DNA of 38,129 nt from Chloroflexota bacterium (GTDB lineage: Bacteria; Chloroflexota; Dehalococcoidia; UBA2979), in NCBI GenBank assembly GCA_009840965.1, contig VXMT01000037.1, positions 1-38,129 on the forward strand. The letters run 5' to 3'. Within the stretch, counting starts at the first letter, position 1, and each line of letters opens with the position of its first letter. The notes under the pieces were generated by a model. It was not told the origin of the DNA and did not search any database. It saw nothing but the letters and a program-made list of their open reading frames with translations. A program made the translations under genes and the position numbers. Shown here piece after piece: positions 1-38,129 of the stretch.

Positions 1-741
1 CAGTTGCGCACGGAAGCGATCCCGACGTTCGGCTGGCCCTTCTTCGCGGCGCTGCCGGTGAGCATCGTCCTGGCCGGCCTGACGGCGCTGCTGGTCGGCG
101 TGGTCTTCAACCGCTTCCGCGACGACATCTTCGTCCTCGTCTCCTTCGGTTTCGCGATCATCGCCTTCAGCGTCTTCCTCAACCTGCGCGCCGTGACCCG
201 GGGCGCCTTCGGCATCCACGAGATCGAGCGGCCGGCGATCGGCGGCTGGGTGCTCGACGGCGAGGTCGAGTTCCTCGTCTTCGCGCTGGTCTGCCTCGCG
301 CTCGTCGTGCTGGTCTGCTGGTTGATCGTGACCTCCTCGTTCGGGCGCGTGCTCACGGCGATCCGCGAGGACGAAGAGGCGATCGCGGTCTTCGGCTACC
401 AGGTGACGCACTACAAGCTGGCGGTGTGGGTGATCTCGGCGATGATGGCCGGCCTCGCCGGAGGCCTGTTCGCGAGCTGGACGACCTTCATCGACCCCAA
501 CTCCTTCATCCTGCTGGAGTCGATGCTGCTCGTCTGCATCGTGATCCTCGGAGGGCTGGCGACGATCTGGGGCTCGCTGCTGGGCGCGATGGCCTTCGTG
601 CTGCTGGAGGAGGGCATGCGCTTCCTGCCCTTCATCCCGCCGGAGTTCGTCGGCCAGGCACGGCAGATCGTGCTCGGCGTGCTGCTGGTGCTGCTGATGC
701 TGTTCCGGCCCCAGGGGCTGGTTGGGAGGTACAGGCTGTGA
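1..741 (+). CDS. livM: Branched-chain amino acid ABC transporter permease LivM, 5'-truncated by window edge
   Basis: Inner-membrane permease of a LivFGHM-type ABC importer. The reading frame is open at the left edge (CAG codon before the listed TTG), so the true start lies outside the window; about 246 residues are present against roughly 300-350 in the family. Several hydrophobic membrane segments are visible, and the block SFGRVLTAIREDEEAI followed by GYQVTHYKLAVWVISAMMAGLAGG matches the conserved cytoplasmic loop of LivM permeases that contacts the ATPase. It ends with TGA overlapping the GTG start of the next gene (GTGA), so the two are translationally coupled. The partners LivH and the solute-binding protein are expected just upstream but are not visible. 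The real substrate cannot be read from the sequence; HAAT-family systems also carry amides, urea and other amino acids. Confidence 0.9.
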   Translation, partial: QLRTEAIPTFGWPFFAALPVSIVLAGLTALLVGVVFNRFRDDIFVLVSFGFAIIAFSVFLNLRAVTRGAFGIHEIERPAIGGWVLDGEVEFLVFALVCLALVVLVCWLIVTSSFGRVLTAIREDEEAIAVFGYQVTHYKLAVWVISAMMAGLAGGLFASWTTFIDPNSFILLESMLLVCIVILGGLATIWGSLLGAMAFVLLEEGMRFLPFIPPEFVGQARQIVLGVLLVLLMLFRPQGLVGRYRL

Positions 742-1496
742 GCGCCGACGACGCCGGCGGCGGGCCGTACGCCGTCGAGACGATCGACATCTCCAAGCAC
801 TTCGGCGCCGTTCACGCCGTCGATCACCTCAGCGTGTCGATCCCGCACGGAGGCATCACGAGCATCGTCGGGCCGAACGGCTCGGGGAAGTCGACGCTCG
901 TGAACCTGCTGAGCGGCGTGCTGCCGCTGGACGGGGGCCTCGTGATCCTCGATGGCGTCCGGCTGCGCGTGGTGAAGGCGCACGAGACGCCCGATCACGG
1001 CTTCACGCGCACGTTCCAGGAGGTGCGGCTCTTCGACCAGATCAGCGTCCGCGACAACATCATGGTGGTCCTCACCAGCCGCCGCCTGCTGCCCGCCCTG
1101 CTCGAGCGAACGAAGCCGAGCCACCGGGCGCGCACCGAGGAGATCCTGCGCGAGGTCGGGATGTGGGAGAAGCGGGACTCGCTGGCCCAGGACCTCTCCT
1201 ACGGCCAGCGCAAGCTGCTCGAGATCGGCCGTGCGATGGCCCTCGACGTGCGCACGTACCTGTTCGACGAGCCGTTCGCCGGGCTCTTCCCGCAGATGCT
1301 GGAGCGCGTCAAGGAGATCGTGCTGCGGATGCGCGATCAGGGGCGCACGCTGATCTTCATCTCGCACAACATGGACATCGTCCGCGAACTGCCGGACCAC
1401 CTGATCGTCCTCGACAGCGGCCAGCTCCTCACCGAGGGAGAGGTGCACGACGTGCTCAGCCGCGAAGAGGTGATCGAGGCCTACCTGGGCGACTGA
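738..1496 (+). CDS. livG: Branched-chain amino acid ABC transporter ATP-binding protein LivG
   Basis: Cytoplasmic ATPase subunit of the HAAT-family importer, 252 aa. Walker A is GPNGSGKS at about residues 45-52, the ABC signature is LSYGQRK, and Walker B is the hydrophobic run ending LFDEPFAGL; the switch histidine follows in FISHN. The ORF track starts this frame at 426, but that extension lies antiparallel in meaning to livM coding and has no family similarity. I choose GTG at 738, which has GGGAGG seven bases upstream and overlaps the livM stop by four bases. LivG normally pairs with LivF as a heterodimer, and livF follows 16 bases later. Confidence 0.92.
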   Translation: MSADDAGGGPYAVETIDISKHFGAVHAVDHLSVSIPHGGITSIVGPNGSGKSTLVNLLSGVLPLDGGLVILDGVRLRVVKAHETPDHGFTRTFQEVRLFDQISVRDNIMVVLTSRRLLPALLERTKPSHRARTEEILREVGMWEKRDSLAQDLSYGQRKLLEIGRAMALDVRTYLFDEPFAGLFPQMLERVKEIVLRMRDQGRTLIFISHNMDIVRELPDHLIVLDSGQLLTEGEVHDVLSREEVIEAYLGD

Positions 1497-1512
1497 GCAT
1501 GGACGCGAAGCG

Positions 1513-2310
1513 ATGACGCAGCACTCCGAAGCGGCCACTACCCGCGGCGCAGCCGCAGTCGAAGCGGCGCTGCTGGCGCTGGACGGCGTCTCCGTGCACT
1601 ACGGGGCCGTGATCGCCCTCGACGATGTCTCGCTCGCCATCCGCAAGGGCGAGGTCGTGGCGGTGATGGGCCCCAACGGCGCGGGCAAGTCCACGGTGCT
1701 GAAGGCGATCATGGGCCTCGCGCCGGTCGTCGCCGGCGACGTCTACTGGCGGGAGCAGCGGCTCGCCGCTGCCACACACGAGATCGTGAAGGAGGGCATC
1801 GCCTTCGTGCCTCAAGGGCGGCGCGTCTTCACGCACCTGACCATCGAGGAGAACCTCGAGCTGGGCTGCCTCTACCTCGGCGATCGGGTAGAGAAGGAGC
1901 GGCGGCTGGACGCCGTGATGGAGCTGTTCCCGATCCTGCACGAGAAGCGGCGCGACATGGCGAGCGCGATGTCCGGCGGTCAGCAGCAGATGCTGGCGCT
2001 CGGCCGCGGGCTGATGGCCGACCCGGAGCTGCTGCTGCTCGACGAGCCGACGCTGGGCCTCGCCCCGATCATCGTCGGCGAGGTCTTCCAGAAGGTGCGG
2101 GAGATCAGCGACCGGCTGAACACGACGATCATGCTCGTCGAGCACAACATCAAGGGCGCCCTCGACATCGTCGACCGCGCCTACGTGCTCGACCGAGGCC
2201 GCATCGCCCACGACGGGACGCCTGACTCGATCCGCGAGAGCAACATCCTCACGGATGTCTTCCTCGGCCGCGTCAGGCGCGAGGACGACGAGGGAGAGGG
2301 CGACGCATAG
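1513..2310 (+). CDS. livF: Branched-chain amino acid ABC transporter ATP-binding protein LivF
   Basis: Second ATPase subunit of the same importer, 265 aa. Walker A GPNGAGKS is at about 53-60, the signature MSGGQQQMLALGRG at about 153, Walker B LLLLDEPTLGLAP just after it, and the H-loop is VEHN. The glutamine-rich signature and the GLAP sequence after Walker B are typical of LivF. The ATG at 1513 has only a weak upstream GAAGCG; the coding start of the conserved domain (LALDGVSVHYG) is at residue 21, so a slightly later start is possible. It is the last gene of the operon and is followed by a hairpin. Confidence 0.92.
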   Translation: MTQHSEAATTRGAAAVEAALLALDGVSVHYGAVIALDDVSLAIRKGEVVAVMGPNGAGKSTVLKAIMGLAPVVAGDVYWREQRLAAATHEIVKEGIAFVPQGRRVFTHLTIEENLELGCLYLGDRVEKERRLDAVMELFPILHEKRRDMASAMSGGQQQMLALGRGLMADPELLLLDEPTLGLAPIIVGEVFQKVREISDRLNTTIMLVEHNIKGALDIVDRAYVLDRGRIAHDGTPDSIRESNILTDVFLGRVRREDDEGEGDA

Positions 2311-2318
2311 CGGGCACG

Positions 2319-2338
2319 GCGGGACGCCTCGGTCCCGC
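2319..2338. terminator. Hairpin between convergent livF and DUF1697 gene
   Basis: A 7-bp perfect inverted repeat, GCGGGAC and GTCCCGC around a 6-base loop, sits in the 33-base gap between two convergent genes. There is no clear T-tract on either side, so it is a candidate bidirectional terminator only. Confidence 0.45.
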
Positions 2339-2343
2339 GCGAC

Positions 2344-2916
2344 TCAGCTCGCGGCGGTGGCCAGATCGAGGAGCTTTGTCACCGTCCTCCAGTTTCGGCC
2401 CGTGCCGATGGTCGAAAGGCCGGAGTCGAAGTAGCTGTTCGTGAGCTTGCTGCGGGCAACCCCGTTCGGGTAATGGACGAAGACCTCGCGACCCACGACC
2501 GCGAACTCGTCGCCGGGCGAGCGATCCGGGTCGAGCGCCTCGACCCGCGCGCGGTCGGGCAGGTCCGCGAGGAAGAAGACGAGCAGCTTGTTCGCCTCGG
2601 TCCCCGTCTCCGCGAAGGGGTTGGTCCGCACGACGTCCTCGAGCTCGCGACGCGTGCGGATGATCACGGGAACGCGGTAGTCGAAGCGCCGCAGAATCGA
2701 CTCGCTGATCAGGGACGGAATGTCAGCCGCCAGCGCCACGCCGGCGCGGAAGACAACGTTCCCGCTCTGGATATAGGTCTGGACCTCGTCGCACCCCGCC
2801 TCGCGGAACATCGCGGCGAGGTCCGCCATCGGCAGCTTGTTCTTCCCGCCGACATTGATCCCGCGCAGCAACGCGACGTGCACGCCTGTCTCGCCGCGCG
2901 CTGTGTCAGCGGCCAC
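2344..2916 (-). CDS. DUF1697 family protein
   Basis: 190-aa soluble protein of the DUF1697 family. The N-terminal hallmark VALLRGINVGGKNKLPMADL and the following YIQSGNVVF are clear, and the C-terminus has the family's RNWRTVTKLLDL block. The biochemical function of the family is not established. The start is GTG at 2916, supported by GAGGGG five bases upstream; an internal GTG eleven codons later would also give an intact domain. It lies 47 bases downstream of citrate synthase on the same strand, so it may be the last gene of that transcript, but no functional link is apparent. Confidence 0.85.
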   Translation of the reverse strand: MAADTARGETGVHVALLRGINVGGKNKLPMADLAAMFREAGCDEVQTYIQSGNVVFRAGVALAADIPSLISESILRRFDYRVPVIIRTRRELEDVVRTNPFAETGTEANKLLVFFLADLPDRARVEALDPDRSPGDEFAVVGREVFVHYPNGVARSKLTNSYFDSGLSTIGTGRNWRTVTKLLDLATAAS

Positions 2917-2963
2917 GTCGGCCCCTCAGTTTCCCGTGTGGCAGAAGCCCACGCTGCCCGCGC

Positions 2964-4103
2964 CTAGCGCTCCTCGATCGGGATGTAGGGCTGGTCGAGG
3001 GGGCCGACGTACTGGAGCAGGGGGCGCAGCAGGATGTTGTTCTCCATCTGCTCCAGCACCTGCACCGTCCAGCCGGGCACGCGCCCGACCGCGAAGATCG
3101 GCACGAAGAGGTCCTGTGGGATGCCATGCAGGTAGTAGATCACTCCCGCGAAGAAGTCGACGTTAACGTTGACGCCCAGCCGGCCGTAGGGGCGCATCAC
3201 CTCCTGCACCGCCTCGAGGATCGCGTACCACTTCGGCTCGCCCTTCTCGGCACTGAGCCGCTGCACGCCCTCGCGCAGGTGGCGGGCGCGCGGATCCTCG
3301 GCACGGTAGACGCGATGGCCGAAGCCCATGATCGGCTCGGAGCGCGAGCGCAGCTCCTTCACGTACGCGCCGGCGTTCTCCGGCTCGCCAATCTCCTGCG
3401 CCATCTTCATCACGTTCTCCGCCGCCCCCCCGTGCGATGGGCCGGAGAGCGCCGCGATCGCGGCCGTGATGGCGCCGTGCAGGTCCGCCTGCGTGCCGAC
3501 CACCACGCGCGCCGTGAACGACGAGGCGTTCGAGCCGTGCTCGGCGTGGAGGATGAAGTCCTTGTCCATCAGCCGCGCCGAGTCCTCGCTCGGCACCTCG
3601 CCGTCGAGCATGTAGAGGAAGTTCGAGGCGTGCGAGAGGTCGTCCCGCGGCTCGATCGGGGCGCGGCCCTCGCGGATGGCGTGGTGCGCCATCACGATGG
3701 TCGGGACCTGCGAGGTGAGCCGCATCCCCTTGCGCAGCGTGGCGTCGTGCGACTTGTCCGCCGTCTCCGGGTCGATCGCCGAGAGCGCCGAGACGGCCGT
3801 GCGCAGCACGTCCATCGGGTGCGCGTCCTTGACCAGCGTGATCACGTCGAGGATTTCGCCGGGGAGCGTGCGGGCGGTCTTCAGCTCTGCGTCGAAGGCC
3901 TCGAGCTGGTCGGCCGTCGGCAGCCCGCCGTGGAGCAGCAGGTACGCCGTTTCCTCGAAGGTCGAGTGCTCAGCGAGATCGTCGATCGAGTAGCCGCGGT
4001 ACTGCAGCTTGCCTTCGCGTCCGTCGATGAAGCAGGTCTCGCTGCGATCGAAGTAGACGCCGTTCAGGCCGCGGTGGACCTGGATCTCGTCGGCCGATGT
4101 CAT
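2964..4103 (-). CDS. gltA: Citrate synthase (type II-like, short bacterial form)
   Basis: Condenses acetyl-CoA with oxaloacetate to give citrate, the entry step of the TCA cycle; cytoplasmic. 379 aa, the usual length for the short bacterial/archaeal form that lacks the N-terminal extension of the NADH-regulated enzyme. Conserved elements are FIDGREGKLQYRGYSI near the N-terminus, the catalytic-histidine segments HAEHGSNAS and GPSHGGAAENV, MGFGHRVYR, and the catalytic aspartate in VNVNVDFFAGVIY. The arginine loop near GWTVQVLEQ is also present. The ATG at 4103 has GGAAGGCGGCGAG directly upstream. 2-Methylcitrate synthase is the main alternative; no prp genes are nearby and an acetyl-CoA synthetase is immediately upstream, which favours citrate synthase. 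Confidence 0.92.
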   Translation of the reverse strand: MTSADEIQVHRGLNGVYFDRSETCFIDGREGKLQYRGYSIDDLAEHSTFEETAYLLLHGGLPTADQLEAFDAELKTARTLPGEILDVITLVKDAHPMDVLRTAVSALSAIDPETADKSHDATLRKGMRLTSQVPTIVMAHHAIREGRAPIEPRDDLSHASNFLYMLDGEVPSEDSARLMDKDFILHAEHGSNASSFTARVVVGTQADLHGAITAAIAALSGPSHGGAAENVMKMAQEIGEPENAGAYVKELRSRSEPIMGFGHRVYRAEDPRARHLREGVQRLSAEKGEPKWYAILEAVQEVMRPYGRLGVNVNVDFFAGVIYYLHGIPQDLFVPIFAVGRVPGWTVQVLEQMENNILLRPLLQYVGPLDQPYIPIEER

Positions 4104-4193
4104 CTCGCCGCCTTCCGCGTTCGCTCCGTCGCAGCCGGGGCGCGCTGCGGGTGCCCTCCGGGGGCGCGGCGCGCATCCGGCCGGCGGAGCTGG

Positions 4194-5942
<1,749 letters not shown>

Positions 5943-5982
5943 AGCGATTCCCTCCCCCGCGTTGGGCGTGTCGGCGGCGCCG

Positions 5983-5988
5983 AGTATA
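5983..5988 (-). promoter_or_regulatory. -10 box of acsA
   Basis: TATACT on the minus strand, five of six matches to the bacterial -10, about 40 bases before the acsA start. No good -35 is visible 16-18 bases upstream, so it is a candidate only. Confidence 0.45.
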
Positions 5989-6032
5989 TCGCAGCGAGTC
6001 GACATAGGCCGCGCCGCTGGCAAGGTGTGCCG

Positions 6033-6053
6033 GCCGGGGGTGCGCTCCCCGGC
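6033..6053 (-). terminator. Possible terminator hairpin after the GYD gene
   Basis: A perfect 7-bp stem, GCCGGGG and CCCCGGC with a 7-base loop, lies between the GYD gene and acsA on the minus strand. A T-tract is missing, so termination is uncertain. Confidence 0.35.
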
Positions 6054-6105
6054 TTCGAGGCTCGCGCGGACGCTGCGGCAGCGGCCGCGCCGGGCCGCCG
6101 CCGAC

Positions 6106-6426
6106 CTAGGAGCCGGGCGGGCGGTACTCGACGGACTTCGCGACGGCCTCGTCGATCTCCTCGGGAGTCAGCAGCACCGTGGTGCTCCAGCTGATCGCTC
6201 CGGCGCCGCCGATGGTGAGGCCGAGCGCGGCCGCGGAGGCCTGGTCCGGGACGTCCATGATGATGACGAGGTCGTCGTCACCGAAGGCGTAGTAGAACGC
6301 CTCCACCGTGCCTCCGACCGAGGCGATCGCGGCACTGAGCGCATCGCGGCGCGATGTCCCGCCCTCCTCCAGGAGGCCGCCGACTCCCTCGATGCTGTAC
6401 GACGCTCTGGCCAGGTACCTGGGCAT
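6106..6426 (-). CDS. GYD domain protein
   Basis: 106-aa small protein of the GYD family (ferredoxin-like alpha/beta fold). The sequence starts MPRYLARASYSIEGVGGLLEEGG and continues with a segment ending FYYAFGDDDLVIIMDVPD, which is the family's G-D core (here FGDDD replaces the eponymous GYD). The C-terminal LLTPEEIDEAV is also typical. Function is unknown; members are often near redox or transport genes. The ATG at 6426 has GAGGAGGAG four bases upstream. It sits alone between the LLM-dehydrogenase operon and acsA. Confidence 0.8.
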   Translation of the reverse strand: MPRYLARASYSIEGVGGLLEEGGTSRRDALSAAIASVGGTVEAFYYAFGDDDLVIIMDVPDQASAAALGLTIGGAGAISWSTTVLLTPEEIDEAVAKSVEYRPPGS

Positions 6427-6495
6427 GCTCTCCTCCTCCGCAGGTGCGGGAACGCTCGATGGCCGTAACGTACTACAGGCGGAGCCCGCTGAGGC

Positions 6496-7455
6496 CTACG
6501 CCGCGCGGAGCTGATCGACCGCCCGCGCCGCGGCCGTGAAGCCGCGCTTGATCCAGGGGCGCGGATCGCCCGGCCCGATCGGCAGCACGAGCAGCTCGCC
6601 GAGGCCCGTGCCGGCCAGCTCGGCCAGCCGGTCGGCGACCTGTTGCTCGCTGCCCGACACGATCAGCGCGTCGACCAGCGCCTCCTCGATGTTCGAGGCG
6701 GCGTCGGGGTAGCCGGCGGCGGCGAGCATGCCCGCGTAGAACGGGAGCTGCGCCGAGCGGCCCAGTTGCGTTCGGCCGGCCGCCAGGACCGTCTCGCGAC
6801 CCTCGCTTACGCAGACGGGGACGTGCGCGATGAGCGGCGGCGGCTCGCGCCCGGCCTCGGCGGCGCCCTCCCGCAGCGCGGGCAGCGCCCGCTCCAGCAG
6901 GTAGGCGGCCGGCGAGTTCCAGGAGATCGCCCCGTCCGCCAGCTCGCCGCAGAGCCGGTACGAGCGCAGTTGCAGCGCCGACGCCATCACGGGCGTCTGC
7001 AGCGGCTCGTCGAGGCGGCCGCGTGCGGTGACGTGGCTACCCTCGAACTCCACCTCGCCCTCGTGCAGCAGCGTGGTCAGCACGTGCAGGTACTCGCGCA
7101 GGTGGGTGAGCGGCGTGCGCCACTCGACGCCGAAGGTGTGCACCATCCCCGGCTCGTGGCCGGGGCCGATGCCGAGCCGGAAGCGGCCCGGCGCGATCTC
7201 CTCCAGCGCCCTCGTCTGCTGCGCCAGCAGCACCGGGTGTCGCGGCCAGGTGGGCACGATGCAGCTTCCGAGGATGATGCGCTCTGTCCTCGCGAGCGCC
7301 GCGCCGAAGATCGTCAGCGCGTCCGCCCTCGTGCCGCCCGTCGTCATCCAGGCGGCCGGAATCCCCAGGCGCTCGGCCTCCTCGATCTGGGCGAGGGCGT
7401 CACCCGCCACGGCGGCGGAGGCGACGATGCCGATCGGGGGCGAGGCGGCGCTCAT
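6496..7455 (-). CDS. LLM-class flavin/F420-dependent oxidoreductase
   Basis: 319-aa member of the luciferase-like monooxygenase superfamily. The TIM-barrel start PPIGIVASAAVAGDALAQIEEAERLGIPAAWM, the strand RIILGSCIVPTWPRHPV, and RFRLGIGPGHEPGMV with the phosphate/flavin-binding glycines fit the F420-dependent subgroup found in actinobacteria and Chloroflexota. The cofactor (F420 or FMN) cannot be proved by reading. The ORF track extends far upstream, but that part is the antisense-frame shadow of the dehydrogenase. The ATG at 7455 overlaps the dehydrogenase stop as ATGA, so the pair is translationally coupled and probably acts in one catabolic or detoxification route. Confidence 0.85.
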   Translation of the reverse strand: MSAASPPIGIVASAAVAGDALAQIEEAERLGIPAAWMTTGGTRADALTIFGAALARTERIILGSCIVPTWPRHPVLLAQQTRALEEIAPGRFRLGIGPGHEPGMVHTFGVEWRTPLTHLREYLHVLTTLLHEGEVEFEGSHVTARGRLDEPLQTPVMASALQLRSYRLCGELADGAISWNSPAAYLLERALPALREGAAEAGREPPPLIAHVPVCVSEGRETVLAAGRTQLGRSAQLPFYAGMLAAAGYPDAASNIEEALVDALIVSGSEQQVADRLAELAGTGLGELLVLPIGPGDPRPWIKRGFTAAARAVDQLRAA

Positions 7456-8579
7456 CGCGAGTCTCCGAAGATGATCGCGGGCTTGATCTCCTCCCAGCGC
7501 TGCATGCGCACCATCGCCTCGTTGATCTCTTCGATCTGGTAGCGGTTGGAGATCATGTCCATCCAGGTGAAGCGCTCCCAGTTGTGGGCGATGAACTGCA
7601 GCGCGCGGTGGTAGTGCGCCACGCTCGCCGAGATCGAGCCGATGATCTGCACGTGCTTGCGCGTCACCTCGCCCGGCTTGATCGGGACGTCCTCGTTGTG
7701 GAGCTGGCCGATGATCAGGTAGCGGCCGCCGCGGCGGATCATCGAGAAGCCCTCGGGGAAGGCGGAGAGCGCGCCGGAGACCTCGATCACCACGTCGGGG
7801 CCGCGTCCGTCCGTCCACTCGCGCACCTGCGCCTCGCGGTCGGCGGCGTCGGGCACGTCGGCGATGTCGATCGTGTGCGTCGCGCCCCAACGGCGCGCGA
7901 CCTCGAGGCGCGCGGCCGGTCCGCCGATCACGATGATCTTCGAGGGTCCGCTGCGCGCGGCCACGGCTGTGGAGAACAGGCCGAGCGGCCCGGAGCCCTG
8001 AATCACCAGCGCGTGGCGGTCGTCGAGCCGTCCGAGGCGGTCGAAGCCGTGCACCACGGTGCGCAGCGCGCAGGCGGCGGCCGAGGCGAGCTCGTCGGGG
8101 ACGATGTCGGGCACCTTGACGCGCCCGGAGCTGGGGTAGACGTAGCCGTACTCGGCAAAGCCGCCCGTCAGGTATGGGTACTCGGTGGCGAGGTCGCGCA
8201 TGTAGCCGCGGCGGTCGTCGCAGAGCGTCTGCTCGTGCTCGATCACGCAGTTCACGCACTGCCCGCAGAAGCCGTGCGTCCAGATGATGCGGTCGCCGAC
8301 GCGCAGCGGCTCGCCGAGCGAGTCACGCTCGGCGCCCTCGCCGATCTGCACGACGCGGCCCGTCATCTCGTGGCCGAGGATGCGCGGGAAGAGGTCGCTC
8401 GAGGAGCCCGACTCGCCCTCCCAGAGGTGCACATCGCTGGCGCAGATCGTCGCGGCGGTGTTGCGCACCAGCAGCGCGCCCCGCTCCAGCTCCTGCGGGA
8501 TCGGCACCTCGGCGACGTCCATCGGCTGCTCGTGGCCGACGAGCAGCGCGGCGCGGCAACTCGCGGGTATGTTCGCCAT
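7452..8579 (-). CDS. Zinc-dependent alcohol dehydrogenase family protein (MDR superfamily)
   Basis: 375-aa medium-chain dehydrogenase/reductase. The catalytic-zinc cysteine is in TICASDVHLWEG and its partners in LGHEMTGRV; the structural zinc loop shows four cysteines in GFCGQCVNCVIEHEQTLC. The Rossmann nucleotide-binding motif is GSGPLGLFSTAVAARSG. This pattern predicts NAD(P)-dependent oxidation of an alcohol or reduction of the carbonyl, but the substrate is unknown. I start it at ATG 8579 because GAGGAGGT precedes it by five bases; the 18 extra codons in the track lack similarity. TACAGT at 8622-8627 may be its -10 box. The stop overlaps the start of the LLM oxidoreductase. Confidence 0.87.
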   Translation of the reverse strand: MANIPASCRAALLVGHEQPMDVAEVPIPQELERGALLVRNTAATICASDVHLWEGESGSSSDLFPRILGHEMTGRVVQIGEGAERDSLGEPLRVGDRIIWTHGFCGQCVNCVIEHEQTLCDDRRGYMRDLATEYPYLTGGFAEYGYVYPSSGRVKVPDIVPDELASAAACALRTVVHGFDRLGRLDDRHALVIQGSGPLGLFSTAVAARSGPSKIIVIGGPAARLEVARRWGATHTIDIADVPDAADREAQVREWTDGRGPDVVIEVSGALSAFPEGFSMIRRGGRYLIIGQLHNEDVPIKPGEVTRKHVQIIGSISASVAHYHRALQFIAHNWERFTWMDMISNRYQIEEINEAMVRMQRWEEIKPAIIFGDSR

Positions 8580-8621
8580 CGGGACCTCCTCGCGCCGCTC
8601 GCCGGGCGCAGTCGCGCGGGC

Positions 8622-8627
8622 ACTGTA
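8622..8627 (-). promoter_or_regulatory. Candidate -10 box of the dehydrogenase-LLM operon
   Basis: TACAGT on the minus strand (TANNNT type), 43 bases before the dehydrogenase ATG. No convincing -35 is seen. Confidence 0.3.
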
Positions 8628-8669
8628 GCGCATGCGGCAGGCGGGCGGCGGCTGCCCGCGGCGCCTCCC

Positions 8670-9986
8670 CTACTGAAGGCGGCGCAGCGTTGCGAAGGCG
8701 GGAAAGAGGACGAGCGCGACGACGAGCAGGAAGGCCGCCGAGCCGCCGATCGCGAGCTGGAGGCCGACCACCTCGGCGATCGCGCCGACGGCGAAGACGC
8801 CGAGGGCGACGAGCCCGAACTCCATCATGTAGATCGAGAGCACGCGGCCGCGGTACTCGGCGGCGACGTAGGTCTGGATCAGGACCGTGCTGAGCGACAT
8901 CCGCCCGGCGTGCGCAACTCCGATCACGGCGGTCAGCAGCGCGGCCACCAGGAACGCCTCGAAGACCGCGAACGCCAGCACCCCACCCGCCAGCAGCACG
9001 GCGCTCAGCAGGTAGAGCAGCCCGCGGCGCCGCGGCGGCAGCGAGGCGATCACGAGCGAGCCGAAGAGCGAGCCGACGCCCATCACGCTGAGCAGCAACC
9101 CGAGGTGGAAGCCACCGAGGCCGAGCACGTCCTCCACCCAGCCGGGCAGCAGGAACATCCACGGCATCGAGGCGCAGACGATCAGCAGGTTGACGGCCAG
9201 CACCTGCAGGATCGCCGGCTGCTGCATCGTGTAGCGGATGCCGTCGCGTACGCCCGCCCAGCCCTGTGCATCGCGCGCGGCCGTGGCAGCGGGCGTACTC
9301 ACGCTCGCGAGGCGGATCGGGACGATCGCGCCGATCGCCACGAGGTAGTAGACGACGACCGCGCTGTAGAGCCAGGCGCTGCTGGCGATCACGAGCAGCG
9401 CGCCGCCGATCGCGGGGGCGATCAGGCGCATCGTGGTCATCCCGGCGGCGCCGAGCGAGATGGCGTTCATCAGCCGTTCCTCGCCCGCGATCTCCGGGAT
9501 CATCGCCTGCCTCGCGGGCATCATCAGCGCCATCCCGGCGCCCTGGAAGAAGACAATCGCAACCAGGTGCTCGTAGCGCAGCACGCCGAGGAACAGCAGC
9601 GCCGCGACCAGGCCCGCTAGCAGCGCCTGGAAGGCCTGCCCCACCTGCAGCACGAGCCGCCTGGGCACGCGGTCCGCCAGCATGCCCCCGTAGAGCGAGA
9701 AGGCGAGCGAGGGGATCGCGTTGACGAGCGCGACGAGCCCGAGCCGGCCCGGCGACCCCGTCAGCTCGTAGACGATGAAGCCCATCGCCAGCATCTGTGT
9801 CTGGATGCCGCCGAACTGGCCCAGTGTCGAGATGAAGAACCAGCGGAAGTTGCGGTCGCCCAGCGACTCGAAGGTGCGCAACTCGCCCGCACGCCTCCCG
9901 AAGGGAAGCCGCGGTCCTCGCCCACCGCCGGCGCCGGCACGCTCGCCGCGAGGGGTCTCGGGTGCGGGGCTGGGCGCGACGCTCAT
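8670..9986 (-). CDS. MFS transporter (MFS_3 / EntS-like exporter family)
   Basis: 438-aa integral membrane protein with about twelve hydrophobic segments. RNFRWFFISTLGQFGGIQTQMLAMGFIVYELTGSPGRLGLV is the first helix region and the MFS loop 2-3 signature appears as GGMLADRVPRRLVL. This places it in the drug/siderophore exporter branch (MFS_3), proton-coupled efflux being the usual mechanism. The substrate is unknown. The start at ATG 9986 (MSVAPSPAPET) lacks a clear Shine-Dalgarno sequence; the track's earlier start adds an arginine-rich stretch without similarity. A minus-strand TGCTACGCT at 10064-10072 may be an extended -10 box, giving a leader of about 70 nt. It is divergent from the Nfu gene. 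Confidence 0.85.
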   Translation of the reverse strand: MSVAPSPAPETPRGERAGAGGGRGPRLPFGRRAGELRTFESLGDRNFRWFFISTLGQFGGIQTQMLAMGFIVYELTGSPGRLGLVALVNAIPSLAFSLYGGMLADRVPRRLVLQVGQAFQALLAGLVAALLFLGVLRYEHLVAIVFFQGAGMALMMPARQAMIPEIAGEERLMNAISLGAAGMTTMRLIAPAIGGALLVIASSAWLYSAVVVYYLVAIGAIVPIRLASVSTPAATAARDAQGWAGVRDGIRYTMQQPAILQVLAVNLLIVCASMPWMFLLPGWVEDVLGLGGFHLGLLLSVMGVGSLFGSLVIASLPPRRRGLLYLLSAVLLAGGVLAFAVFEAFLVAALLTAVIGVAHAGRMSLSTVLIQTYVAAEYRGRVLSIYMMEFGLVALGVFAVGAIAEVVGLQLAIGGSAAFLLVVALVLFPAFATLRRLQ

Positions 9987-10160
9987 GGCCGTCCATTCGC
10001 GCGTGCCGGTGCGGCCTGCGCCTCGGCGGCGCCGCTCCCGGACGATGACGCACGGGGAGTGCGAGCGTAGCACGGGCCCCCGCTGCGGGCCTATGCGCCG
10101 CTCACCGGCAGCGCCCCCTAGACGAATCCGCTAGGCTTAAGCGACAGCGGAGGAGCAATC

Positions 10161-10814
10161 GTGACGACCGAATTCCAACTCGACACCGACAGCGACGAGT
10201 ACGGCCCGGAGATCGCAATGACGGACGAGGCGATCGCCCGCCTCCTGCACCTGATCGATTCCGCGGGAGAACCTCCCGTTACGGGCATCCGCCTGCAGAT
10301 CGCGCGGCGCAGCAAGGACGGCCTCGAGCATCTGCTCACGATGGTCGATGCGGGCCGCGAGCCGGAGGACGACTTCGAGCTGGACTTCGACGGGCTAGCG
10401 CTGTTCGTCGACAGCGACCACGCGGACTACCTCGACGGGCTGGCCGTGCACTGGGCCTACAAGGGCGAGGGCGTCAACGGCTTCGAGTTCGACAACCCCA
10501 ACCCGCGCTGGCGCGACCCGCTGGCCGAGCGCATCCAGGTGCTGTTCGACGAGCAGGTCAACCCGGCGATCGCCGCCCATGGAGGCGCCGTCGACCTGCT
10601 CGGCGTCGAGGACAGCGTGGCCTTCATCCGCATGGGCGGCGGTTGCCAGGGCTGCGGGATGGCGAACGTGACCCTGCGCGAGGGCATCGAGGGCATGATC
10701 AAGGAGACCGCGCCCGAGATCGAAGAGATCATGGACGCCACGGACCACGCGGCCGGCCGCAACCCCTACTACCAGCCCTCCCCCGGTCACGCGCACGGCC
10801 ACTCGCACGGCTAG
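10161..10814 (+). CDS. nfuA: NfuA-like Fe-S cluster carrier: degenerate A-type domain + NifU C-terminal domain, His-rich tail
   Basis: 217-aa putative iron-sulfur cluster carrier protein. Residues 20-110 resemble an A-type (IscA/HesB) domain, but the usual cluster-binding cysteines are missing; GFEFDNPNP stands where CGCGxSF would be, as in E. coli NfuA. Residues 125-190 form a NifU-like domain with the cluster-ligand CxxC (C162 and C165) in GGGCQGCGMANVTLREGIE. In NfuA a dimer holds one [4Fe-4S] cluster between the CxxC motifs and delivers it to apoproteins. The C-terminus HAHGHSHG is unusual and may bind metal. Start GTG 10161 has GGAGGAG five bases upstream; TAGGCT at 10132 may be the -10 box. 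Confidence 0.88.
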   Translation: MTTEFQLDTDSDEYGPEIAMTDEAIARLLHLIDSAGEPPVTGIRLQIARRSKDGLEHLLTMVDAGREPEDDFELDFDGLALFVDSDHADYLDGLAVHWAYKGEGVNGFEFDNPNPRWRDPLAERIQVLFDEQVNPAIAAHGGAVDLLGVEDSVAFIRMGGGCQGCGMANVTLREGIEGMIKETAPEIEEIMDATDHAAGRNPYYQPSPGHAHGHSHG

Positions 10815-10840
10815 CCGCGAGAGCAGCGCGGAGGCCGGGC

Positions 10841-11377
10841 CTAGCCGTCCTCGCGCGATCCCGGCTCGGGCGCCTCGATAATCCGCACGGAGTGCAGCGC
10901 ATCCCCGGGCGGCAGCTCACCGCCCGCCGCGGGGTCGCGGGGCGTGAGCGCCCGCGCCGCCTCGAGGCCGTCCTCGACGCTTCCAATGCAGGTGAAGCGC
11001 GCCGTGAGGTGCAGCGCATCGTCGAGCGCGATGAAGAACTGCGAGCCGTTGCTGTCGGGCCCGGAGTTGGCGAGGCCCACCGCGCCAGCCGCGAACGGCT
11101 CGTCGGAGAGCTCGTCGCGCAGGCGGTAGCCGGGCCCGCCGTGGCCGCGCCCCGTCGGGTCGCCGCCCTGCGCGATGAACCCCGGTACCACGCGATGGAA
11201 CGTCGTGCCGTCGTAGAAGCCTTCGCGGGCGAGGAAGACGAACGAGTTCACCGACTGCGGAGCGAGGTCCGGCCGCAGGCGGATGGTGATCGGCCCGTGG
11301 GCGGTCTCGAGCATGGCGAGGCAGGGGTCGTCCTCGGCCAGCCCCATCGGGAGCGGCTCCTCGTAGCGGCGGGCCAC
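10841..11377 (-). CDS. Peptidylprolyl isomerase, cyclophilin type (cytosolic)
   Basis: 178-aa cyclophilin catalysing cis-trans isomerisation of prolyl peptide bonds. Conserved blocks are TFHRVVPGFIAQGGDPTGRGHGGPGY, containing the catalytic arginine, and LANSGPDSNGSQFFIAL, the substrate-binding face. There is no signal peptide or membrane segment, in contrast to its neighbour. The tryptophan that contacts cyclosporin in human CypA is not conserved, as is common in bacteria. The GTG start at 11377 is one base after the upstream gene's stop and its Shine-Dalgarno GGAGGCGAG lies inside that gene, so the two cyclophilins form an operon with coupled translation. Confidence 0.9.
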   Translation of the reverse strand: MARRYEEPLPMGLAEDDPCLAMLETAHGPITIRLRPDLAPQSVNSFVFLAREGFYDGTTFHRVVPGFIAQGGDPTGRGHGGPGYRLRDELSDEPFAAGAVGLANSGPDSNGSQFFIALDDALHLTARFTCIGSVEDGLEAARALTPRDPAAGGELPPGDALHSVRIIEAPEPGSREDG

Positions 11378-11378
11378 G

Positions 11379-12200
11379 CTACTCGCCTCCGCCCGGCGTC
11401 TCCCTGATCTCGATGCTGAGGATGCGATCGGCGGGCGGGGCGCCGGGACCGGGCTCGCGCGCCGTCAGCGAGCGCGCCACATCGAGGCCCTCGATCACGC
11501 GGCCGAAGACGGTGAAGTCCGGCTCCAGGAAGGGTGTCGGCTCCAGCGTGATGAAGAACTGCGAGCCGCTCACCGTGTTGGACTTCGCCATCGAGAGGAC
11601 ACCTGCCTCGAACGGCAGCTCGTTCGTCTCCTCCGCGAGGCTGTAGCCGGGGCCGCCCGCGCCGCCGCCCGTGGGGTCGCCGCCCTGCGCGACGAAGCCG
11701 GCGATGACGCGGTGGAAGGTGAGGCCCTCGTAGAAGCGGTTGCGCGCGAGGAAGACGAAGTTGTTGACGTAGCCCGGCGCCTCCTGCGGGAGCAGCTCCA
11801 CCAGGATGTCGCCGCGCTCCGTGCGGATCAGCGCCTCGTAGCGGTTTGCCGGGTCGATCTGCATCTCCGGGGGCTCGCTGTAGCTGCGGAGGACGCCGTC
11901 GGCGTCGGGCGTGGGCGTCGGCTCCGGCGTCGGCTCGGCCGTCTCGGTTGCGGCAGCCGCCTCGGTTGGGGTCGGCTCCGGGTCGGGCGTCGTGTTGCCG
12001 AACTGCGTGGTGATGAAGACGCCGCCGAGGCTGACGATCAGCACCATGATGCCGACCGCGAAGAGCACGCGCTGGCGACGCTGCAGCCAGCCGAAGATGC
12101 CGGGGAACTCCACCGGGCCGGCGGGATCGTAGCCGCGCAACTGGCTGCGACGCTGGCGCTGGCGCTGACGCCGTCGCTGCCTGCGGCGATCGCTGCTCAC
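11379..12200 (-). CDS. Membrane-anchored peptidylprolyl isomerase, cyclophilin type
   Basis: 273-aa cyclophilin with a type II membrane anchor. Residues 1-24 are an Arg/Gln-rich cytoplasmic tail, about 46-66 a hydrophobic helix (VLFAVGIMVLIVSLGG), about 70-100 a Pro/Thr/Glu linker, and the rest a cyclophilin domain with TFHRVIAGFVAQGGDPTGGG and SGSQFFITLE. It should fold proteins outside the cytoplasmic membrane. The ORF track starts about 100 codons earlier, overlapping the M16 gene antisense-like in composition; I choose GTG 12200, preceded by GGGAGG. It lies 61 bases downstream of the M16 peptidase gene on the same strand, suggesting a small cell-envelope protein quality-control cluster. 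Confidence 0.88.
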   Translation of the reverse strand: MSSDRRRQRRRQRQRQRRSQLRGYDPAGPVEFPGIFGWLQRRQRVLFAVGIMVLIVSLGGVFITTQFGNTTPDPEPTPTEAAAATETAEPTPEPTPTPDADGVLRSYSEPPEMQIDPANRYEALIRTERGDILVELLPQEAPGYVNNFVFLARNRFYEGLTFHRVIAGFVAQGGDPTGGGAGGPGYSLAEETNELPFEAGVLSMAKSNTVSGSQFFITLEPTPFLEPDFTVFGRVIEGLDVARSLTAREPGPGAPPADRILSIEIRETPGGGE

Positions 12201-12261
12201 CCGCGCCTCCCGCCCTCGCCGAGTCCCGGTGACTCTACTACGAACCCCCGGTGTCGGAGGA

Positions 12262-15200
12262 TCACTCCTCCTCCGGGAACAGCACGACGCGTACGTAGCG
12301 GTCCTCCGGCAGGGAGAGCCGGGCCGCGGCGGCGACGTCCTCGAGGGTGATCGCGTCCAGCCACTCATCGAAGCGGTTGATCTCCGCGAGCGATTCGCCG
12401 CGCTGCGTCGCGCCCTGGATCTGGCCCAGCCAGAATCCGTTCTCGCGCAGCTGCTCCTCCCGGGAGCTGCGCAGCTGCTCCTTGACCGTGTCGAGGTACT
12501 GCTGCTCACCCCCGCCGCGTATCCAGTCGAGCTCGACCGTCACCTCAGCCACGAGCTCCTCCACGCGGGCGGGATCGCTGCCGAAGATGATGGCGAGCAG
12601 ATACTCTTGATCCGGCAAGCGCCTGGCGATGGTTTGCACGCCAATGCTGTAGGTGCCGCCCAGCTGTTCGCGGACCCGCTCGCGCAGACGGGTCTGGAGC
12701 ATCTCGCCCGCTACATCGAGCGCGAGCACCTCCCGGCCGCTCCACTCCGCATCCCCGGCGAACACCCACACGGTGTTGCTGCGCGGCTCGATCCCGCTGC
12801 GCACGACCTCGTCCGCGATGCCGGGCGGCGGGTCGACGTCGACGTCCCGCCACTGCTCGGCGCGCCCGGCGGTGGGCAGGTTGGCGAGGTAGGTCGCGGC
12901 CAACGAGCGGAGGGCATCCCACTCGAAGGCCCCGACGAACACGAAGGTCGCGTCGCCGAGGTCGGAGAACCTGTCGAGGTACACGGCATGCGCCCGATCG
13001 AGGCTCAACTCCTCGATCAGCTCGAGGCTCAGCGGCCGGCGCCGCAGGTGCTCCTGGGCAAGCAGGGTGTTCACCCTGTCGAAGAGCACCGCGTCCGGCT
13101 GGGTCGGGCGCACCTCGGCGGCGCTGCGCAGCCGCGCCTCGTACGTCGAGAAGTAGTCCGGATCGAGCCGCGGCTCGGTGACGTAGAGCGTGATCAGTTG
13201 GAACAGGGTCTCGAGGTCCTCGGGCGAGGCGCTGCCGCTCAGGCCCTCGAACAGCTCGCTGATGTAGGGCGAGACGGATACCCGCTTGCCCGCGAGCAGC
13301 CTGTCGAGGGCGACGCTGTCGTGCAGACCGACGCCGCTGCCGGACGCCAGCGCGGACGCATACTGCGCCGAGACGTGGTCGGCGTCGGCGACCAGCGAGG
13401 ATCCCCCGGGACTGAAGGCGGTGAACTGCACCTCGTCGCTGCGGAAGTCGGTCTGCTTGGCGATGACCGTCACCCCGTTCGAGAGCGTCCAGCGGACGGC
13501 CTCGATGGACTCGATCTCCTCCTCCTCGACGATGCTGCCCGGCGTCGGAATCATGGCCAGCAGAGGGACGTCGTCGAAGGTCTCGGCGTACGGCTCGACC
13601 ACCAGCGCGTCCGCCCCGGCGAGCTGGGCCTCGAGCACGGCGGCCAGCTCATCGCCCCCGCTCGGGTCGATCGCCTCGGGGCCCAGGACGAGGAGGACGG
13701 TGTTCCCGGGCGCCGTCCACGACGCCCCTTGCTGATCGACGTCCGCCAGCGAGATCTCCGGCAGCAGCGCCTGGTAGAGCTGCCACTCGGCCTCGATGCC
13801 GGGGGCCGGCGTGCCGCTGAGGAAGTGATCCGTGTACTCGAAGGCCAGCCCCGCCGAGGGCTGCTGTTCGCGCTGCAGGTACACGCTCTCGATCGATCGC
13901 AGCAGGTTGGACTTCTCGCGCTCGAGCTCGGCGTTGGTGAAGCCGTGCTGGCGAACGCGCTGGAGCTCCTCGAGTAAGGCCACGAACCCGGACTCGACGC
14001 CGTCCTGTTCCACCAGGACGGCGAAGGTGAGGATGTCCGTCGGTTCCACGTACGGGGAGCGCCCGGTGGCCGACAACAGGTACGGGGGATCGGGGGACTG
14101 GCCCCGCTCGAACAGCCGCGCGTTGAGCATCATGAAGGCGAGCTCTTCCACCACGACCCGCCGCAGAGCGGCCACGTCCTGGCCGGTTTCGGGAAGCACC
14201 CTGCGGACCAGGGTGACCTGCGTTACCGGCGCCTCGGGATCGGTGAAGACGCTGACCCGCGGAGCGTCGTGGTCGGGGATGCCGAAGGTCGGCCGCTCGG
14301 TGGGCGGCGCGACGGCGGCGCGCGGCTGCATCGCCTCGCCCTCGGGCGCCGGTGCGAAGTACTGGCGAACCTTGCCCTCGATCAGCGCCGTATCGAAGTC
14401 GCCCACGGCGACGACGGCCATCAGGTTGGGCCGGTACCAGCGCTCGTAGTAGGCCCGCAGCTGCTCCACGGGCGCGTTCTCGATCACCTCGGTCAGGCCG
14501 ATCGGTGCCCGATCGGCGTAGCGCGAGGATCCGAAGAGCAGGGGGAGCAGGCTCGTCTGGAAGCGCGAGGAGAAACCCTGGAAGAGGCGCCACTCCTCGA
14601 GGATCACCCCGCGTTCCAGTTCGACCTCCTCGGGCGAGAGGGTGATCGCGTAGGCCCAGTCGCTCAGGATCTCGAACGCGGTCTCGAGGATCTCGGGGTC
14701 GTCGGTCGGGATCTCCAGGAAGTAGAGCGTGGAGTCGAAGCCGGTCTGGGCGTTCACGTCGGGCCCGAACGTGCTGCCGATCGACTCGAGGTACTCGATG
14801 ATCTCGTGCTTGGCGAAGCGTTCCGTGCCGTTGAATGCCATGTGCTCCACGAAGTGGGCCAGCCCGCGCTGCGCCTCTTCCTCGAGGACGGAGCCGGCCT
14901 TCACGACCAGCCACAGCTGCGCCCGGTCGCGTGGCTCCTCGTTCTGCCTGATGTAGTAGGCCAGCCCGTTGCTGAGCGTTCCGCGGACCACTGCGGGATC
15001 GAAGGGCAGCGCAGCGTCGAGCGCCGTGTCGACGGGCACGGGGGTGGCCGTGGGCTCCGGCGTCGGAGTGGGCGTCGCCGTGGGCTCCGGGGTTGGCGTG
15101 GGAGTCGCGACCGGAGTCGGCGTGCGTGTCGGTGGGGCAGGCGTGGCCGTGGCCTCGGGAGTCGCCGCAACGGGCGCGGCCGTGGCCGTTGGCGTCGGAG

Positions 15201-15297
15201 CTGGGGCCGGCTCAGGATCGGACGTGCAGCCCACCAGCGCGCCCGACACCAGCGCGGCGCAGCACACGACCAGCACGAACCTCAAGCCAGTGCTCAT
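12262..15297 (-). CDS. M16 (insulinase/pitrilysin) family zinc metallopeptidase, lipoprotein
   Basis: 1011-aa two-repeat M16 peptidase anchored outside the cell membrane. A lipoprotein signal peptide ends in the lipobox LVGC (C24), followed by a 65-residue Thr/Pro linker with the repeat PTPTPEPTA. The inverted zinc motif HxxEH is HFVEH at 148-152, and the third ligand fits E228 in VELERGVILEEW, exactly 76 residues later. The second half, from about residue 560, repeats the fold (RWTLSNGVTVIAKQT) but lacks the zinc motif, as expected for the inactive partner. Such PqqL-like enzymes degrade peptides in the envelope; the target here is unknown. ATG 15297 has GAGGGTGGA upstream. It lies just downstream of tRNA-Arg in the same direction. 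Confidence 0.9.
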   Translation of the reverse strand: MSTGLRFVLVVCCAALVSGALVGCTSDPEPAPAPTPTATAAPVAATPEATATPAPPTRTPTPVATPTPTPEPTATPTPTPEPTATPVPVDTALDAALPFDPAVVRGTLSNGLAYYIRQNEEPRDRAQLWLVVKAGSVLEEEAQRGLAHFVEHMAFNGTERFAKHEIIEYLESIGSTFGPDVNAQTGFDSTLYFLEIPTDDPEILETAFEILSDWAYAITLSPEEVELERGVILEEWRLFQGFSSRFQTSLLPLLFGSSRYADRAPIGLTEVIENAPVEQLRAYYERWYRPNLMAVVAVGDFDTALIEGKVRQYFAPAPEGEAMQPRAAVAPPTERPTFGIPDHDAPRVSVFTDPEAPVTQVTLVRRVLPETGQDVAALRRVVVEELAFMMLNARLFERGQSPDPPYLLSATGRSPYVEPTDILTFAVLVEQDGVESGFVALLEELQRVRQHGFTNAELEREKSNLLRSIESVYLQREQQPSAGLAFEYTDHFLSGTPAPGIEAEWQLYQALLPEISLADVDQQGASWTAPGNTVLLVLGPEAIDPSGGDELAAVLEAQLAGADALVVEPYAETFDDVPLLAMIPTPGSIVEEEEIESIEAVRWTLSNGVTVIAKQTDFRSDEVQFTAFSPGGSSLVADADHVSAQYASALASGSGVGLHDSVALDRLLAGKRVSVSPYISELFEGLSGSASPEDLETLFQLITLYVTEPRLDPDYFSTYEARLRSAAEVRPTQPDAVLFDRVNTLLAQEHLRRRPLSLELIEELSLDRAHAVYLDRFSDLGDATFVFVGAFEWDALRSLAATYLANLPTAGRAEQWRDVDVDPPPGIADEVVRSGIEPRSNTVWVFAGDAEWSGREVLALDVAGEMLQTRLRERVREQLGGTYSIGVQTIARRLPDQEYLLAIIFGSDPARVEELVAEVTVELDWIRGGGEQQYLDTVKEQLRSSREEQLRENGFWLGQIQGATQRGESLAEINRFDEWLDAITLEDVAAAARLSLPEDRYVRVVLFPEEE
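15047..15106 (-). repeat. Two tandem 30-bp copies encoding the PTPTPEPTA linker
   Basis: Two adjacent 30-base units starting GCCGTGGGCTCCGG on the plus strand differ at a few positions. They encode the Thr/Pro-rich linker of the M16 lipoprotein, so this is a coding repeat that can vary linker length by slippage or recombination. Confidence 0.75.
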
Positions 15298-15341
15298 TCG
15301 TCCACCCTCGACGGCTCACCATGCCCGTTTATGTTTAGTTC

Positions 15342-15416
15342 TGGCACCCTCGGCAGGATTCGAACCTGCGCACCCGGCTCCGGAGGCCGGTGCTCTATCC
15401 CCTGAGCTACGAGGGC
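15342..15416 (-). tRNA. tRNA-Arg (anticodon CCG)
   Basis: The minus strand folds as a full cloverleaf: acceptor GCCCTCG pairs with CGAGGGT (one G-U), the D arm is GCTCAGGGGATAGAGC, the anticodon stem CCGGC/GCCGG encloses CTCCGGA with anticodon CCG at 15381-15383, and the T arm contains GGTTCGAATCC. Discriminator G and an encoded CCA follow. It reads CGG arginine codons, which are used in this GC-rich genome. A strong promoter lies just upstream. Confidence 0.97.
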
Positions 15417-15425
15417 GCGCCGATC

Positions 15426-15455
15426 AGTGTAGGGAGCGCGCTTCGCCCTCGGCAA
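15426..15455 (-). promoter_or_regulatory. Promoter of tRNA-Arg
   Basis: TTGCCG and TACACT on the minus strand are separated by 18 bases. The expected transcription start at about 15419 is three bases before the tRNA 5' end, which supports the call. Confidence 0.7.
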
Positions 15456-15485
15456 GCCACGCGGCCGCCCGCCGCGGGCCTCGCG

Positions 15486-16625
15486 CTACGCCTCGCCGGC
15501 GACGACCTGCGCGAAGAACGTGGCTACGTCCTCCGCGAACAGTTGCGGCTGCTCCATTGCCGCGAAGTGCCCTCCGTGCTCCGGCTCGCTCCAGCGCACG
15601 AGGTTGAACGATCGCTCGACGAGCGGGCGGGGCGCAGTCCACGGCTCGCCGCGGAAGCGCGCGAAGGCCATCGGCGCGGGCGGTGGGGACGAGGCGCGGA
15701 AGGGCGGCGACTCGCGACGGCTCTCGTAGTAGGTGCGCGCCGCCGAAAGCGCCGTGCCGGTGAGCCAGTAGAGCGTGACGTTGGCGAGCACCGCGTCGCG
15801 GTCGAAGGTCTCCCACAGCTCGCCCGGCTCGCTCCACGCCTCGAACTTCTCGAGGATCCAGGCGAGCAGCCCGACCGGCGAGTCGTTGAGCGAGTAGGCG
15901 AGCGTCTGCGGCTTCGTGCCCTGGATCTGCCCGTAGGCGCCCTCGAGCTCGCGCCACTGCGCCATCTGCTCGCGCCACGCGGCTTCCTCGTCGGACAACT
16001 CCTCGCCGGGCCGGCGCTGCACGATGCCTGCCGGGAAGTTGAGGTGCAGCCCGAGCACGGCCTCCGGCTGCTGGTGGGCCAGCCGCGCGCCGACGATCGA
16101 GCCCCAATCGCCGCCCTGCACCCCGTAGCGCTCGTGCCCCAGCTCCGCCATCAGCGCGTGCATCCGCTCCGCGATGCGCCCCGGGTGCATCCCGGGCTGC
16201 CGAGGCGCCTCGGAGAACCCGTAGCCCGGCAACGAGGGGACGACGACCTCGAAGGCCGGCGCGTCGCCGACGCCCCGCGCGAGCAGCTCGGCGGCGGGCA
16301 GCAACTCGATGAACGAGCCCGGCCAGCCGTGCAGCAGCAGCAGCGGCGTCCGCCCCTCGCCCGCGCCGAGCACGACGCAGTGCAGCGCCTCGCCGCCGCC
16401 GACAGGCCCTCGCAGGTGGCTGAAGCGGTTGAGCGAGTCCTGCACCTGGAACCAGTCGAACTCGCCGCGCCAGTAGCGCACGAGGTCGCGCAGCACGCCG
16501 TCGTCGGTGCCGGCGTCCCAGCCGGTGGCGAAGGGGATCGAGGGCCAGCGCGTCGCGTCGATGCGCCGGTGGAGGTCCGCGATCGCGTCCTCGCCGAAGT
16601 CGATGCGGAAGGGTTGCAGCGCCAT
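15486..16625 (-). CDS. Epoxide hydrolase family alpha/beta-hydrolase
   Basis: 379-aa protein with the N-terminal epoxide hydrolase (EHN) domain followed by an alpha/beta-hydrolase fold. The N-terminal FRIDFGEDAIADLHRRIDATRWP and the run DSLNRFSHLRGPV are typical of EHN. The oxyanion motif is HGWPGSF, the nucleophile aspartate sits in GVQGGDWGS, and the catalytic histidine in EHGGHFAAMEQP near the C-terminus. Such enzymes add water to epoxides or juvenile-hormone-like substrates; the natural substrate is unknown. The track extends it upstream through yifB in another frame; ATG 16625 (MALQPFRIDF) is chosen by similarity. Its Shine-Dalgarno is weak, and it begins 14 bases after the yifB stop, so it probably depends on yifB transcription. 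Confidence 0.88.
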   Translation of the reverse strand: MALQPFRIDFGEDAIADLHRRIDATRWPSIPFATGWDAGTDDGVLRDLVRYWRGEFDWFQVQDSLNRFSHLRGPVGGGEALHCVVLGAGEGRTPLLLLHGWPGSFIELLPAAELLARGVGDAPAFEVVVPSLPGYGFSEAPRQPGMHPGRIAERMHALMAELGHERYGVQGGDWGSIVGARLAHQQPEAVLGLHLNFPAGIVQRRPGEELSDEEAAWREQMAQWRELEGAYGQIQGTKPQTLAYSLNDSPVGLLAWILEKFEAWSEPGELWETFDRDAVLANVTLYWLTGTALSAARTYYESRRESPPFRASSPPPAPMAFARFRGEPWTAPRPLVERSFNLVRWSEPEHGGHFAAMEQPQLFAEDVATFFAQVVAGEA

Positions 16626-16639
16626 GGGGGCAGTATCGC

Positions 16640-18169
16640 CTACTCGCGGCCCTTGCGCCGGTACTGGATCGCCTCGGCGAGGTGTGCGGACGATATCTCG
16701 TCGGCGCCCGCGAGGTCGGCGATCGTGCGGGCCACGCGGAGCACGCGATGGAAGGCGCGCGCGGAGAGGCCGATCTGCTCCATCGCCGCCGCGAGCAACG
16801 GCTCCGCGCCCGCCTCGAGGCGCTGCTGGCAGAGGCGCCTGACCTCCTGCGGCCCCATCTCGGCGTTCGTGAGCGCCACTCCCGAGGCGATCCCGGCCTC
16901 CTTGAGACGCTCGCGCTGCAACTCGCGAGCCGCCTGCACGCGCTCGCGGACCTCGGCACTCGTCTCGCCGGAAGGGGCGCTCGTCAGGTCGTCGTACTCG
17001 ACGCGCGGCACGTCGACGAAGAGATCGAAGCGGTCGAGCAGCGGTCCCGAGACGCGTCGCTGGTAGCGCGAGACGGTCGCCTCCGGACAGGCACATGAGC
17101 GGCGGCTGTCGCCGTAGTAGCCGCAGGGGCAGGGGTTCATCGCCGCAACGAGCAGGATGCGCGCGGGGAAGCTGACGGAGCCGCGCACGCGCGAGATGGT
17201 GACCGAGCCGGCCTCGAGCGGTTCGCGCAGCGCCTCGAGGGCGCTCCCGGGGTACTCCGGGAACTCGTCGAGGAAGAGCACGCCGCGGTGCGCCAGCGAG
17301 ATCTCGCCCGGCCGGATCACACTCCCGCCGCCGACGAGGCCGGCGTGCGAGATGGTGTGATGCGGCGCGCGGAAAGGCCGCTGGCGGATGAACGGGCGAT
17401 CGCGGCCCATCATCCCGGCAACCGAGTAGACCTTCGTGACCTCGAGCGCCTCGGCCGGCGTCAGCTCCGGCAGCAGGCCGGGCACGCAGCGCGCCAGCAG
17501 CGTCTTCCCGGAGCCGGGAGGGCCCTGCAGCATCACGTTGTGCCCGCCCGCGGCGGCCACCTCGAGCGCGCGCTTGACGTGCTCCTGCCCATGCACCGCC
17601 GCGAGGTCGAAGGCTGGGCCGGGCAGCTCGTCCGGCTCCTCGCCGCCGTCCTCGCAGGTCCAGCCGTCCGGCTCGGCGCCTACGTCCGCGAGGGTGGTGA
17701 GGCCGCGCACGTCCACCAGCTCGGCGAGGCGCGCCTCGGCGACGTCGTCGGGCGGCACCACGGCCGTGCCGATGCCCTGATCGGCGCACATCGAGACGAG
17801 CGGGAGGACGCCGTTGACGTGACGCAGGCGCCCATCGAGCGAAAGCTCACCGAGCAGGGCCATCTCCTCGAAGCGGTCGGGCACCTGGTGCGAGGCGACG
17901 AGGATGGCGACGGCGATCGGGAGGTCGTAGAGCGGGCCCTGCTTGCGCACGTCGGCGGGAGCGAGGTTGACGGTGATGCGGCGCAGCGGGAACTCGAAGC
18001 CCGCGTTACGGATCGCCGCGCGTACCCGCTCCTTCGCCTCCTGCACTGCCGTGTCCGGCAACCCCACGATCTGGAAGGCGGGCAAGCCGCTCCCGATGTC
18101 CACCTCGACGTCGACGGGAATCCCGTCGATGCCCACTACCGCGCCGCTTCGAACCTTTGCGAGTGCCAT
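16640..18169 (-). CDS. yifB: YifB/ComM family Mg-chelatase-like AAA+ ATPase
   Basis: 509-aa AAA+ protein of the YifB/ComM family. The N-terminal chelatase-I domain starts ALAKVRSGAVVGIDGIPVDVEVDIGSGLPAFQIVGLPD, Walker A is GPPGSGKTLLAR, Walker B GVLFLDEFPEY, and the sensor region is VAAMNPCPCGYYGDSRRSC with the conserved cysteine cluster. The C-terminal helical domain ends AEAIQYRR. ComM acts as a hexameric helicase that promotes branch migration during natural transformation, so a DNA-processing role is likely. I prefer ATG 18169 over GTG 18187: there is no Shine-Dalgarno, but TACAAC lies six bases before the ATG with TTGCCA 18 bases further up, which would make the mRNA leaderless. Confidence 0.9.
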   Translation of the reverse strand: MALAKVRSGAVVGIDGIPVDVEVDIGSGLPAFQIVGLPDTAVQEAKERVRAAIRNAGFEFPLRRITVNLAPADVRKQGPLYDLPIAVAILVASHQVPDRFEEMALLGELSLDGRLRHVNGVLPLVSMCADQGIGTAVVPPDDVAEARLAELVDVRGLTTLADVGAEPDGWTCEDGGEEPDELPGPAFDLAAVHGQEHVKRALEVAAAGGHNVMLQGPPGSGKTLLARCVPGLLPELTPAEALEVTKVYSVAGMMGRDRPFIRQRPFRAPHHTISHAGLVGGGSVIRPGEISLAHRGVLFLDEFPEYPGSALEALREPLEAGSVTISRVRGSVSFPARILLVAAMNPCPCGYYGDSRRSCACPEATVSRYQRRVSGPLLDRFDLFVDVPRVEYDDLTSAPSGETSAEVRERVQAARELQRERLKEAGIASGVALTNAEMGPQEVRRLCQQRLEAGAEPLLAAAMEQIGLSARAFHRVLRVARTIADLAGADEISSAHLAEAIQYRRKGRE

Positions 18170-18175
18170 GAACGG

Positions 18176-18205
18176 GTTGTAGCACACCCGTTCGCATCAT
18201 GGCAA
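18176..18205 (-). promoter_or_regulatory. Promoter of yifB, leaderless
   Basis: Minus-strand TTGCCA, 18-base spacer and TACAAC; the expected start of transcription falls on the A of the yifB ATG. Confidence 0.6.
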
Positions 18206-18229
18206 GCCCGTGTCGGGATGGCGGCTGGC

Positions 18230-20437
18230 TCAGCCCTCGGAGCGGGCCACCGAGACGACGCCGCGCACGCTGTCCAGGCGGCTCATCAGGCGCGAGACCT
18301 GCGCCCGGCCCTCCGTTTCGAGGGTGAGGTGGATCGTCGTCATGCGGTCCTCGTGCTCCGTGCGCACGGCGACCATGTTCACGCGCTCGGCGGCGACGAG
18401 CGTGCTGATGTCCCGCAGCAGCCCGACGCGATCCCAGGCGTGGACCTCGACGGCGGCGGCGTAGAGCTCGCCCTCGCGGCCCCAGTCGCACTCGACGAAG
18501 CGCTGCGGCTCGGCGCCGTTGCGCGTGTTGTGGCAGTCGCGCCGGTGCACCGTGACGCCTCGGGAACGCGTGATGTAACCGATGATGTCGTCGCCCGGCA
18601 GCGGACTGCAGCAGCGGGCGAGCGTGACGTGCAGCCCCGCCGAGCCCAGCACGCGCACGTTCGGCGGCCCGCGCCGTACCGAGGGCGCGCGCGTGGTGAT
18701 CTCGGGCTGGTCGGGCAGGCGGTCGGCGAGCTTCTGGCCGAGCGCCTGCAACGAGACGTCGCCGTAGCCGATAGCCGCGAGCATGTCCTCGAAGGACTCG
18801 TAGTGGAACTCGCGGTGGAGGTCGTCGGACACCTCCTCGATGCCCATGCGCCTGCGTTCGCGCTCCAGCAGCTCGCGGCCCTTGGCGACGTTCTCGCCCC
18901 GCTTCTGCCGCCGGAACCACTGCCGCACCTTCTGCCGCGCGTGGCTCGACCCGAGGTAGCCGAGCTCCGGGTTGAGCCAGTCGCGCGAGGGTCCGCCGTC
19001 ACGCCGCCCGCGCACGATCTCGATCACGTCGCCGTTGCGCAGCTTCGTGCCCAGCGCCACCAGCCGCCCGTTGACCCTCGCGCCCGTGCAGTGGTGCCCG
19101 AGGTCGGTGTGGATGCGATAGGCGAAGTCGATCGGCGTTGAGCCCGCGGGGAGCACGCGCACATCGCCGCGAGGGGTAAAGACGAAGACCTGGTCACGGA
19201 AGACGTCCGTCTTCACCGAGTCGAGGAAGTCCTCGGTGCCGGAGGCCTCCTGCTGCCACTCGATCAGGTGGCGCAGCCAGGCCATCCGCTCCTCGTATTG
19301 GCGGTCGCGCGCGCTCGGGTTCTCCTTGTAGCGCCAGTGCGCGGCGACGCCGTACTCGGCGACCTCGTGCATCTCGCCCGTGCGGATCTGCACCTCGAAG
19401 GGGCGCGCGCCCGGCCCGAGCACGCTGGTGTGCAGCGACTGGTACATCGACTCCTTGGGGTTGCCGATGTAGTCATCGAAGCTGTTCGGGATCGGGTGCC
19501 AGGTCTGGTGCACGACGCCGAGCGCGTGGTAGCACTCGGCGACCGAGTTGACGATCACGCGCACCGCCAGCAGGTCATGGATCTGGTCGAAGGACTTTCC
19601 TTCGGCCGCGTAGCGCTGCATTTTCTCGTGGATCGAGTAGAGGTGCTTGACGCGCCCCGTCACGTCGGCCTCGATGCCCGCCTCCTCGAGGGATTCTCGC
19701 AGCCCGCGCTCGACGCGGCGCAGGAAGCGCTCGCGCTCCGTGCGGCGAGAGGCGAGCGTGGTGGCGACGCGGCGGTAGTGCTCGGGCTCGAGCACGCGGA
19801 AGGCGAGGTCCTCGAGCTGCCACTTCATCTGCCAGATGCCGAGCCGGCTCGCGAGCGGAGCGTAGATGTCCATCGTCTCGCGCGCGATCGCTTGCTGACG
19901 CTCGGTGTCCAGGAACTGGATCGTCTGCATGTTGTGCAGCCGGTCGGCGATCTTGACGATGACGACGCGCACGTCCTCGGCCATCGCGACCAGCATCTTG
20001 CGCAGGGTCTCGGCGTCCTCGGCGCTCTTGCGCGCGCCCAGCGCGACGCCCGCCGAGGGCAGGTGCTCGATCTTCGTCGCGCCCTCGACCATGCTCACGA
20101 CCTCGGCGCCGAAGCGCTGGCCCAGCTCGCGGGCGCTCACGTCGCAGTCCTCGATCACGTCGTGCAGCAGCGCCGCCTGGATCGTGTGCACGTCCATGTG
20201 CAGCCCCGCGACGTGCCGGGCGACGGAGACGGGGTGCACGATGTAGGGGTCGCCGGACTTGCGGGTCTGGCCCTCGTGGCACTCGGCGGCGAAGGCGTAG
20301 GCCTCGATGGCGGCCTCGACGCGATCCTCGGGGAGATAGTCGCGGAGCGCGCCGAACAGCTCGGCCGAGCCGTCCTGGCGCCCGGCCTGCCGGCCGCGGG
20401 ATGCGACGCGTTGCTTGCCCGGAGCGTCGCTGGTCAT
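18230..20437 (-). CDS. rel: Bifunctional (p)ppGpp synthetase/hydrolase Rel
   Basis: 735-aa RelA/SpoT homologue controlling the stringent response. The HD hydrolase domain has HDVIED at 92-97 and DRLHNMQT, so hydrolase activity is expected. The synthetase domain contains LLAVRVIVNSVAECYHALG and DYIGNPKESMYQSLHT. A TGS domain follows (VFTPRGDVRVLPAGSTPIDFAYRIHTDLGHHCTGARVNG), and an ACT domain ends the protein (DRVGLLRDISTLVAAERVNM). The ORF track runs on to 22129, but that part is antisense to hisS and has no similarity. ATG 20437 lacks a Shine-Dalgarno; TACGCT eight bases upstream with TTGCGG 17 bases beyond suggests a nearly leaderless mRNA. It is divergent from hisS, a neighbour of rel in many bacteria. 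Confidence 0.94.
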   Translation of the reverse strand: MTSDAPGKQRVASRGRQAGRQDGSAELFGALRDYLPEDRVEAAIEAYAFAAECHEGQTRKSGDPYIVHPVSVARHVAGLHMDVHTIQAALLHDVIEDCDVSARELGQRFGAEVVSMVEGATKIEHLPSAGVALGARKSAEDAETLRKMLVAMAEDVRVVIVKIADRLHNMQTIQFLDTERQQAIARETMDIYAPLASRLGIWQMKWQLEDLAFRVLEPEHYRRVATTLASRRTERERFLRRVERGLRESLEEAGIEADVTGRVKHLYSIHEKMQRYAAEGKSFDQIHDLLAVRVIVNSVAECYHALGVVHQTWHPIPNSFDDYIGNPKESMYQSLHTSVLGPGARPFEVQIRTGEMHEVAEYGVAAHWRYKENPSARDRQYEERMAWLRHLIEWQQEASGTEDFLDSVKTDVFRDQVFVFTPRGDVRVLPAGSTPIDFAYRIHTDLGHHCTGARVNGRLVALGTKLRNGDVIEIVRGRRDGGPSRDWLNPELGYLGSSHARQKVRQWFRRQKRGENVAKGRELLERERRRMGIEEVSDDLHREFHYESFEDMLAAIGYGDVSLQALGQKLADRLPDQPEITTRAPSVRRGPPNVRVLGSAGLHVTLARCCSPLPGDDIIGYITRSRGVTVHRRDCHNTRNGAEPQRFVECDWGREGELYAAAVEVHAWDRVGLLRDISTLVAAERVNMVAVRTEHEDRMTTIHLTLETEGRAQVSRLMSRLDSVRGVVSVARSEG

Positions 20438-20445
20438 GTGCGTTG

Positions 20446-20474
20446 AGCGTATGCCGTGCGCGCCATCGCCGCAA
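20446..20474 (-). promoter_or_regulatory. Promoter of rel
   Basis: Minus-strand TTGCGG, 17-base spacer, TACGCT; the box ends eight bases before the rel ATG. Confidence 0.5.
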
Positions 20475-20528
20475 CGCTGGGCGGCTCCGACGGAGCCCGT
20501 GCGCACTGCGCCAGCGGCGGCGAGGCCG

Positions 20529-20534
20529 TAGGCT
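20529..20534 (+). promoter_or_regulatory. Candidate -10 box of hisS
   Basis: TAGGCT 32 bases before the hisS start; no good -35 is seen. The same hexamer precedes nfuA and the DUF4145 gene. Confidence 0.3.
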
Positions 20535-20566
20535 GGAGGGGCGGCGAGGCGGCCTCGGAGGAGACG

Positions 20567-21844
20567 ATGGCGGATCTGCAGGCGCCTCGAGGCATGAGCG
20601 ACCTTCTGCCCGAGGACGAGGCCTCGTGGCGCTTCGTCCGCGACACGACGGAGCGCGTCGCCGGCCTCTTCGGCTACTCGCTGATCGCCACGCCGATCGT
20701 CGAGGACGCCCGCGTCTTCTCCCGCACATCGGGCGACGAGAGCGACATCGTCTCCAAGGAGATGTACGTCTTCGAGGACCGTGGTGGCGGCGAGCTGGCG
20801 CTGCGTCCCGAGGGCACCGCCTCGGTCTGCCGCGCCTACCTGGAACACGGCATGGCGAGCCGTCCGCAGCCCGTGCGCCTCTACTACTTCGGCCCGATGT
20901 TCCGCTACGACCGCCCGCAGGCCGGCCGCTACCGCCAGCTCTGGCAGCTCGGCGCGGAGTGCATCGGCGACCCATCCCCGGCGGCCGACGCCGAGGTAAT
21001 CGAACTGCAGCACACGATCTTCCGCGAGCTCGGGCTCGATGACCTCGTGCTGCGCATCAACTCGATCGGCACGGCCGGGACGCGCCGCGCCTACGTCGAG
21101 CGGCTGCGCGAGCACCTGCGCCCGCACCTCGACACGCTCTCGCACGACTCGCAGCGGCGCTTCGAAACGAACCCCCTGCGCATCCTCGACTCGAAGGAGG
21201 ACGCCTCCCTCCCGGCCGTGCGCGAGGCGCCAAGCATCCTCGACCACCTCTCCGCCGAGGACGCCGAGCACTTCGCCACGGTCCGCTCCCTGCTCGAGGC
21301 CGCGGGCGTCGCGTACGAGGTCGCGCCGCGCATCGTGCGCGGGCTGGACTACTACGCGCGCACGGTCTGGGAGTTCGAGCCGCCCTCGGAGGACGGCGCG
21401 GAGCTCGGCGGGCAGGCGACGGTGGGCGCGGGCGGACGCTACGACGGGCTGATCGAGCTGCTCGGCGGCCCGCCCACGCCGGGCACCGGCTTCGCCACGG
21501 GCATCGAGCGCACGCTGCTGAACATGCACGAGCGCGGTGTCGAGGCGCCCTCGACGGATGCCATCGACGTGGCGACGATCCCGCTCGGCGAGGATGGTCC
21601 GGCGGCGGCCCTGCGCCTGGCGCAGGCGCTGCGCGCCGCCGGCCTCGCGGTGCGCGCGGGCGCCCCCGGCCGCTCGCTGCGCGCGCAGCTCCGAGGCGCG
21701 AACGCCTCGGGCGCACGCTACGCCGCCATCGTCGGCGACGACGAAGCCGCCCGCAGCGTCGTCCAGCTCAAGCCGCTCCTCGACGACGGCGACCAGTTCG
21801 AGGTCGCGGTCGGCGACGCGGCGGCGGCGGTGCGCGCTCGCTAG
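20567..21844 (+). CDS. hisS: Histidine--tRNA ligase
   Basis: Charges tRNA-His with histidine; class II synthetase of 425 aa, normal length. The N-terminus LQAPRGMSDLLP is typical; motif 2 is MFRYDRPQAGRYRQLWQLGAECIG, the histidine-binding motifs are LRPEGTASVCR and GLDYYARTVWEF, and motif 3 is GTGFATGIERTLL. The C-terminal anticodon-binding domain runs from about residue 325 and is a little variable at its end. The track's upstream extension is noncoding; ATG 20567 has GGAGGAGACG directly before it. Its TAG stop shares CTAG with the stop of the convergent glycosylase gene. Confidence 0.93.
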   Translation: MADLQAPRGMSDLLPEDEASWRFVRDTTERVAGLFGYSLIATPIVEDARVFSRTSGDESDIVSKEMYVFEDRGGGELALRPEGTASVCRAYLEHGMASRPQPVRLYYFGPMFRYDRPQAGRYRQLWQLGAECIGDPSPAADAEVIELQHTIFRELGLDDLVLRINSIGTAGTRRAYVERLREHLRPHLDTLSHDSQRRFETNPLRILDSKEDASLPAVREAPSILDHLSAEDAEHFATVRSLLEAAGVAYEVAPRIVRGLDYYARTVWEFEPPSEDGAELGGQATVGAGGRYDGLIELLGGPPTPGTGFATGIERTLLNMHERGVEAPSTDAIDVATIPLGEDGPAAALRLAQALRAAGLAVRAGAPGRSLRAQLRGANASGARYAAIVGDDEAARSVVQLKPLLDDGDQFEVAVGDAAAAVRAR

Positions 21845-22707
21845 CAGGGCGTTGGCGCAGGCTCTTGTTTCTCGAGCTGGTCGAGGAAGAGCAGTTGGCC
21901 CGCGTAGCCTGCGTGTTCGCCGAAGTGATCCCGGACCCACTGCATGAGCTGTGCGTTCTCCGCGCCCGGTGTGTATTTCTTCCCGTAGCGCTCCAGACCC
22001 TTGCCGATGTTGGTGTCGACAGGGAATGCCTCTCCCTTGTCGAGGGCGAAGAGACAGACGCAGTCGGCAATCTTCGGACCGATGTCCTGATAACTCATCA
22101 GGAAACCCCTGGCTAGCGGATGTGGCCAACGGGCTAGCGCGTTCAGATCCAGCACGCCTTCGGTAATGTGCCGAGCAACCTCATGGATTCGGCTTGCGCG
22201 ACTCAGTCCGAGATTCATCCCCTTCAGCTTGCTCTCGCCGGCGGCCGCCAAGCGTCCGGGCGATGGGAATGAATGGAGTGTCACGCCGTCGAGAGTCAGG
22301 GGTTCGCCGTAGCGCTTCGCGAGCTTGTCCACGATCGCGGTGATGCCCTCGATCTTGTTGTTCTGGGAGCAGATGTAGGCGATCAGGCACTCCCACGGAT
22401 CCGGCCGCAGGATCCTCATGCCACCGTACTGCTCCACCAGCCCGCGCAGCTTGTCGTCCTCGCGCAGCGCGTCGTGGACCGGCGCGATGTCCTGGTCGAG
22501 GCGGAAGTAGCTTCGGACATCGGCGGCCAGCGACTCCTCGGCTGGGTTGCTGCGGAACTCAATCCCGCCATCGCAGTTGCGCACCTTGATCAGGTGGCCC
22601 TTCACGAAGCCGTAGTACCAGCCGTCCGTCCCCTCGCACCAGCGGAAGGCCTGCGCCTGCAGCCAGCGAAGGTCCAACTCGAACGGTTGACGGGCGGTCA
22701 AGTACAA
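21841..22707 (-). CDS. ogg: OGG1-type 8-oxoguanine DNA glycosylase/lyase
   Basis: 288-aa base-excision repair enzyme of the OGG1 family: an N-terminal OGG_N-like beta domain (residues 5-100) and a HhH-GPD core. SQNNKIEGI at 114-122, the hairpin MSYQDIGPKIADCVCLFALDK with catalytic lysine K212, and PVDTN with catalytic aspartate D231 match human OGG1 K249/D268 positions. It should remove 8-oxoguanine opposite C and nick the strand. Most bacteria use MutM instead. I start it at TTG 22707, because AAAGGAGG lies six bases before it; the track's start adds 33 residues without similarity. Codon use is less GC-biased than in the neighbours, hinting at transfer. It follows a DUF5615 gene by 61 bases. 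Confidence 0.87.
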   Translation of the reverse strand: MYLTARQPFELDLRWLQAQAFRWCEGTDGWYYGFVKGHLIKVRNCDGGIEFRSNPAEESLAADVRSYFRLDQDIAPVHDALREDDKLRGLVEQYGGMRILRPDPWECLIAYICSQNNKIEGITAIVDKLAKRYGEPLTLDGVTLHSFPSPGRLAAAGESKLKGMNLGLSRASRIHEVARHITEGVLDLNALARWPHPLARGFLMSYQDIGPKIADCVCLFALDKGEAFPVDTNIGKGLERYGKKYTPGAENAQLMQWVRDHFGEHAGYAGQLLFLDQLEKQEPAPTPC

Positions 22708-22713
22708 GACAGT

Positions 22714-22721
22714 CCTCCTTT
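22714..22721 (-). promoter_or_regulatory. Ribosome binding site fixing the ogg TTG start
   Basis: AAAGGAGG on the minus strand, six bases before TTG 22707, the strongest Shine-Dalgarno in the window. Confidence 0.75.
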
Positions 22722-22768
22722 GATTCGGGTGAGCGCCGACCCTGGCTCCCGCTAGCGGCGCCTCGAAC

Positions 22769-23137
22769 TCAGTCGATCGGGGACAGCCAGAGCTCGCCCT
22801 CGACATCCTCGCCAGAGGTCAGCAGAGCGTCGAGCGCCGTTACGAGGCGGCCTCCGGCCCGGGCGCCTGAGCGAGTGCGGAGCCAGGTTTGGTCATCCGT
22901 GAAGATGCACGCCGGGTACGGGCGGCCGGCTCGCAACTCCGCCTGGGCCATGGGCCGGAAGTCCTTGGCGTTCTCGGTAACGACGACTCGGCCCTCGGCC
23001 ACGGCCGCCGCCAGGATCACGGCGTCAGGCCGGGTTCGGAGGTCGTGGCGTTCTGCGACCGAAACCACGTCATGCCCACGCTCGCGCAGGGCCTGAGCAA
23101 CGAACCGAGGCCACATCTCGTCGATGAGCAGCCTCAA
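22769..23137 (-). CDS. DUF5615 family PIN-like protein (putative toxin)
   Basis: 122-aa protein with a PIN-like fold of the DUF5615 family. MRLLIDEMWPRFVAQALRERGHDVVSVAE carries the first acidic residue, DAVILAAAVAEGRVVVTENAKDF the central D and the TxNxxDF motif typical of these proteins. PIN relatives are metal-dependent RNases; DUF5615 proteins are mostly annotated from their pairing with DUF433 antitoxins, and direct proof of toxicity is limited. The start is TTG 23137, overlapping the upstream DUF433 stop as TTGA, consistent with toxin translation depending on the antitoxin. No separate Shine-Dalgarno is obvious. Confidence 0.8.
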   Translation of the reverse strand: MRLLIDEMWPRFVAQALRERGHDVVSVAERHDLRTRPDAVILAAAVAEGRVVVTENAKDFRPMAQAELRAGRPYPACIFTDDQTWLRTRSGARAGGRLVTALDALLTSGEDVEGELWLSPID

Positions 23138-23478
23138 CCGGCGGGCAGCTTCTGCTTACTGAGCCAGTCAGCTCTGGCTCGCTCGGAGTACTCATCGAGG
23201 TCGCGGAGCCACTCGTCGATCTCGTCGCGGTACTCGAGGTAGTAGCGGATGGCCGCCAGCACGACGCCAGTCGGGAGTTCCATCTGCTCGGCTGTGTCAG
23301 AGGCCGCGGCCTCAATGGCTGCCTCGCCGTCGAGCGGTTGTTCCCGGAATAGCCGCGCGAGCACCCAGACCTGCGGTCCGTCCGCCGTCGCCGGGCGGCG
23401 TCCCGCGGCCCCGTCGCGGAAGACGATGCCCGGATGACGCTTCATCCGTCGCTTCTCTTCGGCCAGCGTGATCGCCAT
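23134..23478 (-). CDS. DUF433 family protein (putative antitoxin of the DUF5615 pair)
   Basis: 114-aa DUF433 protein, a family with a winged-helix/HTH region that often acts as antitoxin for DUF5615. RHPGIVFRDGAAGRRPA and VWVLARLFRE form the family core, and LPTGVVLAAIRYYLEYRDEIDEWL the second conserved block. The C-terminal charged helix (residues 90-114) may bind the toxin. The large track ORF above it is antisense to prfA and is not real. ATG 23478 has AGGGGG upstream; ATG 23502, eight codons earlier and close to a TACGAT box at 23515-23520, is also possible. It is divergent from prfA. Autoregulation by the pair is typical but not visible. Confidence 0.78.
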   Translation of the reverse strand: MAITLAEEKRRMKRHPGIVFRDGAAGRRPATADGPQVWVLARLFREQPLDGEAAIEAAASDTAEQMELPTGVVLAAIRYYLEYRDEIDEWLRDLDEYSERARADWLSKQKLPAG

Positions 23479-23559
23479 CGCGGCCCCCTGCACGTCGTGC
23501 ATCTCGCCGCACACATCGTAGCACCGGCGCTCGCGCGGGCTCCCGGACCCGCCCCCTGC

Positions 23560-23565
23560 TACCCT
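23560..23565 (+). promoter_or_regulatory. -10 box of prfA, leaderless
   Basis: TACCCT followed by six bases and then the prfA ATG; there is no Shine-Dalgarno. The -35 is not recognisable. Confidence 0.5.
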
Positions 23566-23571
23566 AGTCCC

Positions 23572-24642
23572 ATGCACGAACGTATCGCGGAGATCGAGGC
23601 GCGCTTCGAGGAGCTGACGGAGCTCCTTAGCGACCCGGAGCTGGCGTCCGACCACCGCCGCATGGCCGAACTCGCCCGCGAACGCTCCCGCCTCGAGCCG
23701 ATCGTCGACCTCGGGCGGCGCTTCCGCGAGACGGAGGAGGCGCTCGCCGATGCGCGCGACCTGCTGCGCTCGGGCGACGAGGACGAGCGCGAGCTCGCCC
23801 GCGAGGAGGAGGAGCGGCTCACTCCGCTGCTCGCCGACCTCGAGGAGGAGCTGAAGCTCGCACTGCTGCCCCGCGACCCCGCCGACGAGAAGGACGCGAT
23901 CATCGAGATCCGCGCCGGCGCGGGCGGCGAGGAGGCGGCGCTCTTCGCCGCCGACCTGTTCCGCATGTACCAGCGCTACGCCGAACGCCAGGGCTGGCGG
24001 CTGGAGGTGCTCAACACCTCGGAGGCCGGGCCCGGCGGCTACCGCGAGATGACCTTCGAGCTGTCCGGCGAGGACGCCTACCGCCGCATGAAGCACGAGT
24101 CCGGCGTGCACCGCGTGCAGCGCGTCCCGGAAACCGAGTCGCAGGGCCGCATCCACACCTCGACGGCCACCGTCGCCGTCCTGCCCGAGGTCGACGAGGT
24201 GGAAGTCGAGATCGACTGGTCCGAGGTGCGGACGGACATCTTCCACGCCTCGAGCGCGGGCGGGCAGAACGTCAACAAGGTCGCCACCGCCGTGCGCTTC
24301 ACCCACGAGCCGACCGGCATCGTCGTCGTCTGCCAGGACGAGCGCTCACAGGCCAAGAACCGCGCGAAGGCGGAGAGCGTGCTGCGCGCCCGCCTCTACG
24401 AGCTGGAGCGGGCGAAGGCCGACGCCGAGGTCGCCGACGCACGCCGGTCGCAGGTCGGCAGCGGCGACCGCTCGGAGAAGATCCGCACCTACAACTTCCC
24501 CGACGACCGCGTGACCGACCATCGCGTGCGGCTCACCAGGCACGGCCTCCCGCGCATCCTCGACGGCGAGATCGACGCGCTGATCGACGCCGTCGCGATG
24601 GAGGAGCAGTCCCGCCTCCTGCAGCAGGCCGCGACGACCTGA
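23572..24642 (+). CDS. prfA: Peptide chain release factor 1
   Basis: Class I release factor reading UAA and UAG; 356 aa. The tripeptide anticodon is the PET of VQRVPETESQGRIHTS, the RF1 pattern rather than the SPF of RF2, and the hydrolysis loop GGQ is at 230-232 in SSAGGQNVNKV. The N-terminal helical domain (residues 1-100) is rich in Glu and Arg. ATG 23572 has no Shine-Dalgarno but a TACCCT box six bases before it, so the transcript is probably leaderless; the earlier track start is unsupported. The next gene encodes PrmC, the enzyme that methylates the GGQ glutamine, a classic pairing. Confidence 0.95.
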   Translation: MHERIAEIEARFEELTELLSDPELASDHRRMAELARERSRLEPIVDLGRRFRETEEALADARDLLRSGDEDERELAREEEERLTPLLADLEEELKLALLPRDPADEKDAIIEIRAGAGGEEAALFAADLFRMYQRYAERQGWRLEVLNTSEAGPGGYREMTFELSGEDAYRRMKHESGVHRVQRVPETESQGRIHTSTATVAVLPEVDEVEVEIDWSEVRTDIFHASSAGGQNVNKVATAVRFTHEPTGIVVVCQDERSQAKNRAKAESVLRARLYELERAKADAEVADARRSQVGSGDRSEKIRTYNFPDDRVTDHRVRLTRHGLPRILDGEIDALIDAVAMEEQSRLLQQAATT

Positions 24643-24652
24643 CCACCGCCCG

Positions 24653-25576
24653 ATGGCGCTTGACCCCGACAGCCCCGACAGCCCCGAGGAGAGCGTCGGC
24701 GCGCTGCTGCTGGAGGCGGCGCGGGGGCTGGTCGCTGCCTGGGCCGCGGAGAGCCTCGACGAGGCGCGGCTGGAGACCGACCTGCTCTACGGCGAGGCGG
24801 CGGGGCTGAGCCGCGCGCAGGTGATCGCAGCCGGCCGCGACGCGCCGCCCCCCGAGGCGCGCGCGCGTTTCGAGGCGCTGCTGAGGCGCCGCATGGCGCG
24901 CGAGCCGCTGGCCTACATCCTCGGCCGCCGCGAGTTCCACGGCCTGACGTTCGAGGTCGGCCCCGGCGTGCTGATCCCGCGCCCCGAGACCGAGACGCTG
25001 GTCGAGACGGCGCTGGCGGCGATCCGCGAGCACCCGAGCGCCCGCCGCATCGTGCGGGTCGCCGACGCGGGAACGGGCAGCGGCGCGGTCGCGATCGCGA
25101 TCGCGCGGCATGCGCCCTCGGCGAAGGTGTTTGCGACGGACGCCTCGACGGAGGCGCTGGCCTGGGCGGGCCGCAACCGCGCGCGGCTGGGGCCGATGGA
25201 GCGGGTCGTGCTGCTCGCCGGCGACCTGCTGGAGCCGATCGGCGAGCCGCTCGACGTGGTCGCCGCGAACCTGCCCTACATCCCGACCGACGAGTACGAG
25301 CGCCTGCCGGAGGAGATCCGCGCCGGCGAGCCGCGCCTCGCCGTCGACGGCGGCGACGACGGCCTCGAGCTGGTCCGCCGCCTCGTCGACCAGCTCCCGC
25401 AGCACCTCGCGGACGGCCCGGTCGCCGTCCTGCTCGAGCTCGGCGGCGGCCAGACCCCCTTCGTCGCCGACTGGCTCACGACCGCCCTCGGCGGCGCTGG
25501 TGCCGACGTGACTGTCGAGGTGCACCGCGACCTCGCGGGCAACCGGCGGGTGCTGGAGGTGCGGCGGGGGTATTGA
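24653..25576 (+). CDS. prmC: Release factor glutamine methyltransferase PrmC/HemK
   Basis: SAM-dependent enzyme that N5-methylates the glutamine of the GGQ motif in RF1 and RF2, 307 aa. The N-terminal helical domain contains ARLETDLL and REPLAYILGRREFHGL, the SAM-binding motif I is VADAGTGSGAVAIAIA, and the substrate-binding motif is NLPY (206-209), a variant of the usual NPPY seen in part of the family. Two aspartates after motif I (FATDAS and AGDLLE) are in expected places. ATG 24653 follows the prfA stop by 10 bases, so the two are cotranscribed. The residues before 15 are Asp/Pro/Ser repeats and poorly conserved. Confidence 0.93.
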   Translation: MALDPDSPDSPEESVGALLLEAARGLVAAWAAESLDEARLETDLLYGEAAGLSRAQVIAAGRDAPPPEARARFEALLRRRMAREPLAYILGRREFHGLTFEVGPGVLIPRPETETLVETALAAIREHPSARRIVRVADAGTGSGAVAIAIARHAPSAKVFATDASTEALAWAGRNRARLGPMERVVLLAGDLLEPIGEPLDVVAANLPYIPTDEYERLPEEIRAGEPRLAVDGGDDGLELVRRLVDQLPQHLADGPVAVLLELGGGQTPFVADWLTTALGGAGADVTVEVHRDLAGNRRVLEVRRGY

Positions 25577-25581
25577 CGAGC

Positions 25582-25611
25582 CTGCCGTCCCGCCCTCGTA
25601 CGTTGTAGGCT
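25582..25611 (+). promoter_or_regulatory. Candidate promoter of the DUF4145 gene
   Basis: CTGCCG, 18-base spacer and TAGGCT, about 35 bases before the TTG start. Confidence 0.35.
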
Positions 25612-25645
25612 GCACTTAGAGTCCCGTGGTTGGAGAAGAGCAACA

Positions 25646-26386
25646 TTGGCTTGGTCTTGGACATGCCCCCGCTGCCAGTCACCACAAGTCGTAACTGGTG
25701 CCGCTCTCGCTTTGGAAGGTGCGTTGCTGAGCGTCGACCCTTTGGGCGACCACGCTATCCGCGCCCAACTGATTTGCTGTGCCGCAGCCGAGTGCGGGGG
25801 CTACGAGCTCACGGTGAAGCATGGTCCTGGCTATTGGTCTCCCGGCCGTAGGAGCCTCGAGAACCTCATCTTCGATGAAGGCTCCACAACCACTCGACTC
25901 GTGCCGTCGTCGCGAGCGCGATCGTATCCCGACTATGTGCCTGCTCCAATACGTCAGGACTACGAGGAGGCGTGTGCAATCGAGCAAGCCAGTCCGAAGG
26001 CGGCCGCCACCTTGGCCCGCCGCGCGATCCAAGGAATGATCCGTGACTACTGGAAGGTCGAAGGAGAGAGAACCCTCTGGCACGAAATCGAAGCACTCAA
26101 GGGCAAGCCTGAAGTTACTTCCGAAACGTGGGAAGCGATCGATGCAGTTCGCAAAGTCGGGAACATCGGCGCGCATATGGAGAAGGACATCAACGTCATC
26201 ATCGACGTTGACCCGAATGAGGCGGCGGCGCTCATCGGCCTGATCGAGATGCTCATCGAGGACTGGTACGTCGCCCGTCATAGTCGCCAAGAGCGCTTGA
26301 CGATTGTGAAGCAGATCGGCGACTCAAAGGACGCGGCCAAGACCGCATCACCGGATGCCGCCCTTTCGGCAGAGGCCGCTCAGTAG
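25646..26386 (+). CDS. DUF4145 domain protein with N-terminal zinc-ribbon-like cysteines
   Basis: 246-aa protein of unknown function. Two cysteine pairs (CPRC at 7-10, and C-C with ECGG around 44-51) could form a zinc ribbon. The DUF4145 part runs from about residue 100 to 210: ASPKAAATLARRAIQGMIRD, LWHEIEALKGK, and VRKVGNIGAHMEKDIN, a motif type shared with HEPN-like proteins. DUF4145 domains also occur in restriction and defence proteins, but this one stands alone. Its GC content and third-position bias are clearly lower than those of prmC and guaB, suggesting recent acquisition. Start TTG 25646 is supported by GGAGAAGAG just upstream and by the position of CPRC. Confidence 0.78.
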   Translation: MAWSWTCPRCQSPQVVTGAALALEGALLSVDPLGDHAIRAQLICCAAAECGGYELTVKHGPGYWSPGRRSLENLIFDEGSTTTRLVPSSRARSYPDYVPAPIRQDYEEACAIEQASPKAAATLARRAIQGMIRDYWKVEGERTLWHEIEALKGKPEVTSETWEAIDAVRKVGNIGAHMEKDINVIIDVDPNEAAALIGLIEMLIEDWYVARHSRQERLTIVKQIGDSKDAAKTASPDAALSAEAAQ

Positions 26387-26409
26387 ACCGCGGGCTGCGC
26401 CACGCTGCC

Positions 26410-27561
26410 CTACCCCGGCATCTGCTGCGCGAGCTGGTAGATCTTGCCCTCGGTCTTGATCGAGGGGGCGATGACCATGCGGGCGGCGTGGAACTCGGCG
26501 ATGGACTGGGCGCCGCAGGTGGCCATCGAGGTGCGGAGGGCGCCGACGAGGTTCTCGGTGCCGTCCGTGCGCGAGGTCGGGCCGTAGAGCAGCGTGTCCA
26601 GCGTGCGCGGCTGGCCGACGTGCACGCGCACCCCTCGAGGCAGCTCCGCGTGCGGCGTCGCCATGCCCCAGTGGTAGCCGCGGCCGGGCGCCTCCTTCGT
26701 CGCGGCGAAGGGGGAGCCGATCATCACCGCGTCGGCCCCGGCGCAGATCGACTTGGAGAGGTCGCCGCCGGTGCGGATGCCGCCGTCCGTGATGATCGGC
26801 ACGTAGCGGCCCGTGCGCTCGTGGTAGAGGTCGCGCGCGTAGGCCGTGTCCAGCGTCGCGCTGACCTGCGGGATGCCGATGCCCAGCACCTCGCGCGAGG
26901 TGCAGGCGGCCCCCGGCCCCACGCCGACGAGGATGGCGTGGATGCCCGTCTCCATCAGCTCAAGCGCCGCTCCGGTGTCGACCGTGTTGCCGACGAGCAC
27001 CGGGACGGGGTCGATCTGCTCGACCAGCTCGTCGAGGCGCAGGCCGCGCAGCGAGCGGGAGACGTGGCGCGCGGTGGTGACGGTCGACTGCACGGCGAAG
27101 AAGCTGGCCCCGGCCTCCTTCGCGACGGGTGCGAGGCGCTTCGTGTTCTGCGGGGTGGCGCTGACGGCCGCGACGCCGCCGAGCTCGATGATCTCCTCGA
27201 TGCGCCGCCCCACGAGGTCGTCGCGGATCGGCTGGGAGTAGACGTGCTGGATGATCTCGGTCGAGTGATCGAGGTTGGCGGCGGCGATCTCCTCGTAGAT
27301 GCCCTCGGTGTCCTCGTAGCGGGTCTGCACGCCCTCGAGGTTGAGCACGGCGAGGCCGCCGGCCTTCGTGAGCGCCGCGGCGAAGGAGGGGTCGACGACG
27401 GCGTCCATCGCCGAGGCGAGGATCGGGACGCGGAAGCTGTGATCGCCGAGCTTAAAGGTGGGCTCGACGAGGTCGGGGTTGGTGGTGACGGCGCCGGGGA
27501 CGATCGCCACGTCGTCGAATCCCCAGGCGCGCTCGAGGCTCTTGCGCTCTACTGCCGTCAT
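26410..27561 (-). CDS. guaB3: GuaB3 family IMP dehydrogenase-related protein
   Basis: 383-aa TIM-barrel enzyme of the IMPDH/GMP reductase superfamily, GuaB3 subgroup, which lacks the CBS (Bateman) domains of normal IMPDH. The catalytic cysteine is in [20 protein letters not shown], the IMP phosphate site in [30 protein letters not shown], and the flap with [13 protein letters not shown] follows. GuaB3 proteins occur in cyanobacteria, actinobacteria and Chloroflexota, usually beside a true guaB; whether this copy oxidises IMP or reduces GMP cannot be decided by reading. Start ATG 27561 has GGGGGAGGG nine bases upstream. The long upstream leader has its own entry. Confidence 0.88.
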
Positions 27562-27743
27562 CGACGTGGTCCCTCCCCCGTGGCGCTCGGGCGACGCGGG
27601 GCGGCGAGGACGGCGACTGGGGAGAGCGCCCGGCGGTTCAGATACACAAAGACCCCGCCACTGGGGAGGGGTCCTGCTCGGGATGCGCCCGAGGCCGTCT
27701 GTTGCCGGGTTGTCGCATGGGTCCCGCCACGGTCACCCTGCTT
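27562..27743 (-). promoter_or_regulatory. Long structured 5' leader of guaB3, riboswitch-like
   Basis: From the likely transcription start at about 27743 the minus-strand RNA is 182 nt. It folds into adjacent helices: CCGT/ACGG enclosing CGGG/CCCG and the motif CCCGGCAAC (27695-27732); CTCGGG/CCCGAG with a 5-base loop (27677-27693); and GACCCC/GGGGTC (27651-27673) followed by TTTGTG. AAAG near the start can pair with CTTT after the last helix, closing a junction. The strand CCCTCCCC (27663-27670) can instead pair perfectly with GGGGAGGG of the guaB3 Shine-Dalgarno (27571-27579). Layout and CCCGGCAAC recall SAM-I/IV riboswitches, but key core bases are missing. No known class could be assigned. 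Confidence 0.5.
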
Positions 27744-27749
27744 TTGTGA

Positions 27750-27778
27750 ATGGTAGGGCCAGCCCGATCGGGGGTCAA
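27750..27778 (-). promoter_or_regulatory. Promoter of guaB3
   Basis: Minus-strand TTGACC, 17-base spacer, TACCAT. This is one of the best promoters in the window and implies transcription from about 27743. Confidence 0.7.
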
Positions 27779-27803
27779 CGCCGCCGCCCTCGTCGGGCGC
27801 CCG

Positions 27804-28529
27804 CTAGCGCACCTCGCGCGCGTACCAGCCCGTCCAGACGGCCTTGCGGCGGCGCAGCAGCGCGATGAACAGCGGGTTCGTCCAGATCAGCACCCGCCAC
27901 AGCGGCCACTTGTCGAAGCGGCGCGTCGAGGGCGCCACGCGCGGCTGCCGGATCAACGCGACCTTGCGGCCCGTGTCCCGGGCGAGCCGCTTGAGGCTCC
28001 AGAAGAAGTCGACATCCTCCCCGATCCACGCCTGCTCGTCGTAGCCGCCGGCTTCCTCGAAGGCCGACGCTCGGCAGAACTGCGTGGCGCCCTGCGCCAT
28101 CCCCGCCAGCTCGGCAAGCCGCCGCCAGGCGCGGAGGTAGAGGCGCGCGAAGCGGCGTCGCGGCCGGTAGTCGACATCGACGGCGCCACCGAGGCAGGCC
28201 GGGTCGCCGAGCACCGAGTGGATCGCCTCCAGCAGCGAGGGCGGCACGATCACGTCGGCGTCGACGAAGACCAGCACCTCGCCGTTGGCGTGGCGCGCGC
28301 CGGCGTTGCGGGACCGCGCGATTCCCTGCACCGGCTCGTGGATCACCGTCGCGCCCTGCATGAGGGCGACGGCGGCGGTCCGGTCGCCGCTGTTGTTGTC
28401 GACGACGATCATCTCGACCGACCCGCCGGCGCGGTCGAGCAGGCGCGTTGCGGCGGCCTCGATCGCCTCGAGGGTCGCGGCCAGCCAGGCCTCCTCGTTG
28501 TAGGCGGGGACGATGATCGAGAGCCTCAC
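27804..28529 (-). CDS. Family 2 glycosyltransferase
   Basis: 241-aa GT-A fold glycosyltransferase. The N-terminus RLSIIVPAYNEEAWLAATLEAIE is the GT2 nucleotide-sugar site, VDNNSGDRT follows, and the metal-binding DxD is in LVFVDADVIVPP. GGAVDVDYRPRRRF and GEDVDFFWSLKRL (the ED catalytic region) complete the fold. No membrane helix is evident except a weak hydrophobic segment near the C-terminus, so it is probably peripheral. Sugar and acceptor are unknown; candidates are envelope glycolipid or polysaccharide synthesis. I choose GTG 28529 over the track's earlier start, because TACGCT lies six bases upstream and the conserved domain begins at residue 2. Confidence 0.85.
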   Translation of the reverse strand: MRLSIIVPAYNEEAWLAATLEAIEAAATRLLDRAGGSVEMIVVDNNSGDRTAAVALMQGATVIHEPVQGIARSRNAGARHANGEVLVFVDADVIVPPSLLEAIHSVLGDPACLGGAVDVDYRPRRRFARLYLRAWRRLAELAGMAQGATQFCRASAFEEAGGYDEQAWIGEDVDFFWSLKRLARDTGRKVALIRQPRVAPSTRRFDKWPLWRVLIWTNPLFIALLRRRKAVWTGWYAREVR

Positions 28530-28535
28530 GGGGTC

Positions 28536-28565
28536 AGCGTACCGCGACGCCGAACTGTGCGGCAC
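28536..28565 (-). promoter_or_regulatory. Promoter of the glycosyltransferase gene, leaderless
   Basis: Minus-strand GTGCCG, 18-base spacer, TACGCT, then six bases and the GTG start codon. Confidence 0.5.
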
Positions 28566-28584
28566 GTGCGCCAGACTGTGCGGG

Positions 28585-28613
28585 GTGGCCCTGCGGGGTG
28601 CAGGTGCTACGAT
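28585..28613 (+). promoter_or_regulatory. Promoter of metG, leaderless
   Basis: TACGAT ends seven bases before the metG ATG, with a weak -35 GTGGCC 17 bases upstream; no Shine-Dalgarno is present. Confidence 0.5.
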
Positions 28614-28620
28614 TTCAGCG

Positions 28621-30288
28621 ATGGCTGAGACGGTCCTCGCCGCGGTCGCGTGGCCCTATGCGAACAGCGCGCTGCACGCGGGCCAGATCGCCGGCGCATA
28701 CCTGCCCGCCGACATCTTCTCCCGCTACCACCGCATGCGCGGCAACCGCACGCTCATGGTCTCCGGCTCCGACGTGCACGGCACGCCCGTCACGATCCGC
28801 GCCGAGGAGGAGGGCTCCACGCCCGAGGCGGTGATCGAGCGCGCCCACGCCTCCTTCCTCGACACGTTCGAGCGCTTCGGCATCGCGTTCGACCTCTTCA
28901 CCTCGACCGGCACGGCGAACCACGCCGAGGTCACGCAGGACCTGTTCCTGCGCCTCCACGAGCAGGGCCACATCTACGAGGCCGAGATGACGATGCTGTT
29001 CGACCCGGAGGCCGAGCGCTTCCTGCCGGACCGCTACGTCGAAGGCGAGTGCCCCTACTGCGGCTACGACGGCGCGCGCGGCGACCAGTGCGACGAGTGC
29101 GGCCGCACGATGGACGCCCTCGATCTGATCGGGCCGCGCTCCCGGCTCTCCGAAGCAACTCCGGAGCCGCGTCGCACGAACCATTGCTTCCTCAAGCTCA
29201 GCGACTTCAACGACCAGCTGCTCGAGTGGGTCGATCCGCAGACGCACTGGCGGCCGGCGGTGCGCAACTTCACGCTCGGCCTGCTGCGCGAGGGGCTGCA
29301 CGACCGCGCGATCACGCGCGACATCGAGTGGGGCGTGCCCGTACCCCTCGAGGGCTGGGACGAGAAGCGCATCTACGTCTGGTTCGAGGCGGTGATCGGC
29401 TACCTCTCGGCGACGAAGGAGTGGGCGCAGCAGTCGGGGCAGCCGGACGCCTGGGAGGCGTGGTGGAAGGATCCGGCGGCCCGCACCGTCTACTTCCAGG
29501 GCAAGGACAACGTCCCGTTCCACACGACGATCTGGCCGTCGATGCTGCTCGGCTACGGCGGCCTCAACCTGCCCTACGACGTGCCGGCCAACCAGTACGT
29601 CACCATCTCCGGCTCGAAGGCCTCGTCCTCGCGCAACTGGGCGATCTGGATGCCCGACTACCTCGATCGACACGACCCCGACCCGCTGCGCTACGGGCTG
29701 ACCGCGATGATGCCGGAGACCTCCGACACCGACTTCACCTGGGCCGAGTACGTGCGCCGCAACAACGACGAGCTGGTGGCGCGCTGGGGCAACCTCGTGC
29801 ACCGCGTGCTGACCCTGACGCGGCGGCACTTCGACGCCCGCGTGCCCGGCGCCGAGGCGCCGCCGGCGCCCGAGTCGGCGGCGCTGCTCGCGCGCGTCGA
29901 CGCCGCCTTCGACGAGGTCGGCGCGGACATCGACGGGCTGCGCCTGCGCGCGGCGCTACAGGCGGCGATGGGCGTCGCGCAGGAGGCGAACCGCTACCTC
30001 GACGAGCGCGCGCCCTGGGCGGCCGTACGCGAGGACCGCGAGTCGGCCGCGGAGACGCTCTCGACGGCGATCCAGGCGATCGCCGGCCTCTCCTCGCTGC
30101 TGCAGCCCTTCCTGCCGTTCACCTCGCCGCGCGCCCGGGCGCTCGCCGGCTGCGAGGGCGAGATAGAGGCTGCGGGCTGGGCCCGCACGCCGGTCGCGCC
30201 GGGCACGCCCCTGCCCGAGCCCGCGCCGCTGTTCCGCAAGCTCGACGAGTCGCTGATCGACGAAGAAGAGGCGCGGCTCGGCCAGTAG
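28621..30288 (+). CDS. metG: Methionine--tRNA ligase with altered HIGH and KMSKS signatures
   Basis: 555-aa class I synthetase that charges tRNA-Met. The catalytic fold is clear: WPYANSALHAGQIAGAYLPADIFSRYHRMRG, the zinc knuckle with C144, C147, C157 and C160, the IYVWFEAVIGYLSA block, and FQGKDNVPFHTTIWPSMLLG. However, HIGH reads HAGQ (19-22) and KMSKS reads KASSS (333-337), so the second histidine and the usual second lysine are replaced. The helical anticodon-binding domain (from about 390) is present and the C-terminal EMAP-like domain is absent. Start ATG 28621 is set by similarity; it is preceded by a TACGAT box rather than a Shine-Dalgarno. tatD follows after 26 bases. Confidence 0.9.
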   Translation: MAETVLAAVAWPYANSALHAGQIAGAYLPADIFSRYHRMRGNRTLMVSGSDVHGTPVTIRAEEEGSTPEAVIERAHASFLDTFERFGIAFDLFTSTGTANHAEVTQDLFLRLHEQGHIYEAEMTMLFDPEAERFLPDRYVEGECPYCGYDGARGDQCDECGRTMDALDLIGPRSRLSEATPEPRRTNHCFLKLSDFNDQLLEWVDPQTHWRPAVRNFTLGLLREGLHDRAITRDIEWGVPVPLEGWDEKRIYVWFEAVIGYLSATKEWAQQSGQPDAWEAWWKDPAARTVYFQGKDNVPFHTTIWPSMLLGYGGLNLPYDVPANQYVTISGSKASSSRNWAIWMPDYLDRHDPDPLRYGLTAMMPETSDTDFTWAEYVRRNNDELVARWGNLVHRVLTLTRRHFDARVPGAEAPPAPESAALLARVDAAFDEVGADIDGLRLRAALQAAMGVAQEANRYLDERAPWAAVREDRESAAETLSTAIQAIAGLSSLLQPFLPFTSPRARALAGCEGEIEAAGWARTPVAPGTPLPEPAPLFRKLDESLIDEEEARLGQ

Positions 30289-30314
30289 GCCGGGCGACGG
30301 AGGACGATCACGCG

Positions 30315-31130
30315 ATGAGCCCCCTCGACGCCCCGATCGTCGACGCGCACGCGCACACCTGGTCCGGCGCCTTCTCCGAGGACCACGACGAGGTGATGGA
30401 TCGCGCCTGGGGCTCAGGCCTCACGGCGGTCGTCGAGGTCGGCGGCAGCGCGCCGAGCAGCGAGGAGGCGTACGCCCTCGCGGCCGCCGACGAGCGCGTG
30501 CATGCCGTCGCCGGGTTGCACCCGCACCGCGCGAAGGACCTGCCGGAGCAGCGCGAGCAGCTTCGGGAGCAGGCGCACAGCGGGCGCTTCGTCGGGCTCG
30601 GCGAGATGGGGCTCGACTTCTACCGCAACCTCTCGCCGCACGACATCCAGTACGAGGCGTTCCGCTACCAGCTGGACCTCGCGCGCGAGGCCTCGCTGCC
30701 CGTCGTGATCCACAGCCGCGACTCCGACGAGGAGTCGTACGCCGTGATCGAGGAGTGGGCGCGCCACTCCGGCCACTACCTGGGGCCGGACCGCGAGATC
30801 GGGATGATGCACTGCTATGCCGGCGACGCCGAGCTGGGCGAGCGCTACCGCGCGCTAGGCTTCCTGCTCTCGATCCCCGGCCCGGTCACCTACCCCGGGG
30901 GCACGCAGCGCCAGACCGTCGCGAGGACGGCGCCGCTCGAGCAGCTACTGGTCGAGACGGACGCGCCCGCGCTGACGCCGCAGTCGCACCGCGGGCGGCG
31001 CAACGAGCCCGCCTACATCCTCGAGACGATCGCCTTCATCGCGCAGCTGCGCGGCGACACGCCCGAGCATGTGGCGCGCGTGACGGCGGAGAACGCCGCG
31101 CGGCTCTTCGGCTTCGAGCTGCCCCGATGA
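30315..31130 (+). CDS. tatD: TatD family metal-dependent hydrolase (putative DNase)
   Basis: 271-aa TIM-barrel metallohydrolase. Metal ligands appear in order: HxH in VDAHAHTW, the glutamate of GLGEMGLDFYR, histidine in VIHSRDSD, histidine in MMHCYAG, and aspartate in VETDAPALTP. TatD enzymes are 3'-5' exonucleases or tRNA-linked deacylases in other bacteria, so the exact reaction is uncertain. The track merges it into a long shadow frame of metG; ATG 30315 has GGAGGA about nine bases upstream. metG-tatD adjacency is very common in bacteria. Its stop overlaps the polyprenyl synthase start as ATGA. Confidence 0.9.
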   Translation: MSPLDAPIVDAHAHTWSGAFSEDHDEVMDRAWGSGLTAVVEVGGSAPSSEEAYALAAADERVHAVAGLHPHRAKDLPEQREQLREQAHSGRFVGLGEMGLDFYRNLSPHDIQYEAFRYQLDLAREASLPVVIHSRDSDEESYAVIEEWARHSGHYLGPDREIGMMHCYAGDAELGERYRALGFLLSIPGPVTYPGGTQRQTVARTAPLEQLLVETDAPALTPQSHRGRRNEPAYILETIAFIAQLRGDTPEHVARVTAENAARLFGFELPR

Positions 31131-32104
31131 CCGCGCCGCCCAGCCAGTTCGAGGTCTACGGGCCGGTCGCCGACGATCTGCCGCGCGTGGACGAGCTGCT
31201 GGACTCGCTGCGCGACGTCGAGTTCCCGTGGCTGCGCGAGATGCTGGGCGCGGTGCTCGGCGGCGGCGGCAAGCGACTGCGGCCCGCGCTGACGCTGCTC
31301 GCGGGACGCCTCGGGCGCTACGACCTCGACCTGCTCGTGCCGATGGCGGCGAGCGTCGAGCTGCTGCACACAGCCACGCTGGTCCACGACGACGTGATCG
31401 ATCAGGCGGAGGAGCGGCGCGGGCGCCCGACGGCGGCGGCGCAGTTCAACAACGGACCGAGCGTGATGCTGGGCGACTACATGTTCGCGCACGCAGCCCA
31501 CTTCGTCGCGCTGACCGGCAACCTGCGCGTCGTGCGCAACTTCGCGGAGACGTTGCGCGTGATGGCGCGCGGCGAGTTGAGCCAGGACCTCGCGGCCTAC
31601 GAGTACTCCTCGGACGTCCGCCGCTACCTCGACCGCATCCACGGCAAGACCGCCTCGCTCTTCGCCACCGCGGCCGAGGGAGGCGCAATCGTCTGCGGCG
31701 CACCGGAGCCGCTGGTCGAGCCGGTCCGCCGCTTCGGCGAGCAGCTCGGCATGGCCTTCCAGGTCGTCGACGACGTGCTCGACTTCAGCGCGACGGCCGA
31801 GGAGCTCGGCAAGCCCGTCGGCTCCGACCTGCTGGCCGGGACGCTGACGCTGCCCGCGCTGCTCTACCTGGACCGCTACCCGGACGACAACCCGATCCGG
31901 CGCGCCTTCGCCGGCGTGCGCCGCCGCGCCAACCTGCAGCGCGCGATCAACGAGATTCGCGAGTCCGGGCTCCTCGACGAGTCGCTGGAGACGGCGCAGC
32001 GCTTCGCCGCCGAGGCGGCGGCGGCGCTGAAGCCGCTGCCCCCCGGCGAGCCGCGCGAGACCTTCGAGTCCCTGACGGAGTACGTGCTGACACGCCGCAA
32101 CTGA
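31127..32104 (+). CDS. Polyprenyl diphosphate synthase (trans-isoprenyl)
   Basis: 325-aa trans-prenyltransferase that extends allylic diphosphates with isopentenyl diphosphate, giving the side chain of respiratory quinones or related lipids. GGGKRLRPAL is the diphosphate-binding region; the first Asp-rich motif is DDVID at 88-92 and the second is DDVLD at 215-219 in AFQVVDDVLDFSA. Residues before the first motif (VELLHTATLVH) are small or bulky in a way that suggests a long-chain product, but the exact chain length cannot be read. ATG 31127 overlaps the tatD stop. There is no terminator in the 37 bases before the convergent FmdB gene. Confidence 0.9.
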   Translation: MTAPPSQFEVYGPVADDLPRVDELLDSLRDVEFPWLREMLGAVLGGGGKRLRPALTLLAGRLGRYDLDLLVPMAASVELLHTATLVHDDVIDQAEERRGRPTAAAQFNNGPSVMLGDYMFAHAAHFVALTGNLRVVRNFAETLRVMARGELSQDLAAYEYSSDVRRYLDRIHGKTASLFATAAEGGAIVCGAPEPLVEPVRRFGEQLGMAFQVVDDVLDFSATAEELGKPVGSDLLAGTLTLPALLYLDRYPDDNPIRRAFAGVRRRANLQRAINEIRESGLLDESLETAQRFAAEAAAALKPLPPGEPRETFESLTEYVLTRRN

Positions 32105-32141
32105 GTGCGGCGCGAGCGATCCTCGGACCTCGGGAGTCAGG

Positions 32142-32555
32142 CTACGAGGCGCCTTTGCCCTCGCCGCGCGCGCGGCGGCGGCCGCGTGAGCCGCTGCCCT
32201 TGACGCGCTCGCGGACCTGGACCGCCGCCTTCTTCGCGGCGATCTCCGCGGCGGAGAGCTTGGTGGACTCGGACACGACGCGCGGGTCCTTCACGAGGAA
32301 GGGCTCCATCTTGCGCACGTCGTTGGTCTGCATCGGCTTGGTGGACTGGCCCTTGGGCGTCCAGTAGAGGTTCTGGTCCGGGATGCGGCGAGGCATCCCG
32401 CCGCGCATCGTGAAGGCGTGCACCTCGGTCGGCATCAGCCGCCGACCGTCGCTGTCGCAGACGACGCAGGGCTGCGGGTCCGAAGACTCGCGCACCGGGC
32501 GAATCAACTCGAAAATGCCGTCACAGCCTTCGCAGTAGTACTCGTAGAGCGGCAT
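32142..32555 (-). CDS. FmdB family zinc-ribbon protein
   Basis: 137-aa protein with an N-terminal FmdB/putative regulatory zinc ribbon: MPLYEYYCEGCDGIFELIRPV and QPCVVCDSDGRRLMP hold two CxxC pairs. The middle region is not recognised, and the C-terminal 45 residues are rich in Lys, Arg and Gly (RGRRRARGEGKG), which could bind nucleic acid. Family function is poorly known; some members regulate formamide/acetamide genes, others are linked to DNA or translation genes. ATG 32555 has GAGGAG nearby. It follows recO by 23 bases, so it is likely expressed with it. Confidence 0.85.
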   Translation of the reverse strand: MPLYEYYCEGCDGIFELIRPVRESSDPQPCVVCDSDGRRLMPTEVHAFTMRGGMPRRIPDQNLYWTPKGQSTKPMQTNDVRKMEPFLVKDPRVVSESTKLSAAEIAAKKAAVQVRERVKGSGSRGRRRARGEGKGAS

Positions 32556-32578
32556 GCCGCGACTCCTCGGTCCGTCCG

Positions 32579-33445
32579 TCAGGCGTTCGACTCGTCCGGC
32601 TCAGTATACGCGGCAGCACGCTCGGCGGATGCAGCCCCCGCGGCGGCCGCCTCCGAGGCGTCGCCGCCGGCCTCCGCCCGTGGGGTCTGCCGCACCTCGC
32701 TGAGGAAGCGTGCGCTGCCCAGGTCGCGCTCGGCCATGGCGCGCATCAGCTCGTGCATCACCCACTCCAGGCCGGAGGCGAGCTCGGGGGTGAGTCGCAC
32801 CCGCGCGGCCTGCTCGTACGGTTCCTGCTGGATGAAGCGCAGCACCTTCAGCACCGTCTCGTCGATCGGGCCCGCCTCCGGGTGCGACGTGCGGCAGGCG
32901 GCGCAGATCACGCCGCCCGCGAGCGGCGACCAGGCCAGCGCGTCCGGCGCGACCTCCTCCGCGCAGGCGGCGCAGTCGCGCCACTCCGGCCGGAAGCCCG
33001 TCGCATCGAGCAGCGCAAGCTCGAACGACCTCGCGACGAGCTGCTCGCCGTCGCCTCGCGCGAGGCGCAGCAGCGCGACCAGCAGCAGGCGATAGACGGC
33101 GTCGGCCTCGGCGTGCTCGACGGTGAAGCGGTCGGCCAGCTCGAGCAGGTAGAGCGCGAGGCTGAGCCGGTCGAGGTCGTCGCGGATCGCGGCGAAGCCC
33201 TCGATGGTCTGGGCCTGCGTGATGATGTCGAGGTTGCGGCCGTGGGCGAGCAGCACCTCGGCGTGAGTCAGCGGCTCGAGGTGTCCGGCGAGCCTGCTGC
33301 GCGGGCGCAGCGCACCCTTGGCGATCGCGTCGATCTTCCCGCGGGTGGGGGTGAGCAGCGTGACGATGCGGTCGCTGTCGCCGAAGCGCCGGTGGCGGAT
33401 CACCACCGCCTCGCTGCGGGTGACGCGGGGGGCGCGCGCGGGCAT
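32579..33445 (-). CDS. recO: DNA repair protein RecO
   Basis: 288-aa RecO, which works with RecR in RecA loading at gaps. The N-terminal OB fold starts TRSEAVVIRHRRFGDSDRIVTLLTPTRGKIDAIAKGALRPRSRL; the zinc finger has two cysteine pairs, CAAC near residue 158 and CAAC near 180 (DCAACAEEV ... CAACRTSHPE). The C-terminal 40 residues are Ala-rich and probably disordered. ATG 33445 lacks a Shine-Dalgarno, but TAACCT lies six bases upstream, giving another leaderless candidate. RecR is also in this window, at the far right. Confidence 0.9.
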   Translation of the reverse strand: MPARAPRVTRSEAVVIRHRRFGDSDRIVTLLTPTRGKIDAIAKGALRPRSRLAGHLEPLTHAEVLLAHGRNLDIITQAQTIEGFAAIRDDLDRLSLALYLLELADRFTVEHAEADAVYRLLLVALLRLARGDGEQLVARSFELALLDATGFRPEWRDCAACAEEVAPDALAWSPLAGGVICAACRTSHPEAGPIDETVLKVLRFIQQEPYEQAARVRLTPELASGLEWVMHELMRAMAERDLGSARFLSEVRQTPRAEAGGDASEAAAAGAASAERAAAYTEPDESNA

Positions 33446-33451
33446 GCCTAC

Positions 33452-33457
33452 AGGTTA
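33452..33457 (-). promoter_or_regulatory. -10 box of recO, leaderless
   Basis: TAACCT six bases before the recO ATG; the -35 position overlaps a terminator hairpin and has no clear match. Confidence 0.45.
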
Positions 33458-33462
33458 AACGA

Positions 33463-33490
33463 CGGGAGCCGGCCCGGAGGCCGGCTCCCG
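33463..33490 (-). terminator. Terminator of the peptide transporter operon
   Basis: A perfect 12-bp stem, CGGGAGCCGGCC with loop and GGCCGGCTCCCG, is followed on the minus strand by TCGTTTAAC. It lies 20 bases after the solute-binding protein stop. The short T-run makes it a good intrinsic terminator candidate. Confidence 0.75.
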
Positions 33491-33510
33491 CATCTCTCGC
33501 CTGTGCGAGT

Positions 33511-35526
33511 CTAGCCGCGGTGGTCCACCGTGAGCGTCTGCTCCGGCGGGTCGGGGTCGATCCACGTCTTGTGCATGGCGTAGCCCCAGTCCCAGAAGGA
33601 GTGGATGCCGATGTACGGACCGTGGAAGCGCACGAAGCGCACTTCCGGCCGCACGATGAAGATGCCCGCCGAAGCCGGCACCTTGTCCAGCCAGTAGGCC
33701 TCCTCGTTCATCTGGTTGATGATCTGCTCGAACATCCCGCGCCGCACATCCGCGTCGAACTCGCCGAACTGCCTGTCGGCAAGGTCGTCGATGACCGGGT
33801 CCTCGATGTTGAAGTGCTGCGTCGAGGACTGCGAGTGGATGTTCTCCCAGAAGTACCCGTTCGCCGTCGGGGCGGCGGTCGACCAGCCCTGGATCATCTC
33901 CGAGTCCCGGACGTCCGGGTCGGAGAAGCCCTGGCTGTAGTACATCGTCGAGAAGGCGGCGCCGTCGGCCGGCAGCATCTCCGGATCGAAGCCGAGCGCC
34001 CGCATGTCCTCAAAGAGCAGCTCCGTCTCGACAGCGGGGTTCGTGAACCCGGCCGGCGAGCGGTGGCGGATCTTGTGGCCCTCCTCGACGCCGGCGGCGG
34101 CGAGCAGCTGCGCCGCCTGCTCCGGGTCGTACGCGCCGGTGCTGCCGAAGGCGCCGCGGCCGGGGTAGACGTCGGAGTAGAACGGCCAGCCGAAGGCGGG
34201 CAGCGAGTCCGGCCAGGTCTGGCCGGGGTAGCGGATCGCGAGGTAGCGGTCCACGTCCATGCCGAGCTTGAGGGCCCGGCGCACGCGCGTGTCGTTGAAC
34301 GGCGCGACGTTGGAGTTGACCGCGAAGATGAGGATGCCCATCAGCGACGGGTTGTTCATCACGTTCATGCCCGGGACGCTCTCCCACATCGCGTCCAGCT
34401 CCTCGGTTCGCAGCCCCGGCAGCCCGTGGTGGGTCTGGCCGGTGCGGAACGCGGCCTTGCGCGTCTCCGAGTCCTGGATCGTGTCGAAGTGGAACGCGTC
34501 GAGCAGCGGCGCGCCGCCCCAGTAGTCGGGGTTGCCCACGAACACCATGCGCTGGTCCTGGACGGTGTTCTCCTTGTCCAGGATCCCGGCGCCCGTGCCG
34601 ATCGGCGTGGTGTCCGCGATGCCCTGGTCGTAGACCTCGGGCGGGTAGATCGGCGTCTCGCGGTTGCCCGCGACGACGAGGATGTCCGCGTTCGGGCGCG
34701 ACATGTTGAAGCGCACCGTGCGGTCGTCCACCGCCTCGGCGGACTCGAGCCCGAGCAGCAGGCCGGCCTGGCGGCCGTTCTGCATGCGCGTGTAGGCCTG
34801 CGCCACGTCGTCGGCGACCAGCGCGCGACCGTTGACCGGCGCCACGTTGTGGTAGTTCGCCTCACGCAGCGTGAAGGTCAGCGCGAGCCCGTCCGGGGCG
34901 ACCTCCCAGCCGGTGGCCAGGCCGAAGTCCGGGTTGATCTCCATCTGGTAGACGTTGAAGTCCGGCCCGTGGTGATAGCCGATCAGCATGTCGCCGACCA
35001 TCGTGTTGGCCGACTGCGTCAGGCCGCCACCGGAGGTGATGTTGTCGAAGCTCGAGTGGATCAGCGACGTGCCGTACGTGACGATGCCGCCGGGAACCGG
35101 GAGCTTGTCCGGCTCCTTCCAGCCGTAGGCAAAGGGCGCGCCGTCCGACGCGGCGTTGCCGATGTAGTCGTAGGCCGGCTCCAGCGCGTAGCCGGGGCCT
35201 TCCGGCGTCGGCTCCGCGGTAGGCGTGGCGGTAGGCGTGGCCGTACCGGCCGCCGCCGCCGCAGTCGCCGTCGCCGTCGGTGTCGGTGTCGGGGTGCCGC
35301 GCACCGCCACCTCAGTCGGGATCGGCGTCTGCGTCGCGGTCGCGGTGGCAGGCGGCGCCGTCGCGGCTGGGGGCGCTGGCGCCTCGTCATCGTCGTCGCC
35401 GCAGCCGATGAGCGCGGCGGCGGTCAGTCCGGCGGCGCCGATCACGCCCCCGCGGATGACGCTGCGCCGGCTGACGCGCGACCCGATGAGCCTCGTCCAG
35501 TTCCTGTCCGTGTGCTCGCTCGTCAT
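33511..35526 (-). CDS. ABC transporter solute-binding protein, family 5 (peptide/nickel type), Tat lipoprotein
   Basis: 671-aa solute-binding protein of the SBP_bac_5 family for a Dpp/Opp/Nik-like importer. The signal has the twin-arginine SRRSVIRGG (R20, R21) and a lipobox ALIGC (C42), so it is exported folded by Tat and lipid-anchored; this is common in Chloroflexota. Residues 45-115 form a Thr/Ala/Pro linker, and the body shows LTFTLREANYHNVAPVNGRALVADDV and DTRVRRALKLGMDVDRYL, which are family hallmarks. Ligand could be oligopeptide, sugar or metal chelate. ATG 35526 has GGGAGGGG upstream. It lies 173 bases after dppC, is last in the operon and is followed by a strong hairpin. Confidence 0.88.
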   Translation of the reverse strand: MTSEHTDRNWTRLIGSRVSRRSVIRGGVIGAAGLTAAALIGCGDDDDEAPAPPAATAPPATATATQTPIPTEVAVRGTPTPTPTATATAAAAAGTATPTATPTAEPTPEGPGYALEPAYDYIGNAASDGAPFAYGWKEPDKLPVPGGIVTYGTSLIHSSFDNITSGGGLTQSANTMVGDMLIGYHHGPDFNVYQMEINPDFGLATGWEVAPDGLALTFTLREANYHNVAPVNGRALVADDVAQAYTRMQNGRQAGLLLGLESAEAVDDRTVRFNMSRPNADILVVAGNRETPIYPPEVYDQGIADTTPIGTGAGILDKENTVQDQRMVFVGNPDYWGGAPLLDAFHFDTIQDSETRKAAFRTGQTHHGLPGLRTEELDAMWESVPGMNVMNNPSLMGILIFAVNSNVAPFNDTRVRRALKLGMDVDRYLAIRYPGQTWPDSLPAFGWPFYSDVYPGRGAFGSTGAYDPEQAAQLLAAAGVEEGHKIRHRSPAGFTNPAVETELLFEDMRALGFDPEMLPADGAAFSTMYYSQGFSDPDVRDSEMIQGWSTAAPTANGYFWENIHSQSSTQHFNIEDPVIDDLADRQFGEFDADVRRGMFEQIINQMNEEAYWLDKVPASAGIFIVRPEVRFVRFHGPYIGIHSFWDWGYAMHKTWIDPDPPEQTLTVDHRG

Positions 35527-35699
35527 GAGCCCCTCCCTGATCGCGGCGGCATGCGGCTGCAGACCGCCCTGATCCCGGTACGCTGGCGGCTACGGTACGG
35601 TTCTGTCAGGGGGGGCGCAAGCCCAGCCGGGACCCCGGATTACGGTTGCGCATCGAGATGCTGGAGGACCGAGCGAGCCGCGCCCGGACCCGTTCGCGG

Positions 35700-36593
35700 C
35701 TAGCGCGAGCCCCTCAGTCTCGGGTCGAGCACGTCTCGCACCACGTCACCGAGCAGGTTGAAGGCGAGCACCGTCACCATGATCGCAATGGCCGGGAAGA
35801 TTGCCAGCCAGGGCGCGAGCTCCATGAACTGGCGTCCCTTGTCGCTCAGCATCAAGCCCCAGGACGGCGTCGGCGGCTGGGCGCCCATGCCGAGGAATGC
35901 GAGTCCCGCCTCGATCAGGATGGCCGCCCCCAGGACGGTCGACATCATGATCAGGATCGGCGCGACCACGTTCGGGAGGATGTGGCGCAGCATGATGCGC
36001 ATGGGGCCGGCCCCGATCACCCGCGCCGCCTCCACGTAGACGTTCTCCTTGACGGCAAGCACGGCGCTGCGGATCACGCGCGCGTTGAAGGGGATGATGA
36101 TCAGGATGATCGCGAAGATCCCCGTCGTCACGCCGGGGGTGAAGACCGCGGCGAAGATCAGCGCCAGCACGAGTCCGGGGATCGCCAGCATCGCGTCGAC
36201 GAGGCGCTGAGAGAGCAGGTCCAGCCAGCTCCCGGCGAACCCCGAGAGCAAACCCCAGGCCGCGCCCACGATGCAGCCGCCGGCCGTGGCGAGGAACCCG
36301 ACCCAGAGCGAGATCCGCGCGCCGTGCATCACGCGTGAGAGCTGGTCCCGTCCGAGATCGTCCGTACCGAAGGGGTGACTCGCGCTCGGCCCGACGAGGA
36401 CGTCCCTCGAGGACTGGTACGGGTCCGCGCCAACGTCGGCGAAGACCGCGCCCAGAATCAAGACGACGAGCACCACCGTCGAGGTCGCGCCAACGGGCGA
36501 CCTGAAGATGCGGATCGACGCATCCAGCGCCGGGTGACGTCCCGAACCGGCGAACTCACGGATTGCTGGAGCCGGGGCGGTCTGCTCAGCCAC
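35700..36593 (-). CDS. Peptide/nickel ABC transporter permease, DppC type
   Basis: 297-aa inner-membrane permease of the DppC/OppC family. The N-terminal RIFRSPVGATSTVVLVVLILGAVF is the first membrane helix, followed by the typical loop HPFGTDDLGRDQLSRVMHGARISLWVG, and the coupling-loop signature EAARVIGAGPMRIMLRHILPNVVAPILI. About six membrane helices are expected. GTG 36593 has GGGAGC seven bases upstream and follows dppB by 10 bases. There are no ATPase genes in this operon inside the window; these may be shared from another locus. Confidence 0.9.
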   Translation of the reverse strand: MAEQTAPAPAIREFAGSGRHPALDASIRIFRSPVGATSTVVLVVLILGAVFADVGADPYQSSRDVLVGPSASHPFGTDDLGRDQLSRVMHGARISLWVGFLATAGGCIVGAAWGLLSGFAGSWLDLLSQRLVDAMLAIPGLVLALIFAAVFTPGVTTGIFAIILIIIPFNARVIRSAVLAVKENVYVEAARVIGAGPMRIMLRHILPNVVAPILIMMSTVLGAAILIEAGLAFLGMGAQPPTPSWGLMLSDKGRQFMELAPWLAIFPAIAIMVTVLAFNLLGDVVRDVLDPRLRGSR

Positions 36594-36603
36594 GCGATGC
36601 TCC

Positions 36604-37632
36604 CTACGAGTACCTGATTCGCGGGTCGATGATCCCGTACATGAGGTCGACCACGAGGTTCACCAGGATGAATACGACCGACATCAGCAGCACGGTGGCC
36701 TGGACGACCGGGTAGTCGCCGATCCGCACCGATTCGAGGGTGAGGCGGCCCAGGCCGGGCAGGCGGAAGATCTGCTCGACGATCACGGTGCCGCCGAAGA
36801 GGAACGTGATCTGCCCGGCCATGATCGTGAGCACGGGGATGACGGCATTCCGCAGCGCGTGTTTCAGAATCACCGGGCGCTCCGCGAGCCCCTTGGCCCG
36901 CGCCGTGCGCACGTAGTCCTCGCGCAGCACCTCGAGCATGGTCGAGCGCATCATGCGGGCGCTGATCGCGGAGAGCCGGTAGCCGATGATCAGGGCCGCG
37001 AGGATCAGCGCCTGGAAGTTGGCCCACGGATTATCGAAGAGCGGTTCGTAGAGCGGCGGCAGCCATGAGTGAATCGCCCCGAACGTCACGTCGTCGAGGT
37101 ACACCGTCAGGAACAGGATCAGCAGGGTGCCCCACACGAAGTCGGGTCCCGAGAGCCCAAGGACGGTGAACAGCCTCGCGCCGTAGTCGATCGGGCTGTC
37201 CTGCTTCACGGCGGAGATGATCCCCAGCGGCACCGCCAGCGCAGGCGCGAGCAGCATCGCCATCACCACGAGCTCGATGCTCAGCGGCAGGCGCGCCTTG
37301 ATCAGATCGTTGATCGAGGCACTCGTGCGCAGCGAGTCGCCGAGGTCGCCGCGCAGCAGGCCACCACCCTCGCAGCCGCCGATGGCCTCGATGTTGTTGA
37401 AGGCATCCCCGAGCGCCCAGCACTTGTACTGATGCGGCCACGAGCGATCGAGGCCCAGCTCCACACGGCGCTGGTCGAGGAATTCGTCGCTGGGCGCGCT
37501 GCCCCCGTCGGAGATGGCCAGCTTCTCCACCACGTCGCCCGGGATCAGGCGCATCAGGCAGAAGATGATGACCGAGACGAAGAAGATCGTCGGGATCGCC
37601 GCCAGCAGGCGTTTGATGATGTATTGCGTCAT
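36604..37632 (-). CDS. Peptide/nickel ABC transporter permease, DppB type
   Basis: 342-aa inner-membrane permease of the DppB/OppB family. It starts MTQYIIKRLLAAIPTIFFVSVIIFCLMRLIPGD, the classic N-terminal helix, and carries the coupling loop DYVRTARAKGLAERPVILKHALRNAVIPVL and the C-terminal VDLMYGIIDPRIRY. An extra extracytoplasmic stretch with two cysteines (QYKCWALGDAFNNIEAIGGCEGG, about residues 70-92) is longer than usual in the family. The track's 25 extra N-terminal codons are probably not translated; ATG 37632 has GAAAGAGG 11 bases upstream. It is the first gene of the transporter operon, under a TTGACA promoter. Confidence 0.9.
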   Translation of the reverse strand: MTQYIIKRLLAAIPTIFFVSVIIFCLMRLIPGDVVEKLAISDGGSAPSDEFLDQRRVELGLDRSWPHQYKCWALGDAFNNIEAIGGCEGGGLLRGDLGDSLRTSASINDLIKARLPLSIELVVMAMLLAPALAVPLGIISAVKQDSPIDYGARLFTVLGLSGPDFVWGTLLILFLTVYLDDVTFGAIHSWLPPLYEPLFDNPWANFQALILAALIIGYRLSAISARMMRSTMLEVLREDYVRTARAKGLAERPVILKHALRNAVIPVLTIMAGQITFLFGGTVIVEQIFRLPGLGRLTLESVRIGDYPVVQATVLLMSVVFILVNLVVDLMYGIIDPRIRYS

Positions 37633-37660
37633 CCGCTCAGCGACCTCTTTCCACGCAGGC

Positions 37661-37701
37661 GCGTCCGCTCGTGCGGACGCGACTCGCGGCGGCGGCGAGT
37701 C
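37661..37701 (-). other. Two abutting palindromes in the dppB upstream region
   Basis: GACTCGC/GCGAGTC with a 7-base loop is directly followed by GCGTCCGC/GCGGACGC with an ACGA loop on the minus strand. They lie between recR and dppB. They could be a recR terminator (no T-tract), operators, or RNA hairpins. Confidence 0.5.
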
Positions 37702-37726
37702 TCCCAAGGGTAGTGCCGGATGTCAA
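37698..37726 (-). promoter_or_regulatory. Candidate promoter of the dpp-like operon
   Basis: A perfect -35 TTGACA and a weak GAGACT -10 at 17 bases. The implied leader before dppB is about 59 nt. Confidence 0.45.
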
Positions 37727-37759
37727 TCGCCATCCCGCTCCGCAGCCGTCCGGCGGAGG

Positions 37760-38129
37760 TTACTCGACCCGCTGGCGGTGCGCGAGGGCGCGCTCGAGCG
37801 TGACGTTGTCCGCGTACTCCAGGTCCGCCCCGGCTGGCAGGCCGCGCGCCAGCCGCGTGACGCGCACCCCCAGCGGCTCGATCAGCCGCGCGAGGTACAT
37901 CGCCGTCGCCTCGCCCTCGAGGTTGGGGTTGGTGGCGACGATCACCTCGGAGACGGGGACGGGCGCGGGCTCGCCGGGCTGCTCGCTCGCTTCCTCCGTC
38001 GCGCCGCCCGCGGCGCCGAGGCGGCCGAGCAGCTCGCGGATGCGCAGGTCCTCGGGGCCGCCGCCGTCGGCGGGCGAGATGCCGCCGTGCAGAACGTGGT
38101 AGAGCTGTCGGGTAAACACAAATGACGCA
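37760..38129 (-). CDS. recR: Recombination protein RecR, 5'-truncated by window edge
   Basis: C-terminal Toprim part of RecR, about 123 residues of roughly 200. [28 protein letters not shown] and [56 protein letters not shown] are typical, including the acidic Toprim residues. The N-terminal helix-hairpin-helix and zinc finger lie outside. A 20-residue Gly/Ala/Glu/Pro insertion between the two blocks ([20 protein letters not shown]) is longer than normal. The last bases before the window edge encode FVFTRQ instead of the expected YRGL-like residues, so the edge may contain an assembly error. With RecO it forms the RecFOR gap-repair route. Confidence 0.85.

Follow-up and report, generated by a model that had tools for sequence, protein, structure and literature searches.

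The window, i.e. the whole stretch of 38,129 nucleotides that was analysed, carries on its reverse strand the gene guaB3 and, upstream of it, the leader considered here (Table 1). The gene behind the leader is indeed guaB3, as an earlier preliminary description had it: its product matches the TIGR01304 profile with 388.8 bits (cut-off 342.1), and the assembly has no other convincing gene of the IMP dehydrogenase family, its remaining PF00478 matches being short barrel fragments. IMP dehydrogenase catalyses the first committed step towards GTP. In most relatives, guaB3 and metG are divergent neighbours; in the window, a glycosyltransferase gene separates them. A further open reading frame (ORF) of 246 aa at 25646-26386 (+), starting with CPRC, has no NCBIfam match.

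Genome searches found guaB3 in 37 of the 44 genomes of the host's family; those neighbours that carry a name are Dehalococcoidia/Chloroflexi metagenome genomes. The host's own genus comprises four species (L001-L004), one of which (L003) is represented by a contig that ends early and covers part of the 5′ block only. One record titled Dehalococcoides mccartyi (L034; GuaB3 73% identical) matches a contig of the family relative G029, and its title looks wrong.

Table 1. Features of the guaB3 leader and of related loci.
Feature	Positions	Strand	Remarks
guaB3	26410..27561	-	GuaB3-family IMP dehydrogenase-related protein, 383 aa
guaB3 Shine-Dalgarno sequence	27571..27579	-	GGGGGAGGG
Short upstream ORF	27638..27718	-	26 codons, ATG to TGA (MRQPGNRRPRAHPEQDPSPVAGSLCI); spans both hairpins
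Terminator-type tail	27641..27650	-	TTTGTGTATC; UUUGUGU after hairpin II
Hairpin II, putative attenuator (intrinsic-terminator type)	27649..27675	-	AGGACCCC...GGGGTCTT; -15.2 kcal/mol, z -2.1
Hairpin I	27677..27693	-	CTCGGG-CGCAT-CCCGAG, CTCGGGCGCATCCCGAG; beats shuffles when folded alone
Genus-conserved 5′ block	27698..27749	-	nearly invariant in the genus
SAM-core-like segment	27701..27709	-	CCCGGCAAC; inside the start of the short ORF; reads CCTGGCAAC in other genus members
GGCGGGA motif	27722..27728	-	just before the short ORF; Shine-Dalgarno-like, common to many family leaders
Sigma-70-type promoter	27750..27778	-	TTGACC-17-TACCAT; predicted transcription start ~27743
Glycosyltransferase gene	27804-28565	-	upstream of guaB3, same direction; TIGR04283-like, below cut-off
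Cobalamin riboswitch aptamer	L143 1578-1745	-	Rfam; before BtuF-type transport gene, then CCCCTC...GAGGGG terminator
Cobalamin riboswitch aptamer	L154 1288-1434	+	Rfam; before BtuF-type transport gene, then CCCCTC...GAGGGG terminator

The promoter that had been claimed for guaB3 is present and recurs in relatives. It is the only such promoter in 700 bp, with 0.0 expected in shuffles, and nearly all high-GC relatives have TTGAC boxes and -10-like hexamers upstream of guaB3. If transcription starts about 7 nt past the -10 box, it follows from the promoter match that the predicted leader would be about 182 nt long.

The whole leader is no more stable than its shuffles (z=+1.02 for 182 nt and z=+0.14 for 104 nt); two local hairpins, I and II, beat shuffles when folded alone (z -3.1 and -2.1, respectively). 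They correspond to two of the three helices proposed initially, namely CTCGGG/CCCGAG (27693-27677) and GGACCCC/GGGGTCT (27674-27650), both of which stand, whereas the first helix breaks within the genus. In the latter, CCGT at 27732-27729 pairs with ACGG at 27698-27695; the pairing is broken in L004, weakened in L002 and without its 3′ side in L003, whose contig is cut upstream. The 3′ side reads CACA in the two genus members that lose the helix. Among the genus members, hairpin I has undergone two compensatory double changes (CTCGGG/CCCGAG to CCGGGG/CCCCGG). In eight leaders outside the genus (L009, L010, L013, L016, L021, L022, L117 and L120), the sequence after hairpin I is an AGYGTGYGY-like tail similar to that of the terminator, and by their sequence such leaders may hold tandem terminators. 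An extra pairing suggested by RNAalifold, between the tails of hairpins I and II, was rejected as only YGYG motifs pairing with themselves, with almost no double changes.

Between its promoter and the start of the gene, an attenuator of the intrinsic-terminator type is expected to form a stable G+C hairpin; hairpin II lies in that position, downstream of the promoter, and covaries. Every high-GC genus read has, between the promoter and guaB3, a hairpin built on a CCCC/GGGG core, with tails such as TTTGTGTA, TCTGCGTT and TGTGCGTA. In the low-GC genera of the family, guaB3 is present but the hairpin is missing. Covariation was assessed by pair counts on an alignment of 21 leaders, where 94.1% of the hairpin II cells pair and 29 are double-changed; shuffles give 13.0 such cells and sliding no more than 10. 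The outer pairs covary (p=0.005, 0.0007 and 0.0002 by re-dealing), pair 2 changing between A-U and G-C (p=0.0007) and pair 3 among A-U, C-G and G-C (p=0.0002).

The hairpin and its tail are also nearly specific for guaB3. The pattern CCCCTC-loop-GAGGGG-NNNN-YGYGT has 23 matches in the 44 family genomes, 18 of them directly upstream of guaB3, and the reversed control pattern has zero in the same genomes. One other match lies directly after gyrB; two share the same hairpin sequence (L156 and L157), the former directly after a branched-chain transporter permease gene; and two come directly after cobalamin aptamers confirmed by Rfam, in the leader of a BtuF-type gene for cobalamin transport. At all five positions, one would expect a terminator. 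The glycosyltransferase gene of the window runs in the same direction as guaB3, and hairpin II could in principle be the terminator of that upstream gene, or a chance G+C hairpin, with no regulation involved. We consider this extremely improbable, since the upstream neighbour in most relatives is the divergent metG, and hairpin II persists there in its promoter-proximal position with covariation. In 21 of 27 loci, metG starts upstream of guaB3 on the opposite strand, so that hairpin II usually cannot end the transcript of a neighbour.

A T-run terminator scan of the region finds no terminator, and the tail of hairpin II, UUUGUGUAUC, is not a run of U. The tail does resemble those of the 3′-end hairpins of the lineage, which we surveyed in 400 kb of G029 (L162-L181) using our own gene calls: [CT]GT occurs within 9 nt in 20 of the 31 strong hairpins just after stop codons, against a background of 0.197 (p ~7e-8). 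It also resembles the platforms of the cobalamin riboswitches (RF00174) in L143 and L154, in which the same type of hairpin, ACCCCTC...GAGGGGT followed by UCUUUGUGU, stands between aptamer and gene; the end of the L143 hairpin, GGGGTCTTTGTGTATG, is almost letter for letter the GGGGTCTTTGTGTATC of the window. These two leaders have a recognisable upstream aptamer, whereas the guaB3 leader has none. Because the 3′-end tails of G029 and the cobalamin platforms match it, hairpin II looks like an intrinsic terminator by the rules of the lineage itself. Being terminator-like and usually unable to end a neighbour's transcript, it is probably a premature terminator, i.e. an attenuator.

In place of T-runs, the terminator-type hairpins of the lineage end in short tails such as TTCGT, TGCGT or CGTT, which T-run scanners would miss. 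Another hairpin of the terminator type lies in the window at 33462-33491 (-), with the tail CGTTTAACC. In L154, a c-di-AMP riboswitch (RF00379, 66.5 bits) is found at 977-1100 (-), divergent from the cobalamin leader.

The preliminary description had read the leader as a metabolite riboswitch, with a segment like the core of SAM-I and SAM-IV. The segment CCCGGCAAC is present and, as in that clan, the leader combines it (or CCTGGCAAC) after a GGGAC stretch with three short helices. It is conserved in the four species of one genus only. In addition, unlike members of the clan, the leader does not keep the helix that must enclose the segment across the genus, has no core after the third helix, and precedes a gene outside sulfur metabolism. 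Rfam, with which a comparison had been suggested, matches no family in 27400-27900, either at the gathering scores or at E<=10. SAM models match none of 16 family leaders at E<=1, and the loci of relatives give low-scoring Rfam matches only, all unrelated and below gathering scores. A DNA search for the leader across the family has a clear match only at guaB3 of the own genus and does not find the 5′ block at guaB3 of the other genera; a search against plasmids has no match. The 21 aligned family leaders contain no common aptamer-like core. Purine (guanine/xanthine) and PRPP riboswitches are known before purine genes in other bacteria. The guaB3 leader would share with them the control of a purine gene by premature termination but, unlike them, matches no Rfam family.

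A riboswitch of an unassigned or diverged SAM-like class would have the 5′ block and hairpin I as its aptamer and hairpin II as its expression platform. Consistent with this, the 5′ block hardly varies among the genus members, whose coding DNA is 87-96% identical, CCCGGCAAC/CCTGGCAAC resembles the SAM core, and the cobalamin riboswitches of the family use the same type of hairpin. Set against the negative Rfam searches, the confinement of the block to one genus, the lack of a common core and the broken first helix, however, such a riboswitch seems improbable to us. The conserved block, moreover, holds an ATG followed by synonymous changes. From the RNA start through the SAM-like segment, the leader is nearly invariant within the genus, and the region from hairpin II to the Shine-Dalgarno sequence has diverged with indels. 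The SAM-like segment is well explained as codons, because codons 2-6 of the short ORF differ within the own genus by synonymous changes only. We see a slim chance that the 5′ block and hairpin I make up a small aptamer of a novel class, perhaps for a guanine nucleotide, and govern the guaB3 terminator, with faster-evolving sensors placed on the same hairpin elsewhere.

Another suggestion had been that a strand of the last hairpin pairs alternatively with the Shine-Dalgarno sequence of guaB3. The complement exists: CCCTCCCC, in an arm of hairpin II, can pair along 8 nt with GGGGAGGG, close to the start of guaB3, giving a duplex of -19.4 kcal/mol. Moreover, a re-formed pairing in L004 reaches -19.7, and both exceed their cross means (-14.4 and -15.2), as would suit a translational switch in which this arm sequesters the Shine-Dalgarno sequence. 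What fails is co-adaptation across genera. In a set of 19 leaders, pairings within a leader show no advantage over those with swapped partners (-12.7 vs. -12.9, p=0.67), and any G-rich ribosome-binding site pairs with C-rich arms, which makes a translational switch very improbable. An upstream antiterminator partner for hairpin II was also looked for, and none is co-adapted among the leaders (p=0.83). The ribosome alone could act as antiterminator.

A short ORF with a ribosome-binding site is expected of a leader-peptide attenuator. An ATG with a ribosome-binding site (match <= -4 kcal/mol) is found in 12 of 15 representative leaders, compared to 2.7 in dinucleotide shuffles with a maximum of 7 of 15 in 400, counts that are uncorrected for shared ancestry. 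Counted from the predicted transcription start, the best-scoring ones are 25-82 nt away, mostly 25-44. In the own genus, codons 1-6 of the ORF are conserved, with synonymous substitutions of the kind CAA/CAG, CCC/CCT and AAC/AAT. The ORF is intact in all members compared of the genera g12, g8 and g15, with its length and usually its stop kept; it is not intact in both g6 members. In g12, g8 and g15, there is no excess of third-position changes, second codon positions varying as much as third. The stop falls before, inside or after hairpin II depending on the genus, and the peptide, which differs between genera, shows no residue enrichment by eye. Since the second codon position is as variable as the third and the stop shifts across genera, a leader peptide that senses a residue is not supported; a leader peptide conserved across genera was rejected on the codon-position counts. 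A hairpin presenting the Shine-Dalgarno sequence of the short ORF was likewise rejected (mean z -0.34). The short ORF and its conserved ribosome-binding start nevertheless point to attenuation coupled to translation.

In other Dehalococcoidia families (L059, L060 and L062; also L044, L047 and L048), an ORF located some 100 nt before the guaB3 match continues in frame across a similar hairpin and on into guaB3. The arrangement looks as if the leader ORF had been fused to guaB3 as an N-terminal extension.

The attenuator might instead respond to an RNA-binding protein, or to polymerase pausing and NTP supply, and the short ORF would then play no part. In favour of such control, conservation in the leader is highest in hairpin II and its tail, and the short-ORF peptide is not conserved. 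Furthermore, GGCGGG is conserved before the ATG, yet GGCGG is not enriched before gene starts in the relative G029 (48 vs. 54 in the control) and is therefore not a usual Shine-Dalgarno sequence there; it may do more than bind ribosomes. The ATG and its ribosome-binding site are kept well above shuffles, however, even where their surroundings have changed, and we regard control by a protein or by pausing as unlikely, though deserving of consideration.

On balance, we lean towards the guaB3 leader being a transcription attenuator with translation of the short ORF as its most likely control. RNA polymerase would start at the TTGACC/TACCAT promoter and soon make a strong G+C hairpin followed by the tail UUUGUGU (27675-27641), where part of transcription would stop before reaching guaB3. 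The short ORF would begin about 25 nt into the RNA and extend across the hairpin region, so that ribosomes translating it could hold hairpin II open. guaB3 would then be transcribed when translation keeps pace and left off when it does not. Termination coupled to translation as such is the likeliest gate; the attenuator may report, for instance, the rate of translation or the supply of guanine nucleotides. Thus, what remains of the on/off leader first proposed is a cis-regulatory leader whose hairpin is conserved, covarying and near guaB3-specific, and probably not a riboswitch. Conservation in close relatives, whose absence would have refuted that proposal, does exist, but it is the conservation of a probable attenuator with a short ORF.

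A comparable case is the ilvB-II motif of Corynebacterium, a uORF-dependent attenuator whose peptide is enriched in branched-chain amino acids (PMC10272879). Both are conserved leaders first seen as candidate structured RNAs, with a start codon near the 5′ end, a short ORF, a biosynthetic gene downstream and control by attenuation, which for guaB3 is proposed. In contrast to ilvB-II, the short-ORF peptide before guaB3 varies between genera with no amino acid standing out by eye. In the open-licence literature searched, we found no report of guaB3 attenuation or of this leader.

If this reading is true, GTP synthesis in an uncultured lineage of Chloroflexota is controlled through early termination, possibly with a link to translation. 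Other attenuators of the lineage may be overlooked, because terminator tails of the YGYGT type escape standard T-run scans.
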